From assembly GCF_009731355.2 (NCBI RefSeq), contig NZ_AP022810.1:1-64000 (forward strand): a stretch of DNA of 64,000 nucleotides. Reading direction: 5' to 3'. The translations under genes and the position numbers were made by a program. The notes below the pieces were generated by a model, which did no database searches, was not told the DNA's origin, and worked only from the letters and a program-made list of their open reading frames with translations. Of the stretch, positions 1 through 64,000 are shown piece after piece. The first letter of the stretch is position 1, and each line of letters starts with the position of its first letter. The stretch comes from Desulfuromonas sp. AOP6. GTDB taxonomy: Bacteria > Desulfobacterota > Desulfuromonadia > Desulfuromonadales > SZUA-540.

Positions 1-201
1 TCCCGTTGCGTTGAATACCCCAGACCAAAAAATTCTTGCAAAGATTCAACACCTTTGGTAGTTTCACTAACACCATAAAAGAAAAACAGCGCAAAAAGGC
101 CTTTCATGTTACATGTTTTAGAGATATTCACAGCTGTGGAAAACCCTGTTAATATCCTCTCCCTCCATTCCTCATTCTAAATACAAGTGAAGTAACCAGC
201 C
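1..201. promoter_or_regulatory. dnaA upstream region with DnaA boxes
   Basis: Non-coding DNA upstream of dnaA. A consensus DnaA box lies on the minus strand at 135-143 (TGTGGAAAA, read as TTTTCCACA). A near-match, ATATTCACA, lies on the plus strand at 124-132, so the two sit back to back two bases apart. Such boxes are expected both at oriC and in autoregulated dnaA promoters. Only 201 bases are visible, so it cannot be said whether the main box array lies further left. Confidence 0.55.
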
Positions 202-1563
202 ATGAATAAACTTTGGCGAGAAACACTAGGGCTATTGGAACAAGAACTGCCGCCCCAGCATTTCTCCACCTGGATAAAACCTATCCGCTTCATAAGCGTA
301 GATAAAGATCTAGTAAAGCTTGAGGTTCCGAACCGCTTTATTTTGGACTGGATTACAGAGCACTATCTCTATTTAATTAAAAATTCATTAGAAAATATTG
401 GAGCTATTCCTTATCAGGTCAAAATAAAGGTGGGAAATGCACCAAAAGAGCAGAAAAACAATCTTGTTAAAGATACAGATAAAGAGGGAATAAAATCAGA
501 AAACGAAACACAAGTTCAAAAAAAAAAAAAAACGTGGAATGGGGCGATAAACCTTAACCCAAAATACACTTTCAAGGAATTTGTTTCTGGTTCATCAAAT
601 CAATTTGCATCGGCAGCTGCAATGGCAGTTGCAAACAATCCTGCCACAACATATAACCCTCTATTTATATATGGTGGTGTGGGCCTCGGTAAAACCCATC
701 TTATAAATGCAATAGGAAATAAAATCATATCTGAAAATTCTTCTATGAAAGTGTGTTACTACACTTCTGAAAAATTTATGAATGAATTAATAAATTCTCT
801 CAGATACGCTAAGATGGATGAATTCAGAAATAAATTCAGAAGTATGGATGTTCTTTTAATAGATGATGTTCAATTTATAGCTGGTAAAGAAAGAACACAA
901 GAAGAATTTTTTCACACTTTTAACTCTTTATATGAATCTCACAAACAAATAGTTGTCACATCAGATAAATTTCCAAAAGAAATACCAGGTTTAGAAGAAC
1001 GATTAAGATCAAGATTCGAATGGGGTTTAATTGCTGACATACAAGCTCCTGATATCGAAACAAAACAAGCGATTTTAAAAATGAAGGCAGAACAAAATAA
1101 AATACATCTTCCAGAAGATGTTGCCTTATTCTTATCTAATTCAATAAGTAGCAATGTCAGAGAATTAGAGGGATATTTAGTAAGATTAGGTGCTTACGCA
1201 AGTTTAACAGCAACACCAGTAACGCTTACTATGGCCAAGGAAGTTTTAAAAGATATACTTGTTGAGAAAAATAAAGAAATAACAGTTGAAGAAATACAAA
1301 AAATAGTAGGAGCATATTTTAATTTAAAAATTATTGATTTGAAATCATCAAAAAGACTAAAAAATCTTGTTCTGCCTAGACAAATAGCAATGTATTTATC
1401 AAGACAACTAACGTCATGCTCTTTTCCTGATATAGGAGAAAAATTTGGGGGAAAAGATCATTCAACTATAATACACGCAATTAAAAAGATAGAAAAAGCA
1501 ATGAATGAAGATATTGAATTAAGATTAACAATATCAAATATAAGAAACAGTATAACCAGTTAG
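202..1563 (+). CDS. dnaA: Chromosomal replication initiator protein DnaA
   Basis: DnaA binds DnaA boxes at oriC, oligomerises with ATP and melts the origin. The 453-residue length is normal. The N-terminal interaction domain covers about residues 1-80 and is followed by a charged Lys-rich linker. The AAA+ domain has Walker A GGVGLGKTHL near residue 158 and Walker B LLIDDVQF near 218. The C-terminal DNA-binding domain carries the signature GKDHSTIIHAI near residue 417. The ATG start follows a purine-rich stretch. The gene heads the usual dnaA-dnaN-recF-gyrB order. The coding sequence is noticeably AT-rich compared with genes beyond 7 kb. Confidence 0.98.
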   Translation: MNKLWRETLGLLEQELPPQHFSTWIKPIRFISVDKDLVKLEVPNRFILDWITEHYLYLIKNSLENIGAIPYQVKIKVGNAPKEQKNNLVKDTDKEGIKSENETQVQKKKKTWNGAINLNPKYTFKEFVSGSSNQFASAAAMAVANNPATTYNPLFIYGGVGLGKTHLINAIGNKIISENSSMKVCYYTSEKFMNELINSLRYAKMDEFRNKFRSMDVLLIDDVQFIAGKERTQEEFFHTFNSLYESHKQIVVTSDKFPKEIPGLEERLRSRFEWGLIADIQAPDIETKQAILKMKAEQNKIHLPEDVALFLSNSISSNVRELEGYLVRLGAYASLTATPVTLTMAKEVLKDILVEKNKEITVEEIQKIVGAYFNLKIIDLKSSKRLKNLVLPRQIAMYLSRQLTSCSFPDIGEKFGGKDHSTIIHAIKKIEKAMNEDIELRLTISNIRNSITS

Positions 1564-1814
1564 ATTGATGTTGTTTAAAACAAATGTATAAATTGTTTAC
1601 AACTCTCTTCTTATAAACAAAAAATGTCATTAAAAATACTTACTAACAAAAAGAGAATTTTTTCAAAATTTTACCAACAGGTTTTTAAATTTTCTAAGCA
1701 TCTAAAATTTAATGATTTTTTATAGATATCAACAAACTAACAGCACCTATTACTACTACTATAATATCTTTTTAAAACCATAATAATAATAGAGTAAAAC
1801 TCCTGGAGGGGAAA
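1564..1814 (+). other. dnaA-dnaN intergenic AT-rich region, candidate origin unwinding element
   Basis: A 251-base AT-rich spacer without a gene. At about 1749-1762 it contains a run of TAC triplets (ATTACTACTACTATAAT), preceded by the short GC-richer block CAGCACC and by a degenerate DnaA-box-like ATATCAACA. It is followed by a second triplet run of TAATAATAATAG at 1781-1792. This layout (box, GC-rich spacer, triplets, AT-rich DNA) resembles the DnaA-trio unwinding system known from Bacillus subtilis. No consensus DnaA box is visible here, so the assignment is tentative. The dnaN ribosome binding site GGAGG ends the region. Confidence 0.35.
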
Positions 1815-2933
1815 ATGTATTTTATAATCTCAAAAGATCATTTTCTTAAAGGTTTAGGAAAAGTTCAGGGAATTGTAGAAAAAAGAAACACTATTCCTAT
1901 ATTATCAAACGTGTTAATCGAAGCAAAAGACAATGAAGTGATTTTTACTGCGACTGATTTAGAGGTGGGCATGCAGACATCTTATGAATCAGACGTAAAA
2001 CAAAATGGAAAAATAACGGTTTCGGCAAAAAAAATATATGAAATTGTAAAAGAGTTGCCAGATAAAGATATCTCTTTCAAAGCAAAAGATAATTCATGGA
2101 TAGAAATAAAGTGTAACAAATCTATTTTTAATATAGTCGGATTATCATCCGATGAATTTCCTTTTTTTCCAGCAATTCAAAATATTTCCTATTTCGATGT
2201 AAATTCAGAAATAATAAAAGAAATGTTGGATAAAACCTCTTTTTCTATTTCAAATGACGAAACGAAATATAATCTCAACGGTATTTTTGTAAAAACCATA
2301 AATTACAAAAACGAAAATAAACTAAGATTTGTTTCTACTGATGGCCACAGATTATCTTTAATTCAAAAGAATACTGAGGTAAGTGATATTTCTGAATTAA
2401 AAAAAGGAATTATAATACCTAAAAAAGGGATAACAGAATTAAGAAAAATAGTCGATGAAAGTTTTAATTCAATAAAAATAGGATTTATCGATAATAATCT
2501 TGTTGTAATACAGGGAAAAACAACGGTTTTAATGAGGTTAGTAGATGGAGAATTTCCCGATTATGATCGCGTTATTCCAAAAGAAAACAACATAGATATA
2601 GAAATAAATGTGAACGAATTTTTTCATGCACTTAAAAGAATTTCTATTTTGGCAAGTGAAAAATCGAAAGGGGTCAAATTTTTATTCAAGGAAAATATAT
2701 TAGAAATATCATCTTCTAATCCAGACTATGGCGATGCTAAAGAAGATCTAACTATAAATTATAATGGTCCTGAATTATCAATTGGATTCAACGCAAAGTA
2801 TCTCATAGATATAATGAGTAGTTTTACAGATAAAAATATTAAAATTTCAATCAAGGATAATTTATCACCAGGACTTCTCACCCCGGTTGATAGTTCAGAT
2901 TATATAGCTGTAGTTATGCCAATGCGAATTTAA
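1815..2933 (+). CDS. dnaN: DNA polymerase III beta sliding clamp
   Basis: The clamp forms a ring around DNA and tethers the replicative polymerase. At 372 residues the protein has the usual length for three clamp domains. Family features include the early RNTIPILSNVLIEA segment, RLVDGEFPDYDRVIP in the third quarter and the C-terminal VVMPMRI tail, the conserved end of the family. The start is supported by GGAGG about seven bases upstream of the ATG. It follows dnaA and precedes recF by nine bases. Composition is extreme: a sampled stretch at 2401-2460 has 14 G+C in 60 bases. Confidence 0.98.
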   Translation: MYFIISKDHFLKGLGKVQGIVEKRNTIPILSNVLIEAKDNEVIFTATDLEVGMQTSYESDVKQNGKITVSAKKIYEIVKELPDKDISFKAKDNSWIEIKCNKSIFNIVGLSSDEFPFFPAIQNISYFDVNSEIIKEMLDKTSFSISNDETKYNLNGIFVKTINYKNENKLRFVSTDGHRLSLIQKNTEVSDISELKKGIIIPKKGITELRKIVDESFNSIKIGFIDNNLVVIQGKTTVLMRLVDGEFPDYDRVIPKENNIDIEINVNEFFHALKRISILASEKSKGVKFLFKENILEISSSNPDYGDAKEDLTINYNGPELSIGFNAKYLIDIMSSFTDKNIKISIKDNLSPGLLTPVDSSDYIAVVMPMRI

Positions 2934-2942
2934 TCCTAAAAT

Positions 2943-4013
2943 ATGATTTTAAAAAACCTAAATATCAAAAACTTCAGAAATTTACATACTCTAAAATTGG
3001 ATTTTTCTGAAAAATTTAATTTTATTTATGGTAAGAACGGTCAAGGTAAAACGAATATAATTGAGGCTATTTATTTACTGGCTAATCTCAAAAGTTTTAG
3101 AGTTTCAAAAAATTCGGAACTCATTACATTTCACAAAAATAAAGCATCTATTAACTCAACTGTGAATTTTAGTAATTATAATAATATATATAATCTTATA
3201 ATAGAAAATGAATCTAAAAAGATTTTTATAAATGATAAAAAACCAACCAATTTAAATGATTATTATGGTGATTTAAAAGTAATAGTATTTAATCCGGACG
3301 ATATAAATATAATAAAAGGTTATCCCCAACAAAGAAGAGCTCTATTAGATAGAGCTATTTTTCTTTCTGATAAAAATTATTTAAATAAACTCATTTTTTT
3401 TAACAAGTGCTTAAAACAACGCAATTTGATATTAAAAAATGACACTAAAAATATAGATGTATATAACGAAATATTTTTAAAATCATCTTTTGATATCTAT
3501 TATGAAAGAAAAAAATATATAAACAGAATTAAACCAATTTTTAATAAAATTTATAAAGAAATTACTAATAATAATGAAGATCCGAATATCATCTATAATG
3601 AAAACGATATAAAAATTTTAATGGCAAAACTAGAAGAAAATATTGAAAAAAATATTGAAAAAGAAAAAATTTATGGGATGACACTTTATGGTCCACACAG
3701 AGATGATCCTTTTTTTTTATTAAACGATTTATTAATAAAAAAATATGGATCACAGGGGCAGCAAAAATCATTTATGTTAGCTTTCAAATCCGCACAAGTA
3801 TTTGATATAAAGAATGAAACTGGTTTTTGTCCAATATTGCTTTTAGATGACATGACAAGCGAACTTGATAGTGATCGTCGAAAATATTTTTATAAATTTC
3901 TTTTTAATCATGAAGGACAAGTTTTTTTAACGGGTACAGATAAAAATGTTTTCGAAGATAAAGTTTTTATGGCGAGTAAATTTTTTGAAGTGATAAATGG
4001 AAGTATTAATTAA
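2943..4013 (+). CDS. recF: DNA replication and repair protein RecF
   Basis: RecF is an SMC-like ATPase that helps load RecA at single-strand gaps. The 356-residue frame has Walker A GKNGQGKTN near residue 30, the LYGPHRDD segment, the GSQGQQKSFMLAFK signature region near 265 and Walker B ILLLDDMTSELD near 300, in the order expected for the family. It sits nine bases after dnaN and 18 bases before gyrB, so it is probably cotranscribed. Base composition is as AT-rich as dnaN, with long A and T runs, yet the frame is intact. Confidence 0.96.
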   Translation: MILKNLNIKNFRNLHTLKLDFSEKFNFIYGKNGQGKTNIIEAIYLLANLKSFRVSKNSELITFHKNKASINSTVNFSNYNNIYNLIIENESKKIFINDKKPTNLNDYYGDLKVIVFNPDDINIIKGYPQQRRALLDRAIFLSDKNYLNKLIFFNKCLKQRNLILKNDTKNIDVYNEIFLKSSFDIYYERKKYINRIKPIFNKIYKEITNNNEDPNIIYNENDIKILMAKLEENIEKNIEKEKIYGMTLYGPHRDDPFFLLNDLLIKKYGSQGQQKSFMLAFKSAQVFDIKNETGFCPILLLDDMTSELDSDRRKYFYKFLFNHEGQVFLTGTDKNVFEDKVFMASKFFEVINGSIN

Positions 4014-4022
4014 TTTAGTTGA

Positions 4023-6419
<2,397 letters not shown>

Positions 6420-6451
6420 TTCTTTGTTAAGGACGGCTTCCTGGAGGAACG

Positions 6452-8956
6452 ATGTTATCTGAACATAATAAAGTGACAATCAATATAGAAGATGAAATGC
6501 GCAAGTCCTATATGGACTATGCGATGAGCGTAATCATTGGACGCGCTCTCCCTGATGTTCGTGATGGATTAAAACCAGTTCACAGGCGCGTCCTATTTGC
6601 CATGAATGATCTTGGCAATGATTATAATAAGCCTTACAAAAAATCTGCTCGAGTTGTTGGTGACGTTATTGGTAAATATCACCCCCATGGAGACTCAGCG
6701 GTCTATGATACCATCGTGCGTCTCGCTCAGGACTTCTCCATGCGTCACCCTCTTGTCGATGGTCAGGGGAATTTCGGCTCCGTTGATGGCGATTCGGCCG
6801 CGGCCATGCGTTATACCGAGATACGGATGGATCGGTTGGCCCACGAGCTGTTGGCCGACATAGACAAGGAAACCGTCGATTTTGGTCCAAACTACGATGA
6901 TTCGATGGTTGAGCCGCTCGTTCTTCCAGCAAAATTTCCCAATCTGCTGGTCAATGGTTCTGAAGGAATAGCGGTTGGCATGGCCACCAAGATCCCCCCC
7001 CACAACCTTGGTGAAGTCATAGATGGACTGGTGGCGATCATTGATGATCCTCGCATGGATATGGATGATCTCATGCGAATTATTCCAGGTCCTGATTTTC
7101 CAACCGCAGGCTTTATTTTCGGTCTGGAAGGTATCAGGGAGGCTTATCGTACCGGCCGCGGTATCATTAAGATGCGGGCGCGGGCGCTGGTCGAAAAAGA
7201 CAAACGGACAGGAAGAGAAGCGATCATCGTCACCGAAATTCCGTTCCAGGTCAATAAGGCCAGACTTATCGAAAAAATTGCCGAGCTGGTCAAAGATAAA
7301 AAACTGGAAGGAGTTTCAGATCTAAGGGATGAGTCCGACCGCGATGGCATGCGCATTGTCATTGAGTTGAAGAAAGACGTCATTCCTACAATCATTCTGA
7401 ACCAGCTTTACAAGATGACCGCCATGCAGTCGTCCTTCGGCATCATTATGCTGGCTATTGTCGGAGGGCAACCCAAAGTTCTTTCCCTTCGGGATGTTCT
7501 GGACCATTTCCTTGATCACCGCAAGGAGGTCGTTACTCGCCGCTGCATATTTGAACTCAAGAAAGCGGAAGCGAGGGCCCATATCCTCGAAGGTTTCAAG
7601 ATCGCCCTGGATAATCTTGACGAAGTGATAGAGATTATCAAAACGTCGATGAATTCGCCGGAAGCCAAGGAAAGATTGATGGCGCGATTCGCCTTTTCCG
7701 ATATCCAGGCACAAGCTATTCTTGATATGCGCCTGCATCGGTTGACTGGCCTCGAAAGAGAAAAAATACTGGAAGAGTACCGCAATATTCTTGCCCTTAT
7801 CGCCAGGCTCAAGGAAATTCTGGCCAGCGAGGTGGAGATTTACAAGATTATTCGGGAGGAAATTCTTGAGGTAAAAGAGAAATTCGCCAATCCAAGAAGA
7901 ACCGAAATTGTCCCGATGACTGGAGATCTTTCCCTGGAAGATCTGATCGTGGAAGAAGACATGGTTGTGACAGTCACCCATTCAGGTTATATCAAAAGAA
8001 ATGCTGTTTCTCTTTACCGTGCCCAGAGGCGGGGGGGCAAGGGGAAGTCTGGCATAAAGCCAAAAGACGAAGATTTTGTCGATCGACTGTTTATTGCCTC
8101 GACCCACTCGTATGTTTTGGTCTTTACCGATCAGGGCAAGGTGTACTGGCTCAAGGTCCATGAAATTCCGCAGGGCGGAAGAGCTTCTCGCGGCAAGGCG
8201 ATCGTCAACCTCTTGCAGCTTTCGCAGGAAGAGCAGGTGACTTCCATTCTTCCCGTCAAGGAATTCACCGAGGGCAAATACATCATCACCGCAACGCGCC
8301 ATGGCATCGTGAAGAAAACGGACCTGATGTCTTACTCCAATCCGCGTTCGGGCGGCATTATCGCCTTGACCATCGATGAAGGGGACCGTCTGGTTTCGAC
8401 CCGACTGACCGATGGAACCATGGATATTCTTCTGGCCAGTCGTAACGGTAAGGCCATTCGTTTCCCCGAGTCCGGCGTCCGTTCCATGGGCCGCTCGGCC
8501 CGAGGTGTCCGTGGCATGATGCTCGAAGAAGACGATCACATCATCGGAATGGAAGTGGTGACGGACACAACAGCCTCGACTTTGGTGACCGTGACCGAAA
8601 ATGGATATGGGAAGAGGACCGATCTTGACGAATACCGCATTCAGAGCCGGGGCGGAAAAGGCATCATTACCATCAAAACATCTCAGCGAAACGGCAAGGT
8701 AATAGATATCAAACTAGTTAGCGATGATGTTGACCTTATGTTCATCACGGATAGGGGTAAAGTCCTGCGGACCAGTGTTGCCGCCCTGTCGGTAATTGGA
8801 CGCAACACTCAGGGAGTGCGTCTGATGGTGCTTGAGCCGGAAGAAAGGATCGTCGCTGTCGCCAAACTTGCTGAGAAGGATGAGGAAAATGGAGATACAG
8901 AGGCTGAAGAAGAAGCTTTTGAGGGAGGAGATCAGGAGGCAGAGGAGGAAATCTAG
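6452..8956 (+). CDS. gyrA: DNA gyrase subunit A
   Basis: Breakage-reunion subunit of gyrase, 834 residues. The N-terminal domain has [20 protein letters not shown]. The quinolone-target region [14 protein letters not shown] keeps the Ser and Asp of sensitive enzymes. The catalytic Tyr lies in [11 protein letters not shown] near residue 121. The C-terminal beta-pinwheel contains the GyrA box [10 protein letters not shown] near 530 and ends in an acidic Glu-rich tail. GGAGG precedes the ATG. The last 68 bases overlap the start of the downstream TPR gene. By this gene the composition has reached roughly 60% G+C (36 of 60 at 8341-8400). Confidence 0.98.
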
Positions 8957-9767
8957 ATTCCCTTTCCGCTTGATTTTAGGCGTTTTTCTCGCCTTGATCC
9001 TGCTGTTTGCCACCACCTGGTTTTATGTCGGCCTGGAGGGCAGGCAGGAACGACTTTTCAGCAAAGCCGAGCGATATTTTCAGAGCGGTGAGTATGAAAA
9101 AGCAGAGCGTTCATTCCGGCGCGTCTATAAAAAATATCCAGAAAATGAAAAGGCAGCGGAGGCGCTGTACCGATCCGCAGACATTCTTAATCTTTATCTG
9201 AAAAAGTACCATGAAGCCATTCTGGCCTTTCTGATGGTTGCTCGGGACTATGATGAGCAGGTCTGGGCACAAAAGGCACAGTTCCAGGTTGCGGATATAT
9301 ACAAAAATCGTCTCAGGGATTATCCTAAAGCCATTGTTGCCTACCAGAAACTTCTTGATCGCGGCGTGGCGGATGCCGACCGCATCCAGTATGAAATAGG
9401 AGATGCCTATTTTCGTCTCAACAACTATGAACAGGCCCGCATTGAGTTTGAAAGCCTTGTAAAAAGCTATGGGGAAAGTAATCTTGTCTCAGAGGTGAAA
9501 TACCGGATAGCCTTGGCCTATTCCCTGGAAGGGCAATTTAAAAAGGCTGAAAAAATTTTTAAGGAGGTCATTGAGGCCTACCCCGATGACCCTTTTGCAT
9601 TAGAAGCACGCTTCGGTCTGGCAACAGTTCTCGAGGAGCAGGAACGACTGCGAGAGTCGCTGACGGTACTTCAGAAGCTCAAAGGTATCTATCCCAAGGA
9701 GGATGCCCTCGCGAAAAGGATCGAGCAGGTCGAGGAGCGCATCCGCAAGAAAAAAAAGGCCATCTGA
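8889..9767 (+). CDS. Membrane-anchored tetratricopeptide repeat protein
   Basis: A 292-residue protein with a basic N-terminus, one membrane segment (about residues 27-47, [20 protein letters not shown]) and a long soluble part made of TPR-like helices such as [20 protein letters not shown] and [20 protein letters not shown]. The domain order suggests a periplasmic scaffold or assembly factor anchored in the inner membrane. The ATG at 8889 was chosen because GAGG lies just upstream; an in-frame ATG at 8880 is possible. It overlaps the gyrA end in another frame and ends 13 bases before gpsA. No exact function can be assigned. Confidence 0.85.
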
Positions 9768-9780
9768 ACAGGACTAAACG

Positions 9781-10782
9781 ATGAATATTGGAGTCATTGG
9801 GGCGGGAAGTTGGGGGACAACACTGGCCAATCTCCTGGCCAAAAAAGGCTATGCCGTTTCTCTTTGGGCCTACGAAAAAGACCTGGTGGAGCGGATGGGG
9901 GAAACACGGATCAACGATCTGTACCTACCAGGTTGTACCCTCTCCTCAAATATGACGTTTTCGGCAGAGCTTGGCAAAGTCTCTGCTGGAAAAGATCTTT
10001 TATTGCTGGTGCCACCATCGCAGGTCATGCGTCGAGTTATGGAGGAGGCCGCCGAGGCCATTGATCCAGACACCTTGATGGTTTCCGCTTCCAAGGGGAT
10101 CGAAAATAATACCCTGCAAATCATGTCAGAAGTGCTGGCAGAGGTGCTTCCGGGCCATATCAGGAAACTGACCGCCTATCTGTCCGGACCATCTTTCGCC
10201 AAGGAAGTCGCGGCAGAACTACCAACCGCCGTTACCGTCGCGGCAGAAAATCCAGCCATAGCCAAAAAAGTACAGGAAATTTTCAGTACAGACTATTTCA
10301 GGGTCTATACCAACAAGGATGTCGTCGGTGTGGAACTAGGAGGAGCACTGAAAAATGTCATGGCGTTGGCCGCGGGTGTATCCGATGGTCTGGGATTTGG
10401 TTACAATACCAGGGCGGCTCTTATCACGCGGGGGTTGGCTGAAATGAACCGCCTAGGCGCCGCCATGGGAGCTGACCCTGCCACCTTTGCCGGCCTGGCT
10501 GGCATGGGAGATCTCGTTCTTACCTGCACCGGGGATCTATCGAGAAACCGTTCGGTGGGTTATGCCCTGGGCCAGGGCCGTACGCTGAACGACATTTTGC
10601 AGGAAATGACGATGGTGGCTGAAGGGGTGAAAACGACTCTTTCGACCTATCAGTTGGCCAAAAAGCTTCAGGTGGAGGCCCCCATCACCGAGCAGATGTA
10701 CCTGATCCTGTATGAAAACAAGAACCCCAGGCAGGCGGTCATCGACCTGATGCAGAGAGAACTCAAATCCGAGGCCGTTTAA
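9781..10782 (+). CDS. gpsA: NAD(P)-dependent glycerol-3-phosphate dehydrogenase
   Basis: Reduces dihydroxyacetone phosphate to sn-glycerol-3-phosphate for phospholipid synthesis. The 333-residue protein starts directly with the Rossmann motif [18 protein letters not shown]. It has the family segments [33 protein letters not shown] with the conserved Lys, [16 protein letters not shown] and the C-terminal [14 protein letters not shown]. Length and motif order are those of bacterial GpsA. It is preceded closely by the TPR gene and followed by a cyclophilin gene, so the three may be one transcript. Confidence 0.97.
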
Positions 10783-10798
10783 TTTGAAGGAAAGACAA

Positions 10799-11368
10799 AT
10801 GAAAACCCTGCTTGTGGGCTTGCTTGCTCTTATTCTCGCCTCCACGACGGGCGTGGCGGCGCCGCTGGTTCTGATCGAGACAAATCGTGGTTCCATCAAG
10901 GTGGAACTTGCATCGGATAAAGCTCCAGCCACGGTGGAGAATTTTCTCGGTTACGTGGAAAGCGGCTTTTATGATGGAACGATTTTCCATCGGGTCATTC
11001 CCGGTTTTATGATTCAGGGCGGCGGTTTCGATGAAGGCCTGGAACAAAAGGCCACCAAGGCTCCGATTAAAAACGAAGCAGACAATGGTTTATTGAACCG
11101 ACGCGGGACCATCGCCATGGCCAGGACCCAAGTGGTTGACAGTGCCACCAGTCAATTTTTCATCAATCTCAAGGACAACACCTTCCTCGATCATCGGAGC
11201 AAACTGCCGTCTGCCTATGGATACGCCGTTTTTGGCAAGGTGGCAGAGGGGATGGAGGTAGTGGACGCCATTGCTGCTGAAAAAACGACAGCAGCAGGGG
11301 CCAGGTTTCAGAATCTTCCAGTGAAAACCGTGAAAATTCTGTCGATTAGAAAAGTATCTGAAGACTGA
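10799..11368 (+). CDS. Peptidyl-prolyl cis-trans isomerase, cyclophilin type, exported
   Basis: Cyclophilins speed up proline isomerisation during protein folding. A 22-residue signal peptide ([20 protein letters not shown]) precedes the cyclophilin domain, which shows [13 protein letters not shown] near residue 65, the GTIAMAR segment and [10 protein letters not shown] near 115. This places it in the periplasm, like PpiA. The ATG at 10799 is preferred over an upstream TTG at 10784 because GAAGGAA lies six bases before it and the signal peptide starts there. Confidence 0.93.
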
Positions 11369-11427
11369 GAGTTTGATCCGGCCTTGATCGTCCCGGAGGT
11401 GCTCAGGGAAAGAGGCGCAGGCAGTCA

Positions 11428-12162
11428 ATGACCACTGTACGGATCATGACGTACAACATCCGCAAGGCCGTGGGAACCGACGGCCGCAAAGACCCCGGGA
11501 GGATAGCCGAGGTCATTGCCGAGGCGGCCCCGGATATTGTCGCCCTCCAGGATATTGACAGGGGCGAAAACGGGGACCAGTTGAAATATCTTTCTTCCCG
11601 TCTGGGGATGGAAGCCTTTGGCAACCTTCGTTGTAGCGGTAGCGCTTTTCTTTCTTATTATCCGCTAAAAGGAGTTTCTGCCTACGATCTGGGGGAGGGC
11701 GGTTGTTGTACAAAAGCCGACGCCACTCTTTCGGGAAAGAGACTCCACCTTTTTAATGTCCAGCTAACCGCCGATTCGGTCCGCCGCCGGTTCCAGGTGG
11801 CAAGCCTTTTGGGGCCGGATCTTCTCGGAAGCTGTCATCTCTGCTGTCCAACCCTCATTCTCGGCGATTTTGCAGACTTCTGGCTTGGAGCCGGAAACAT
11901 GGCCTTGAATCTTGAGTTGCAAAGGGCCAAGAGACCATGGTGGGGTTCTACCTACCCCTCGCGTCTGCCCCTCTTCGGCCGGGATCGTGCTTACCTGCGT
12001 GGCGACCTGCGAGTGATCGATGCCGTGGTCTCACGCACCGGGATGGCCAGGCAGGCTTCCTCCCATCTCCCCATGACGTACACGCTGCATGTCGTGGATC
12101 CCCGGCAGTATCTCCATCTAAAAAAAATGAAGAGAAACGGCATGGAAGTCGCCCCAGGTTAG
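11428..12162 (+). CDS. Endonuclease/exonuclease/phosphatase family protein with altered catalytic residues
   Basis: The 244-residue protein has the fold signature of the EEP superfamily: MTYNIRKAVG at the start, IAEAAPDIVALQDID near residue 39, GDFADFW near 145, FGRDRAYLRGDL near 188 and SSHLPM near 210. Active members normally have Glu in the LQE position, Asn after GDF and Asp-His in the last motif (SDHLP). Here these read Asp, Ala and Ser-His. Several catalytic positions are therefore replaced and hydrolytic activity is doubtful. It stands alone between the cyclophilin and nth. Confidence 0.8.
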   Translation: MTTVRIMTYNIRKAVGTDGRKDPGRIAEVIAEAAPDIVALQDIDRGENGDQLKYLSSRLGMEAFGNLRCSGSAFLSYYPLKGVSAYDLGEGGCCTKADATLSGKRLHLFNVQLTADSVRRRFQVASLLGPDLLGSCHLCCPTLILGDFADFWLGAGNMALNLELQRAKRPWWGSTYPSRLPLFGRDRAYLRGDLRVIDAVVSRTGMARQASSHLPMTYTLHVVDPRQYLHLKKMKRNGMEVAPG

Positions 12163-12251
12163 GCACAAGGCCGCGCACTGCCCACGGAAAAAAAGAAAAG
12201 GCGGGTTTGATGAGTGCATCGAGCTAGGGTTAGGTTGGAGGATTTCGCACG

Positions 12252-12902
12252 ATGGCGAAAAAAAGGGGACAGTCGCAGGCACTGGAAACTCTGGCGATCC
12301 TTGAAGAAATATATCCCGAGGCCCACTGCGCCCTCTATTATCGAAACCCCTGGGAACTTCTGGTGGCGACCATCCTGTCGGCCCAGTGCACCGATGTCAG
12401 GGTCAACCAGGTCACCCGGACACTGTTCAGGAAATTTCCGGATATGGAGGCCTTTGCTGCGGCAGATCTGCTAGACCTGGAGGACGCTGTGCGGTCTACT
12501 GGTTTTTTCCGCAACAAAGCCAAGGGTATTCAGGGTTCAGCCAAGGTATTGCTGGAAACGCATGGGGGCGCTGTTCCACAAACACTGGCCGAGCTTGTGG
12601 TCTTGCCAGGAGTGGGAAGGAAAACAGCGAATGTGGTGCTGGGTAATGCCTTCAACATCCCTGCCATGGTCGTCGATACCCACGTGGGTCGCGTATCGCG
12701 ACGCCTTGGCTGGACGACCGCTTTAACACCGGAGGCTGTTGAGCAGGATCTGTGTGCGCTATTGCCGTCAGAAAAGTGGACTATGACCAGTCATATCCTT
12801 ATTTTTCACGGCAGAAGCTTCTGTAAGGCGCCTACCCCATTATGCTCGACCTGCCCCCTGCTGAGCCGTTGTCCCCGACATGGCGTAACGCGGTCACGCT
12901 GA
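12252..12902 (+). CDS. nth: Endonuclease III
   Basis: Bifunctional DNA glycosylase/AP lyase that removes oxidised pyrimidines. The protein is 216 residues long, as usual. Key features are LSAQCTDVRVNQVT, the helix-hairpin-helix LPGVGRKTANVVL with the catalytic Lys near residue 122, VDTHVGRVSRRLG with the catalytic Asp near 140, and the C-terminal 4Fe-4S ligand pattern C-x6-C-x2-C-x5-C in FCKAPTPLCSTCPLLSRC. The ATG at 12252 gives the full expected length. It converges with the penicillin-binding protein gene across a terminator. Confidence 0.97.
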   Translation: MAKKRGQSQALETLAILEEIYPEAHCALYYRNPWELLVATILSAQCTDVRVNQVTRTLFRKFPDMEAFAAADLLDLEDAVRSTGFFRNKAKGIQGSAKVLLETHGGAVPQTLAELVVLPGVGRKTANVVLGNAFNIPAMVVDTHVGRVSRRLGWTTALTPEAVEQDLCALLPSEKWTMTSHILIFHGRSFCKAPTPLCSTCPLLSRCPRHGVTRSR

Positions 12903-12955
12903 GGCAGTTTTTTCTGCCTACAAAAAGAAGGGACTGCCTTGCCGGGCAGCCCCTT
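12902..12955. terminator. Bidirectional terminator between nth and the PBP1A gene
   Basis: Two hairpins lie between the convergent genes. AGGCAG, a six-T loop and CTGCCT pair at 12902-12919. A second stem pairs AAGGGACTGCC at 12928-12938 with GGCAGCCCCTT at 12945-12955 with one mismatch. T or A runs occur on either side, fitting termination in both directions. Confidence 0.6.
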
Positions 12956-12980
12956 TAATATTTCCGCAATAGCAGGATAC

Positions 12981-15386
12981 TCAGCGAAGATCCTCCAGAT
13001 CAAGTTTGAAGAAGTCCTGGGCGGAAGGTTTTTTTTCGTCAAGAGCGTATCGCGTCGGCGCTGTTCCAGGCGCAAAGGCTTCGATCGTAACATTGGCGCT
13101 GTCCTCTACGGCCAGCAAACCGGTTTGGGGATCGATGGCTCGGAACTCAATGGAATCGGGTACGGGGAAATCTAGGGGCGGCAGACCAGCCACCGCCTCC
13201 TTCATGAATTCGACCCAGGCTGGCGCTGCGGCTCGGGAGCCAGTCTCCTTATCGCCCAGCGGTTGTTCCTGGTCGTAGCCGACCCAAGAGACGGCTACCA
13301 GTTGAGGGACATAACCTACAAACCAGGCATCCTTGAGGTTGTTGGTCGTTCCGGTTTTGCCGGCGACGGGTCGACCCAGGGCTCTCGCCCGGAATCCGGT
13401 GCCTTTCTGAACGACACTTTCCATCATGTTGGTAATCAGGTAAGCCGTTTCGGGGGAGATGACCCGTTCGGGGGACTGCTGAATAAGACGTTGATTTTTA
13501 TTGGGGCCCCCGGGAAAATCGGCTGGGTCGATAGATTCAAGGACATAGCCATGACGATCAACCACCTTGGTGATATAGGTGGGACGGACCCTGACACCGC
13601 CGTTGGCAAAAACGGTATAGGCGCTGGCTAGTTCGAAGGGGGTCAGGGCAGAGGACCCCAGAGCCAGCGTCAGATCACGGGCAATAGGGGAAGAGACGCC
13701 GAGCTTGCTCACGTAGTTGCTGGCGTAGCGAATGCCGATGTCCTCGAGAATTTTAATGGTGATGACGTTATAGGAGTGGGTTAGGGCATCTCTGACACGA
13801 ACGGCGCCATAAAACTTTTCACTGTAATTCTTGGGTCGCCAGGATGTTTCTTCACCAGATTCCGCGGTTTCCTTGTAAATGATCGGGGTGTCGTAGACAA
13901 TGGTGGCCGGAGTGTACCCTTTGTCCAGGGCGGCGGCATAAATCAAGGGCTTGATGGCCGATCCGGGCAACCGTTTGGCCTGCAGGACGCGATTGAATTG
14001 GCTCTGGTAAAAATCGAAACCGCCGACCATGGCCTTGACATTGCCGTTATGGGGATCCATAGCCACGATAGCGCCTTGGGTTTCCGGGGTCTGCTGCAGG
14101 GAAAAGCGCAGAGAGCCGTTCTCAGGCGATTCGAGCCGAAGTTCGAGCAAAGAGCCCTTGGGAAGTTTGGTGCGGGATGCGTCTTGATTTCCTGTCGCGG
14201 GCGTGTCCCGGTTGACGACCTGGATTGGACCGGCCCAGTCGGCGGATTTAAGCTCAACAAAGCCCTCTTCGCTGCCGACCCGCACCAGCAGGACCTCTCG
14301 GGTTGAACCAGTCAGAACGCCCTCGATGTAGTCGCCTATTTCAAGTGGACGTTCGGCAAGTCGGTCAGCCTGCTCGCTGAGAAAAATTTCCTCCTCACTC
14401 TCGGCCAGAATACGCTGGGGTCCGCGATACCCTCTTCTCTTGTCATGATCGCGCAGGTTTTCCCGCACGGCACTCTGAGCGGACTGCTGCATACGGAGGT
14501 TCATGGTGGTATGAACCTTCAATCCGGCCGTATAGAGAACATCCTTCCCGTAGGTATCTTCCAGGTAGCGGCGGACCTGTTCGGTAAAGTAGGCGGCATC
14601 GGCAATAAAAGAGTTGACTCGGGGCTTGATGGTGATGGCTTCACCCTGAGCGGCCTCCGCCTCTTCGGGTGAAATATACCCTTCTTCGATCATGCGCTTG
14701 AGAACATATTTCTGACGCTCTTTGGCCCGATCGAAGTTTCGATAGGGGGAATAGCGGCTGGGGGCCTGGGGCAGGCCTGCCAGCAGGCTACATTCAGCCA
14801 GGGTCAGATCCTCGACGTTCTTGTCGAAATAGTTTTCAGCCGCCGCCTGTACACCATAGGCGCCGTGTCCCAGGTAAATCTGGTTGAGATAGAGGTAGAG
14901 GATTTCCTCTTTGGAGAGCTTTTTTTCCATGCGCCAGGCAAGAATCGCCTCTTTGAACTTTCGCTCGAATTTTTTTTCCGGGGTGAGCAGCAGACTCTTG
15001 GCCACCTGTTGGGTGATCGTACTCCCCCCCTGTACGATGCCGCCCGCCTTAAGGTTCTTGAGGGCGGCCCGCATGATGGACATGAGATCAATGCCCTTAT
15101 GTTCGAAGAAATGACTGTCTTCGGCGGATACAAAGGCTTCGATCAGGCGTTGCGGCATACGATCAACCGAAACGATAAGGCGTCTCTCCTTGAAAAACTC
15201 CGCGATGGTTTCACCGCCATCACTGTATACTGAGCTGACAATGGGGGGCTGGTAGTCAGACAGGGTGTCCACTTTGGGCAGTGAGCCCGAAACATAGAGA
15301 TAGGCTCCGCCTATAGCCAGTATGCCGCTTAGAAAGAGGCCGCCGGTCACGTAGAGAAGCCAAAGAAAAAAGTGTCGAATTGTCAT
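12981..15386 (-). CDS. mrcA: Penicillin-binding protein 1A (bifunctional transglycosylase/transpeptidase)
   Basis: Class A PBP that polymerises glycan strands and cross-links peptides. The 801-residue protein has an N-terminal membrane anchor (residues about 7-32) and a GT51 domain with EDSHFFEHKGID near 90 and the GGSTITQQVAK motif near 120. An OB-like insert follows, then the transpeptidase domain with SAIK (active Ser near 476), THSYN and AGKTGTTNN near 677. Length and layout match PBP1A/PonA. It is transcribed against nth, and its promoter must lie in the short gap to the divergent cytochrome gene. Confidence 0.95.
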   Translation of the reverse strand: MTIRHFFLWLLYVTGGLFLSGILAIGGAYLYVSGSLPKVDTLSDYQPPIVSSVYSDGGETIAEFFKERRLIVSVDRMPQRLIEAFVSAEDSHFFEHKGIDLMSIMRAALKNLKAGGIVQGGSTITQQVAKSLLLTPEKKFERKFKEAILAWRMEKKLSKEEILYLYLNQIYLGHGAYGVQAAAENYFDKNVEDLTLAECSLLAGLPQAPSRYSPYRNFDRAKERQKYVLKRMIEEGYISPEEAEAAQGEAITIKPRVNSFIADAAYFTEQVRRYLEDTYGKDVLYTAGLKVHTTMNLRMQQSAQSAVRENLRDHDKRRGYRGPQRILAESEEEIFLSEQADRLAERPLEIGDYIEGVLTGSTREVLLVRVGSEEGFVELKSADWAGPIQVVNRDTPATGNQDASRTKLPKGSLLELRLESPENGSLRFSLQQTPETQGAIVAMDPHNGNVKAMVGGFDFYQSQFNRVLQAKRLPGSAIKPLIYAAALDKGYTPATIVYDTPIIYKETAESGEETSWRPKNYSEKFYGAVRVRDALTHSYNVITIKILEDIGIRYASNYVSKLGVSSPIARDLTLALGSSALTPFELASAYTVFANGGVRVRPTYITKVVDRHGYVLESIDPADFPGGPNKNQRLIQQSPERVISPETAYLITNMMESVVQKGTGFRARALGRPVAGKTGTTNNLKDAWFVGYVPQLVAVSWVGYDQEQPLGDKETGSRAAAPAWVEFMKEAVAGLPPLDFPVPDSIEFRAIDPQTGLLAVEDSANVTIEAFAPGTAPTRYALDEKKPSAQDFFKLDLEDLR

Positions 15387-15523
15387 GGTGTTAATGGTGC
15401 CTCCTTAGTTGACCAAAGAAAAATTTATAGCACAGGTGCGGGATAGCCGGCAAACCTTTTGCCGTTTGCCTGAAAGACCGGGTGTGTTATAGTTGCGTGG
15501 TTATAATGACCTACGGAGGCCCC

Positions 15524-15853
15524 ATGAAAATAAAGAGACATCTTCTACTTCTGCTCCTGGTGGCGCTGATTGCCAGCGGCTGCAACATGTTTCGTTCCTG
15601 GAAATCCATCCCGGCGCCGGGCGGATGCTCCGAGTGCCACACTACCGAGATATCGGCGGACTGGCAGGTGGCCTATAAGCCGGTCATGCTTAGTGACGAG
15701 ACGGATCGCTTTTCATGGCAGAGGCCCGAATCGGTTGAGCGTCCTGATGAATCTCCCCTTGACCAGAAGAAGATCACAGAACAGCGCTGTTTCCGTTGTC
15801 ACAAGGGACCCAACAAGGCGCATACGGAATATAAGGGACGCTATCACCACTGA
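15524..15853 (+). CDS. Small lipoprotein cytochrome c with two CxxCH motifs
   Basis: A 109-residue product. It starts with a lipoprotein signal (LLLLLLVALIASGC, lipobox Cys at residue 20) and has two c-type haem motifs, CSECH near 36 and CFRCH near 89. It is expected to be lipid-anchored and to bind two haems covalently after export, which suits electron transfer across the envelope in Desulfuromonadales. The ATG at 15524 was chosen because GGAGG lies six bases upstream and the signal sequence begins there. The specific family is not recognised. Confidence 0.82.
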   Translation: MKIKRHLLLLLLVALIASGCNMFRSWKSIPAPGGCSECHTTEISADWQVAYKPVMLSDETDRFSWQRPESVERPDESPLDQKKITEQRCFRCHKGPNKAHTEYKGRYHH

Positions 15854-15874
15854 GGACGAGACCCCTTGATCTTC

Positions 15875-15908
15875 AAGGACTCCCGCTGCTGAGGCGGGAG
15901 TCCTTTTC
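15875..15908 (+). terminator. Rho-independent terminator after the cytochrome gene
   Basis: A perfect 12-base-pair stem pairs AAGGACTCCCGC at 15875-15886 with GCGGGAGTCCTT at 15894-15905 around a seven-base loop, followed by TTC. It lies 22 bases after the cytochrome stop and before pyk. Confidence 0.8.
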
Positions 15909-15943
15909 TCGTGGGAGTAATCCCATTTTTGTGTGGAGGGCTG

Positions 15944-17392
15944 ATGTTTCGCCGAACGAAGATTGTCGCCACAGTAGGGCCTTCCTGTGATACGGAAGAA
16001 GGTCTTTTGGCTTTAATGGAAGCAGGCGCCGATGTGTTTCGCCTGAATTTTTCCCATGGCGGGCACGCTGAGAAAACCGCCATAATCAAAAGAATCCGTA
16101 AGCTCTCCAAGCGGCGGCAGCGGGCCGTGGCTATCCTGGGAGATCTGCAGGGGCCTAAAATTCGAACCGGGATGCTCCAGGGCGGCACCATGGAGCTGGT
16201 AGCCGGCAGCGAGGTCGTGCTGACCACGCGAAGCGTCGAGGGGGGCGGCGGCGTTATCCCAACCGAATACCAGGACCTGCCCGGGGATGTGGCAGTCGGT
16301 GACCGGATTCTTCTTGACGACGGACTGCTTGAGCTGGCCGTCCTGCAAAAAGATGAAACAGATGTATGCTGCCGTGTGGTGGTGGGCGGCACCCTCACGA
16401 ACCGCAAGGGCATCAATCTGCCGGGGGTGGCTGTTTCGACGCCGGCTCTGACGGAGAAAGACAAGGAGGACCTGGCCTTTTGCATTCGTGAAGGAGTCGA
16501 TTACCTGGCTCTCTCCTTTGTGCGCAAAGCCAGCGATGTTCGGGAACTCAAAGATCTGCTGTACCGGGACAAGGTCGCGTTGCCGATTATCGCCAAGATT
16601 GAGAAACCCGAGGCCGTCGCCGATTTTGACGCCATTCTGGAGGCGTCCGACGGCATCATGGTCGCCCGGGGGGATCTAGGCGTGGAGATGAGTCCGGAAA
16701 AAGTGCCCCTCATCCAGAAGCAGATCATCCGCAAGTGCAATAAGGCGGGTAAGCCGGTTATCACGGCAACTCAGATGCTGGAGAGCATGGTTAATAATCC
16801 ACGCCCGACCCGGGCGGAGACATCCGATGTGGCCAACGCCATTCTGGATGGCACGGACGCCGTCATGCTCTCGGCGGAGACGGCCTCCGGCCGTTATCCC
16901 GTTGCGGCGGTCGCGTTGATGGTGCGGGTCGCCAAGGATGTGGAGGGCGATCCGGAACTGAAGGATCAGGTCTTCCATCCGCTGGATGAGATTCTCGGTT
17001 ACCGCCGCCTGCCGGAAGCCATCGGCCAGGCCGCTGTTCGCGTAGCCGAGACCATCGGGGCCGGGGCGATTCTTGCCTTCACGCAGACGGGGAGCACAGC
17101 CGCCCTCGTGGCCAAATACCGGCCCAATCTGCCCATTTACGCGGTGACACCCTCGCCCAAGGTGCGCCGACGCCTGGCGCTCTATGCTGGCGTGCGTTCC
17201 ATTCGGGTCGACATCGAAGGGGATACGGAAGCCCAGATCCGCTCAGTGGAGCAGGCCGTGCTGACCTCGGGTGTCATGCAGGTTGGCGATGTCGTGGTTA
17301 TCACCATGGGCAGCCCGGTGTCCGCACCGGGGACGACCAATCTCCTCAAGGTTCACCGGTTGGGAACGGGTCACTTTTATGAGGTTCATTAA
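15944..17392 (+). CDS. pyk: Pyruvate kinase
   Basis: Converts phosphoenolpyruvate and ADP to pyruvate and ATP. The 482-residue protein begins MFRRTKIVATVGPSC, has FRLNFSHG near residue 32, the metal and substrate motif IIAKIEKPEAVADFDAI near 215, IMVARGDLGVE near 240 and the C-terminal allosteric-type domain with FTQTGSTAALVAKYRP. The ATG at 15944 with GGAGGG just upstream gives the usual N-terminus; a longer frame from 15911 adds no family sequence. It stands after a terminator and before queC. Confidence 0.96.
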   Translation: MFRRTKIVATVGPSCDTEEGLLALMEAGADVFRLNFSHGGHAEKTAIIKRIRKLSKRRQRAVAILGDLQGPKIRTGMLQGGTMELVAGSEVVLTTRSVEGGGGVIPTEYQDLPGDVAVGDRILLDDGLLELAVLQKDETDVCCRVVVGGTLTNRKGINLPGVAVSTPALTEKDKEDLAFCIREGVDYLALSFVRKASDVRELKDLLYRDKVALPIIAKIEKPEAVADFDAILEASDGIMVARGDLGVEMSPEKVPLIQKQIIRKCNKAGKPVITATQMLESMVNNPRPTRAETSDVANAILDGTDAVMLSAETASGRYPVAAVALMVRVAKDVEGDPELKDQVFHPLDEILGYRRLPEAIGQAAVRVAETIGAGAILAFTQTGSTAALVAKYRPNLPIYAVTPSPKVRRRLALYAGVRSIRVDIEGDTEAQIRSVEQAVLTSGVMQVGDVVVITMGSPVSAPGTTNLLKVHRLGTGHFYEVH

Positions 17393-17440
17393 CCGGCGCT
17401 TGCCCAGCCTTTTACTTCATGTGATGACGGGAAAGTTTTC

Positions 17441-18136
17441 ATGAAAAAGAAAGCCGTGGTTCTCTACAGCGGGGGACTGGATTCCACCACCTGCATGGCC
17501 ATTGCGCAAGCGGAAGGCTTTGTCCCTTACGCCATGAGCTTTGCCTACGGTCAGCGACACAGCGTCGAGGTAAGCAAAGCCATGGAATATGCCAAGGAGA
17601 TTGGCGCCAAAGACCATCATCTGGTCGAATTCGATTTGCGTCGTATCGGTGGCAGCGCCCTTACTTCCGACCTGGAGGTGCCCAAGGAAGGGGTGGAGGA
17701 GGGGAATATCCCCGTTACCTATGTACCGGCGCGCAATACCATCTTTCTCTCTTTCGCCCTGGGCTGGGCGGAAGTTCTCGGCGCCTTCGATATTTATATC
17801 GGTGTCAATGCCCTGGACTATTCCGGATATCCTGACTGCCGGCCGGAATATATCGCCGCTTTTGAAACCCTGGCCAATCTGGCTACCCGGGAAGGGGTGG
17901 AAGGCCGCGGACGCTACCGGATCCATACCCCGCTGATGACCTTGACCAAAGGGGAAATCATTCGACGCGGTCTGCAGCTTGGGGTTAACTATGCGCTGAC
18001 CCACTCCTGTTATGATCCTTCGCCAGAAGGGCTTTCCTGTGGGATCTGCGACTCCTGCCGGTTGCGCCTGAAAGGGTTTGCCGAGGTCGGGGTGGCCGAT
18101 CCCATCCCTTATGCCGGACGGACGGACAAGCGTTGA
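17441..18136 (+). CDS. queC: 7-cyano-7-deazaguanine synthase
   Basis: Converts 7-carboxy-7-deazaguanine to preQ0 with ATP and ammonia in queuosine synthesis. The 231-residue protein opens with the PP-loop [11 protein letters not shown]. It has [10 protein letters not shown] near residue 90, [16 protein letters not shown] near 122 and the zinc motif C-x9-C-x2-C-x2-C near 188-204 ([17 protein letters not shown]). It is followed 50 bases later by folE2, which makes the first precursor of the same pathway, so the pair is probably a functional operon. Confidence 0.96.
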
Positions 18137-18186
18137 ATCAGCCAGAAGCAAAAGCACGGATAACAGACAAGGAACCATAAAGAACA

Positions 18187-18999
18187 ATGACTGATAGGCT
18201 GAAAAGCGACGATCTCTCTAATACTCCGGCCATGCCCGATATGCAGAAGGCACGGGATACCCGTAATATCCCCATCGACAAGGTCGGGGTGAAAGATATC
18301 CGCTACCCCATCGTAGTGCTGGACAAAAGCCGCGAAAGCCAGCACACCGTGGCGCGCATCAACATGTATGTCGACTTGCCGCATCACTTCAAGGGAACCC
18401 ACATGAGCCGTTTCGTGGAGATTCTCAACCAGTATCGCGGCGAGATCAGCATCGAGAGCCTCGACACCATCCTGCAGGACATGAAGGATCGCCTCGATGC
18501 TTCCTGCGCCCATATGGAACTGGAATTTCCCTATTTCATCGAAAAGGAGGCACCGGCCTCCGGCGCCAAGGGGTTGATGGAATATCAGTGCCAGATGATC
18601 GGCACCCTCGGCCAGGAGGCCGACTTTATTCTCGGCGCCACCGTGCCGGTGACCTCCCTGTGTCCCTGCTCCCGTGAGATCAGCGCTCGCGGAGCCCACA
18701 ACCAGCGCAGCGCTATCCATGTGCAGATCCGCTACCGGGGACATGTCTGGCTGGAAGACCTCATCGCCTGGGTGGAGGCCTGTGGCAGTGCGCCCGTCTA
18801 CGCTCTGCTCAAGCGCGAAGACGAAAAGGCAGTCACCGAGCAGGCTTATGACAATCCCATGTTTGTGGAAGACATCGTGCGGGCGGTCACACAAAAACTC
18901 AAGGGGGTTGAGGAAATCCTCTGGTTTCGGGTTGAGTGCGAAAACTTTGAGTCAATCCACAACCATTCTGCCTATGCCCTGGTCGAGTGGGCGCGCTGA
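18187..18999 (+). CDS. folE2: GTP cyclohydrolase FolE2 (type IB)
   Basis: Converts GTP to dihydroneopterin triphosphate, the entry step of folate and queuosine synthesis. The 270-residue protein carries the COG1469 features DIQKARDTRN-like MQKARDTRNIPIDKVG near residue 19, GTHMSRFVEIL near 70, the metal-ligand segment TSLCPCSREISARGAHNQRS near 157 and CENFESIHNHSAYA near the end. FolE2 can use metals other than zinc and often supports growth under zinc limitation. Its neighbour queC links it to preQ0 synthesis. Confidence 0.95.
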   Translation: MTDRLKSDDLSNTPAMPDMQKARDTRNIPIDKVGVKDIRYPIVVLDKSRESQHTVARINMYVDLPHHFKGTHMSRFVEILNQYRGEISIESLDTILQDMKDRLDASCAHMELEFPYFIEKEAPASGAKGLMEYQCQMIGTLGQEADFILGATVPVTSLCPCSREISARGAHNQRSAIHVQIRYRGHVWLEDLIAWVEACGSAPVYALLKREDEKAVTEQAYDNPMFVEDIVRAVTQKLKGVEEILWFRVECENFESIHNHSAYALVEWAR

Positions 19000-19751
19000 A
19001 AGCCCAACCTGTGGATAAGGTTGTGGAAAATGTGAATAAGGGGGGTTTCTCCGGTGGGGAATTCCCCCTAGACCCTTTGAGGCATCATCTGGGAATATTG
19101 GCAAAGGAGCCGGTTCCCGGTCGGGTAAAGACGCGGCTGAGCCCGCCTCTGACATCGGCTGAGGCCGCTCAGCTCTATGAGGTCTGCCTGCGGGAGACCG
19201 TGCAACGCCTGCGCGAAACGGGTGTGAGCCTTACCCTTTTTTATGCCGGTTCAGAAGCCTATTTCCGCCGTACTTTCCCTGATATACCCCTGCAGCCCCA
19301 AGAAGGAAACGACCTAGGCGAGCGCCTGGAGAGAGCTCTGTGCTTCCTGTTCCGTCAGGGGGCGGCCGGCGCCGCCCTGGTCGGCTCGGACAGCCCCGAT
19401 ATCCCTTTGCACCTGGTGAAGGAGGCCTTTCAGTTTCTGGCGGAAGAGACAGCTCTCACAATTCCTGCCCTGGATGGCGGCTATGTTCTCGTGGGTGAGC
19501 GCGATCACCATCCTCAGCTCTTTCGCGATATTCCCTGGAGTACGGCCCACGTCCTCGCGGAAACGAGGCGCCGGGTCGCTGAGCTGAACCTGAGCTATCG
19601 GGAACTGACCCCGTGGGATGATGTCGATGACCTTCCCTCGCTGGGGCGACTGCTCGAGCGTTCCCCCGCGAGCGAGACGGCCTGTTTCGTGCGGGCTCAT
19701 CTGACGAAATACCTGAGTTTAATTGAAGGGTTAAAAAGGCAAAGGGGTTGA
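18987..19751 (+). CDS. TIGR04282/DUF2064 glycosyltransferase-like protein
   Basis: The conserved part begins with LGILAKEPVPGRVKTRLSPP, the nucleotide-sugar-binding-like start of the TIGR04282 family. It continues with VGSDSPDIPLHL, LDGGYVLVGERDHHPQLFRDIPWST and a C-terminal DDVDDLPSLGRL segment. The substrate is unknown. The start is uncertain: GTG at 18987 (overlapping folE2 by 13 bases), GTG at 19032 and TTG at 19077 are all in frame, and the family sequence begins only after 19077. The stretch between folE2 and 19077 holds three DnaA boxes, so a downstream start is attractive. Confidence 0.82.
   Translation: MGALKAQPVDKVVENVNKGGFSGGEFPLDPLRHHLGILAKEPVPGRVKTRLSPPLTSAEAAQLYEVCLRETVQRLRETGVSLTLFYAGSEAYFRRTFPDIPLQPQEGNDLGERLERALCFLFRQGAAGAALVGSDSPDIPLHLVKEAFQFLAEETALTIPALDGGYVLVGERDHHPQLFRDIPWSTAHVLAETRRRVAELNLSYRELTPWDDVDDLPSLGRLLERSPASETACFVRAHLTKYLSLIEGLKRQRG
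19010..19039. promoter_or_regulatory. Cluster of three DnaA boxes
   Basis: Three minus-strand DnaA boxes occur in 30 bases: TGTGGATAA at 19010-19018 (perfect TTATCCACA), TGTGGAAAA at 19022-19030 (TTTTCCACA) and TGTGAATAA at 19031-19039 (TTATTCACA). All match TTWTNCACA. They begin 10 bases after the folE2 stop codon. The function could be DnaA titration, gene control or a secondary loading site. Confidence 0.75.
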
Positions 19752-19779
19752 TTTTGCGGGTTTTTCCAGCCGATAGACG

Positions 19780-19808
19780 TTGACAGGTGCAGAAGGATGG
19801 CCGATAAT
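19780..19808 (+). promoter_or_regulatory. Sigma-70-type promoter of the tol operon
   Basis: TTGACA at 19780-19785 and GATAAT at 19803-19808 are separated by 17 bases, almost a textbook housekeeping promoter. It lies 44 bases before the tolQ start, and the tolQ ribosome binding site AGGAGG follows. Confidence 0.7.
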
Positions 19809-19852
19809 TCAGCCCTTGTACGGACGCGCACTACCTAAAAGGAGGCCTTATT

Positions 19853-20524
19853 TTGGATCTCATCCTGAACGCCGGACCGGTCGTCAAACTGGTCATGTTG
19901 ATACTGGCCTATTTTTCCATCGTCAGCTGGGCCATCATTTTTTTCAAGTTTCGTGAAATCCACCGAGCCACCAAAGATTCCTCCGGTTTTCTCGATTTTT
20001 TCTGGAGCAAGAAACGTCTGGACGTCATCGGCCAGGGACTCAAGGATTTCCGCCACTCCCCCCTGACAGTCCTCTTCCGCGAAGCCTATCAGGAGCTGCT
20101 CAAGGATCAGCGCCGCCGGGATCCCGACGAAGAGCCGGCCTTCTCCGCTGATCTGGGCCGCGCGGAAAGCGTGGCTCGCGCCCTGCGTCGGGCCACCACC
20201 CAGGAGACGCAGCGCCTGGAAAAGTTCCTCACCTTTCTGGCCACCACCGGTTCGACGGCCCCCTTTATCGGCCTGTTCGGTACCGTCTGGGGCATCATGG
20301 ATTCCTTCCGTGGCATCGGCCAGACCGGCAGCGCTTCACTGGCCGTCGTCGCGCCGGGTATATCCGAAGCCCTCGTGGCCACGGCCATCGGCTTGGTGGC
20401 GGCCATTCCCGCCGTCGTGGGCTACAACCATTTTGTCAACAAGGTCAATGTGCTCACGGGCGAGATGGATAATTTCAGTCAGGAATTCCTCAATATCGTC
20501 GAGCGCATGGGACGGAGAGGCTGA
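19853..20524 (+). CDS. tolQ: Tol-Pal system protein TolQ
   Basis: Inner membrane proton-channel subunit that with TolR energises TolA during outer membrane constriction. The 223-residue protein has three membrane segments: one at residues 8-30 and two in the C-terminal half around GSTAPFIGLFGTVWGIMDSF and ALVATAIGLVAAIPAVVGYN, the MotA/ExbB signature region. The start is TTG at 19853, nine bases after AGGAGG. It is the first gene of a tolQ-tolR-tolA-tolB-pal-cpoB cluster and is preceded by a strong promoter. Confidence 0.95.
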   Translation: MDLILNAGPVVKLVMLILAYFSIVSWAIIFFKFREIHRATKDSSGFLDFFWSKKRLDVIGQGLKDFRHSPLTVLFREAYQELLKDQRRRDPDEEPAFSADLGRAESVARALRRATTQETQRLEKFLTFLATTGSTAPFIGLFGTVWGIMDSFRGIGQTGSASLAVVAPGISEALVATAIGLVAAIPAVVGYNHFVNKVNVLTGEMDNFSQEFLNIVERMGRRG

Positions 20525-20526
20525 AG

Positions 20527-20949
20527 ATGGAAGTCGGTCGGCGTGACGGCAACAGCCGCAGAGCCCTGTCCCAGATCAACGTCACCCCCTTTGTCGATGT
20601 CATGCTGGTGCTGCTCATCATCTTCATGGTGACGGCGCCGATGATGGATCAGGGTGTTGAGGTCAACCTGCCGGAGGTCGCCGAGGCTCCGACCCTGGAG
20701 GCGGCCAACGAGCCGCTCATCCTCACCGTTGACAAGCAGGGCACCATTTCCATCGGGCGTTCCCGGGTCGACAATGCGGACAAGCTCGTCCCCGTCCTGG
20801 AGCAAATTCTCAGCACGCGTAAAGAGAAGGAAGTTTTTTTGCAGGCGGATCGGGATGTCCCCTACGGCAAGGTCGTGCAGGTCATGGCGGCCGTGCGCAA
20901 GGCCGGTGTCAGCAAGATGGGGATGGTGTCGCAGCCCCCGGAGCCCTGA
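20527..20949 (+). CDS. tolR: Tol-Pal system protein TolR
   Basis: ExbD/TolR family partner of TolQ, 140 residues. It has a single membrane segment, VTPFVDVMLVLLIIFMVTAP, near residues 18-37, with the conserved proton-carrying Asp in FVDVML. A periplasmic domain follows, ending KAGVSKMGMVSQPP. It starts two bases after the tolQ stop codon, indicating tight translational coupling. The short N-terminus and periplasmic domain match the family. Confidence 0.94.
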   Translation: MEVGRRDGNSRRALSQINVTPFVDVMLVLLIIFMVTAPMMDQGVEVNLPEVAEAPTLEAANEPLILTVDKQGTISIGRSRVDNADKLVPVLEQILSTRKEKEVFLQADRDVPYGKVVQVMAAVRKAGVSKMGMVSQPPEP

Positions 20950-20984
20950 GGTAATCTTTCGGACGTGGGCACAGATAACCTGAT

Positions 20985-21827
20985 ATGAAGACAGTCAAAC
21001 AGACAGCTCCGAGCGCGCCTCGATCCACCCCTGCTTCCGGTCTGGGACGCATGCTGGTCCTTTCACTGGCGGCCCACCTGGCGGTGATCCTGTCGTTTAC
21101 CGTCGGCCTCATTCCCCTGCGGCAGACGCCGCCACGGGAAGTCTATCACGTCGACCTGGTGAACCTGCCGGTGAAAGACCCGCAAGCCGGCCGGCCCGAC
21201 GCCCGTCCGACGGAAACCAAAAAACCGGAGCCGCCCCAGCCGGCCCTACCCAAGCCGGTGCCACCCGCCCCCAAGGTCGAAGCGAAACCTGCGCCTAAAC
21301 CCGCTCCTAAGCCGGCCCAGAAACCGGCAGTTCCTGTCAAGCCGAAGGCAAAGCCAGCCGAGAAAAAGACCGCCGCCCCGGCGGCGCAGTCGGATCCCCT
21401 GAAGGCTATCGAGGAGATGCGGAAGCGGCAGGAGCTGGACAAAGCTATAGAAGATTTAAAGCAGAAGGCAGACCGCCTGAGTCAGAGCGACACCCGCAAC
21501 TCGGTGGCCAGCCAGGCGCCGGTGGGAATGCCGACGGGTAAAGGGACTGAGGCGGGTCCCGATCACCAAGCATGGATAAGCAAACATGTTAAGGCTGGTT
21601 GGACTCTAAGTAGGCACCAGGTAAGCCGTCTTGATCTCGTGGCCGTGGTGCGTTTGCAGTTCGATGCCCGTGGTAATCTGCGTCATTTTGAGTTTGAGGA
21701 AAAAACAATGGACGCCCCTTTTAACAATTCGATCGAGCAGGCCATTCGACAACTCCCCAAGCTACCGAATACTTCTGGGCCGCTCACCTTGACCGTGATA
21801 TTTAACCTTGAAGATCTAATGGAGTAG
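20985..21827 (+). CDS. tolA: TolA-like protein with TonB-type C-terminal domain
   Basis: TolA links the TolQR motor to TolB/Pal across the periplasm. The 280-residue protein has a membrane anchor at about residues 20-42, a long Pro/Lys/Ala-rich extended linker (about 65-130), a charged helical stretch with EEMRKRQELDKAIEDLKQ, and a C-terminal TonB/TolA fold (LDLVAVVRLQFDARGNLRHFEFEE onwards). The position between tolR and tolB supports the assignment. It is shorter than E. coli TolA because the helical domain is reduced. Confidence 0.9.
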   Translation: MKTVKQTAPSAPRSTPASGLGRMLVLSLAAHLAVILSFTVGLIPLRQTPPREVYHVDLVNLPVKDPQAGRPDARPTETKKPEPPQPALPKPVPPAPKVEAKPAPKPAPKPAQKPAVPVKPKAKPAEKKTAAPAAQSDPLKAIEEMRKRQELDKAIEDLKQKADRLSQSDTRNSVASQAPVGMPTGKGTEAGPDHQAWISKHVKAGWTLSRHQVSRLDLVAVVRLQFDARGNLRHFEFEEKTMDAPFNNSIEQAIRQLPKLPNTSGPLTLTVIFNLEDLME

Positions 21828-21832
21828 TCCAT

Positions 21833-23131
21833 ATGATGCGTACCTGTTGGCTGTTGCTGGTGCTGTTGCTGGTCTGCAGTCTGCCCGCTCCTGCTGCCCA
21901 GATTGTCATAAGTGGTCCGGGCAAGCAGGCCATTCCCCTGGCGGTGACCGAATTTCTGCCCTTGTCGGGCCAGAGCGCCCGCCCGGAGGTGGCCCGCGAG
22001 CTGGACGAGCTGCTGCGAGGCGATTTTGACTTTTCCGGCCTTTTTGCCCTGCTGCCGCGGGAATCCTACCTCAGCGATGCTTCCCGGCTGACCCTGAACA
22101 GCGCCGAAGTGAACTTTGAGCAATGGCGCCTGCTCGGCACCCAGTCCCTCGTCAAAGGCGGTTATGCCGTGCGGGGGGACGAGCTGATCATCGAGGCCAG
22201 GCTGTTCGATGTAGGCAGTCGGCGCATGCTGACCGGGCGCCGCTACCAGGGCAAGCTGGCCGACCTGCGCCGTATGGGCCATACCTTTGCCGACCAGGTG
22301 CTCAAGGCTCTCACGGGAGAAGAGGGACCATTCAACACCCGTATCGCTTTTGTCGGCGCTCACAGCGGTCACAAAGAACTGTATCTGATGGACGTGGACG
22401 GCCGCAACGTCAAGCGCATCACGGACCATCGCTCCATCGTCCTCAATCCCGATTTTTCCCCCGTCGGCAAAGAGATCCTCTTCACCTCCTACAAAGGGGG
22501 CAATCCCGATCTCTATCGAAAGGAAATCTACTCCGGCCGCGAGGCGCGTTTCTCCTACCGGCGCGGGCTCAATATTGCCGGCCGCTATCGGGCCGACGGC
22601 AAAGAGGTCGCTGCGACCCTGTCGCGGGACGGCAATGCCGAGATTTACCTTATCGGCATGGACAGTGCCATTCACAAACGGTTGACGAACAGCTGGGGAA
22701 TCGATGTCGATCCCACCTGGAGTCCTCGCGGCGACGAGATCGCCTTCGTTTCCGATCGCTTGGGCAATCCGCATATCTTCATTGTCGATGTCATCAAGGG
22801 CGAGGTCCGACGGTTGACGCGGGAAGGGAAATACAATGCCACCCCGGCCTGGAGTCCCAAAGGAGATCGCCTCGTCTTCAGCCGACTGGAAGGGGGAGTC
22901 TTTGATATCTACACCATCCGTCCCGATGGCAGCGACGAGCGCCGACTGACCTTCGGACCCGGCAGCAAGGAACATCCCCGCTGGAGTCCCGATGGTCGAT
23001 TTATCGTCTATTCCTCCGACCCAAAGGGTGACAAAGCCATTTACATCATGCGGGCTGACGGCAGCGGCTCCCGCCAGATATCGCCGGCAGGGGGAGAAAG
23101 CCGACATCCGGCCTGGTCCTCCACCTGGTAA
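21833..23131 (+). CDS. tolB: Tol-Pal system beta propeller protein TolB
   Basis: Periplasmic protein that shuttles between Pal and TolA. The 432-residue protein has a signal peptide (cleavage near residue 22, PAPAAQ), the N-terminal TolB domain with PLAVTEFLPLSG, and five to six propeller blades marked by repeats such as NPDFSPVGKEILFTS, DPTWSPRGDEIAFVSD, TPAWSPKGDRLVFSR and HPRWSPDGRFIVYSSD. It starts five bases after tolA, within the same operon. Confidence 0.96.
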   Translation: MMRTCWLLLVLLLVCSLPAPAAQIVISGPGKQAIPLAVTEFLPLSGQSARPEVARELDELLRGDFDFSGLFALLPRESYLSDASRLTLNSAEVNFEQWRLLGTQSLVKGGYAVRGDELIIEARLFDVGSRRMLTGRRYQGKLADLRRMGHTFADQVLKALTGEEGPFNTRIAFVGAHSGHKELYLMDVDGRNVKRITDHRSIVLNPDFSPVGKEILFTSYKGGNPDLYRKEIYSGREARFSYRRGLNIAGRYRADGKEVAATLSRDGNAEIYLIGMDSAIHKRLTNSWGIDVDPTWSPRGDEIAFVSDRLGNPHIFIVDVIKGEVRRLTREGKYNATPAWSPKGDRLVFSRLEGGVFDIYTIRPDGSDERRLTFGPGSKEHPRWSPDGRFIVYSSDPKGDKAIYIMRADGSGSRQISPAGGESRHPAWSSTW

Positions 23132-23241
23132 TCACATTGCTTTTCCCCACGGCTACGTATATGATTTCCATGTTTTTTGCATAGAGTCAGAAACATTCGA
23201 AGTTCACTATAATGCCGTATTTCTGAAAGGAGTCTAGGATC

Positions 23242-23796
23242 ATGAACGTACGTCAGTTTGGAAAAGGGATTTTTCTGGGGGTCTTGGTAGCGCTGCTGGC
23301 GACCGGCTGCGCCAAAAAGCCGGCTCCGGGTGACTCTTTGGAGTCCGATCAGGCCGGCTTCACTCAAGAGACCGTTCCGTCCGATGGCGGCGGCTTCCAG
23401 GAACAGTCCTTCGACGAACAGACCTTTACTGAAGCGCCCGGGTTGGTCGACGCCGACGTGATCACCGGGCTTGAGCGAGTCTTCTTCGAATTCGACCAAT
23501 ACACGCTGACCGAGCAGTCCCGGGAAGTGCTGGCCAACAACGCCCAGTACCTGAAAAACAACCCAGGTGTCAAAGTGGTCATTGAGGGGCACTGCGACGA
23601 GCGCGGCTCCGACGAGTACAACCTGGCTTTGGGTGAGCGCCGGGCGGCCGCGGCCAAAAACTATGTCGTTTCTCTTGGCGTGGCAGAAGATCGCATGACG
23701 ATCATCTCCTACGGCGAGGAAATTCCTCTCGATCCCCGCACCTCGGAAGAGGCCTGGGCCAAGAACCGGCGGGCGGAATTCAAGGCCGTTCGCTGA
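23242..23796 (+). CDS. pal: Peptidoglycan-associated lipoprotein Pal
   Basis: Outer membrane lipoprotein that binds peptidoglycan and TolB. The 184-residue protein has a lipobox LLATGC near residue 22, an unusual acidic, Gln/Phe-rich linker (FQEQSFDEQTFTEAPG), then an OmpA-like domain with VFFEFDQYTLTEQS near 83, EGHCDERGSDEYNLALGERRA near 115 and the terminal NRRAEFK. GGAGT precedes the ATG. A TATAAT at 23208-23213 may mark a separate promoter, although no clear -35 is visible. Confidence 0.95.
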   Translation: MNVRQFGKGIFLGVLVALLATGCAKKPAPGDSLESDQAGFTQETVPSDGGGFQEQSFDEQTFTEAPGLVDADVITGLERVFFEFDQYTLTEQSREVLANNAQYLKNNPGVKVVIEGHCDERGSDEYNLALGERRAAAAKNYVVSLGVAEDRMTIISYGEEIPLDPRTSEEAWAKNRRAEFKAVR

Positions 23797-23809
23797 TTGT
23801 TGCAGAGAA

Positions 23810-23836
23810 GGGGCTGTGCCGAAGAGGCACAGCCCC
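23810..23836 (+). terminator. Hairpin between pal and cpoB
   Basis: GGGGCTGTGCC at 23810-23820 pairs perfectly with GGCACAGCCCC at 23826-23836 around a five-base loop. The T run after it is weak (CGTT), so it may be a partial terminator or an mRNA-stabilising hairpin that reduces expression of cpoB. Confidence 0.5.
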
Positions 23837-23860
23837 CGTTATGCCTGAAGGAGAGAAATA

Positions 23861-24646
23861 GTGAAAGGGTGGAAAGTAATCGTGCTGTTAGGGATGCTGG
23901 CGGTCATGACGGCTGGCTGCATACCGACCCAGCGAGACCTGCGCATGGAACGGGATCTTGAGGAGATGAAGCGCCGGCTGGCCTCCTTTGAACGCAATGC
24001 GGCCCTGCAGCGTCAGGCGGCGCCGGGTGAAAGACGTCTGGACGATGTTGGCCGTCAGGTCGCGGATCTCCAGGCGGCGCTGGACACCTTGCGCGTGGAT
24101 GTGCAGGCCGTCAGTGGCCGGATGGAAGACCTCAGCCGCCAGCGGGAGGAAAGCCGTCAGGAAATGGCCCTGATCCGCGATGATCTGAGCCTGAAGGTCT
24201 CTTCGCTCGAAGACAGGATGGCTGGCCTGACAGCAGGAGCGATCCCTCCGGCTGGCAGTACCATGTCAGCCTCGTCTCCCGAGTTCCTCTACGAAGAAGG
24301 TTTGGCGTTGATCCGCCAGCAGGGCAACTTTGTCGAAGGACGCAAAAGGATGAGCGATTTCGTGCAGAACCATGCCGCGCATCCCCTCGCCGTCAACGCC
24401 ATGTACTGGATTGGGGAGGCCTACTATGGTGAGAAGAAGTACGAAAACGCCATTCTGCAGTTTCAGGATGTGATCCAGAAATATCCGGACAATCCGAAGG
24501 CAGCGGCGGCCATGTTGAAGCAGGGCCTGGCCTTTCACGCTCTTGGAGACGTCAAGAATGCCAAGGTCATCATGCAGAAGGTGATGGAGACCTACCCCAA
24601 GTCGGTAGAAGCCGAAAAAGCCCGCGAACGCCTGGCCGTCTGGTAG
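23861..24646 (+). CDS. cpoB: Tol-Pal associated protein CpoB/YbgF
   Basis: Periplasmic coordinator of Tol-Pal and PBP function. The 261-residue protein has an N-terminal signal with a Cys at a lipobox-like position (MTAGC near residue 20). A coiled-coil region of about 40-125 is rich in Arg, Glu and Leu heptads. The C-terminal YbgF-type TPR repeats run from EFLYEEGLALIRQQGNF to AEKARERLAVW. The start is ATG-like GTG at 23861 after GGAG. It closes the tol cluster and is followed by a strong terminator. Confidence 0.93.
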   Translation: MKGWKVIVLLGMLAVMTAGCIPTQRDLRMERDLEEMKRRLASFERNAALQRQAAPGERRLDDVGRQVADLQAALDTLRVDVQAVSGRMEDLSRQREESRQEMALIRDDLSLKVSSLEDRMAGLTAGAIPPAGSTMSASSPEFLYEEGLALIRQQGNFVEGRKRMSDFVQNHAAHPLAVNAMYWIGEAYYGEKKYENAILQFQDVIQKYPDNPKAAAAMLKQGLAFHALGDVKNAKVIMQKVMETYPKSVEAEKARERLAVW

Positions 24647-24675
24647 TCAGGCGCGCATCATCTCGACAGATCATG

Positions 24676-24708
24676 ACAGAAAAGGCGGCCTTTGGCCGCC
24701 TTTTCTGT
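24676..24708 (+). terminator. Strong terminator of the tol-pal cluster
   Basis: A perfect 15-base-pair stem pairs ACAGAAAAGGCGGCC (24676-24690) with its complement at 24694-24708 around a three-base loop, with A and T runs in the stem. It should act in both directions between cpoB and the convergent glycine-zipper gene. Confidence 0.85.
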
Positions 24709-24733
24709 GTTAAGAGCAAGATTGCAGAATGCG

Positions 24734-25204
24734 CTATTTGACAATCAGCCAGGAACCGTCCGGCTGCCGGCAGGCGGTGCCGTAGGCCAGCTGCTGCTGC
24801 CCGCCGATAATGACCGTTTGCTGGTATTCCCGGCAGTACTGGTTTTCGGCGGCCTGATAGGTGCGTACGGGGGTGAAGGTGCCCGAGTTGCCGCTGTCGG
24901 GGTTGACCCAGTTGGTTGTCTGGTTGGTCCGGGTGTATTCCAGGGCGTACTGGGCATTCTGCTCCATGGCCAGGCGATCGGCACGGTCGAGGGAACGTCC
25001 GATCTCCTGCCCGAGCAGAGCGCCGGCCAAAGTCCCGACCGCAACGGCCACCAGACGGCCTCGTCCCGAACCAACCTGCGCGCCAAGCAGGGCGCCGCCA
25101 GTGGCGCCCAGGAGCGTACCGGTTTCTTCTTTGGGGCCGGCTGTCGGCGCACAACTGGTCAGCAGCATGGTGAGCAGGGTCAGCAGGGCTAATGCTTTTT
25201 TCAT
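24734..25204 (-). CDS. Glycine-zipper 17 kDa surface antigen family lipoprotein
   Basis: A 156-residue protein with a lipoprotein signal (LLTLLTMLLTSC, Cys near residue 18), then the glycine-zipper region TLLGATGGALLGAQVGSGRG followed by AGALLGQEIGRSLDRADRLAMEQNAQYALE. This is the layout of the Rickettsia 17 kDa antigen/SlyB-related family. The C-terminal part has two Cys and a small soluble domain (TYQAAENQYCREYQQTV). Predicted to be an outer membrane lipoprotein that affects envelope stability. GGGGAAC lies upstream of the ATG. Confidence 0.85.
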   Translation of the reverse strand: MKKALALLTLLTMLLTSCAPTAGPKEETGTLLGATGGALLGAQVGSGRGRLVAVAVGTLAGALLGQEIGRSLDRADRLAMEQNAQYALEYTRTNQTTNWVNPDSGNSGTFTPVRTYQAAENQYCREYQQTVIIGGQQQLAYGTACRQPDGSWLIVK

Positions 25205-25404
25205 CGCAGTGTTCCCCCAAAAAGATGTATTTGGTCATCCCCGTCATAAAATAGGTAAATTCGAGTATAGCGGTGCTCCGCGAACTGTCAAGGCGAGGAC
25301 CTGGAAAGCATTTGATCGCTTTTAATCAGAAGGAAGATTGCCCCTTTGGAGGAAGGTGGTAGACTAATGGTGTAAGATGAATATTCAAGCCGGGGAGGTA
25401 GAGC

Positions 25405-25881
25405 ATGAATAAATCGGAAAGCGCCTGTTTAACTTTTGATGGGGCCTGCGACGCGGCCATTGACTTGGAAGGACGCATATATCAGCATTTCCTGCAGGCA
25501 ATTCGCCTGGTCAGGGATGAGGCGGCCGTAGCCATTCTCCGAGACGCGGCGATCGACCGCCTGCAGATTAAACACAAGTTGGAAGAGGCGGCGCTCAAGG
25601 GGGAAATCGACCAGCAGTCCGTTCAGGGGCGCGTGCCGACCATGGAACTGCTGCTGAACTGTTGCGATCCCAGTCAGATTGATGCCAAGGCGGACAATCG
25701 CCAGGCGCTGGCCTTCGCCATCCAGTTGTCCAAGGACGCCCTCAAATTCTACCGCACCATGGCGTCCGAGTGCAGTGGCGCTCCCATGGCTGAGCTTTTC
25801 ACTGTTCTTGGCGACGATCAGACGCGTACGCTGCAGCAGCTCGAGTACACCTATGAGGAGCACTTCCTGCCTGAGAATTGA
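25405..25881 (+). CDS. Ferritin-like/rubrerythrin-fold protein lacking usual iron ligands
   Basis: A 158-residue all-helical protein with the spacing of a four-helix ferritin-like bundle: helices at DAAIDLEGRIYQHFLQAIR, ILRDAAIDRLQIKHKLEEAA, QALAFAIQLSKDALKFYRTM and DDQTRTLQQLEYTYEEHFLP. In rubrerythrin-type proteins the second and fourth helices carry ExxH pairs. Here they read DRLQIKH and DDQTRTL, and the third helix has Lys where Glu is expected. A metal-free or altered site is inferred. GGGGAGGT precedes the ATG. Confidence 0.75.
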   Translation: MNKSESACLTFDGACDAAIDLEGRIYQHFLQAIRLVRDEAAVAILRDAAIDRLQIKHKLEEAALKGEIDQQSVQGRVPTMELLLNCCDPSQIDAKADNRQALAFAIQLSKDALKFYRTMASECSGAPMAELFTVLGDDQTRTLQQLEYTYEEHFLPEN

Positions 25882-25941
25882 GGCGGTAGCCATCCCTCCA
25901 TACTGACCCGCAAAGCGTTAATCAGGAAGGAGATGCGTGTC

Positions 25942-26100
25942 ATGTCCGATGAAAACAGGAGAGCCCCGATAAGGTCAGGGCGGATGGCTTTTTACCTGTT
26001 CCTTGCTGCCATGGCCCTGGGGCTCGCCCTATATGTTCTGGCCAGGGAGCCGGACCCCGGTTTCCCAATCAATATGATTCATCTGCTGTTCAGGGACTGA
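25942..26100 (+). CDS. Small single-pass membrane protein
   Basis: A short frame of 52 codons, with AAGGAG nine bases upstream of its ATG; an in-frame ATG at 25933 is too close to that site. The product has a basic N-terminus, one membrane segment (MAFYLFLAAMALGLALYVLA, residues 15-34) and a short tail FPINMIHLLFRD. No family is recognised. It follows the ferritin-like gene by 60 bases, so the two may be cotranscribed. Confidence 0.6.
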   Translation: MSDENRRAPIRSGRMAFYLFLAAMALGLALYVLAREPDPGFPINMIHLLFRD

Positions 26101-26171
26101 GTTTCAGTCCAAGTCTTTCCTGAGTCTGGCATCCTTCGACGGGACGGTTTCCTTTTTCCGTTTTATGGGAT

Positions 26172-26226
26172 AAAAAAGGGGGACATTCCGGCCTCGCTGA
26201 CTGGCCGGCACCTTTTTCCCCTTTTT
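26172..26226 (+). terminator. Long imperfect hairpin upstream of the MFS gene
   Basis: AAAAAGGGG at about 26172-26181 can pair with CCCCTTTTT at about 26218-26226, with an inner stem CCGGCC/GGCCGG. It ends in a T-rich stretch. It lies after the small membrane protein gene and 20 bases before the MFS start, so it probably ends upstream transcription. Confidence 0.5.
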
Positions 26227-26247
26227 ATTGCCGGACACGAGACAACC

Positions 26248-27603
26248 ATGGAACATCCCACCGCCACTGACCAGCAACGCCGGCGCCTGGTGCCGCTGCT
26301 GTGCTTTATCGTTTTCTTCTCCGTTCTGAACGGCACCATGTTCAATGTGGCGGTTCCCGACATCGCCGCCGAGTTCAATCTCTCCCCCGGCGAGGTCAGC
26401 TGGGTGATCACTATCTATATCGTCGCCTTCGCCCTGGCGGCGGTCACCTATGGAAAGCTGGCCGATCTTTTCCCCGTACGCAACCTCATTACCATCGGCC
26501 TCCTTTTTTTCAACGTCGGCGCCCTGTTGGGCTACGTCGCCGACTGGTATCCCCTGTTGATCGGCGCCCGCTTAATTCAGGCGGTCGGCGGCGGCTCCAT
26601 CCCGGCCATGGGCATGCTGGTGGCGACGCGCTACTTTCCTCCGGACATGCGGGGGCGGGTGCTGGGGGCCGTTGCCTCCACCGTCGCCTTTGCCTCGGGC
26701 GTGGGCCCGCTGGTTGGCGGCCTGCTGGCCGGGAGTTTTGACTGGCGCACCCTTTTCCTCCTCTCGCTTATGACCCTGGCGGCCATCCCCCTGTTTCGAC
26801 GTTTTCTGCCGGCCGAAGCAGGGTCTCGCGGGGAGCTCGACTGCCTCGGCGCCGGCTACCTGGCTGCGGCCGTGGTCCTGCTGCTGCTCTTTGTGGCCCA
26901 GGGGGAAGCCTGGGCGTTGCCCTTGGGGGCGCTGGCCCTGCTGATCTTTGTCCGCCACATCCGCCGCCATCCGGCGCCCTTTGTTCCGGTCTCTCTTTTT
27001 GCCAATTCCCGCTACAGCCTGGGTTTGTTGACTGTCTTTCTGGCCGTGGGGACGGTCTTCGGCATGTTTTTTCTCATCCCCCTGCTTCTTCGGCAGATTC
27101 ATCAGCTCGACACCCTCCAGATCGGCCTGTCCCTGTTCCCCGGCGCCATGGCGGCCGCCATCCTGGGCAACATCGGCGGTCGGCTGGCGGATCGGATCGG
27201 CAGCTCGGTGGTAGTGCGCAGCGGTCTGGTTCTGCTCAGTATCGGGTTTCTGTGGTTGGCCTCCATAGCCGGCCACTCGGCCTGGGCTGTCGCCCTCGTG
27301 CTGATGGTCTGTTATGTCGGTTTTTCGCTGATTCACGCGGCCTTGGCCAAGACCATATCCCTGACTCTCCCGCACGCGCAGGCCGGCATCGGCATGGGCT
27401 TCTACAATCTCGTCTTCTTTACCGCCGGCGCTTTCGGTGCCGCCGTGGCCGCGCGGCTGCTGGAAATGGCTCCCGGCGTCGGTGCGCAAGCGTTGTCGGC
27501 GACTCCTTATCGGCTGGTCTTTCTGCTGTCGGCAGGTACCGATTTGCTGGCCCTGGTCCTTTTTCACTATCGCTTCAGGAGGAGTGAGGAGACAAGCCCT
27601 TGA
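26248..27603 (+). CDS. DHA2-type major facilitator superfamily transporter
   Basis: A 451-residue integral membrane protein with about 14 hydrophobic segments. Family marks include the early FNVAVPDIAAEFNLSPGEVSWVIT, motif A-like GKLADLFPVRNLITIG near residue 71, RLIQAVGGGSIPAMGM near 110 and motif C-like ASGVGPLVGGLLAG near 150. These features suggest a proton-driven drug or metabolite exporter of the EmrB/QacA branch. The substrate cannot be deduced. The DUF488 gene follows after ten bases, probably in one transcript. Confidence 0.88.
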   Translation: MEHPTATDQQRRRLVPLLCFIVFFSVLNGTMFNVAVPDIAAEFNLSPGEVSWVITIYIVAFALAAVTYGKLADLFPVRNLITIGLLFFNVGALLGYVADWYPLLIGARLIQAVGGGSIPAMGMLVATRYFPPDMRGRVLGAVASTVAFASGVGPLVGGLLAGSFDWRTLFLLSLMTLAAIPLFRRFLPAEAGSRGELDCLGAGYLAAAVVLLLLFVAQGEAWALPLGALALLIFVRHIRRHPAPFVPVSLFANSRYSLGLLTVFLAVGTVFGMFFLIPLLLRQIHQLDTLQIGLSLFPGAMAAAILGNIGGRLADRIGSSVVVRSGLVLLSIGFLWLASIAGHSAWAVALVLMVCYVGFSLIHAALAKTISLTLPHAQAGIGMGFYNLVFFTAGAFGAAVAARLLEMAPGVGAQALSATPYRLVFLLSAGTDLLALVLFHYRFRRSEETSP

Positions 27604-27613
27604 GGAGGGGAGG

Positions 27614-27964
27614 ATGTCCCTTTACCTGAAAAGAGCCTTTGAGCCGCCCCAGCCACAGGATGGCTATCGCGTCCTGGTCGATGGCCTGTGGCCGCGGGGC
27701 CTGTCCAAGGACGCGCTGCAGGTACAGGAATGGTTGAAGGAGATCGCGCCGAGCCGTGAGCTGCGGCGGTGGTTCGGGCATGATCCGGACCGGTGGGAAG
27801 AATTCAGGCGCCGCTACTTCGAGGAACTGGAGGCGAAGGGGGAAGCGCTGACAGAACTGCGGGAGCGAGCCAGGCAGGGGACCCTGACTCTGGTCTACGC
27901 CGCCCGCGACGAGGAGCACAACAACGCCGTGGCGCTGCGGGACTATCTGCTCCGTCGGAAGTGA
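27614..27964 (+). CDS. DUF488 family protein
   Basis: A 116-residue protein with the DUF488/YeaO pattern: LYLKRAFEPPQPQDGYRVLVDG, WPRGLSKD near residue 34, LKEIAPSRELRRWFGHDPDRW and the C-terminal LVYAARDEEHNNAVALRDYL. YeaO-like proteins are small cytoplasmic proteins of unknown activity. The ATG at 27614 directly follows AGGAGGGGAGG, a strong ribosome binding site. It follows the MFS gene with a ten-base gap. Confidence 0.88.
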   Translation: MSLYLKRAFEPPQPQDGYRVLVDGLWPRGLSKDALQVQEWLKEIAPSRELRRWFGHDPDRWEEFRRRYFEELEAKGEALTELRERARQGTLTLVYAARDEEHNNAVALRDYLLRRK

Positions 27965-28009
27965 GGGGCAGGTCCGCCAGCAGACGAGCCTGCCCTCAAG
28001 AGGGGAGGC

Positions 28010-28633
28010 CTAGTGCTGATGAGCGTTCGGCGCCGCTGGCTGGCCGTGATGGGGTCCCTCATGCACGGCTTTGGCGATGCCCTCGACATAATGCACGTAG
28101 GTGACATAGGCCTCGACGAACTCGCGTCCGGCTGCCACGCTGCTGTTGGCCTGCTGCCGGGCCTCATGGGCAAGCTGGAAATAGTCCCGCACGCCTTCTT
28201 CCGCATGGGCGGCAATGGCTTTAGCCAGATCGTCGACGGAGCCCTGCTGCAGGGCCCGATCGGCGCGGGCTACAACCGGAGCGATGGCGCCGGCGGGCTT
28301 GAGGCCGGTGTAGGGTGCCCCTTCACCGGCCCGGTGAATGCGCACCAGGGTTTCAAAGAAGTAACGATCGGCCAGCTCCTTGGCCGCCGGGGAGAGCTGA
28401 CGCACGGCGAGGGTCTGCGTGAAGGCGGCGCGTATCGCCTCTTCATCGGCGGCCCTTACCCACTTGAGGACGGGGGTGACATCCTGGTTTTCCAGGGCGC
28501 CCTTTGCCTCGACCACCACCGGGCCATCGAGGGCATCGCAGTGGGCGGCGGCCAGCCCCGGCAGCAGCAAGCCTGCCAGCAGCAGAAAGATGGTTACCCG
28601 TCTCAACAGCGCCTGTCGTCCCATTTCTTTCAT
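28010..28633 (-). CDS. Exported DUF6448-like protein with His-rich tail
   Basis: A 207-residue protein with a signal peptide (cleavage near residue 30, GLAAAHC). A mostly helical domain begins HCDALDGPVVVEAKGALENQ and contains YFFETLVRIHRAGEGAPYTGLKP near 90. The end is His-rich (GPHHGQPAAPNAHQH), suggesting metal contact. The DUF6448 assignment is from memory of the HCD-LDGPV start. AAGGAG precedes the ATG. It lies 34 bases downstream of ric, so it probably shares its transcript and conditions. Confidence 0.75.
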   Translation of the reverse strand: MKEMGRQALLRRVTIFLLLAGLLLPGLAAAHCDALDGPVVVEAKGALENQDVTPVLKWVRAADEEAIRAAFTQTLAVRQLSPAAKELADRYFFETLVRIHRAGEGAPYTGLKPAGAIAPVVARADRALQQGSVDDLAKAIAAHAEEGVRDYFQLAHEARQQANSSVAAGREFVEAYVTYVHYVEGIAKAVHEGPHHGQPAAPNAHQH

Positions 28634-28667
28634 CGCAAACTCCTTTCAATCTTGAATCCCGACAGCC

Positions 28668-29411
28668 TCATGCCGCCGGCAACAGTTTGGCCGCTTTGGG
28701 GAAGAGGATATTATTCTCCAGATGCACGTGCTTGTGGAGGTCGTCCTCAAATTCCTTGAGCAGGCGATAGGTGACTGCGAAGGTGTTGCAGACATCGGCG
28801 GGGATCGTGTAGTCGCCAGCCAGACGCCGGATTTCGTGAGTCGCCTCGCCAATGGCCTCATGGTCACGATGGAGGGTCTCCAGCGTCCGTCGCAGGTGAC
28901 TGGCATCCTCTGTGGTCGGTGCGGTGCCGGCCTGGTGGGCGGCTTCGATGCCCTTGATGGCGGGAAAGAAGACCTCTTCCTCTTCGCGCAGGTGCTCCAC
29001 CATGTCGGCGGCGATGCTGTCGAAAAGGGTGGCGATGCGAACCACCTCGGGGTGGTGTTCGCCGTGGACCTCGGCGATCTTGTGGGCGTAGGCGGCGATC
29101 TGACCCAGATTGTCGTTGAGCCAGGCATGGTGGTTGTTGACGATATAATCGGCCAGAAAGGCCAGATCCCAGGCGGCGTAGTTTTCGTGCCCGCTAGTCG
29201 CCGTTTCTTTGGCTGCCTCGAGTTCACGAAGGAGGTCGTCGGGGTCGAGACCCTTGTCGCGGGCGGCGTTGCCCAGGGTCACCTGGCCGCCGCAGCAGAA
29301 GTCGATGCCGTGTTTCTCGAAGACGGCGGCGTTCCGGTAATCCTCGGCGACCAGGTCGCCAATGGTCTGTTCCAAACGGTTTTGATTCGGTGTTGTGGTC
29401 TTGATTGTCAT
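28668..29411 (-). CDS. ric: Iron-sulphur cluster repair di-iron protein (RIC/ScdA/YtfE family)
   Basis: RIC proteins restore iron-sulphur clusters damaged by nitric oxide or peroxide. The 247-residue protein has the N-terminal DUF542/ScdA domain (EKHGIDFCCGGQVTLGNAA with the conserved Cys pair near residue 38) and a hemerythrin-like domain supplying His and Glu ligands (IVNNHHAWL, EHHPEVVRI, HLREEEEVFFPAI, LHRDHEAIG, HKHVHLENNILFP). An FNR/HcpR-type palindrome lies about 96 bases upstream. The downstream DUF6448-like gene is on the same strand. Confidence 0.94.
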   Translation of the reverse strand: MTIKTTTPNQNRLEQTIGDLVAEDYRNAAVFEKHGIDFCCGGQVTLGNAARDKGLDPDDLLRELEAAKETATSGHENYAAWDLAFLADYIVNNHHAWLNDNLGQIAAYAHKIAEVHGEHHPEVVRIATLFDSIAADMVEHLREEEEVFFPAIKGIEAAHQAGTAPTTEDASHLRRTLETLHRDHEAIGEATHEIRRLAGDYTIPADVCNTFAVTYRLLKEFEDDLHKHVHLENNILFPKAAKLLPAA

Positions 29412-29478
29412 AGGTCACCTCTGCTTTCTGAAAAAACGCCAGAGTGCGTGTTTGTGAAGAAAAGGCGCTGTTGAGAAA

Positions 29479-29520
29479 AATTTAACAGAAAGACCCGGGT
29501 CAGAAATTGACCCGGGTCAA
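29479..29520 (-). promoter_or_regulatory. FNR/HcpR-type operator and predicted ric promoter
   Basis: TTGACCCGGGTCAA at 29507-29520 is a perfect 14-base palindrome of the CRP/FNR superfamily form TTGA-N6-TCAA. A minus-strand -10 hexamer TAAATT lies at 29484-29479, which predicts +1 at 29472 and puts the palindrome centre at -41.5, the classic class II activator position. A second, weaker copy AGACCCGGGTCA at 29491-29502 adjoins it. Confidence 0.65.
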
Positions 29521-29578
29521 AGAGAAACCATTTTCTTTACTAATATACCAGGAAATCGCCGAAAGGACCGAAATCCGC

Positions 29579-32500
29579 CTAGTCGTCGCCCTCCCGGGTC
29601 GGTGTTGGATTCTTGTCCAGGCCGCGACCGCGCCAGAGGAAGAAGATGACGGGGTAGACCAGCATCTCCAGAGCCAGGGAGGTGACCGAGCCGCCGACCA
29701 TGGGGGCGGCGATACGCTTCATGACGTCGGCGCCGGCGCCGGTGCTCCACATGATGGGAAAGAGGCCGGCGATGATGGTGACCACGGTCATCACCTTGGG
29801 ACGGATCCGTTTGACGGCGCCGTGGTGGATGGCCTGCTTGAGGTCGCCCAGGGTGAGCATGCGACCTTCTTCCGTCCATTTTTTGTGAGCGAGGTCGAGG
29901 TAGAGGAGCATGACAACGCCCGTTTCGGCGTCGAGGCCGGCGAGGGCGATGAGGCCGACCCAGACGCCGATGGACATATTGTAGTCGAGCAGATAGAGCA
30001 GCCAGAAGGCGCCGACCAGCGAAAAGGGGACCGCCATGAAGACGATCGCTGTTTTAACGGCGGAATGGGTGCTCATGTAGATGATGACGAAGATGATCAG
30101 CAGGGTCAGCGGGATGATAACCAGCAGGCGGGCCCGGGTTGACTCGATGTACTCGTACTGGCCGCTCCAGACGATGTTGTAGCCGGTGGGCAGGCTGATG
30201 TTGTCGGCCACCGCCTGCTGGGCGTTTTCCACGTAGGTGCCGAGATCGATCCCCTTGATATCGACGTAAACCCAGGCCGTGCGCCGGGAGTTCTCCGTCT
30301 TGATGCTGTCGGGGTCGTTGCGCACGGTGATGGTCGCCAGCTGCTCCAGGGGAATATGGGCCCCTGTCGGCGAGGGCACGAGGAGCTGCCTGAGGGCGGG
30401 AATATCGCTGCGGAAGTCGCGGTCGTAGCGCAGGCTGATGGGGTAGCGCTCCAGCCCTTCGACGGTCTGGGTGATAGTCATGCCCCCCAGAGCCGACTGG
30501 ATGACGTCCTGGATGTCCCCCACCTGAATACCATAGCGGGCGGCGGCGAGGCGGTCGATGTCGAAATCGAGAAAGAAGCCGCCAACGGTGCGTTCGGAGA
30601 TGGCCGAAAGGGTGCCCTTGAGGGGGCGCACCACCGCTTCGACCTCCTCGCCCAGACGATTGAGTACCTCCAGATCGGGCCCCATGATCTTGATGCCGAC
30701 GGGGGTCTTGATGCCGGTGGAGAGCATGTCGATGCGCGTCTTGATGGGCATAGTCCAGGCGTTGGTCAGGCCGGGAAACTGTACGGCGTTGTTAAGCTGC
30801 TCCGTCAGCTCGGCCACGGAGATCTTGCGTTTCTCTGGCAGCAGCCAGCGCAGGGGAATCTTGAGGGGCTCGCTCCATTGCGGCCAGTCGCTGTAGAAGC
30901 GGTGGTTCGGCATGTCCCGCCAGTCCGCCTCGTCCTTGAGCATAATGGTGGTCTCAATCATCATCATCGGTGCCGGATCGGTGGCGGTCTCCGCCCGGCC
31001 GATCTTGCCGAAGACCGTCTCCACTTCAGGGAACTGGCGGATGATGCGGTCGGTCTGCTGCAAAAGTTCCTTGGCCTTGGTCACCGACAGGCCCGGCAGG
31101 GTGGTGGGCATGTAGAGCAGATCCCCCTCGTACAGGGGCGGCATGAACTCCGTCCCCATCTTGGTCAAGGGGTAGCTGATGGAGATGACCAGCAGCAGGG
31201 CCACCAGCAGCGTCGTCTTGCGCCAGCGCAACACCAGATCGACCACGGGGTGGTAGAGGGCGATAAGCAGGCGGTTGATGGGGTTACGCTCCTCCGAGCG
31301 GATCTTGCCGCGGATGAGCCAGAGCATGAGGACGGGAACGATGGTGATAGAGAGGAGCGCCGCCGCCGCCATGGAGTAGGTCTTGGTGAAGGCCAGGGGC
31401 TTGAACATGCGGCCCGCCTGCTCCTGCAGGGTGAAAACCGGCGCGAAGGAGACGGTGATAACCAGCAGGGCGAAGAAGATGGTGGGCCCGACTTCCTTGG
31501 CCGCCTCGATGATGGCCTCCCGCCGCGGCCTTCCTCCCTTCTCCAGATGCTTATGGGCGTTCTCCACCATGATGATGGCCGAGTCGACCATGGTACCGAT
31601 GGCAATGGCGATCCCGCCCAGGCTCATGATGTTCACGTTGATTCCCTGGGCGTACATGATGATGAAAGCCATGAGGATGGCCACGGGCAGGGCCAGAATG
31701 ACCACGATGGCGCTGGGCAGATGAAAGAGGAAGAGGATGATGACCAGGCCGACGACCAGGCTCTCCTCCAGCAGCTTCTCCTTGAGGTTGGAGGTGGCGC
31801 GCTCGATCAGGCCGGAGCGGTCGTAGACGGGGATGATCTCCACCCCTTCGGGCAAACCAGCCTTGAGCTCCTCCAGCTTGCGCTTGACGTTGTCGATAGT
31901 CTTGAGAGCGTTTTCGCCATAGCGCATGACGATAATGCCGCCGACAGTCTCCCCTTCGCCGTCGAGGTCGGCGATGCCCCGCCGCATCTCGGGTCCGAGC
32001 CGAACGTCGGCGATATCCCGCAGCAGCACGGGGGTGCCGCGCTCCGTCGTCATGATGACCACGTTCTGCAGATCCTGCAGGTTCTGGATATAGCCGCGAC
32101 TGCGGATCATGAACTCCGTTTCCGCCATTTCGATGGCGCCGCCGCCGACATCGAGATTGCTGTTCTTGATGGCCATCTCGACCATGGGCAGCGTGATATC
32201 AAAGGCGCGCAGACGATTGGGATCGACGGCTACCTGGTACTGCTTGACGAAGCCGCCGAGGCTGGCCACCTCGGCGACGCCTTCCACCGAGGTCAGCTCA
32301 TAGCGCAGGAACCAGTCCTGGATGGAGCGCAGCTCCTGCAGGTTGTGGCGATCGCTGACCAGGGCGTATTCGTAGACCCAGCCGACCCCGGTGGCATCGG
32401 GACCCAGGGTCGGCGTCACCCCCTCGGGGAGCCGCCCGGAGACGTAGTTGAGATATTCAAGGACGCGGGAGCGGGCCCAGTAGATGTCGGTGCCGTCCTC

Positions 32501-32791
32501 GAAGATGATGTAGACGAAGGAATAGCCGAAGAAGGAATAGCCGCGCACCACTTTGGCGCCGGGGACGGCCAGCATCTGGGTGGTCAGCGGGTAGGTGACC
32601 TGGTCCTCCACCACCTGCGGCGCTTGGCCGGGATAGTCGGTGAAGATGATCACCTGCACATCCGAAAGGTCAGGGATGGCGTCGATGGGGATGTTGCGCA
32701 GGGAGTAGATCCCGCCGACGACGAGGAAGACGGTGGCCAGAACGACCACGAAGGTATTGCGTATCGACCATTCGATTATTTTTTCAAGCAT
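29579..32791 (-). CDS. cusA: Copper/silver efflux RND transporter CusA
   Basis: Inner membrane proton-driven pump of a tripartite heavy-metal efflux system. The 1070-residue protein is normal for the HME-RND class, with 12 membrane segments and two large periplasmic loops. Marks include TDYPGQAPQVVEDQVTYPL near residue 53, GGIAIAIGTMVDSAIIMVEN near 393, EFMPPLYEGDLLYMPTTLPG near 570 (a Met-rich region as in CusA), and GIKTPVGIKIMG near 670. These favour monovalent copper/silver over the Czc type. Genes for the adaptor and outer membrane factor lie just upstream. Confidence 0.93.
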   Translation of the reverse strand: MLEKIIEWSIRNTFVVVLATVFLVVGGIYSLRNIPIDAIPDLSDVQVIIFTDYPGQAPQVVEDQVTYPLTTQMLAVPGAKVVRGYSFFGYSFVYIIFEDGTDIYWARSRVLEYLNYVSGRLPEGVTPTLGPDATGVGWVYEYALVSDRHNLQELRSIQDWFLRYELTSVEGVAEVASLGGFVKQYQVAVDPNRLRAFDITLPMVEMAIKNSNLDVGGGAIEMAETEFMIRSRGYIQNLQDLQNVVIMTTERGTPVLLRDIADVRLGPEMRRGIADLDGEGETVGGIIVMRYGENALKTIDNVKRKLEELKAGLPEGVEIIPVYDRSGLIERATSNLKEKLLEESLVVGLVIILFLFHLPSAIVVILALPVAILMAFIIMYAQGINVNIMSLGGIAIAIGTMVDSAIIMVENAHKHLEKGGRPRREAIIEAAKEVGPTIFFALLVITVSFAPVFTLQEQAGRMFKPLAFTKTYSMAAAALLSITIVPVLMLWLIRGKIRSEERNPINRLLIALYHPVVDLVLRWRKTTLLVALLLVISISYPLTKMGTEFMPPLYEGDLLYMPTTLPGLSVTKAKELLQQTDRIIRQFPEVETVFGKIGRAETATDPAPMMMIETTIMLKDEADWRDMPNHRFYSDWPQWSEPLKIPLRWLLPEKRKISVAELTEQLNNAVQFPGLTNAWTMPIKTRIDMLSTGIKTPVGIKIMGPDLEVLNRLGEEVEAVVRPLKGTLSAISERTVGGFFLDFDIDRLAAARYGIQVGDIQDVIQSALGGMTITQTVEGLERYPISLRYDRDFRSDIPALRQLLVPSPTGAHIPLEQLATITVRNDPDSIKTENSRRTAWVYVDIKGIDLGTYVENAQQAVADNISLPTGYNIVWSGQYEYIESTRARLLVIIPLTLLIIFVIIYMSTHSAVKTAIVFMAVPFSLVGAFWLLYLLDYNMSIGVWVGLIALAGLDAETGVVMLLYLDLAHKKWTEEGRMLTLGDLKQAIHHGAVKRIRPKVMTVVTIIAGLFPIMWSTGAGADVMKRIAAPMVGGSVTSLALEMLVYPVIFFLWRGRGLDKNPTPTREGDD

Positions 32792-32878
32792 CGCAGTATC
32801 CTGACAGCGTTGAAAGTGAGGGGTGAGGACTGAGGGAATAGGTACCTCAGGCCTGGCCGCACAGGGGTTGCCTGCTCG

Positions 32879-34357
32879 CTAGAACAGGTCTTCCAGGTCA
32901 TCCTCCGGCTGCCCGACCGGATCGGACGCCGGGCTGGCGGGAGCCTTGGGAGCCATCATCTTCTGGATGGCCTCACGCAGCTTGCTCTCTGAATCGAGCA
33001 TGAACTGGGCCGAGGTGACGACCTGTTCCCCCTGCTGGAGGCCGGAGAGAATCTGCACCTGGCCGTCTTCCCCCTGGATTCCCGTCTCGACCACGCGCGG
33101 CTCGAAGCGTCCCTCGCCGAGGGCGACGAAGACATGCTGCCGGGTGCCGGAGGTGAGGATGGCATCGACGGGGATGAGGAGGACGTCCTTGGAGGCCTGG
33201 GTGTGGAGGCGCACGTTGACGAACATCTCCGGTTTCAGCTCCAGGCCGGGGTTGGGCAGCTCGATGCGTACCTGCACGGTGCGGCTCTTGGGATCGACGG
33301 TGGGGTAGATGTAAACGATTTTGCCAGTCAGCGTGCGGTTACCGGCGTGAGGGACCTCCACCGTGACCGTCTGCCCCTCTTTCACCCAGGGGAGCTGGTA
33401 CTCGTACAGGTCGGCCAGCACCCAGATGCGGCTCAAGTCGGTGAGCTGCATCAGCTCCATCCCCGGCTTCAGGCTCATCCCCTCGACGGCTTTCTTGTCG
33501 CCGACAATGCCGCTGACGGGAGCGAACAGCGTCAGGGTCTTGCGGATCTCTCCGCTCTTTTCCAGCTGCTCTATCTGGCGGGCACTGATGTCCCAGTAAC
33601 TTAGGCGCTGACGGGCGGCGCTCAGGAGGCGCTCGCCACCGGCGCCGAGGTCGGCGATGGGGCTCTGGGCCAGCTCGGCCTGGTGGCGTAGGGCCAGCAG
33701 GTACTCCTGCTGGGCGGCGACCAGGTCGGGGCTGTAAATCTCGAGGAGCGGCTGTCCTTTTTGTACCAGCTGTCCCGTCTGGTTGACGTACAGGCGTTCG
33801 ATCCAGCCACCGATCTTGCTGTTGACGGCGTACTGGGACGATTCATCATAGCTGATGCGGCCAACGGTGCGCACCTCGCGGTGCAGGTCGCCGCGGGTGA
33901 CGGTCGCCGTGCGCACCCCCATGTTCTGGGTGGTGACGGGGTCTATGGCGATGGCGCTGCCGCCGGAGCCGTCTTCATAGACGGGAACGAGATCATGTCC
34001 CATGTAGTCCTGGCCGGGTTCGTCGCGGACATAGGTCGGGTCCATGGGCGAGGCCCAGTGGATGATCTTGGCTGGCCCGCCCGTAGCTTGCGAGCCACCC
34101 CCCGTGCCGGGCTTGAGGGGGGTCAGATCCATGGCGCAGATGGGGCAGATGCCCGGCTCATCCTGGATGATGAAGGGGTGCATGCCGCAGGTGTACTGCA
34201 CCTTTTCCCCAGCGGCTGTCTCCGTTGCCGTCTCGTGGCCATGGTCGTCGTGGTCGCCGGAGCGCCCCCAGAAATAGCCGCCGCCGAGAGCGACGATCAG
34301 CAGCAGGGCGATCAGCAGCAGGGCGATCAGGGGAGATTTCATATTTCTTTTGCTCAT
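32879..34357 (-). CDS. cusB: Efflux RND periplasmic adaptor CusB with N-terminal metal-binding domains
   Basis: Adaptor joining CusA to the outer membrane channel. The 492-residue protein has an N-terminal membrane anchor, a His-rich stretch (GDHDDHGHET near residue 33) and a heavy-metal-binding domain, YTCGMHPFIIQDEPGICPIC near 54. A second, Cys-less look-alike follows (ASPMDPTYVRDEPGQDYMGH near 105). The barrel-sandwich/hairpin core then begins with GWIERLYVNQTGQLVQKGQP near 183. The domains probably capture metal before handing it to the pump. It starts 24 bases after the TolC-like gene. Confidence 0.92.
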   Translation of the reverse strand: MSKRNMKSPLIALLLIALLLIVALGGGYFWGRSGDHDDHGHETATETAAGEKVQYTCGMHPFIIQDEPGICPICAMDLTPLKPGTGGGSQATGGPAKIIHWASPMDPTYVRDEPGQDYMGHDLVPVYEDGSGGSAIAIDPVTTQNMGVRTATVTRGDLHREVRTVGRISYDESSQYAVNSKIGGWIERLYVNQTGQLVQKGQPLLEIYSPDLVAAQQEYLLALRHQAELAQSPIADLGAGGERLLSAARQRLSYWDISARQIEQLEKSGEIRKTLTLFAPVSGIVGDKKAVEGMSLKPGMELMQLTDLSRIWVLADLYEYQLPWVKEGQTVTVEVPHAGNRTLTGKIVYIYPTVDPKSRTVQVRIELPNPGLELKPEMFVNVRLHTQASKDVLLIPVDAILTSGTRQHVFVALGEGRFEPRVVETGIQGEDGQVQILSGLQQGEQVVTSAQFMLDSESKLREAIQKMMAPKAPASPASDPVGQPEDDLEDLF

Positions 34358-34381
34358 GACAGAACCTCTTCTAAGGGGCGC

Positions 34382-35665
34382 TTACTTTGTTAAATCCGTA
34401 CCGACCAGGGCCTCGAGCTGGGCCAGGCTCAGGCGGTAGTCGGCCATGGTCTGATAAAGTTGACGTTCATCGTTGAACAGGGTGGTCAGGCTGTTGAGCA
34501 TCCGGGAAAAATCGACCTTGTTGTTGCTGTAGCCGATCTGGGCCGATTCAAAGGCGTGGGTCGATTGGGGGAGAATGCCGCCACGGTAGAGCTCCAGCAG
34601 GCGACCGGCACGATCGAGTTTTGCGAGCAGGTCGGCAATGCCCCCGTCGATGGCGTTGCGCAGGTCATGCAGTTCGGCCTGGGCCGTAGCTTGCTGGGCG
34701 TTGGCTTCGGCCACCCGAGCCTGCCGGCGTTCGCGCCAGATGGGCAGATTGAAAGAGACGGAAGCACTGTACATATCATCCCCCTCACCCCCCATGGCCG
34801 GTTCGCGCTGCATGTATTCGAGGGATAGGGTGAAATCGGGGTAGAAGGCTTTTTGGGCGAGAGCCTCCTCCGCCTTGCTCTTGTCGATCTGCGCGGACAA
34901 ACCGGCGAGAAGAGGCCGCTTTTCCTCTGCCAATCGCCGGAGGGCATCGGCCCCATAGGGCACGGGCGGCGTGTCGAGGTCGGCGATATATCCGATGGGG
35001 GTGTCGGCGGGGCGGGCGAGGAGGCGGTTAAGGTTCGCCTGCAGGCTGCGCCGCTGCTGGTCGAGCCCAATCTGTGCTTCCAGCAGGCGCGAGCGCTCCA
35101 CTTGGGCCCGGAGCACATCCTGCTGGCGGCCTTCACCAACGCCGTAGCGGGTTTCGGCGGCCCGGATCACCGTCTCCATCACCTGGAGATTGCGGCTCAG
35201 GATATCCTGAGCCTTGTCGACCAGAAACAGGCGGGCGTAGACTTCTTTCACCAGGGCCGTCAGGGCCAGCTTGCGCTCCTCATGGCGGGCCTGGGCAGAG
35301 ACCGCATCCAGGCTGGCGGCTTCCCGGGCCAGCGCGCGTTTGCCAAAGAAGGGGAGTTTTTGGCTGAGGCCGATCACCTTGGACGTCATGCCATCCTGAT
35401 CAAAGGCGAAGGGATCGCTCACCAGGCCGTTGCTGATCCCCAGCATCAGCATGGGGTCATCAAAGCTGCCGGCCTGCTGGGCTTTTGCTAAAAAGGTCTG
35501 CCACTGGGCCTCGGAGGCTTCGATGGAAGGGTTGCGGCTGACCGCCTCCTGCACCAGGGCAGGCAGATCAGGCGCCGGTGGGTCGGTGCCCCAGGCCTTT
35601 GTCCCCAACAGGAGCAAAAAGAGAACCATTCCGGTCAAAAGCTGTCGATTCACCCATGTCGCCAT
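34382..35665 (-). CDS. TolC family outer membrane efflux protein (CusC-like)
   Basis: A 427-residue protein with a signal peptide (cleavage near residue 26, TKAWG) and two repeats of the TolC/OEP helical barrel (LPALVQEAVSRNPSIEASEA at the start; EKRPLLAGLSAQIDKSKAEE midway). It is the first gene of the cusCBA-like operon and would form the outer membrane duct. There is no obvious lipobox, unlike E. coli CusC, so the family is TolC-like rather than a strict CusC orthologue. Confidence 0.9.
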   Translation of the reverse strand: MATWVNRQLLTGMVLFLLLLGTKAWGTDPPAPDLPALVQEAVSRNPSIEASEAQWQTFLAKAQQAGSFDDPMLMLGISNGLVSDPFAFDQDGMTSKVIGLSQKLPFFGKRALAREAASLDAVSAQARHEERKLALTALVKEVYARLFLVDKAQDILSRNLQVMETVIRAAETRYGVGEGRQQDVLRAQVERSRLLEAQIGLDQQRRSLQANLNRLLARPADTPIGYIADLDTPPVPYGADALRRLAEEKRPLLAGLSAQIDKSKAEEALAQKAFYPDFTLSLEYMQREPAMGGEGDDMYSASVSFNLPIWRERRQARVAEANAQQATAQAELHDLRNAIDGGIADLLAKLDRAGRLLELYRGGILPQSTHAFESAQIGYSNNKVDFSRMLNSLTTLFNDERQLYQTMADYRLSLAQLEALVGTDLTK

Positions 35666-36001
35666 CGCTGTTCCTCAATTTCGTAACGGGAACCCTCTGT
35701 CGGTTCCGAAAAAGTTCACTGGTTCACTTCCTCCTCCCAAGGAGCAAGCACTATGCCCAGCCGCTCCTTCCCGACGAACAGGGCATTCGGACTGCCTTTT
35801 ATAAATCGAATTGTTTTTATATTAGGCGGGTTTGGCCGAATGTCCATGCCCCTGCCGGCAGAGTGAAAGTTGGGGAGAGCGGATATGGGGGGGAAAAGAC
35901 CGTGCGACGGCAACAGGCAAGAGGGCGATTTTGTAGAATAATTCACGCGGGCCGTAGAATAATCTACAGCTGTTTGCGGGGGCAGAGAGGCTGGTTGGTG
36001 C
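35666..36001. promoter_or_regulatory. Upstream region of the cus operon with a tandem operator-like repeat
   Basis: This 336-base gap holds no convincing gene. It contains GTAGAATAATTCAC at 35933-35946 and GTAGAATAATCTAC at 35954-35967, two copies of the same 10-base core spaced exactly 21 bases apart (two helical turns). The second is a perfect GTAGA-N4-TCTAC palindrome. Tandem sites on one face of the helix suggest a regulator of the cus operon, which reads leftward from 35665. An AT-rich patch at 35800-35825 could hold the promoter. Confidence 0.45.
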
Positions 36002-37093
36002 TTAATCGGTAGGGGGTGTCGTCGGTGAATTGAACTCGCGTACAAAGATTTCCCAAAAGGCCACGAACAAAGCGGCAATCAGCGGACCGACGACGAAGCC
36101 GTTCATGCCAAAGACCGCAAAGCCGCCCAGGGTCGACAACAGGACGATATAGTCGGGCAGTTTGGTGTCACGCCCCACCAGAATCGGGCGCAGAATGTTG
36201 TCCACCAGACCGATCACCCCTACGCCGAAAGCGGTGAGAATGAGGCCCTGCACCCAATCGCCAATGGCGAAGAGGTAAATAGCGACCGGAGCCCAGATGA
36301 GGCCAGCGCCCACCACGGGGATGAGGGAGAGGAGGGTCATCACCACGCCCCAGAGCAGGGCGCCGGGAATGCCGAGAATGGCGAAGATAATACCCCCCAG
36401 ACTACCTTGTACCACGGCGACAACGAGGTTGCCTTTGACGGTGGCCCGGGCCACTTCGGCAAATTTGGCGAAAAGAAGACGCTCCCGTTCATCCCCCAGA
36501 GGAAGGGCGCGCACCAGCATTTCGACCAACTGCTGCCCATCCCGCAGCAGGAAAAAAGCGACATAGAGCATGAGGCCGAGGCTGACGAAAAACTGCAGGG
36601 TATCCTGGCCAAACTGTACGGCGTTTTGGGCGAGAAAGCGACTGGCCGCCAGCGCTGCCCCCGACAACTGTTCCTGCAGGGGGTTCAGGTCGAGATTCAG
36701 GCGTTCGAGAAAATTCTGAATAACGGGAAAGGCCTCCCGAATACGTTGAATATATTGGGCGAAATCCAGGTCGCCGTTCTGCAGGCGCTGGTACAGACTG
36801 GCGCCCTCCTGCAGAAATGAGCCAAAGACGAAGAGGGTCGGAACAATGCCGATGAGGACTCCGGCAGTCAAAGTCGCCAGCGCGGCCAGATTGCTGCGCT
36901 CTCCCCAGGCGGCCAGCAGGCGCCGGTAGAGGGGATAGAAAATCAGGCCGACAATACAGGCCCAGAAAATCGCCCCGAAAAAAGGCTTGAGCAGCACAAG
37001 AAACAGAATCGTCACCAGCCCCAGCATCAAAAGAAAGGTCAACTTTTCGAGCCAGGGCAACTCCTTGGGCTGATTGTCTTTTTGGTCAGGCAT
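36002..37093 (-). CDS. AI-2E family transporter
   Basis: A 363-residue membrane protein of the AI-2E/PerM family (COG0628), with about seven to eight hydrophobic segments. A conserved PFFGAIFWACIVGLIFYPLY lies near the start, and the C-terminal half has GGIIFAILGIPGALLWGV, LIPVVGAGLIWAP and GLVDNILRPILVGRDTKLP. Family members export signals or act as Na+/H+ antiporters, and the substrate here is unknown. The start at 37093 is chosen because GAAAGAG lies eight bases upstream; a longer frame reaches 37129. Confidence 0.88.
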   Translation of the reverse strand: MPDQKDNQPKELPWLEKLTFLLMLGLVTILFLVLLKPFFGAIFWACIVGLIFYPLYRRLLAAWGERSNLAALATLTAGVLIGIVPTLFVFGSFLQEGASLYQRLQNGDLDFAQYIQRIREAFPVIQNFLERLNLDLNPLQEQLSGAALAASRFLAQNAVQFGQDTLQFFVSLGLMLYVAFFLLRDGQQLVEMLVRALPLGDERERLLFAKFAEVARATVKGNLVVAVVQGSLGGIIFAILGIPGALLWGVVMTLLSLIPVVGAGLIWAPVAIYLFAIGDWVQGLILTAFGVGVIGLVDNILRPILVGRDTKLPDYIVLLSTLGGFAVFGMNGFVVGPLIAALFVAFWEIFVREFNSPTTPPTD

Positions 37094-37360
37094 CTGGCGC
37101 ATCTCTTTCGTTGCGTGGAATAAAAGCAAGGAACGGCTGAAAGTTTATCATAGTTTCTTGCTGGACGTTAAAGCTCTTTCGTTTCACATCCCCTCCCGCC
37201 GGGTAGCCACTCCTGTCTTCGGGAAGATTGCTAAAAGGTAATCTTCCGGTCATGTTTCGACAACTATTCTGTTTTACATTCACCCTGTTTGAAAAGCACG
37301 AAACCTCAGGGCCTTGCGCGTTAAGCAACAGGCTTTCAAGGGAAAGGTTGCGGGTACCCC

Positions 37361-37774
37361 GTGAAACTTCTATTCAGCAATCCAAGGTCAGCCCCTGCGG
37401 TGGAAAAGCTGCTGCCAGACCTGACCAAATACCTTTTGGTCAGTGTTTTTGGCACGTTGGTGCATTACGGTCTCATGGTGACCCTGATCCGGCGATTTTC
37501 TGCAGGCGTGTTGCCCGCTTCCACCGCAGGGGCGATGACAGGTGCCCTGATCATTTATCTGCTGAATTATTTCTGCACCTTCCACAGCCGGAAAAGACAC
37601 CTGGAGTCCGTGTCCAGGTTTTTCCTGGTCGCTGCCTTGGGGCTGGTCATTAACGGACTCGTCTTAAAAGCGATGCTTGGCTGTCTAGGCGGACACTATC
37701 TTATCGCTCAGTGTCTTGCCACCGGCGCTGTTTTCGGATTCAGCTTCACCTTAAACCGGACCTGGACATTTTAA
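37361..37774 (+). CDS. GtrA family membrane protein
   Basis: A 137-residue protein with four membrane segments. It shows the GtrA pattern: KYLLVSVFGTLVHYGLMVTL at the start, YLLNYFCTFHSRKRH in the middle and FGFSFTLNRTWTF at the C-terminus. GtrA proteins are thought to flip undecaprenyl-phosphate-linked sugars across the inner membrane. The likely start is GTG at 37361. The next two genes encode a polyprenyl-phosphate glycosyltransferase and an ArnT-like transferase, completing a three-gene surface glycosylation module. Confidence 0.88.
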   Translation: MKLLFSNPRSAPAVEKLLPDLTKYLLVSVFGTLVHYGLMVTLIRRFSAGVLPASTAGAMTGALIIYLLNYFCTFHSRKRHLESVSRFFLVAALGLVINGLVLKAMLGCLGGHYLIAQCLATGAVFGFSFTLNRTWTF

Positions 37775-37786
37775 AGGAGCCAGAAT

Positions 37787-38836
37787 ATGAGAAAACCCTC
37801 CCTCAACAAGGCGGCAAAAACAGTTCAGAAAGAGACCCTGCTGACGGTTGTGGTGCCGGCCTACAACGAACAGGAAGTTATTCTTGAATTCCACCGCAGG
37901 CTCTGCTCGGCCCTGGAAGGGGCCGACATAGACCGCGCAGAAATCCTCTATGTCAATGACGGGAGCAGCGATAATACCCTGCCCCTGTTGTTGGAGCTGA
38001 TGCGAGAGGACCGGCGCGTCGAGGTCCTTGACCTGAGTCGCAACTTCGGCAAGGAGGCGGCGATGACAGCCGGGTTGGATCATGCTCACGGCGATGCGGT
38101 GGTGGTGATCGACGCCGATCTGCAGGATCCGCCGGAACAGATTCCCGACATGGTCAGGGAATGGCGTCAGGGCTTCGATGTGGTTTACATGCGGCGCCTC
38201 AGCCGGGAAGGGGAAACCTGGCTGAAAAAGACGACCGCCCGCGCTTTTTATGCGCTCATGGCCCGCGTGGGACGCGTCAAGGTGCCCGAGAATGTAGGTG
38301 ATTTCCGTTTGCTGAGCCGGCGGGCAGTCGATGCCTTGAAGCAGCTGCCCGAACGGACCCGGTTCATGAAGGGGCTTTTTGCCTGGATCGGTTTCCCGGC
38401 GAAAGAGCTTCCCTACCACCGTGATCCCCGCTATGCAGGCGTCACCAAGTGGAACTACTGGGGGCTGTGGAATCTGGCGATCGAAGGGATAACCTCATTT
38501 ACCGTGGCGCCCCTGAAAATTGCCAGCTATATCGGATTTCTGACCTCGGCGGCGGCGCTGCTTTACGGGCTGTTTGTCCTGGCCAAAGCGCTGTTTTTCG
38601 GCGATCCGGTGCCAGGCTACCCAAGCCTGATGGTCGTGATCTTGTTTCTGGGCGGCCTTCAGCTGTTGGCCATCGGCGTGGTCGGTGAGTACCTGGGGCG
38701 GATGTTTGTCGAAACCAAGCAGCGGCCCATTTACCTGGTGAACAGTCACCACCGTGCGGCCATCGGGCGGGTGGTCCTGAAACCTTTCGATTTGGCCCGC
38801 AGGAACCAAGAGGCGTTATCATGGCATTCCAATTGA
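37787..38836 (+). CDS. Polyprenyl-phosphate glycosyltransferase (GT2, GtrB/ArnC type)
   Basis: A 349-residue GT2 enzyme with the nucleotide-sugar domain TVVVPAYNEQEVILEFH near residue 18, VNDGSSDNT near 63, the DxD-like VVVIDADLQDPPEQIPDM near 105 and VGDFRLLSRRAVDAL near 168. Two C-terminal membrane segments are present (residues about 245-270 and 280-305). It should load a sugar onto undecaprenyl phosphate on the cytoplasmic face. Its 3' end overlaps the ArnT-like gene by 16 bases. The sugar cannot be identified. Confidence 0.93.
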   Translation: MRKPSLNKAAKTVQKETLLTVVVPAYNEQEVILEFHRRLCSALEGADIDRAEILYVNDGSSDNTLPLLLELMREDRRVEVLDLSRNFGKEAAMTAGLDHAHGDAVVVIDADLQDPPEQIPDMVREWRQGFDVVYMRRLSREGETWLKKTTARAFYALMARVGRVKVPENVGDFRLLSRRAVDALKQLPERTRFMKGLFAWIGFPAKELPYHRDPRYAGVTKWNYWGLWNLAIEGITSFTVAPLKIASYIGFLTSAAALLYGLFVLAKALFFGDPVPGYPSLMVVILFLGGLQLLAIGVVGEYLGRMFVETKQRPIYLVNSHHRAAIGRVVLKPFDLARRNQEALSWHSN

Positions 38837-40377
38837 CATCTATTCAACGCAAGGTGTTCCGGGGGATACTCGCTGTGGCAGCGATGGTCCGCCTGCTGTC
38901 CCTGGGAAGCTATCCGCTGGCCGATACTACCGAGGCGCGCTATGGCGAAATCGCCCGGCTCATGGCACAGACGGGCGATTGGATCACCCCGCAGATTCAT
39001 CAGGGTGTTCCTTTCTGGGGAAAGCCCCCCCTGTCGACCTGGCTTTCGGCCCTTTCCATCCGCGTACTGGGAGTGAACGAGTTCGCCATTCGTTTGCCGT
39101 CGTTTCTGTTAGCTCTTCTTGTTCTCGCCCTGGTTTATTTCATCGCCGTCCGGCAGCGTGGGCAGGATTTTGCCCTGGTGGCGACTGTGGTACTGGCCCT
39201 CTCCGTTCTGTTCTTCGTCAGCAGCGGAGCGGTCATGACCGATCCCGCCCTGCTTTTAGGCACGACGCTTTCGATGGTCGCTTTTTGGCGGGCCATGACA
39301 GCAAAGAAAAGCCGTGCCCTGGTCTGGGGATATCTCTTCTTTGTCGGTCTGGCCATTGGTCTCCTGGCCAAGGGCCCGGTTGCTTTGATTCTAACCGGTC
39401 TGCCCGTCGGGGGCTGGGTCCTCTGCCAAAGACAGTGGGGCCATGTCTGGCGCCGCCTTCCCTGGTTTTCGGGTCTGGCGCTTTGTCTTGCCCTGAGCGC
39501 ACCCTGGTATTATCTGGCGGAGATAAAGACCCCGGGGTTTCTCGATTATTTTTTGATCGGCGAACACTGGAAGCGTTTTATGGTTTCAGGCTGGCAGGGT
39601 GATCTTTACGGCAATGCTCACTCCCGGCCCCTGGGGACCATCTGGCTGTACTGGCTGGTGACAGCGCTGCCGTGGTCCCTGGTTTTGCTCGCCTCCCTCT
39701 TCAGGAAAGAGTTCCGACAAAAAGTGGGCCTCATGCTCAGACGCCCCGACGGCTGGGGGGTGTATCTGGTGCTGTGGTCTGTCGCCCCCATGGTTTTTTT
39801 CACCCTGGCCGGCAACATTCTGTGGACTTACGTCCTTCCAGGGCTCCCGGCCTTTGCCTTGCTTGTCACTGAACTGATGTTGCCGGACCAGCCCGAAAAC
39901 TCGACAAGAACGATATCGCCTGTGCCTGGCCTTGGTAAAATAATGAAGGTAGCGGTCACCACCACGCTCCTGTTTGTCTCGGCGTGGCTGTTGATAGCGG
40001 GCCAAATTGTGCCGGCCAAAAAATGCCAAAAGGAACTGGTGGCGGCTTACCAGGCAGTCCGGGTCGAGGAAGCGGGAGTCCTGATCTATCTGTTCAAACG
40101 GCCGCACTCGGCTGAGTTTTACTCCCGGGGACAGGCGCATTTGGCCGAACAGCCCGCAGAGGTGAATCGGTATTTCCAAAACAGCAGCAATGATTACTTC
40201 GCGATCAAAGAAGGGGACTTGAGACGACTGCCCACCGAAGTTCGCCAGCGTGTAACAAAGCTCGGCGAATTCAACGGCTACTATCTTTTGAAGGAAAAAT
40301 CACGTTATGATGGTGAAAAATATTCCCGGCAATGCCCCGAAAGCCTTGGGGGCTTCCCGGGAGAAGCTGGAAGTTAG
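38821..40377 (+). CDS. ArnT/PMT-family membrane glycosyltransferase
   Basis: A 518-residue GT-C enzyme with 10-12 membrane segments. The first periplasmic loop carries PLADTTEARYGEIARLMAQT near residue 32, with the Asp and Glu typical of ArnT, and PFWGKPPLSTWLSALSIRV near 62. ArnT moves aminoarabinose from undecaprenyl phosphate to lipid A, while relatives transfer other sugars. Its coupling to gtrA and the GT2 gene supports lipid A or core modification. A two-component system follows on the same strand. Confidence 0.9.
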   Translation: MAFQLTSIQRKVFRGILAVAAMVRLLSLGSYPLADTTEARYGEIARLMAQTGDWITPQIHQGVPFWGKPPLSTWLSALSIRVLGVNEFAIRLPSFLLALLVLALVYFIAVRQRGQDFALVATVVLALSVLFFVSSGAVMTDPALLLGTTLSMVAFWRAMTAKKSRALVWGYLFFVGLAIGLLAKGPVALILTGLPVGGWVLCQRQWGHVWRRLPWFSGLALCLALSAPWYYLAEIKTPGFLDYFLIGEHWKRFMVSGWQGDLYGNAHSRPLGTIWLYWLVTALPWSLVLLASLFRKEFRQKVGLMLRRPDGWGVYLVLWSVAPMVFFTLAGNILWTYVLPGLPAFALLVTELMLPDQPENSTRTISPVPGLGKIMKVAVTTTLLFVSAWLLIAGQIVPAKKCQKELVAAYQAVRVEEAGVLIYLFKRPHSAEFYSRGQAHLAEQPAEVNRYFQNSSNDYFAIKEGDLRRLPTEVRQRVTKLGEFNGYYLLKEKSRYDGEKYSRQCPESLGGFPGEAGS

Positions 40378-40394
40378 CATCCTGGAGAGGGAGT

Positions 40395-41072
40395 ATGAGA
40401 GTTCTGCTCATTGAGGATGACGATCGGACCGCCGACTTTGTCGCCAAGGGTTATCAACAAGCCGGGTACGCCGTGGATCGCGCCGCTAACGGGGTAGATG
40501 GACTGTTTATGGCCTCTCACACCCCTTACGACATCGCGGTGATCGATATTATGCTGCCCCGGTTGGACGGGTTGACGGTCATTGAAAAGCTCCGAGAACA
40601 AAAGCTCAGACTCCCCATTATCGTCGTGAGTGCGAAAAAGTCCGTCGACGACAGGATTCTGGGGCTTCAATCCGGCAGTGACGACTATCTGGTCAAACCC
40701 TTTGCCTTTTCTGAGCTGCTGGCTCGTACCCAGGCCTTGCTGCGTCGGGTCAATCAGATCGCTGAACCCATGACTCTCCAGGTCGACGACCTGTCGATGG
40801 ACGTGGCCCGACGCAAGGTTTTTCGCGCCGGCCGCGAAATCGACCTGCAGCATCGGGAGTTTGCCCTGCTCGAATATCTGATGCGCAACGCAGGCCGGGT
40901 CGTTTCCAAGGCCATGATCATGGAGCACGTCTGGGATTATAATTTCGACCCCGAGACCAACGTGGTTGAGTCCCGCATCTGCCGCCTGCGCGATAAAATA
41001 GATCGTCCTTTTTCGCGACAGCTCATCCATACGGTGCGTGGCGTCGGCTACCTTCTCGAGGCCAGGGGGTAA
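40395..41072 (+). CDS. OmpR-family response regulator
   Basis: A 225-residue regulator. The receiver domain shows LLIEDDDRTADFVAKGY at the start, the phosphoacceptor Asp near residue 51 (AVIDIMLPRLDG) and a conserved Lys near 103 (DDYLVKPFAF). The C-terminal winged-helix domain contains LQHREFALLEYLMRNAG and the recognition-helix region VVESRICRLRDKI. The ATG at 40395 follows GGAGAGGGA; a longer frame from 40332 overlaps the ArnT-like gene. It forms a pair with the adjacent kinase and is probably linked to the glycosylation genes upstream. Confidence 0.94.
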   Translation: MRVLLIEDDDRTADFVAKGYQQAGYAVDRAANGVDGLFMASHTPYDIAVIDIMLPRLDGLTVIEKLREQKLRLPIIVVSAKKSVDDRILGLQSGSDDYLVKPFAFSELLARTQALLRRVNQIAEPMTLQVDDLSMDVARRKVFRAGREIDLQHREFALLEYLMRNAGRVVSKAMIMEHVWDYNFDPETNVVESRICRLRDKIDRPFSRQLIHTVRGVGYLLEARG

Positions 41073-41073
41073 C

Positions 41074-42453
41074 ATGATACGCAGCCTGAGCGTCCAGCTG
41101 ACCCTCCGTTTTCTGGTGCTTTTTACCTTCCTGTTTTTAACGGCCTTTTCCTTTGTCTATGTGCACCTGAGGTCAACCCTGCACGACAAGATCGATGAAA
41201 AACTTACCAGGGATGCTTTTGAAGTCGCTGAAACACTTCGGACGGAAGGTCTGGAAGAAGCGATCAAGGAAGTCCATCTTGAAGCGGAGGCCGAAGGGGT
41301 CGGCCGCGTCTTTATCCGTTTTTTTACGCCGGACCTGGAATTGATCGCGACTTCCGATTTGAAGGCATGGCCGGAGCTGAGCATCAAGCCCAGGAAACCG
41401 GTCGCGGAAACCGGGCAGCTGTTCGATACGCTCACCCTGCCCGGCAGACATCATCAGGTTCGTATTCTGCATCAGGGTCTTGAGGGAGGCTACCTCCTTC
41501 AGATGGGTTTTCTGCTGAAGGAGGATGATCGGCTGCTCGAAGACTTCCGCAGCATTTTTGCTACCGCATTTGCCATCATGCTCCTGGGAGGCGCTCTGTC
41601 CGGGTATCTAATCTCCAAGCGGGCCATGAAGGGAGTCGAACGGATCAGGCAGACCGCCGACCGGATCGGCCAGGGAGATTTCTCTCATCGGGTGGAGCTG
41701 GGCAAGGACGGCGAAGAGATCGAGAACCTGGGGCGGGCCTTCAACCAGATGCAGGATCGAATCGAGGTTCTCATCGGCGAATTGAAGGATGTCACCAACA
41801 ATATCGCCCACGATTTGCGCAGTCCACTGACGAGGATCCGCGGTCTGGCCGAGACGACACTGACCGGGAGACAAGAGCTGGCCGAGTACCGGAATATGGC
41901 CGGGACCATCATCGAAGAGAGCGACAGGATGGTTGGCATGGTCAACACCATGCTCGAAATCGCCGAAACCGATGCCGGGCTTCGCGAGATCCCCAAAATA
42001 TCCGTGAACCTAGGGGATATTGTCAGCGATGTCGGGGAGTTGTTTTCTACCGCGGCTGAGGATAAGGGCGTCGAGCTACAGGTTGTGGTCGCATCCGCGT
42101 CTTTATGTGTTCAGGGGGATCGACCGAGGCTGCAAAGGGCCGTCGCCAATCTCCTTGACAACGCAATTAAATATACCCCGGTGGGGGGAAAGGTGACTAT
42201 CCAGGCCGCGGCGGAAGGGGAGCAGATTCTCATTGCCATCGCCGATACCGGCATCGGCATTCCGGCCGAAGAGCAAAAGTCGATTTTTAACCGGTTTTAC
42301 CGGCTGGACCAGAGTCGCTCCACGCCTGGGGCCGGATTGGGGCTCAGTCTGGTCCAGGCGGTGGTCAGGGCGCACGGCGGAATGGTACAGGTTGAAAGCG
42401 AGGTTGGACGGGGAAGCGTCTTTACTATTAGACTGCCCAGGAAGTCAATGTAA
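41074..42453 (+). CDS. Sensor histidine kinase
   Basis: A 459-residue kinase starting two bases after the regulator stop. There are two membrane segments (residues about 10-30 and 162-185) flanking a periplasmic sensor domain, then a HAMP domain (KGVERIRQTADRIGQGDFSH). The HisKA box follows with the phosphorylated His near 245 (NNIAHDLRSPLTRIR), then an ATPase domain with NLLDNAIKYTP, IADTGIGIPAEE and GAGLGLSLVQAVV. This layout is of the PmrB/QseC type. The signal is unknown. Confidence 0.94.
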   Translation: MIRSLSVQLTLRFLVLFTFLFLTAFSFVYVHLRSTLHDKIDEKLTRDAFEVAETLRTEGLEEAIKEVHLEAEAEGVGRVFIRFFTPDLELIATSDLKAWPELSIKPRKPVAETGQLFDTLTLPGRHHQVRILHQGLEGGYLLQMGFLLKEDDRLLEDFRSIFATAFAIMLLGGALSGYLISKRAMKGVERIRQTADRIGQGDFSHRVELGKDGEEIENLGRAFNQMQDRIEVLIGELKDVTNNIAHDLRSPLTRIRGLAETTLTGRQELAEYRNMAGTIIEESDRMVGMVNTMLEIAETDAGLREIPKISVNLGDIVSDVGELFSTAAEDKGVELQVVVASASLCVQGDRPRLQRAVANLLDNAIKYTPVGGKVTIQAAAEGEQILIAIADTGIGIPAEEQKSIFNRFYRLDQSRSTPGAGLGLSLVQAVVRAHGGMVQVESEVGRGSVFTIRLPRKSM

Positions 42454-42679
42454 ATCAGGCTTGTGTAAAGGGCAAAACGCTTGTTTCAAAAATAGGGGAT
42501 ACCGCCTAATAGGTGTACCCCCGAACGACTATGATTTCTCCGATAGCGCACTAAAACAAAGGTAATGCCCTGGTGGTGATTTGAGCCGGCGAGACTATAC
42601 TGCTTGTAGATGGACTGTCTGGGTGACGCAGACTCTGGAGACCTCACCGCAATCCTCAACCAGAAAGGAGATAGATATA

Positions 42680-43066
42680 ATGACTTACTTTTTTAACAAA
42701 ACAGTAGACACTTCTTTCGACCAAGCGATAGCCCGTGTTACTGAAGAACTGGCAAAAGAAGGATTTGGTATCCTGACCGAAATCGATGTCCAGGGAACAC
42801 TGAAGAAGAAGCTTGATGTCGATTTCAGAAAATACCACATTCTCGGGGCTTGCAATCCGTCCTTTGCCTATCGGGCACTGCAAACTGAAGCCCATATTGG
42901 CACCATGCTCCCCTGCAACGTGATCGTCCAGGAATATGAGGACGGCCGGGTCGAGGTCGCCGCGGTCGATCCTCTCGCGTCGATGCAGGCGATCGACAAT
43001 ACCGAACTGATCGAGATCGCCACCAAGATTAGAAACAAGCTCCAACAGGTGATTGACAGGTTGTGA
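42680..43066 (+). CDS. DUF302 domain protein
   Basis: A 128-residue cytoplasmic protein that matches the DUF302 pattern: FDQAIARVTEELAKEGFGIL near residue 13, YHILGACNPSFAYRAL near 53, IGTMLPCNVIVQEYEDG near 75 and VAAVDPLASMQAIDN near 95. Function of the family is unknown, though members are often stress linked. The start at 42680 has AAAGGAGA eight bases upstream; a longer frame from 42581 has no such support. It is followed by a strong terminator. Confidence 0.92.
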   Translation: MTYFFNKTVDTSFDQAIARVTEELAKEGFGILTEIDVQGTLKKKLDVDFRKYHILGACNPSFAYRALQTEAHIGTMLPCNVIVQEYEDGRVEVAAVDPLASMQAIDNTELIEIATKIRNKLQQVIDRL

Positions 43067-43085
43067 AAATACAGGAAGACGCGTA

Positions 43086-43133
43086 AAAGGGGCCAACCAT
43101 CGGGATTAGCAGATGGCTGGGCCCCTTTTTTTT
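43086..43133 (+). terminator. Terminator after the DUF302 gene
   Basis: A long stem pairs GGGGCCAACCATC near 43089-43101 with GATGGCTGGGCCCC near 43112-43125 (one bulge), followed by eight T residues. It is a strong Rho-independent terminator. Confidence 0.85.
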
Positions 43134-43214
43134 GTTTCAGAGTGGGGGAAAATAGACACCCGGGTCATTACCATCTTCATCTTCCTTTAATTTTCCAGGT
43201 TGAATCATAGGCCA

Positions 43215-43430
43215 TCAGACCATGGGTCCAGATTTGGAATGACTCAGGTCTTCACACTCCCGATAGTCCCAACAACGCCGATGGTCGTCGGCAGTCTGTA
43301 CGATCAGGTGCCCCTTTTCAACATTGCACTCCACGACTCTTCCTTCTTCTTTGCTGGGAGGATGGGTAACGAAGGTATCCCTTCCGGCTTCGGCTTCCAG
43401 GCAGTGATGTAAAAATTCCTCTTTTTTCAT
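43215..43430 (-). CDS. Small protein of unknown function with a CWDYREC motif
   Basis: A 71-residue soluble protein starting MKKEEFLHHCLEAEAGRD. It has a central HPPSKEEGRVVECNVEKG segment that looks like a small beta barrel strand pair, and a C-terminal RRCWDYRECEDLSHSKSGP. A good ribosome binding site (AAAGGAG, six bases before the ATG) supports expression. There are four Cys and several His, so metal binding is possible, but the family is not recognised. It is transcribed away from korA. Confidence 0.65.
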   Translation of the reverse strand: MKKEEFLHHCLEAEAGRDTFVTHPPSKEEGRVVECNVEKGHLIVQTADDHRRCWDYRECEDLSHSKSGPMV

Positions 43431-43624
43431 AACGGACTCCTTTCAGCTTATTTTGTCATTTCATTCTACCACATGGGTATTCCTGGCGCATGATTTAGGC
43501 AAGGTTTCTTCCCGATGTCGATCCGGAAGCCATAGACCGTGCAAATCACGCTACTCCGTCTATACTTGAGAATCTCACCCTGAATGCATCAGACGTCGTG
43601 GAAGGCGAGAAAGGAGAAGCTGCC

Positions 43625-45337
43625 GTGCAACCGCAAACGAGGTTCAAAAACGAAATCAGCATTGTTCTCGCCGGCGAGGCCGGCCAGGGAATTCAGACTA
43701 TTGAAACGGTATTGACCCGGACCCTGAAAGCTGCCGGTCTGCATGTGTTTGCCACCAAAGAATTTATGTCGCGGATCCGGGGCGGCAGCAATTCGACGAC
43801 CATTCGGGCGGCGTCGAGTCCGGTACGGGCCTATGCCGAAGAGATTGACTTGTGCGTGCTGCTCGACGGCGACGCGTACTCGTGGATTCAAGAAAGGATT
43901 ACGCCGGACACGCTGGTTATCGGTGACCCGGCAGTTTACGATCACCTCGACGAACTGATACCTCTGCCTCTGGCCGATCTGGCTAAACAGGTGGGTGAAA
44001 AGATCTATGCCAATGCGGTTGCCTGTGGTTTTGTCATCGGGCTGCTTGGACTAAAATCAGCGTTGCTTGAAAAGACCCTGGAAGAGCTGTTTGGCGGTAA
44101 CCAGGAAGTTCTGGACAAGAATCTGCGGGCATCCAGGCTGGGCCTGGAGCAGGGAGAGGCCACCGCCAAAGAGAAAGAATGGTTTTGCGACCTCCAGACG
44201 AACCCTCAAATCGCGGGCCAGCTGTTCCTGAATGGTTCCGAAGCGGTAGGGCTCGGAGCCCTCACCGGCGGCTGCAATTTCATCGCCTCCTATCCCATGT
44301 CCCCTTCCACCGGGGTGCTGCAATTTCTGGCCAAATATGCCGAGCGGTTCGGCCTTGTGGTGGAGCAGGCCGAGGACGAGATCAGCGCCATCAATATGGG
44401 GCTCGGCAGCTGGTACGCCGGTGGCCGGGCCATGGTGAGCACCTCCGGCGGCGGTTTCGCTCTGATGGGGGAAGGGCTTAGCCTGGCCGGTGGCATCGAA
44501 TCGCCCATGGTGATTCACTTGGCCCAGCGCCCTGGTCCGGCTACCGGACTGCCTACCCGTACCGAACAGGGCGATCTCGACCTGGCCCTGTATGCCGGCC
44601 ACGGTGAATTCCCCAGGATGATCCTGGCTCCGGGGACCCTTGAAGAAGCCTTCGAATGTGCCCGCCTGGCTTTTGATCTCGCCGACGCCAGCCAGTCGCC
44701 CGTTTTCATCCTCACGGACCAGTACCTGCTCGACAGTTCCTACAACGTTCCGGAACTGCCCCTTCCTGCCGAACCGGATGAACACCACATTGTCGAAACG
44801 TCCGCCGACTACCGCCGCTACGCCCTGACCGAAAGCGGCCTCTCTCCACGAGGTATTCCCGGGTACGGGCAGGGGCTGGTCTGTGTCGACAGCGACGAGC
44901 ACGACGAGGCCGGCTTTATTACGGAAGACGCTGAGGTGCGGGCCGCCATGGTCGACAAGCGGCTGCGAAAGTTCAAGGGGCTGCGGTCCGAACAAACGGT
45001 AAAGCACCACTTATTCGGACCGACAGATTATCGGCGCCTGCTGGTCGGTTGGGGCTCGACCCGGCTGGCCATCGAGGAGGCCCTGGCCCGGGTCGGCGAC
45101 CCGGAGACGGCCTTTTTATACTCCCCCCAGGTCTACCCGCTCTCTGAGCAGGTCCAGGAGCACCTGCAAGGGGCACAGAGTCTGATCGTCATCGAAAACA
45201 ACGCCACGGGGCAATTCGCCCGGCTCATCCAGCGGGAAACGGGACGCCAGGCCGATGCCTGTTGGCTGCAGTACAATGGACGACCTTTCAGCGTCGAAGC
45301 CCTGGAACACCGACTGCGTCAGGAGGTGACCTCATGA
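43625..45337 (+). CDS. korA: 2-oxoacid:ferredoxin oxidoreductase, fused gamma-alpha subunit
   Basis: Subunit of an enzyme that oxidatively decarboxylates a 2-oxoacid to acyl-CoA and reduced ferredoxin. The 570-residue protein joins an N-terminal gamma domain (IVLAGEAGQGIQTIETVLTR, MSRIRGGSNSTTIRA) to the alpha pyrimidine-binding domain (FIASYPMSPSTGVLQFLAKY near residue 220, EQAEDEISAINMGLGSWYAG, STSGGGFALMGEGLSLAGG). The start is GTG at 43625, eight bases after AAAGGAG; a GTG at 43598 is less likely. Its end overlaps korB by four bases. 2-oxoglutarate is the likely substrate, by family only. Confidence 0.92.
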   Translation: MQPQTRFKNEISIVLAGEAGQGIQTIETVLTRTLKAAGLHVFATKEFMSRIRGGSNSTTIRAASSPVRAYAEEIDLCVLLDGDAYSWIQERITPDTLVIGDPAVYDHLDELIPLPLADLAKQVGEKIYANAVACGFVIGLLGLKSALLEKTLEELFGGNQEVLDKNLRASRLGLEQGEATAKEKEWFCDLQTNPQIAGQLFLNGSEAVGLGALTGGCNFIASYPMSPSTGVLQFLAKYAERFGLVVEQAEDEISAINMGLGSWYAGGRAMVSTSGGGFALMGEGLSLAGGIESPMVIHLAQRPGPATGLPTRTEQGDLDLALYAGHGEFPRMILAPGTLEEAFECARLAFDLADASQSPVFILTDQYLLDSSYNVPELPLPAEPDEHHIVETSADYRRYALTESGLSPRGIPGYGQGLVCVDSDEHDEAGFITEDAEVRAAMVDKRLRKFKGLRSEQTVKHHLFGPTDYRRLLVGWGSTRLAIEEALARVGDPETAFLYSPQVYPLSEQVQEHLQGAQSLIVIENNATGQFARLIQRETGRQADACWLQYNGRPFSVEALEHRLRQEVTS

Positions 45338-46194
45338 CCACCAATATGTTTGTCCGAGAGGGATGCGACATCGCCTGGTGCCCCGGCTGCGGCAATTTCG
45401 GCATTCTCAAGCTGTTGACCGCTGCGATGGCTGCCCTGGAGTTGGATCAGCAGCAGACGGTGCTGGTCTCGGGAATTGGCCAGGCCGCTAAAATCCCCCA
45501 GTACATGCAGGTCCATTTTTTCAACGGACTGCACGGACGCGCCTTGCCGGCGGCGACAGGCATCAAGGCGAGCAATCCCAACCTGACGGTGATTGCCGAA
45601 AGCGGTGACGGCGATATGTATGGCGAGGGCGGCAACCATTTTATCCACTGTATCCGTCGAAATCCCGACCTGACCAACATCGTCCACAACAATATGGTTT
45701 ACGGATTGACCAAAGGACAAGCCTCCCCCACCAGCCAACGCGGCTTTGAAACGCCGCTGCAACCGGCCGGCGTCATCCTGGAGCCGTTCAACCCGCTGGC
45801 CGTGGCCATCGCCCTCGAGGCCTCTTTTGTCGCTCGCGCCTTCGTCGGCCACAAAGAACAAACCCTCGATATTCTGCAGCAGGCCATCCGGCACCGGGGC
45901 TATGCCCTGGTCGATCTGCTGCAGCCCTGCGTATCTTTTAACAAACTCAACACCTACCAATGGTTCGACGAAAACACCGCCTATCTTGACGAAAACCATG
46001 ACCCGAATGACCGCATCCAGGCCTTTGCCAGTGCTCTTGAAGAAGATCCTCTGCGGCTCGGCGTGTTCTACCGCAAGGAAAAACCCCTCTTCGAGGATCA
46101 GCTATTGGGTCACAAAAAGGAGAAAAAGCCGCTCTTCCAGCGACAGGTGAACCTGGAGGAAATCAGGAGACTGGTTCAGGAATTTAATGGATGA
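45334..46194 (+). CDS. korB: 2-oxoacid:ferredoxin oxidoreductase, beta subunit
   Basis: Thiamine diphosphate-binding partner of KorA, 286 residues. It has AWCPGCGNFGILKLLTAA near residue 13, GIGQAAKIPQYM near 46, ESGDGDMYGEGGNHFIHCIR near 88 (the GDG-N TPP motif region), NNMVYGLTKGQASPTS and LLQPCVSFNKLNTYQWF. Conserved Cys residues fit a 4Fe-4S cluster. The ATGA overlap with korA shows translational coupling. No separate ferredoxin-type delta subunit gene lies nearby. Confidence 0.93.
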   Translation: MTTNMFVREGCDIAWCPGCGNFGILKLLTAAMAALELDQQQTVLVSGIGQAAKIPQYMQVHFFNGLHGRALPAATGIKASNPNLTVIAESGDGDMYGEGGNHFIHCIRRNPDLTNIVHNNMVYGLTKGQASPTSQRGFETPLQPAGVILEPFNPLAVAIALEASFVARAFVGHKEQTLDILQQAIRHRGYALVDLLQPCVSFNKLNTYQWFDENTAYLDENHDPNDRIQAFASALEEDPLRLGVFYRKEKPLFEDQLLGHKKEKKPLFQRQVNLEEIRRLVQEFNG

Positions 46195-46270
46195 CGGTGC
46201 CAAGAGCTGTTCCACTCCAAACGGGAGCAGCAATGAAGGTAACCTGCCGCCTACGCTGGGGAGATAAGCC

Positions 46271-47365
46271 ATGACGGACCTTTCTTTTCAGGACAGAGCC
46301 AAGGGCGCCCTTCTGGGCGCCGTCATCGGCGACGCGATGGGGCTGGGCCCCCACTGGTACTACGATCTTGAAGCGTTGAGGCGCGATTTCGGTGAGTGGA
46401 TATCGGATTACACGACGCCGAAAGCGGGCCGCTACCACGAAGGACTCAAAGCGGGGAATCTATCTCAGGCGGGGATTATCCTTACCCTGATGATGGAATC
46501 CCTGGCCGACTGCGGCACTTACGAGGAGGAGGATTTCTGCCGCCGGCTCGATGAAGAGCTTTTTCCTCTTCTCGATGGCACTCCGGCCCATGGACCGGGG
46601 GGATATACCAGCCAGTCGATCCGTGAAGCCTGGAGGAGGCGGGTCCAGCAGAAGCTCCCCTGGGGACAGACGGGTGGACACGCCGATACGACGGAGGCGA
46701 TCGAACGAACACTCGCTCTTGCCGTCTTTTATGCCGGCAATCCGGCGGCCCTCGCCCGGACGGTAGCTTCCAATACGGTGTTGACGCAAACAGACGAGAC
46801 CGTGGTGTCGATGACCGTAGCTTTCGGGGCGGTGCTGGGTATGCTCGTACAGGGGCACCGCCTCGACGCTGCCCTCTCCGAAAAACTGATGGGCCTTGTC
46901 AAGGACGGAGAGCTGCCTTTTCACGCCGTCACCGCCGCCAACCTGCAACCGCCCCGGCCCGGCGACCCCGATCCGCCCCGGGCCGGGCGTTTCGCCTCCC
47001 CCGATGCGCTGCTCTCCCCCTCCTACATGGCCCGGGCCGCCGCCGATCCCGACATCCGCATCGAACCCGCCTGGAAGGTCTCCCTCGTCTATGGGATGCC
47101 CTGCGCCATCTACCACCAGCTGCCGGCCGCCTACTATCTGGCGGCACGCTTCTCGGACGATTTCGAGTCCGCCATCCTGCATGCTGTCAACGGCGGCGGC
47201 CAAAACCAGGCCCGGGCCATGCTTACTGGGGCCTTGGTCGGTGCCCAGACCGGCTACACTGGTATCCCCACGCGCTTCATCGACGGACTGACGGAAGCTG
47301 ACAGGCTCTGTCGCCTGGTGCAGAGGATAGCACACCGGGCTGAGGGCCAGGCCGGGCGGTTGTGA
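46271..47365 (+). CDS. ADP-ribosylglycohydrolase family protein with altered metal site
   Basis: A 364-residue protein of the DraG/ARH/J1-crystallin superfamily. It starts FQDRAKGALLGAVIGDAMGL, has GGHADTTEAIERTLALAVFY near residue 135 and VVSMTVAFGAVLGML near 175. In active enzymes the C-terminal metal motif reads GGDTDT. Here the matching position, near residue 308, reads NGGGQNQARAMLTGALVGAQ, so the two Asp ligands are missing. It may be a non-enzymatic or altered-specificity branch. It is located 76 bases after korB, possibly in the same transcript. Confidence 0.85.
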   Translation: MTDLSFQDRAKGALLGAVIGDAMGLGPHWYYDLEALRRDFGEWISDYTTPKAGRYHEGLKAGNLSQAGIILTLMMESLADCGTYEEEDFCRRLDEELFPLLDGTPAHGPGGYTSQSIREAWRRRVQQKLPWGQTGGHADTTEAIERTLALAVFYAGNPAALARTVASNTVLTQTDETVVSMTVAFGAVLGMLVQGHRLDAALSEKLMGLVKDGELPFHAVTAANLQPPRPGDPDPPRAGRFASPDALLSPSYMARAAADPDIRIEPAWKVSLVYGMPCAIYHQLPAAYYLAARFSDDFESAILHAVNGGGQNQARAMLTGALVGAQTGYTGIPTRFIDGLTEADRLCRLVQRIAHRAEGQAGRL

Positions 47366-47452
47366 TCCCGTGCCTTAAGTTGTCACCCAGGCCCGGGAGG
47401 GCATAGTGTGAGGATGGATGAGCAGGTCAACAGTCAGAAAGGAGAAACAGCC

Positions 47453-47968
47453 ATGAAACAGACATTCCAACGTTTTGCCTACCAGGTTTCGACCATCGTC
47501 ATCACCCTGGTGATGCTCCACGTCGCCGGCGCTCCGGCCTCAGCCGGCGAATATGCAGCCCTTAAGGATGTCCGGGGTCTTAACTCCGTCTTCGACTACA
47601 GTCTGGGCTCGGCCGAGGCGGCTACCACCATCTTCCCTGCGATCAAGAGTGTTTATGAAGATAAGAATGTGCTCGCCCTGCCTGCACGCCCTAAAACCGT
47701 CATTGTCTTTCACGGCAACGCGGTGAAACTCATCTCCACGGCCCGCAAGGATCTTGATGAGGCCAGCCGCAAGACCTTCGACAAGGTCGCCGAACAGATC
47801 CGCCAATTCAAAAAAGACGGCGTCACCCTGGAAGTCTGCATGTACGCCGTCAATGTCCTCGGGGTTGAGCCCAGCACCCTCATGCCTGAAATTGACCGGG
47901 TCGGAAACGGTTTTATCTCCGTCCTGGGGTATCAGGCCCAAGGATACGCAGTGGTGACTATCCAATAA
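47453..47968 (+). CDS. Exported DsrE/DsrF-like protein
   Basis: A 171-residue protein with a signal peptide (cleavage near residue 31, PASAGE) and a DsrE-like alpha/beta domain: TVIVFHGNAVKLIST near 80, KVAEQIRQFKKDGVTLEVCMYA near 115 with the conserved Cys, and GFISVLGYQAQGYAVVTIQ at the end. DsrE-like proteins carry persulphides on this Cys; periplasmic forms are less studied. The ATG at 47453 has AAAGGAGA upstream. It converges with the SDR gene. Confidence 0.85.
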   Translation: MKQTFQRFAYQVSTIVITLVMLHVAGAPASAGEYAALKDVRGLNSVFDYSLGSAEAATTIFPAIKSVYEDKNVLALPARPKTVIVFHGNAVKLISTARKDLDEASRKTFDKVAEQIRQFKKDGVTLEVCMYAVNVLGVEPSTLMPEIDRVGNGFISVLGYQAQGYAVVTIQ

Positions 47969-47991
47969 GCCCACCAGCCACGGCAGCCTTC

Positions 47992-48684
47992 CTACCAGGG
48001 AAGCTCTACCCCGCTATAGTCATAGAAGCGTCCGTTATCTTTGGGGGCCAGATCCAAAAGCACCCGGGTCAAACCGGCTGCGCTATCCTCCACGCTTAAC
48101 GGGGCCTCATCCCCTCCCATGCGTGTGCGAACCCAGCCGGGATGGAAAACTACCGACAGAATGTTTCTTGCCGAAAGATCGGCTGCCAACCCCCTCACGA
48201 TCATATGCAGCGCTGCTTTGGAGGAGCGGTAGGCGTAATATCCCCCGGAGGTATTTTCCTTCAGGCTTCCCATAAGGGTGCCCATGCACGCCAGAATCTT
48301 CCTATCACTTGCGGCCACCTGCTCAACGAAAGCTTCCGCCACCTTCAGCGGCGCCAACGTGTTGGTGCGAAAGACCTCAAGGTACTCCTCGACATTCGTA
48401 TCACCAAAGTCCTGGCCCGGCGGCCCTTTGACGCCGGCATTGTTGAAAAGGATATCAAGAGGTTCATTTCTAAGTTCTTCGGCCACCTGGGAGATCTGTT
48501 CTTCATCCGTCACATCGAGGCGAAGAATACGAACGTCATTTTTCCCCGACACCAGGCGGTTCAACTCCTCGGCGCTTTCCGGGGTTCTGCAACAGGCGAA
48601 AATCTTCCAGTTGTGTCCGAGGAAGCATCGGGTCAGTTCCAGGCCAATACCGCGATTGGCTCCGGTAATTAGTATCGATGGCAT
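47992..48684 (-). CDS. Short-chain dehydrogenase/reductase, C-factor type
   Basis: A 230-residue Rossmann-fold oxidoreductase with the cofactor motif ITGANRGIGLELTR at the start, NNAGV near residue 80, and the catalytic Tyr-x3-Lys in YYAYRSSKAALHM near 150. It resembles the C-factor/CsgA-like SDR group, which uses NAD(P)H on unknown carbonyl substrates. GGAG lies before the ATG on the minus strand. It ends 24 bases from the convergent DsrE-like gene. Confidence 0.92.
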   Translation of the reverse strand: MPSILITGANRGIGLELTRCFLGHNWKIFACCRTPESAEELNRLVSGKNDVRILRLDVTDEEQISQVAEELRNEPLDILFNNAGVKGPPGQDFGDTNVEEYLEVFRTNTLAPLKVAEAFVEQVAASDRKILACMGTLMGSLKENTSGGYYAYRSSKAALHMIVRGLAADLSARNILSVVFHPGWVRTRMGGDEAPLSVEDSAAGLTRVLLDLAPKDNGRFYDYSGVELPW

Positions 48685-48922
48685 ATGATTCTCCTTTCCT
48701 TTTCGGTAGCAGTGTTGCGCCGGATTAAAGTGTCGCTGTGTTTACTCAAACACATCTGCGCCCTTTGGCAACGGGGTGTGATCAGAAATCTATAGTCTTT
48801 GCCAGCCTCTTGGACCTGCTCGGCATGAACGGCCTCTTACCCCTGTTCGAAAAAGTTGAGATCGATCTTGTAACCGATCGGCATGCCGGGTAGAAGGGGA
48901 GAAAGCGTCCGGTACCGAGGAG

Positions 48923-49780
48923 TTACGGCGCCAATTGTCCGGGCTTTCCCGTAGCGTTGGTTCGTCTGGACCCATGGCCGTCTTCTCGCGGCCAGTAATC
49001 ACGCTGCAACCGGAACGGTGCAAGCAGGCTGTTGCCCAGACGGTTGTCTTGCGGCTCGGCGTATCCCGGAATGCCGATGTTGATCGCTTCCTGAGGGACG
49101 TTGAGACGTACGGTACGGTGCAGCCGGTCCCAGAAGGAGAAAACGGTGGAATAATTCGCGTTGGTTTCCTCTTTTACCTGGGAATGATGGATGCCGTGCA
49201 TGCGCGGGGTGACGAGGAACCGGACCAGTATTCGTTCAACCCGGATCGGCAGACGCAGGTTGCTGTGATGAAATAGGGTGCCGAGCTGAAAGATAACCTC
49301 ATAAACCAGGTAGGTCGCCAGGGAGGGACCGATCAGTCCGATCTGAACAACCCGAAAAGCACTGGAGAAGGCTAGCTCGCCGAAATGAAAGCGGAAGGTG
49401 GTCGACAGATCCAGGTCGGGGTCAAAATGATGCACATTGTGAAGGCGCCATAACAGCGGAAGTCGATGATTGGCACGGTGCCACCAGTAGAAGGTGAGAT
49501 CCATTAGTAAGAAGGCTGCAACCGGCCGCAGCGCGTCTGGAATCATGTGTAGCCGGATCAGCCCAAATTCGTTGGTACTGGTCCAGCCGAGGGTTGCCTC
49601 GGCGACAGGCCTCACGATCAGTGACACGGTGGCAAAGGCGATGATCCCAAATGTCAGGTTGACGGTGAGACGTCCCGCCAGCGCTCGTTTGGCTTGGCGA
49701 AGCGGGAAAGCCCGCTCCAGCAAAAAAAGCGTGATGATGCAAGTCCCGAGAACCGCAGCGCTGATAAGCGATGTCCACAT
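48923..49780 (-). CDS. Fatty acid hydroxylase/sterol desaturase family protein
   Basis: A 285-residue integral membrane di-iron oxygenase. Four N-terminal and central membrane segments surround the His clusters HRANH near residue 108, HNVHH near 120, HHSN near 180 and HGIHH near 204, the eight-His pattern of the family. It probably hydroxylates or desaturates a lipid; the substrate is unknown. The C-terminal tail WPREDGHGSRRTNATG looks non-conserved. It is next to the SDR gene on the same strand, a plausible lipid-modifying partner. Confidence 0.92.
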   Translation of the reverse strand: MWTSLISAAVLGTCIITLFLLERAFPLRQAKRALAGRLTVNLTFGIIAFATVSLIVRPVAEATLGWTSTNEFGLIRLHMIPDALRPVAAFLLMDLTFYWWHRANHRLPLLWRLHNVHHFDPDLDLSTTFRFHFGELAFSSAFRVVQIGLIGPSLATYLVYEVIFQLGTLFHHSNLRLPIRVERILVRFLVTPRMHGIHHSQVKEETNANYSTVFSFWDRLHRTVRLNVPQEAINIGIPGYAEPQDNRLGNSLLAPFRLQRDYWPREDGHGSRRTNATGKPGQLAP

Positions 49781-50118
49781 GAAATGTCTTCCCCCTAGAG
49801 CAGATTAATGAACCAGAGAGTTGAGGCAGTCCATCTGTTGGCCGACCCAGAAGAAAAGGTTATCGAAAGTACAAGAAATCACAACGTGATAGACCCGGTC
49901 GGTACTATTGAAAGGGGTCTATCAGTTTTTAGGAGTCATGTGGATACAGGTGTCATGGTCGTATTTCTTTAGCCTTCGGCAGACTCTACAATGACAACTG
50001 CTGGTACCCTTTTCGGTGGGCTTGGTTGAAGGCTACGTTCCGAGACGGAACCGTGTGTTTATGTGGTCGTGGGGACGATCACACGGCGTTTCTTGTCTCT
50101 ATATTGTTCAGTGAACGA
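49781..50118. other. Intergenic region left of the first comM'-xre unit
   Basis: No gene is supported in this 338-base stretch. A perfect ten-base inverted repeat, TGATAGACCC at 49887-49896 and GGGTCTATCA at 49915-49924, is followed by GTTTTT and looks like a terminator with an 18-base loop. The rest shows no clear promoter. The right end borders the truncated comM copy, so part of this DNA may be residue from insertion. Confidence 0.4.
49887..49930 (+). terminator. Terminator-like hairpin
   Basis: A ten-base-pair perfect stem (TGATAGACCC with its complement) with an 18-base loop is followed by GTTTTTAGG. No plus-strand gene ends just upstream, so it may be a leftover from a lost gene. Confidence 0.45.
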
Positions 50119-50676
50119 TCACATCGGCTTCCGGTCGAGTCCCCGGTACTGCACCGCTTCGGCCAGGTGAGGCTGCCGGATGTTTTCTTCGCCGGCCAGG
50201 TCGGCGATGGTTCTCGCCACCTTGAGAATACGGGCGTAGGAGCGGGCCGAAAGGCCCAGGCGGTCGGTGACCATCTCCAGGAGTTGGTGGCCCTGTTCGT
50301 CGACCTGACAGAACTTGCGGATATGGCGAGCCTGCATTTGGGCGTTGGCGTACAGGCCGAAGCGGGCCAGGCGCTCGCGTTGCCGGCGGCGGGCGGCGTT
50401 GACCCGGTCGCGTATGGACGACGAAGGCTCGGCATCGACAGGGTCGGCCAGGTCCTTGTGGGCGACGCGGGGGACTTCCACGTGCAGGTCGATGCGATCG
50501 AGCAAGGGACCGGACAGGCGGCTGCGGTAGCGTTGGATCATGACGGGGGTGCAGGAACATTCCCGTAGGGAGTCTCCGTAAAAGCCACAGTTGCAGGGGT
50601 TTGAACATCTTTTACAAGTTTTCCAATTCTCCTGAAACCCCGCACAAAATCGAAATTCCCCTTCAAATTCAACCAC
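50119..50676 (-). pseudogene. comM: comM 3' fragment, first copy (YifB/Mg-chelatase-like C-terminal part)
   Basis: ComM is a hexameric helicase that helps integrate DNA in transformation and normally has about 500 residues. Only the last third is present: it starts at the conserved NPC-CG segment (SNPCNCGFYGD) and runs through SGPLLDRIDLHVEVPRV, a helical region, LSARSYARILKVARTIADL and HLAEAVQYRGLDR. The Lon-like domain and Walker motifs are absent. About 20 foreign codons (NWKTCKRC and before) precede the break, encoded antisense to xre. The frame is open, so a stand-alone C-terminal domain cannot be excluded. Confidence 0.8.
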
Positions 50677-51050
50677 CTGAAGAACTCACCCAAGACCCCA
50701 TCACCCTCGGCGATCACATGCGTCGCCGCCGATTAGAGCTTGGATTGTACCAAAAAGATGTCGCAATTCAGATCGGTGTGACTTCCTCAACAATTTGGAA
50801 TTGGGAGAATGGCTGGTCGTCCATAGCATTGGGGTACATGCCGAAAATTATCAATTTCCTCGGCTATAATCCCCTCCCTCACCCCGAGGGCCTGATGGAA
50901 AGGCTGGCTTGGTACAGGCAGGTCAAAGGACTCACGTTAGAACAACTTGGTGCTGAGATGGGCCGTAACCCCGAGCAGTTGTCCGACTGGTTGAGCGGAC
51001 GCCACAAACCTTGCCGGCGTAACCGGGGGGAGGTTGAGCGATTTTTAGAC
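50119..51050 (+). repeat. Direct repeat unit comM'-xre, copy 1
   Basis: This unit and the one at 61321-62250 contain the same truncated comM joined to the same xre gene in the same order and orientation. The comM break is at the same codon, and around the junction about 31 bases (CAGGGGTTTGAACATC and onwards) are identical. Similarity fades right of the xre codons for EVE-FL. The units are diverged outside the junction. Confidence 0.75.
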
Positions 51051-51095
51051 GATCGATTTGAGAAGATGGTTTCCACCTCCAGAGCCAATGTTTGA
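50601..51095 (+). CDS. XRE-type helix-turn-helix protein, first copy
   Basis: A 164-residue protein with two helix-turn-helix-like parts. The first is TLGDHMRRRRLELGLYQKDVAIQIGVTSSTIWNWE at about residues 35-69 (a classic XRE domain); the second is LTLEQLGAEMGRNPEQLSDWLSG near 111. The apparent start is a TTG inside the comM' junction, so the true start is uncertain, with an in-frame ATG in GDHM. A second copy lies at 61803. The two share the N-terminal MNIFYKFS-SPETPHKIEIP. DNA target and role are unknown. Confidence 0.72.
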   Translation: MNIFYKFSNSPETPHKIEIPLQIQPPEELTQDPITLGDHMRRRRLELGLYQKDVAIQIGVTSSTIWNWENGWSSIALGYMPKIINFLGYNPLPHPEGLMERLAWYRQVKGLTLEQLGAEMGRNPEQLSDWLSGRHKPCRRNRGEVERFLDDRFEKMVSTSRANV

Positions 51096-51179
51096 TTTGA
51101 CAGGAAGCGGATGGCTCAGGTTTCTTACTCCGGCCTGCCGCCAAGAAAAGCAAACGCTCGCCCACTCCGACGACAGCAG

Positions 51180-51215
51180 TTGATTTATATTGTACGTTCG
51201 TTATAATATAAACGC
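51180..51215 (+). promoter_or_regulatory. Promoter and operator-like palindrome upstream of tetR
   Basis: TTGATT at 51180-51185 and TATAAT at 51202-51207 are 16 bases apart, a good sigma-70 promoter. The -10 is embedded in CGTTATAATATAAACG at about 51200-51215, an imperfect inverted repeat with CGTT/AACG arms, a plausible TetR autoregulation site. The tetR start follows about 100 bases later. Confidence 0.5.
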
Positions 51216-51306
51216 ACCGTGCCGGTCTAGATATGGAATCTGGCACTTTTCGGAGTTGTTGGGTGCCAGTGCGTTGCGGTTTTACGAAAATTGGGCACCT
51301 TTTTGT

Positions 51307-51954
51307 ATGGGAAAACTTATGATGCGCGTCAGCCAGAAAAATGAAACGCGGGGGAATATCCTTACGGCTTCAGTGCGCCTATTTGCGAGATATGGCTACG
51401 ATGGTGTTTCAATGCGTCAGCTTGCGGCCGAGGTCGGGGTCCAGCCCGCCGCGTTGTACTACTATTTCCCAGACAAACAGAAACTGTATCTCGCGGTCAT
51501 GGAGTTCGCTCTGAGAGACGGCACAACGGAGGCGACTGCGATGCTGCACGAGGCCAAGCCCCCCTTGGTCCGGCTGAAAAATTTCTGCATCACCATGATC
51601 AATACGCTCTCGGCCAATCCTGATCTGGTGCAGCTTCTTCAGCGTGAACGCCTGACGGATGATCAGAACCGTACGGAACTGCTGTACGAGGAGGTCTTCT
51701 CAAAACCATTCGAGGCCTTGGTCGAAACAGTCAAGGAGATGGAGCCCAATCAGGACCCGTTGTTGATGGCCATTTCGGTCGTCGGACTGATCAACTTCTA
51801 TCTTGAATTAAAGCCGGTGCGACGATTCATGCCGGGCTGGCGGCCCGAGCATGAATGGCCGGAAACCCTATCCTTGCACGTGGCGAGACTGCTGAAAAAA
51901 ATCTTTTCCAAGCAGGAAGCTAGTCGTCGAGGAGGCGTCATGGAACTATGGTAG
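51307..51954 (+). CDS. TetR family transcriptional regulator
   Basis: A 215-residue repressor with the TetR helix-turn-helix near the N-terminus: RGNILTASVRLFARYGYDGV, MRQLAAEVGVQPAALYYYFPDKQKLY (residues about 14-60), followed by an all-helical ligand domain. The end resembles the CecR/YbiH-type C-terminus. The ATG at 51307 is preferred; ATG codons at 51319 and 51322 are alternatives, and the longer frame from 51190 would begin in the promoter. It stands at the head of an efflux operon and probably represses it. Confidence 0.9.
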   Translation: MGKLMMRVSQKNETRGNILTASVRLFARYGYDGVSMRQLAAEVGVQPAALYYYFPDKQKLYLAVMEFALRDGTTEATAMLHEAKPPLVRLKNFCITMINTLSANPDLVQLLQRERLTDDQNRTELLYEEVFSKPFEALVETVKEMEPNQDPLLMAISVVGLINFYLELKPVRRFMPGWRPEHEWPETLSLHVARLLKKIFSKQEASRRGGVMELW

Positions 51955-52139
51955 GTGCGTGGCCAGACGTTGTCTTTGCTGCAGGGAAAGGAGCGGGGGT
52001 AGGTCGTCGGCAATGATGAAACACCACAGGCGGGCTTATCAGCAACTGCAAACTCACCAGATGATGATTACCTTCATGGTGGCAGGTTGTTACAGCACGG
52101 AACATGGCCGCGAAGCATGATCTTGAAAAGGTGTGAAGC

Positions 52140-53645
52140 GTGAAATCGAAACTGCCTTGGCTTGTCAAACGGTCCCCTGGCGACCCCAGAACCGCGGGCG
52201 CATTGACCTGGTGCTCCGGCCGGTCCGCTTGTCGTCTGGCCAGCAAGGTCGTGCTGCTAATCGTCTTGTCGGGCTGCTCGCCGGTCGCGCCATACGAGCG
52301 GCCGACACTGCCCGTGGTGGGGCAATTCGAAAACACGGATGCCACGATCCAGGAAACACCATCGACCGCGGCGATTGCTTGGAATCGGTTCTTCGGCGAC
52401 CCCGGCCTGCGTGAGGTGCTTGCCCTGGCCGAGGCAAACAATCTCAGCCTGCGCATCGCCATGCATCGGGTGGCCGAGGCGCGCGCACAGTTCGGCATCC
52501 AGCGCGCCGAGCAACTGCCCAGCATCGGCCTTGGTGCCTACGGCAACCGCAGTAGGGTACCGGCCGACCTGTCTATATCTGGCCGTTCCTATGTCGCCGC
52601 GCAATACCAGGCCACGCTCAACCTGAGTGCCTGGGAACTGGACTTCTGGGGCCGCGTGCGCAACCTCAAGGACGTCGCTCTGGAGACCTACCTGGCCAGC
52701 GACGAGGCTTGGCGTGCCGTCCGGGTCGCCTTGGTGGCCCAGGTAGCGAACACCTATCTCGCGGAACGCGAGCTGGATGAGCGTGTGGCCATCGCCTGCC
52801 GGACCGTGGTGACCCGCGAGGAGGCACACCGCATTCTTGTCCGGCGCTATGAAGTCGGCTCCGCCTCCAGGCTGGATGCCGCCCAAGCCGAGATTCTGCT
52901 TAACCAGGCGCGCGCCGAGCTGACCGTGCTGGAACGCCTGCGTGAACAGAACCACAATGCCCTCGTCTTGCTGGTGGGCACGCCCCTGGCGCCGATGGCG
53001 CGGCCCCTGTCGGAGGTCGAGTCCGGATTCGTGCGAGGGATTGACCCCGGCCTGAGCTCCGACGTGCTCCTCGACCGACCCGACGTGCTCGCCGCAGAGC
53101 ATCGGCTCAAGGCCGCCCATGCCAATATCGCAGCCGCCCGCGCCGCCTTCTTCCCCCGCATAACCATGACCGCTGGTTTGGGAAGCGCTAGCGCCGAGCT
53201 GGACGGCTTGTTTGGTGGCGGCAGCCAGGTCTGGAGCTTCCTGCCCAGCCTGAGTCTGCCAATCTTCGATGCCGGCCGCACCCAAGCCAACCTAGACCTG
53301 GCCGAGGCGCGCCGCGACGCGGCGGTGGCCGACTATGAACAGGTGATTCAGAGAGCCTTCCGCGAGGTGGCCGACGCCCTGGCCGAGCGGCGCTGGCTGG
53401 CCGAGCAGGTCGGCGTGCAGCGGGCCAGCCTGGCCGCGCAGTCGGAACGGGCACGCTTGGCTGGACTGCGCTACAGCAACGGCGCCGCCTCCTACCTGGA
53501 AGTGCTCGATGCCGAACGCGACCGGTTCGCCACCGAACAGGCCCTGGTGCAGACGCGGCGCGCCCTTCTGGCCAGCGGCGTGAACCTGTATGCGGCTCTG
53601 GGCGGAGGAGCCGTCCGGAGCACCGACACCGAGGATGAAAGATGA
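52140..53645 (+). CDS. NodT-family outer membrane factor lipoprotein
   Basis: A 501-residue efflux channel protein. The N-terminus is unusually long before the lipobox (VVLLIVLSGC, Cys near residue 43), followed by APYERPTLPVVGQF typical of OprM/NodT proteins. It then shows paired OEP repeats with FFGDPGLREVLALAEANNLSLRIA and DVLLDRPDVLAAEHRLKAAHANI. The start is GTG at 52140; a later start nearer the lipobox is possible. It overlaps the yhiI-like gene by four bases and would provide the exit duct for the ABC system. Confidence 0.92.
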   Translation: MKSKLPWLVKRSPGDPRTAGALTWCSGRSACRLASKVVLLIVLSGCSPVAPYERPTLPVVGQFENTDATIQETPSTAAIAWNRFFGDPGLREVLALAEANNLSLRIAMHRVAEARAQFGIQRAEQLPSIGLGAYGNRSRVPADLSISGRSYVAAQYQATLNLSAWELDFWGRVRNLKDVALETYLASDEAWRAVRVALVAQVANTYLAERELDERVAIACRTVVTREEAHRILVRRYEVGSASRLDAAQAEILLNQARAELTVLERLREQNHNALVLLVGTPLAPMARPLSEVESGFVRGIDPGLSSDVLLDRPDVLAAEHRLKAAHANIAAARAAFFPRITMTAGLGSASAELDGLFGGGSQVWSFLPSLSLPIFDAGRTQANLDLAEARRDAAVADYEQVIQRAFREVADALAERRWLAEQVGVQRASLAAQSERARLAGLRYSNGAASYLEVLDAERDRFATEQALVQTRRALLASGVNLYAALGGGAVRSTDTEDER

Positions 53646-54718
53646 TGAAACCGACGACCCGAAAATGGTTATCCAGAATCGCCGCGCTCGTTGTTCTGAT
53701 CGGCATTGCCGCTTTCGCTTGGCTGCAATTCGCCGGCGACGGCGACGAGGAGGGCCTAGCCGGCGGCAACGGCCGCATCGCAGCGGTGGAGGTCGACATC
53801 GCCGCCAAATCGCCCGGCAGGGTCAGAGAAATCCTGGCCAATGAAGGTGAGTTGGTCACCGCTGGCCAAGTGGTCGCTCGCATGGATACCGACGTGCTGG
53901 AGGCCGAGTTGCGCCAAGCCGAGGCGCAATTACAACAGGCCCGTAGCGCGGTGGCCACGGCACGCAGCCAACTGGCCCTTCGCGAAGCTGAAAAGGCCGC
54001 CAACCTGGCGGTGCTGAGCCAGCGCGAGGCCGAGCTCGACATCGCCAGGAAACGCCAGTCTCGTTCCACCCTGCTGGCCAGCGAGGGTGCCAGCTCTCAA
54101 CAGGAAGCGGATGATGACAGCGCGCGGGTCAAGGGTGCGGTCGCGGCAGTCGGCGTCGTGCGTGCCCAGGGCGCGGCGGCCGATGCGGCGATTACAGCGG
54201 CGCATACCCAGATCGTTGGTGCCGAGTCGGTGGTAGCGGCGGTCCAGGCCAGTATCGAGCGCATCCAGGCCGACATCGCCGACAGTGCGCTGCTGGCGCC
54301 TCGGGCCGGCCGCATCCAGTACCGGGTGGCCCAGCCCGGCGAGGTGGTGGGTAGTGGTGGCCGGGTGCTCAACATGGTCGACCTCGCCGACGTCTACATG
54401 ACCTTCTTCCTGCCTACCGCCGCGGCCGGCAAGCTGGCCTTGGGCGACGAGGTGCGGCTGGTACTCGATGCCGCGCCCCAATATGTCATCCCGGCGAGCG
54501 TCTCCTTTGTCGCCGACGTCGCGCAGTTCACGCCCAAGACGGTGGAGACGGCGGTCGAGCGGGAAAAGTTGATGTTCCGGGTTAAGGCGCGGATCGACCC
54601 TGATCTGCTCAGGAAACACATCCTCCAAGTCAAGACCGGCCTGCCGGGCATGGCCTACGTGCGCTTCGACCGCACCGCGCCCTGGCCTGAGCGTCTGGCC
54701 CTGAAACTGCCGCAATGA
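53642..54718 (+). CDS. yhiI: HlyD-family membrane fusion protein YhiI
   Basis: A 358-residue adaptor with an N-terminal membrane anchor (residues about 12-30, [18 protein letters not shown]), a lipoyl-like half ([20 protein letters not shown]), a long coiled-coil hairpin rich in Ala, Gln and Arg, and a barrel end ([20 protein letters not shown]). E. coli YhiI has nearly the same length and the same downstream neighbours, rbbA and yhhJ. It overlaps both flanking genes by four bases, so the operon is tightly coupled. Confidence 0.9.
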
Positions 54719-57459
54719 CCGCGAACGAGCCCGTCGTCCGCCTGCACGGTGTTGGTCTGCGCTACGGCAAGACCCAGGCCCTCGTGGACATCGACCTCGA
54801 CCTACCGGCCGGCTGCGTGGTTGGCCTGATCGGCCCGGACGGGGTCGGCAAATCCAGCCTGTTCTCGCTGATAGCTGGGGCGCGGGCGATCCAGTCCGGC
54901 CACATCGAGGTTCTGACCGGCGATATGGCCGACGCCCGCCACCGCCGCGCGATCTGCCCACGCATCGCCTACATGCCCCAGGGTCTGGGCAAAAACCTGT
55001 ATCCGACTCTGTCGGTATTCGAGAACGTCGAATTCTTCGCCCGCCTGTTCGGCCAGGGCCGAGCCGAGCGCGAACAACGTATTGCCGATCTGCTCCACAC
55101 CACCGGCCTGGCGCCGTTTGCCGACCGCCCCGCCGGCAAGCTGTCGGGCGGCATGAAGCAGAAGCTGGGCCTGTGCTGCGCCCTCATCCACGATCCCGAC
55201 CTGCTCATCCTGGACGAGCCGACCACCGGCGTCGACCCGCTCTCGCGACGCCAGTTCTGGGAACTGATAAAGCGTATCCGGACACGCCGACCGGGCATGA
55301 GCGTGCTGGTGTCAACCGCCTACATGGAAGAGGCGGCACGTTTCGATTGGTTGGTGGCGATGAACGAAGGTCGCGTCCTGGCTACCGGTGCGCCGGCCGA
55401 ACTGCTGACAGAGACGCAAACCGATAGTCTGGAAGCTGCCTTCATCGCGTTCTTGCCCGAGGGACAAAGGGCTGGCTACCGGCCGGTGGTCATCGTGCCG
55501 CGTGAGAAGGACGGCGATGGCGAGACTGCCATAGAGGCACAAGGCCTGACCATGCACTTCGGCGATTTCGTAGCAGTCGATCAAGTCAGCTTCCGCATCG
55601 GCCGGGGCGAGATCTTCGGCTTCCTGGGTTCCAACGGCTGCGGCAAGACCACCACCATGAAGATGCTGACTGGCCTTTTGGAGGCGAGCGCGGGCGAGGC
55701 TTGGCTGTTCGGGAAACCGGTGGACGCAAAGGACATCGAGACCCGGCGCCGGGTCGGCTACATGAGCCAGTCGTTCTCGCTCTACAGCGAACTAACCGTG
55801 TGCCAGAATCTGGAACTGCACGCCCGCCTGTTTAGGATGCCGGAGGCGCGTATCGGCCCGCGCGTCGAGGAGATGGCGGATAAGTTCGATCTGGCCGAGG
55901 TCATGGATGCCCTGCCCGACGCCCTGCCCCTGGGTGTGCGCCAACGGTTGTCTCTGGCCGTCGCCCTGATCCACGGCCCGGAGATGCTGATCTTGGACGA
56001 GCCGACCTCGGGAGTCGACCCGGTGGCGCGCGACGCCTTCTGGCGCATCCTGATTGGGTTGTCACGTCAGGACAAGGTCACCATCTTCATCTCCACCCAC
56101 TTCATGAACGAGGCAGAGCGTTGCGACCGCGTCTCGCTCATGCACGCCGGCCAGGTATTGGTCAGCGACACGCCCGCTGCAATCGTTGCGGAACGGGGAG
56201 CGAATTCGCTCGAAGCCGCATTCATCAGCCATCTGGAAGCGGTGGCCAGCGACGACGGCGTGGCTGAGCCCGAGTCAGACGCTGCCCTGCCGGCAGGTAG
56301 CGGAATGGCCACCTCCGCACCACCTTACGAAGGCTTCAGTTCTCGCCGGATGTTCAGCTACATGCGTCGCGAATCTCTGGAACTGAGCCGCGACCCAATC
56401 CGCCTGGCGCTGTCCCTGTTTGGCAGCCTGGTGCTGATGATCGTGATGGGCTACGGCATCACCCTGGATGTTGAAAATCTCAGCTACGCCGTACTCGACC
56501 GCGACCAGACCGTACTCAGTCAGGACTACCTGCTGAACCTGGAGGGTTCGCGCTATTTTGTCGAGCGCCCGCCAATCCGTGATTACGACGATCTTGATCG
56601 GCGCATGCGCTCGGGTGAGATCAGTCTGGCCATCGAGATTCCGTACGGATTCGCACGCGACGTCGCGCGCGGAGATAGGGTATCTATCGGCGCATGGATT
56701 GACGGCGCCATGCCGACCCGCGCGGAAACCGTGATCGGCTACGTCCAGGGCATCCACGCACAATGGCTGCATACACGCGGACGTGAAGAACTGGGCGAGG
56801 CGGCGCTGGGCGGACTGGCCACGATCGAAACACGTTTCCGTTACAATCCCGACGTCAAGAGCCTGCCCGCGATGGTCCCGGCCGTGATCCCCCTGCTGTT
56901 GCTGCTGATCCCAGCTATGCTGACGGCGCTGTCGGTTGTGCGGGAGAAGGAGTTGGGGTCCATTGTAAATCTGTACGTCACCCCGGTGACCCGCACCGAA
57001 TTCATGCTCGGCAAGCAGTTGCCCTACATCGGCATGGCCATGGTCAATTTCCTGCTCCTGACCGCCCTAGCCCTGTTCCTGTTCAGGGTGCCGATTACCG
57101 GCAGTTTTCCTACTCTTGCCCTCGCCGCCATGCTGTACGTGTCGAGTTCGACGGCCATGGGCCTTCTAGTGTCCGCCTTCACCCGTAGCCAGGTGGCCGC
57201 TATGTTTGCCGCCGCCGTGCTCACCATCCTGCCCGCAGTGCAATTTTCTGGTATGACCGACCCGGTGTCCTCCCTGGAGGGTGCCGGCCGATGGATCGGC
57301 GAGATCTACCCGACCACCCACTTCATCACCATAGCCCGTGGCACCTTCTCCAAGGCGTTGGGCTTCGCCGACCTGCAGGGTGCTGTTCTATCGCTCGCCA
57401 TCGCTGCTCCGGTGCTTATCGGCTTGGGTGTGCTGCTGCTCAAGAAACAGGAGCGCTGA
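54715..57459 (+). CDS. rbbA: Double-ATPase ABC transporter fused to permease, RbbA
   Basis: A 914-residue fusion of two ABC ATPase domains and an ABC-2 type permease, the layout and length of E. coli RbbA/YhiH. The first ATPase has [19 protein letters not shown] near residue 36, [15 protein letters not shown] and [13 protein letters not shown]. The second has [19 protein letters not shown] near 302 and [13 protein letters not shown]. The permease part begins [20 protein letters not shown], with six membrane segments and the RbbA-like AVLDRDQT and [10 protein letters not shown]. RbbA has been described as ribosome associated, but the operon suggests export. Confidence 0.93.
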
Positions 57460-57461
57460 CC

Positions 57462-58586
57462 ATGAGTCTGAGAAACGTCGGCAACCTCGGCATCAAGGAG
57501 CTGCGCAGCCTGATTCGCGACCCGATGATGATGGTGCTCATCATCTACTCCTTCTCGTTCGCCATCTACACGAAGGCAACGGCAATGCCGGAAACCCTGC
57601 AGAACGCTCCTATCGCCATCATCGACGAAGACCGTTCACCGCTCTCCGAGCGCATCATCGATGGCTTCATTCCACCCTATTTCATGCCGCCCGCGCTGAT
57701 CACGCAGGCAGAGATGGATGCGCGCATGGATGCCGGGCTGGACACCTTCGCGCTCGACATCCCACCGGACTTTCAGCGCGATGTGTTGGCTCGGCGTTGC
57801 CCGACGATCCAGCTCAATATCGATGCCACGCGCATGTCACAGGCTTTTGCCGGGGCCGGGTATATCCAATCCATTGTCATGACCGAGGTCAACACCTTCG
57901 CACAGGGGTCTCAGATGACGGTCATGGCCTCGCCCATCAATCTTGAGTTACGTTCACGCTTCAATCCCGAGCTCAACCGAGCCTGGTTCGGTTCGATCAT
58001 GGAAATCATCAACCAAGTGACCATGCTGTCCATCGTCTTGGCAGGCGCCGCGCTAATTCGCGAGCGAGAACATGGCACGGTGGAACATCTGTTGGTGATG
58101 CCGGTCACGCCGTTCGAGATCATGATGAGTAAGGTGTGGGCGATGGGGCTGGTGGTGCTGGGGGCATCCGCAGTGTCCTTGCTGATCGTGGTTCAGGGCA
58201 TGTTGGCGGTGCCGATCCAGGGCTCCATCCCGTTGTTTCTTGCGGGTACGGCCTTGGTTCTGTTCGCCACGACCTCACTGGGTATCTTCCTCGGCACACT
58301 GACGCGTTCCATGCCGCAGTTCGGGTTACTGATGATGCTGGTGCTGCTACCACTGATGATCCTTTCCGGCAGCCTGACCCCGCGCGAAAGCATGCCGGAA
58401 GCGGTGCAGTGGATCATGCTTGCGGCGCCCAACACCCACTTCGTCATGCTCTCCCAGGCCATTCTTTATCGTGGTGCCGGGCTGGATGTGATCTGGCCAC
58501 AATTCCTCAGCCTGGCCGCGATCGGCACAGTCCTGTTCGCACTGGCGCTGGCGAGATTCCGGCGAACCCTGGTGTTGATGGCATGA
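57462..58586 (+). CDS. yhhJ: ABC-2 type permease YhhJ
   Basis: A 374-residue permease, the same length as E. coli YhhJ. It has an N-terminal membrane segment in LIRDPMMMVLIIYSFSFAIY, a periplasmic domain with AIIDEDRSPLSERI near residue 48, and five C-terminal membrane segments including LIREREHGTVEHLLVMPVTPFEIM. The ATG at 57462 lies two bases after the rbbA stop; longer frames are not supported. It pairs with the RbbA permease half to make the membrane channel. Confidence 0.93.
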   Translation: MSLRNVGNLGIKELRSLIRDPMMMVLIIYSFSFAIYTKATAMPETLQNAPIAIIDEDRSPLSERIIDGFIPPYFMPPALITQAEMDARMDAGLDTFALDIPPDFQRDVLARRCPTIQLNIDATRMSQAFAGAGYIQSIVMTEVNTFAQGSQMTVMASPINLELRSRFNPELNRAWFGSIMEIINQVTMLSIVLAGAALIREREHGTVEHLLVMPVTPFEIMMSKVWAMGLVVLGASAVSLLIVVQGMLAVPIQGSIPLFLAGTALVLFATTSLGIFLGTLTRSMPQFGLLMMLVLLPLMILSGSLTPRESMPEAVQWIMLAAPNTHFVMLSQAILYRGAGLDVIWPQFLSLAAIGTVLFALALARFRRTLVLMA

Positions 58587-59812
58587 ACCCTCGCACTAAG
58601 CCAAGTCCGCAATCCGGCCGGCATATCCCAGCTACTTGGCGCGCTTTGCCTGGCGGTATCTGGGCCTTGGGATTCGGCTCGCTGTTCATGGATGTATCTT
58701 CCGAGATGATCCATAGCCTGTTGCCGATATTCATAGTCACCGTACTGGGAACGTCCATGGTGACCGTCGGGGTGATCGAGGGCGTCGCCGAGGCGACGGC
58801 GGCAGTCGTGAAAATGGTCTCAGGGATGTTGAGCGATTATTTCGGGCGGCGAAAAGTCCTGATGCTCCTCGGCTATGGGCTCGCGGCCTGTAGCAAACCG
58901 GTTTTCCCCCTAGCCACATCGATTGGCGGGGTTTTCGCAGCGCGTTTCGTCGATCGCGTCGGTAAGGGCATCCGCGGGGCGCCGCGAGACGCACTAGTGG
59001 CTGACATCACGCCGAAAGAATTGCGCGGCGCGGCCTATGGCTTGCGTCAGGCACTCGATTCAGTCGGCGCTCTGCTCGGGCCGCTGATGGCTGTGGCTTT
59101 CATGCTCTGGCTCGCGGAAGATATCCGGGCAGTGATGTGGATCGCGGTGATACCCGCTTTCCTCGCGGTGGCGCTGCTGATGATATATGTGCGCGAGCCA
59201 GAGCATGAAGGCCAGCAAGAACATGTCAAAGTACCGTTCACTCTGGCCGGTAGCAAGCGTCTGTCGCCGCGATACTGGCATGTTGTGCTGTTGGGGGCGG
59301 TTTTTACCTTGGCCCGCTTTAGTGAGGCCTTCTTGGTGTTGCGTGCGGAGAACGTCGGGCTCACGCTCGGCTTTGTGCCGATGGTCATGGTGGTTATGAA
59401 CGTGTTTTATGCAGGGGCGGCCTATCCAGCCGGCACCGCTGCCGACCGATTCGGCCCGCGCACCCTGTTGTTGATCGGTCTAGTTTTGCTTATTGCCGCC
59501 GATGTTGTACTGGCTTCGGCACATCGTACAGCGGCGATTTTCGCCGGTGCGGCGCTGTGGGGTCTGCACATGGCCTTCACTCAAGGCCTTTTCTCGAAAC
59601 TGGTTGCTGACACTGTGCCGGTCGAGTTGCGCGGGACCGGGTTCGGCATCTTCAATCTCGTCAGCGGCGGTGCTTTGTTTCTCGCGAGTGTGATTGCGGG
59701 AACGCTGTGGAACGCTTTTGGACCCTCGTCTACCTTTTTGGCCGGTGCCGGCTTTGCGATAGCCGCCGTGATCGGTCTAGTACCATTGCACCTTGCCCCG
59801 CGATCAGGGTGA
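58583..59812 (+). CDS. Major facilitator superfamily transporter
   Basis: A 409-residue protein with 12 predicted membrane segments. It has the early FGSLFMDVSSEMIHSLLPIF motif of an MFS subgroup of unknown substrate, motif A SDYFGRRKVLMLLGYG near residue 83, and RFVDRVGKGIRGAPRDALVA near 120. The ATG overlaps the yhhJ stop by four bases, so it belongs to the same transcript as the ABC efflux genes. The frame beginning at 58136 overlaps yhhJ and is not used. Confidence 0.9.
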   Translation: MNPRTKPSPQSGRHIPATWRALPGGIWALGFGSLFMDVSSEMIHSLLPIFIVTVLGTSMVTVGVIEGVAEATAAVVKMVSGMLSDYFGRRKVLMLLGYGLAACSKPVFPLATSIGGVFAARFVDRVGKGIRGAPRDALVADITPKELRGAAYGLRQALDSVGALLGPLMAVAFMLWLAEDIRAVMWIAVIPAFLAVALLMIYVREPEHEGQQEHVKVPFTLAGSKRLSPRYWHVVLLGAVFTLARFSEAFLVLRAENVGLTLGFVPMVMVVMNVFYAGAAYPAGTAADRFGPRTLLLIGLVLLIAADVVLASAHRTAAIFAGAALWGLHMAFTQGLFSKLVADTVPVELRGTGFGIFNLVSGGALFLASVIAGTLWNAFGPSSTFLAGAGFAIAAVIGLVPLHLAPRSG

Positions 59813-59837
59813 TTGGCGATAGGAGCAGAATGACCCA

Positions 59838-60920
59838 ATGGATGCATCAGGCCCCGTGCGAACCCGCGTATATAGATTCTTGTCCTATCGCGGTCGCAAA
59901 TCTGCAAAGCACGAGAGCAATATCAGGAAGCTGTGGGCTGGGTTGGCGATACTGCTATGTATCGAGGCCACCAATTCATTCACAGCCTGGGCAGCAGAGC
60001 CGCCGAAGACCGGCACCTTAAGCTTCGTCCTGGAAAACGACTTGTTCTACGACGTCGACCAGCACTACACCAACGGTGTTGGCTTCGTCTGGGTTCCGGA
60101 TCGCCGCACGCCGACGCCGGAGTGGGCGGTGCGCCTGGCCCGACGGGCACCGTGGTTTCCCGAGGAAGGCCCGGTATACCACGGCTACGCCTTCGGTCAG
60201 AGCATGTTCACACCCAGCGACATCAAGCTGTCCGACCCGCCCTTGAGCGAACGCCCTTATGCCGGCTGGCTGTACGGCCTGGTCGGGGTGGGCACGGCGA
60301 CGGACGGCCAATTTGACCTGTTCACCCTGAGTCTGGGCATGGTCGGCCCGATTTCGCTCGCCGAGCCGAGCCAGAAGTTCGTCCACAAGGTCATCGGTGC
60401 CGATGAACCGCGGGGTTGGGACACCCAACTTGGCAACGAACCTGGCTTCGTCGCCACCTATCAGCGCAGTTGGCGCGGTCTCGCGAAGGCCTCTCTGGGC
60501 GGCACTCGGCTGGATCTCACGCCCCACCTTGGCGGTGCGCTCGGCAACGTGTTCACCTACGTCAACGCTGGCCTGACCCTGCGTTTCGGCAAGCACCTAC
60601 CCAAGGACTACGGGCCGCCGCGCATTCAGCCCGGCCTGCTTGGCTCGGGCGAGTTCGTACCGACGTCCGGGTTCAACTGGTATCTGTTTGCCGGTATAGA
60701 GGGCCGCGCCGTGGCACGCAACATCTTCCTCGACGGCAACAGCTTTCAGGACAGTCGCAGTGTCGACCGGCGACCGCTGGTGGGCGATCTGCAGTACGGT
60801 TTCGTGATCGATTGGCAGGATGTCCGGTTCGGCTACACCCACGTCTTGCGTACGCGTGAGTATCGTGGCCAGGATAGCGGCGACGACTTCGGCGCCGTCA
60901 GCATATCGATCAACTTCTGA
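59838..60920 (+). CDS. LpxR-like lipid A deacylase (DUF2219)
   Basis: A 360-residue outer membrane beta-barrel protein. The family start lies after a signal-like segment (LWAGLAILLCIEATNSFTAWA): SFVLENDLFYDVDQHYTNGV near residue 62, then YAFGQSMFTPSDI near 115, RPYAGWLYGLVGVG near 138 and a barrel ending SISINF with terminal Phe. LpxR removes 3' acyl chains from lipid A. The start is uncertain because the first 30 residues look basic and atypical; an internal start is possible. It lies last in the efflux cluster. Confidence 0.87.
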   Translation: MDASGPVRTRVYRFLSYRGRKSAKHESNIRKLWAGLAILLCIEATNSFTAWAAEPPKTGTLSFVLENDLFYDVDQHYTNGVGFVWVPDRRTPTPEWAVRLARRAPWFPEEGPVYHGYAFGQSMFTPSDIKLSDPPLSERPYAGWLYGLVGVGTATDGQFDLFTLSLGMVGPISLAEPSQKFVHKVIGADEPRGWDTQLGNEPGFVATYQRSWRGLAKASLGGTRLDLTPHLGGALGNVFTYVNAGLTLRFGKHLPKDYGPPRIQPGLLGSGEFVPTSGFNWYLFAGIEGRAVARNIFLDGNSFQDSRSVDRRPLVGDLQYGFVIDWQDVRFGYTHVLRTREYRGQDSGDDFGAVSISINF

Positions 60921-60976
60921 GCCGAAAAACTAACTGACCTTTTGGACCAAAATTCGGGGTAACTTCAAACCCGCAG

Positions 60977-61225
60977 ATGACAAACACTATCGCAATCACG
61001 AAAGCGTTATACGATACCCGCAAAACCACTTTGACCGTCGAGGCCACCAGTGATTATCCGAATGCGAATCTTTATCTGGAAAACTTTGGGCCGATGACAT
61101 TTACTCAGCTCTTCAAAGGGAAATACATTTGGAGCTATGTCAACACAAGTGTCCCAGGTTCGCCGGGAACGGTGACAGTGTCCGGTCCGGAAGGTAGTGT
61201 GACGGTGCCAGTGGCCATCAAATGA
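60977..61225 (+). CDS. Short Ig-like domain protein or fragment
   Basis: An 82-residue frame rich in beta residues: ITKALYDTRKTTLTVEATSD, ANLYLENFGPMTF and PGTVTVSGPEGSVTVPVAIK. The pattern resembles a single bacterial Ig-like or fibronectin-like domain of the kind found at the C-terminus of larger surface proteins. No signal peptide and no clear ribosome binding site are visible, so it may be the surviving end of a lost larger gene. It lies between the cargo genes and the second comM' copy. Confidence 0.5.
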   Translation: MTNTIAITKALYDTRKTTLTVEATSDYPNANLYLENFGPMTFTQLFKGKYIWSYVNTSVPGSPGTVTVSGPEGSVTVPVAIK

Positions 61226-61320
61226 CGATTTGGGCACTGATGTCATAGTCGAACGTTTTGGCAGCGTTCCTGTAAAATTTTATCCTGCCAGGTGTAGGAA
61301 CGGTCACTCATGCTCTTTTT

Positions 61321-61833
61321 TCAACGGATCTTCCGATCCAGTCCTCGGTACTGGATCGCCTCGGCCAGATGGCCCTGGTGGATATTCTCCTCTCCTTCCA
61401 AGTCGGCGATGGTCCGCGCCACCTTGAGGATGCGCGAGTAGGTGCGGGCCGACAGCCCCAGCCGTTCGGTGACCATCTCCAGAAGCTTCTCGCCGGCATC
61501 ATCCACCGGGCAGAACTTGCGGATTTGGCGGGCGCCCATGCGGGCGTTGGCATACAGGCCGAAGGGGGCCAGACGCTGGTTCTGGATGCGGCGGGCGGCT
61601 TCGACCCGTGTTCGGATGGTGGCTGAGGATTCGGCATCGATCGGGTCGGCCAGTTCGCGGTGCGGCACCCGCGGTACCTCGATGTGAAGGTCGATGCGGT
61701 CGAGCAGGGGCCCGGACAGGCGGCGCCGGTAGCGCTCGATCATGGTCGGCGTGCAGGAGCAAGCCTCATTAGGCTCCCCTAATTTTCCGCAGAAACAGGG
61801 GTTTGAACATCTTTTACAAGTTTTCCATTTCAC
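61321..61833 (-). pseudogene. comM: comM 3' fragment, second copy
   Basis: The second truncated comM, broken at the same codon as the first (SNPCFCGKLGEPNEACSCTP onwards) and running through SGPLLDRIDLHIEVPRV, LSARTYSRILKVARTIADL and HLAEAIQYRGLDRK. Walker motifs and the Lon-like N-terminal domain are missing. Protein similarity to copy one is high, with mostly conservative changes and no stop codons, and it too carries the foreign WKTCKRC lead. This suggests either maintained coding function or derivation from two related intact comM genes. Confidence 0.8.
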
Positions 61834-62250
61834 CTGAAACCCCGCACAAAATCGAAATTCCCTTTAAAATACAGGTGCCTAGGGAGCTCACCGAAGAACC
61901 GACCACCCTCGGCGATCACCTGCGCCGCCGTCGCCTTGAGCTTGGATTGTATCAAAAAGATGTCGCAGTTCAGATTGGTGTGACCACCTCTACCATCTGG
62001 AATTGGGAAAATAACTGGTCAACGATCACCTTGAGTTGCATGCCGAAAGTTATCGAGTTCCTCGGATACAACCCCGTCCCCTGGCCCGACAAACTGGTTG
62101 ATAAATTGGCTTGGTACAAACAGGTGCATGGCCTGACATTGGAACAGCTTGGGGCCGAAATGAACCGTGACCCCGAGCAATTGTCCGACTGGCTGAGTGG
62201 CCGGCACAAGCCTTGTCGGCGTAACCGGAAGGAGGTTGAGCTATTTTTAT
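61321..62250 (+). repeat. Direct repeat unit comM'-xre, copy 2
   Basis: Copy two of the unit described at 50119-51050, in the same orientation and about 11.2 kb to the right. Homology ends inside xre after the EVE-LFL codons, where abiEii-derived DNA begins. The two units bracket the tetR to lpxR cargo. Confidence 0.75.
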
Positions 62251-62372
62251 CGAGTCACGCCCAGGGGCCTGAGGCGGTCCAGCGGTTGGGGGCAGCTTTG
62301 CCGGAAGAGCGAGCGGTGGCAAGTGGTTCAATGAATTCTTTTATGGCAAGGACAACTTCCGAGAAGCTATGA
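61803..62372 (+). CDS. XRE-type helix-turn-helix protein, second copy
   Basis: A 189-residue frame. Residues 1-149 are homologous to the first copy: MNIFYKFSISPETPHKIEIP, the XRE domain TLGDHLRRRRLELGLYQKDV through TTSTIWNWE (36-69) and the second HTH-like LTLEQLGAEMNRDPEQLSDW (111-130). The last 40 residues (SSHAQGPEA onwards) have no counterpart in copy one and are encoded antisense to an abiEii remnant. The natural C-terminus was therefore lost, and translation runs into neighbouring DNA. The TTG start lies at the comM' junction and is uncertain. Confidence 0.7.
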   Translation: MNIFYKFSISPETPHKIEIPFKIQVPRELTEEPTTLGDHLRRRRLELGLYQKDVAVQIGVTTSTIWNWENNWSTITLSCMPKVIEFLGYNPVPWPDKLVDKLAWYKQVHGLTLEQLGAEMNRDPEQLSDWLSGRHKPCRRNRKEVELFLSSHAQGPEAVQRLGAALPEERAVASGSMNSFMARTTSEKL

Positions 62373-62580
62373 GGAACGTGATCCTGCCGACGGCGTTTAT
62401 GGAAGGCTGCCCCATTTGTTTGGCCTAATCGAAAACTTCGGTAAACGCGACGATCACATCGGGTAACGAAGCGCCTCTCCGTTCAAAGGTGAGGCGAGTG
62501 GCTTCGGCCAAATTTTCTCCCTCGAAGTTGAGCTGGCGCGATTCAGCAGGCGTTTCCGGACAGACGTGACGCTATTCTTG
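62255..62580 (-). pseudogene. abiEii toxin remnant
   Basis: Minus-strand translation shows pieces of the AbiEii nucleotidyltransferase C-terminus. CPETPAESRQLNFEGENLAE and ATRLTFERRGASLPDVIVAF run to a stop at 62425. A +1 frame then continues AAFHKRRRQDHVPHSFSEVV and LAIKEFIEPLATA to a stop at 62255. Family members read PETV-AEK, F-G-LA-AI--TFERRGT-LP and W-AF-KR---FAEVV. The N-terminal catalytic region is absent, an internal deletion brings PET next to the FEG segment, and a frameshift breaks the rest. No toxin activity is possible. Confidence 0.65.
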
Positions 62581-62595
62581 ACACCCCCCTCACGC

Positions 62596-63112
62596 TCACA
62601 GTAGAGCCTCCAGATAGAATCTTTTCCACACGGCAGGTTTTTGTATATTCGAGCACTTTAGCCAGGTTGAATTTCTTCCGCGACTTGTTGAGTTTTAGCG
62701 CCTCCAGGATCACATCCATGCCTATTTCATTGCGGAACTTGAAACCATCCGCCAGAGTTTTTTCTGGGTTGTAGATCCGAATCGTCACACCATCGACCTA
62801 GTGCTCCTCGCTTCCTGGTTTGAACGCGGCCTCGCAAAACTTATGCGCGCCCATCGGGGGGAAGTCGAGCGACGACATTCGTGAGTTCCGGGGAACAGCG
62901 ACAGAAACCTCGTGTGGAGTCTGAGTGGTGAGGCCGTGGAAGGCCAGGGCGGAAATCAGGCAGATGACGTCATTCGAAAATCGCAGGCCCAATGTCACCA
63001 GATCCGTGTTGCCAATCGGCAGCAGCTCCGCCAGACGATAGCCCACTCGGGTCACCGGTTTGATGGTGCCCTTGTCCCAGAGGCTATACAGCACAGTATG
63101 TGCAGGCGTGAA
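62596..63112 (-). pseudogene. abiEi antitoxin remnant
   Basis: The AbiEi sequence LYSLWDKGTIKPVTRVGYRL, LPIGNTDLVTLGLRFSNDVI, CLISALAFHGLTTQTPHEVS runs from about 63112 to an in-frame TAG at 62798-62800. It resumes in the same frame as VDGVTIRIYNPEKTLADGFK, FRNEIGMDVILEALKLNKSR to CRVEK. The expected end (FYLEALL, stop at 62596) lies in the next frame. The 5' end is missing, since a terminator of the neighbouring gene lies where the N-terminus should be. The gene order abiEi-abiEii matches intact AbiE systems. Confidence 0.72.
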
Positions 63113-63140
63113 AAAGCCCTCTCTAATTTGAGAGGGCTTT
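63111..63140 (-). terminator. Terminator of the repeat-protein gene
   Basis: AAAGCCCTCTC at 63113-63123 pairs perfectly with GAGAGGGCTTT at 63130-63140 around a six-base loop. On the minus strand it is followed by five T. It lies just after the repeat-protein stop codon. Confidence 0.85.
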
Positions 63141-63149
63141 CCAGGAGGG

Positions 63150-64000
63150 TCAATTCATCATCCCGCCACCATGTCCCATCGGCCAGTCAGGATTATGCAT
63201 GCCCATGTTGCTGTTAAAATTTTGGCTCATGTGGTATCCACCGCCGTCATAGTAAAAGCCGGAATAATCATTAACGCCATCTCCGTCGGTGTCGGCAAAA
63301 ACATCGTTGATGCCATCACCATTGGTGTCCACCCAGCCAAAACCATGCCGGTAGGGCATTTCAGAGATATCATCAATCCCATCACCGTTGGCATCCTGAT
63401 AACCCGCCATGTAGCCGTAGCAGGAACTCTGGCCTGCGAAAGGACCGCTGGCCAGATCGTTGAGGCCGTCGCCATCGGCATCGATGAAGCGGTCGTTGAT
63501 ACCATCGCCGTTTGCGTCCACCCAGCCATAGCCATGGCCATAGGGTGTTGTTACAGTCCCGATGTCATTCACCCCATCGCCGTCCGCATCAGCAAAGAAA
63601 TCGTTTAAACCATCGCCGTTTAGATCAGCCCAACCGGGCATCCCCACATATGGGGTTCCAGTGATATCGTTGATTCCATCGCCATTGACGTCCCTGAATC
63701 TGTCATTCACACCGTCACTGTTATCATCACTCCAGCCAAAAGGATGCTGGTAAGGCATACCGGTGAGATCACAGATGCCATCACCATCAACATCCACAAA
63801 ACGATCATTGATGCCATCACCATTTTCATCGATGAAGCCGAAGCCAAAACCATAGGAACGCCCGTTCAGGTCGTTAATTCCATCACCATCAGCATCGATG
63901 AAATGGTCATTGAGACCATCGTTGTTGACATCTCTGTAACCCAGGTCCATGTGATAGGCATAGCCAGCAAAGCGACGCCCCTGGTCACATATCCCGTCAC
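63150..64000 (-). CDS. Asp/Gly-rich calcium-binding repeat protein (5' end outside window)
   Basis: At least seven repeats of about 35 residues are visible, each with one or two loops of the form DxNGDGxND or DxDGDGxND (for example GWVDANGDGINDRFIDADGD), separated by PY-HGFGW-like linkers. The pattern matches EF-hand/dockerin or thrombospondin type 3 calcium sites. The frame stays open past the internal ATG at 63950 to the window edge (DGICDQGRRFAGYAYH), so the N-terminus lies outside. The tail GMHNPDWPMGHGGGMMN is Met, His and Gly-rich. Export is likely, but no signal peptide is visible here. Confidence 0.8.
   Translation of the reverse strand, partial: DGICDQGRRFAGYAYHMDLGYRDVNNDGLNDHFIDADGDGINDLNGRSYGFGFGFIDENGDGINDRFVDVDGDGICDLTGMPYQHPFGWSDDNSDGVNDRFRDVNGDGINDITGTPYVGMPGWADLNGDGLNDFFADADGDGVNDIGTVTTPYGHGYGWVDANGDGINDRFIDADGDGLNDLASGPFAGQSSCYGYMAGYQDANGDGIDDISEMPYRHGFGWVDTNGDGINDVFADTDGDGVNDYSGFYYDGGGYHMSQNFNSNMGMHNPDWPMGHGGGMMN

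Follow-up and report, generated by a model that had tools for sequence, protein, structure and literature searches.

Elements made of DnaA boxes outside the replication origin are understood mostly from work on E. coli and B. subtilis. The DnaA protein of E. coli prefers tandem boxes 2-3 bp apart, and a separation of 3 bp is among the arrangements preferred in ChIP-seq (PMC11317965). E. coli boxes are reported to be concentrated near oriC, which the authors of that report read as favouring titration (PMC12371093). A restraining effect of off-oriC clusters on initiation is reported for B. subtilis (PMC5295017) and for Streptomyces (PMC5742627). Removal of six clusters is described as leading to early initiation in B. 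subtilis, and the same paper also states that clusters with significant roles were not identified in this species (PMC5295017). As for the lineage considered here, the 2016 paper on Desulfuromonas soudanensis, in its parts that bear on the matter, mentions DnaA boxes only as software predictions (PMC4914508), and no description of such an element in the order Desulfuromonadales was found in the one literature library searched. Here we analyze a DnaA-box element whose build is fixed across this order, starting from a window of 64,000 nucleotides of Desulfuromonas sp. AOP6, the genome of which is a single contig of 3,269,909 bases starting near dnaA.

The triple-box module of the AOP6 genome

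The first-pass annotation had reported three DnaA boxes of one orientation, one of them perfect, 19 kb from dnaA; they were found exactly as claimed, all on the minus strand (Table 1). The boxes are arranged head-to-tail at offsets 0, 12 and 21. The 3 bp between boxes 1 and 2 fall within the 2-3 bp spacing of the E. coli double box, and the module, with several consensus boxes close together, has the sequence features of the general kind, a DnaA-box cluster outside oriC. Its placing after folE2 and ahead of the conserved part of a DUF2064 gene, also proposed earlier, agrees with the open reading frames and with the Pfam and TIGR04282 matches, which start at residues 75 and 37 of the DUF2064 frame.

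Table 1. Features of the AOP6 window, and the dinG gene of the same genome
Feature	Position	Strand	Remarks
Single box TTTTCCACA upstream of dnaA	135..143	-	inverted box pair there in many relatives
dnaA	202..1563	+	TIGR00362
dnaA-dnaN intergenic region, likely oriC	1564..1814		AT-rich; trio-like tract
DnaA-trio-like tract	1748..1761	-	TAGTAGTAGTAATA on the minus strand
Site A position, module absent	12163..12251		best match 10 mismatches; most relatives examined have the module
folE2 (GTP cyclohydrolase), gene 5' of module	18187..18999	+	Pfam GCHY-1
DUF2064 / TIGR04282 ORF	18987..19751	+	longest frame crosses module; conserved part begins 3' of module
Triple DnaA-box module, site B	19010..19039	-	plus-strand reading TGTGGATAA-GGT-TGTGGAAAA-TGTGAATAA; layout 9-3-9-0-9 bp, 30 bp
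DnaA box 1, TTATCCACA, perfect	19010..19018	-	pattern TTWTNCACA
DnaA box 2, TTTTCCACA, 3 bp from box 1	19022..19030	-	pattern TTWTNCACA
DnaA box 3, TTATTCACA, abuts box 2	19031..19039	-	pattern TTWTNCACA
DinG/YoaA-like helicase gene with site C	G000:C1:3097962-3099773 (L011, L248)		module at codons 95-105, C1:3098246

Single boxes are unremarkable in the window (6 against 2.9 expected, a number reached in 10 of 100 shuffles), and the perfect box occurs 13 times in the genome against 9 for the pattern read backwards. A chance triple is nevertheless very unlikely, as had been stated: with a rough estimate from the window box density, same-strand triples within 30 bp are expected 1.3e-7 times per 64 kb and 6.4e-6 times per genome. 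The proposed search of the whole 3.27 Mb for similar clusters, carried out on same-strand TTWTNCACA pairs separated by no more than 30 bp (0.10 pairs expected), gave only the module and one further place, C1:3098246, with the identical 12/9 spacing. Pairs of the form TGTGNAWAA..TTWTNCACA were absent from the AOP6 genome, and the remaining pair orientation gave 1 match in the 463,909 bases scanned for it. An RNA element at the module was ruled out by the lack of any Rfam match in 18000-20500 and by the fold of 18995-19090 (z = -1.29).

Conservation, placing and geometry in Desulfuromonadales

With the pattern TGTGGATAANNNTGTGGANANTGTGNATAA and up to 3 mismatches, the module was recovered from 123 of the 136 order genomes (78/84 among the good-quality ones). 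At up to 2 mismatches it is present in 124 of 277 class genomes: 112/136 in the order and 12/141 outside it, these 12 all belonging to one family (f25). The reversed pattern, taken as control, had no match in the 136 order genomes or in the 277 class genomes. In family f25, folE2 is present in 69 of 76 genomes, and no boxes were found there within 260 nt 3' of folE2 in 30 of 30 loci (the best 30 of the 69 folE2-bearing genomes). Both genus-mates of AOP6 (G001 and G002) have the triple with the same spacing between folE2 and DUF2064. The first-pass annotation had proposed to look for the cluster beside folE2 in relatives and to give the idea up if every close relative sharing the gene order were devoid of it; the cluster is retained in both genus-mates and across the order. 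Such conservation over a whole order, with fixed spacing, probably reflects a role in the timing of chromosome copying and not a chance match. The named records retrieved by FolE2 similarity bear mostly Desulfuromonadales or Deltaproteobacteria names. Cultured bearers of the module among them are Desulfuromusa kysingii DSM 7343 (L133) and Malonomonas rubra DSM 5091 (L119). One locus labelled as a Chloroflexi MAG (L139) has a Desulfuromonadales-type folE2 locus with the module, and is probably a mis-binned contig.

The copies fall mainly into three sites, identified by comparing 30 pattern matches and 20 wider stretches with the window proteins. Site A is non-coding, with an endonuclease/phosphatase-like gene on one side and nth on the other. 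Site B, that of the window, is non-coding, 3' of folE2 and 5' of DUF2064 or tolQ. Site C lies inside dinG. The matches listed (genomes G000-G109 at up to 3 mismatches, with one G109 copy from the search at up to 2, and G110-G131 at up to 2; G132-G135 are left out, G133 and G135 having been read separately) comprise 171 instances in 115 genomes: 87 correspond to B, 47 to A by position, and 37 to neither. These 37 are distributed as follows: 24 lie inside dinG matches, 7 belong to A or B but have a marker gene that is absent, truncated or on a different contig, and 6 are unplaced. By lists assembled by hand, 20 of 21 sampled families have at least one copy at A, B or C. Among the matches listed and on the same contig, site A is 10.5-12.5 kb from dnaA in 32/32 measurable cases and site B 16.9-27.4 kb in 28/33, the exceptions for B being one copy at -24 kb, on the other side of dnaA, and four at 33-87 kb; all measured copies of A and B are on the dnaA strand. 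In G135, outside this list, B is found about 25.5 kb away on the other side of dnaA.

Sites A and B were also examined in loci collected without the motif. The module was sought in the 400 nt that follow folE2 in 57 loci (L090-L146), which had been retrieved through FolE2 similarity: 41 have it at up to 3 mismatches, none at 4-5, and 16 are at 6 or more. These 16 misses consist of 4 Geobacter-named loci with another geometry, 2 with a convergent pair, 1 masked (L137) and 9 without boxes in the 240 nt viewed; 12 of 53 order-type loci are without site B despite folE2, one of them masked with N. The convergent pair, TGTGGATAA ... TTATCCACA, replaces the triple after folE2 in L136 and L138. For site A, 28 of 30 nth loci had sufficient upstream DNA, and the module is present in 20 of these at up to 3 mismatches and in 2 at 4-5, with 6 lacking it. 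The mean information per position is 1.37 bits (A) and 1.49 bits (B) for the module, and 0.10 and 0.17 bits for the flanks; the values come from rows with up to 3 mismatches only and are hence conditioned on the pattern. Position 12, free in the search pattern, is still C in 38/41 copies of B and 17/20 of A.

Loss and variation were observed as well. Site A is kept with 1 mismatch in G001 and is absent from G002. The AOP6 genome (G000) keeps B and has lost A, so that no single copy is indispensable. Upstream of nth in G088 (L222), site A consists of two wider-spaced boxes with no proper middle box, possibly a decayed form or an alternative geometry. A fourth box-like sequence, CTGTGGAAAA, directly follows the site A module of G130 (L308 13592). 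In G102, module copies (L310 3543 and L311 2801) were seen near a 624-aa gene that in AOP6 lies left of dnaA, possibly a further origin-proximal site in family f12. The only match of G098 among those listed is a weak triple (3 mismatches) directly upstream of dnaA (G098:C176:27730).

The module can outlive its neighbours, A without syntenic nth and B without folE2 or DUF2064. DUF2064 is absent from L078 and L079, where tolQ comes after the module, and in L087 and L314 queC precedes it with no folE2 between. In G130 (L308), nth is on another contig and site A, 12.08 kb from dnaA, is flanked by the endonuclease gene and by a convergent gene, cysteine-synthase-like by eye; in G041 (L309) its neighbours are the endonuclease gene and a convergent pbp1a, the only intervening ORF being of 73 aa. 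The candidate explanation of the module as coding for the DUF2064 N-terminus was rejected on the DUF2064-less contexts and the flat flanks. Among the matches listed, no copy of site B was seen in genomes whose folE2 has moved by more than 150 kb (G112, G113, G118) or is inverted near -19 kb (G029, G036, G037, G038, G040); the module is therefore not wholly independent of place. In another order, three genomes that start at dnaA (G166, G182, G186) have no folE2 or module in their first 40-60 kb or last 20 kb, although a folE2-linked module does occur in their family (G176). Closeness to the origin is thus a feature of Desulfuromonadales, and it may be non-essential.

The geometry was scored after folE2 with a degenerate box allowing up to 2 mismatches. 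Offsets 0, 12 and 21 are found in 40 of 53 order-type loci. In four of the five Geobacter-named loci, a small sample, they are 0, 12 and 31; L143, the fifth, has two boxes separated by 2 bp. No third box was found at offsets 22-30 in 58 loci; offsets 33, 34 and 45 occur in 1, 1 and 2 loci. G176 shows 0/12/31 between folE2 and DUF2064 with no mismatch to the degenerate box; a scan of offsets 21 to 45 over 703,051 bases of DNA from outside the order gave no other match. The displacement of the third box in the Geobacter-named loci is exactly 10 bp, one helical turn, which would fit a requirement for three protein subunits to lie on one side of the helix.

Site C, the second cluster of the AOP6 genome, is 172 kb from dnaA; in G109, G112, G113 and G118, dinG and its copy are 20-26 kb from dnaA. 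It was counted in at least 25 genomes of 8 families, excluding G003, whose dinG site (L250) is not among the matches listed. The N-terminal part of the helicase has weak RadC-like matches. Thirty orthologues were selected by protein similarity. Among them, T is the last base of the codon preceding GTG in 26 (7.3 expected from codon use) at codon 95, 26 (4.9 expected) at codon 99 and 20 (7.1 expected) at codon 102; CCT encodes each of the 16 prolines found at codon 99, and TCT each of the 6 serines. Among 561 codon columns ranked by wobble T, codons 99, 95 and 102 (boxes 2, 1 and 3) rank 1, 2 and 4, which counters an explanation by protein constraint alone; rank 3 is codon 92, outside any box position. 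A general codon-concordance test is weaker, the module window being 21st of 594. Some orthologues are without boxes (e.g. L252, L259, L273). In those that keep them, the boxes themselves appear to be selected, and not the peptide alone, and this wobble-base signature suggests that selection for DnaA boxes is possible inside coding sequence.

Candidate roles of the module

The explanation that we prefer, and hold to be moderately likely, is that the module is an off-origin site of DnaA-oligomer nucleation and an early-replicated DnaA sink, similar to datA or to the B. subtilis DnaA-box clusters (DBCs); the binding, the oligomer and the titrating or inactivating effect are what we infer from sequence comparison. 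We are led to it by the tandem-box preference and the concentration of boxes near oriC in E. coli, and by the clusters of B. subtilis and Streptomyces. Three head-to-tail boxes at fixed spacing would seed a short DnaA oligomer. Since A and B lie near dnaA, at about 12 kb and usually 17-27 kb, their copies would be doubled soon after initiation; the doubled copies would draw free or ATP-bound DnaA off oriC, and re-initiation would be damped. The DnaA of AOP6 is a normal TIGR00362 protein. Titration was one of three roles suggested in the first-pass annotation, and it is the one that best fits the conservation, the nearness to oriC and the persistence independent of neighbours, its effect on DnaA being a predicted one. 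Several points weigh against the sink, among them the loci that have folE2 and no site B, and the loss of A in AOP6. Two or three small clusters may make a weak one unless oligomers exceed three boxes, and the closeness to the origin is not absolute, given the distant or displaced copies of B and the dinG copy.

A broader proposal is possible and in our view rather doubtful. Triple-box nucleators would set the control of initiation throughout the class through their helical phase (offset 21 here, 31 in the Geobacter-named loci), the copies at about 12 and 20 kb from dnaA would report fork passage right after initiation, and the synonymous-codon copy in dinG would tie this control to DNA repair. 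The build would be that of neither datA nor DARS, with head-to-tail assembly of ATP-DnaA without IHF. The natural variants (10-bp shift, lost, coding-sequence and transposed copies) make the effects of spacing, orientation and distance to oriC on DnaA control testable beyond model species.

Among the alternatives to the preferred sink, control of transcription survives best, although we consider it unlikely. DnaA bound to the module would regulate nth, DUF2064-tol or dinG, and so couple replication to repair and envelope genes. The E. coli DnaA regulon is reported as compact; genes of replication and of repair belong to it, and double boxes precede mutH, polA and purH (PMC11317965). Sites A and C do touch repair genes (nth, dinG/YoaA-like), and four Geobacter-named loci have the module in the interval from folE2 to DUF2064. 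The earlier suggestion that it controls the downstream gene is nevertheless weakened by the copies of B kept without DUF2064 or without folE2, and by site C, which lies within a coding sequence. Site A is kept between convergent genes where syntenic nth is gone, so that a plain promoter role for A is unlikely. No conserved promoter was found within 30-40 nt of the module, and no sigma-70-like site in 18800-19300.

A DARS-like reactivation, in which the three boxes would assemble ADP-DnaA and release ADP, seems improbable. The module shares with DARS1 and DARS2 a fixed spacing of three boxes and the presence of more than one copy per genome (PMC5742627, PMC4585315). In DARS, however, box I opposes boxes II and III and a head-to-head contact is described as prominent (PMC5742627), whereas no such inversion was found in the window or in the 41 of 57 motif-free loci of site B. 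The head-to-tail order is imposed by the search pattern, yet these motif-free loci have it too. No conserved flank able to be an IHF or Fis site was seen.

We give an equally low probability to a roadblock or terminator at gene ends, where bound DnaA would halt RNA polymerase or insulate neighbouring genes. Such a role would fit the position of site B, 38 of 41 copies beginning 7-22 nt past the end of the FolE2 match, and the single orientation relative to the upstream gene, without exception, of the copies of A and B read in context. This shared orientation may however reflect descent only, and at site C a roadblock would block dinG itself.

The third role suggested earlier, a further origin of replication or a site of helicase loading at 19 kb, is very improbable. 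Tandem boxes are how DnaA assembles at origins, and three of them are present here. No trio tract, AT-rich or other unwinding element was found by eye beside them, and the GC content of 18001-20000 is 0.567. The cumulative GC skew, followed from -80 to +104 kb, reaches its lowest value about 4 kb to the left of dnaA; the plus strand remains G-rich through the minus-strand gene pbp1a at 13-15 kb, and between 18 and 22 kb the local skew is close to zero and marks no switch point. Of 30 dnaA-dnaN stretches from the order, 25, including that of AOP6, contain a TAYTAYTAY run, against none of 30 stretches upstream of dnaA. Because dnaA-dnaN holds the trio-like tract and the skew turns so close to dnaA, we conclude from these sequence features that the module is not an origin. 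The trio-like tract, together with the inverted boxes upstream of dnaA in many genomes, suggests a bipartite oriC.

The dnaA, dnaN and recF genes (window 1-4000) are very AT-rich, with a GC content of 0.25-0.31 in 2-kb bins against 0.50-0.66 beyond 8 kb. This prompted the idea of a foreign dnaA operon with a moved origin, which was ruled out by the trio-like tract in place and by the identities of AOP6 dnaA (90% to genus-mate G002 and up to 77% to other order members). The gene looks vertically inherited.

Chance or a coding artefact, to which one could relate the spacings of 12 and 9, both divisible by three, and the passage of the longest DUF2064 frame through the module, is extremely improbable and is by our reading already refuted by conservation at independent sites, with the empty reversed-pattern control in 277 genomes, the unconserved flanks and the convergent and DUF2064-less contexts all standing against it.

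Comparison with known systems

The first-pass annotation had likened the element to datA or DARS, and of this comparison we retain the datA-like sink. Like the module, datA of E. coli is a non-coding DnaA-box cluster off oriC, and it is reported to lower DnaA activity (PMC5742627, PMC4585315). It differs in requiring an IHF site at set spacing: the module is 30 bp long, and no IHF site at a fixed distance was seen in its flanks (0.10-0.17 bits per position) over the range tested, 30 nt before and 40 nt after, a test that a site farther off or at variable distance would escape. With the DARS1 and DARS2 core it has in common three boxes of identical spacing at more than one locus (PMC5742627); the orientation differs, box I being inverted in DARS and the module boxes all head-to-tail at intervals of 3 and 0 bp. 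The B. subtilis DBCs resemble the module in being several off-origin clusters (PMC5295017), and so does the off-origin DnaA-box cluster of Streptomyces coelicolor, said to repress untimely initiation (cited in PMC5742627). To our knowledge, no fixed three-box geometry has been described for the B. subtilis DBCs, and the module differs from them in having one. The E. coli double DnaA box (purH, mioC, polA, DARS2), a tandem 3 bp apart, corresponds to boxes 1 and 2 of the module (PMC11317965). The named E. coli sites are upstream of genes (PMC11317965), and the module differs from this double box by the addition of a third, abutting box.
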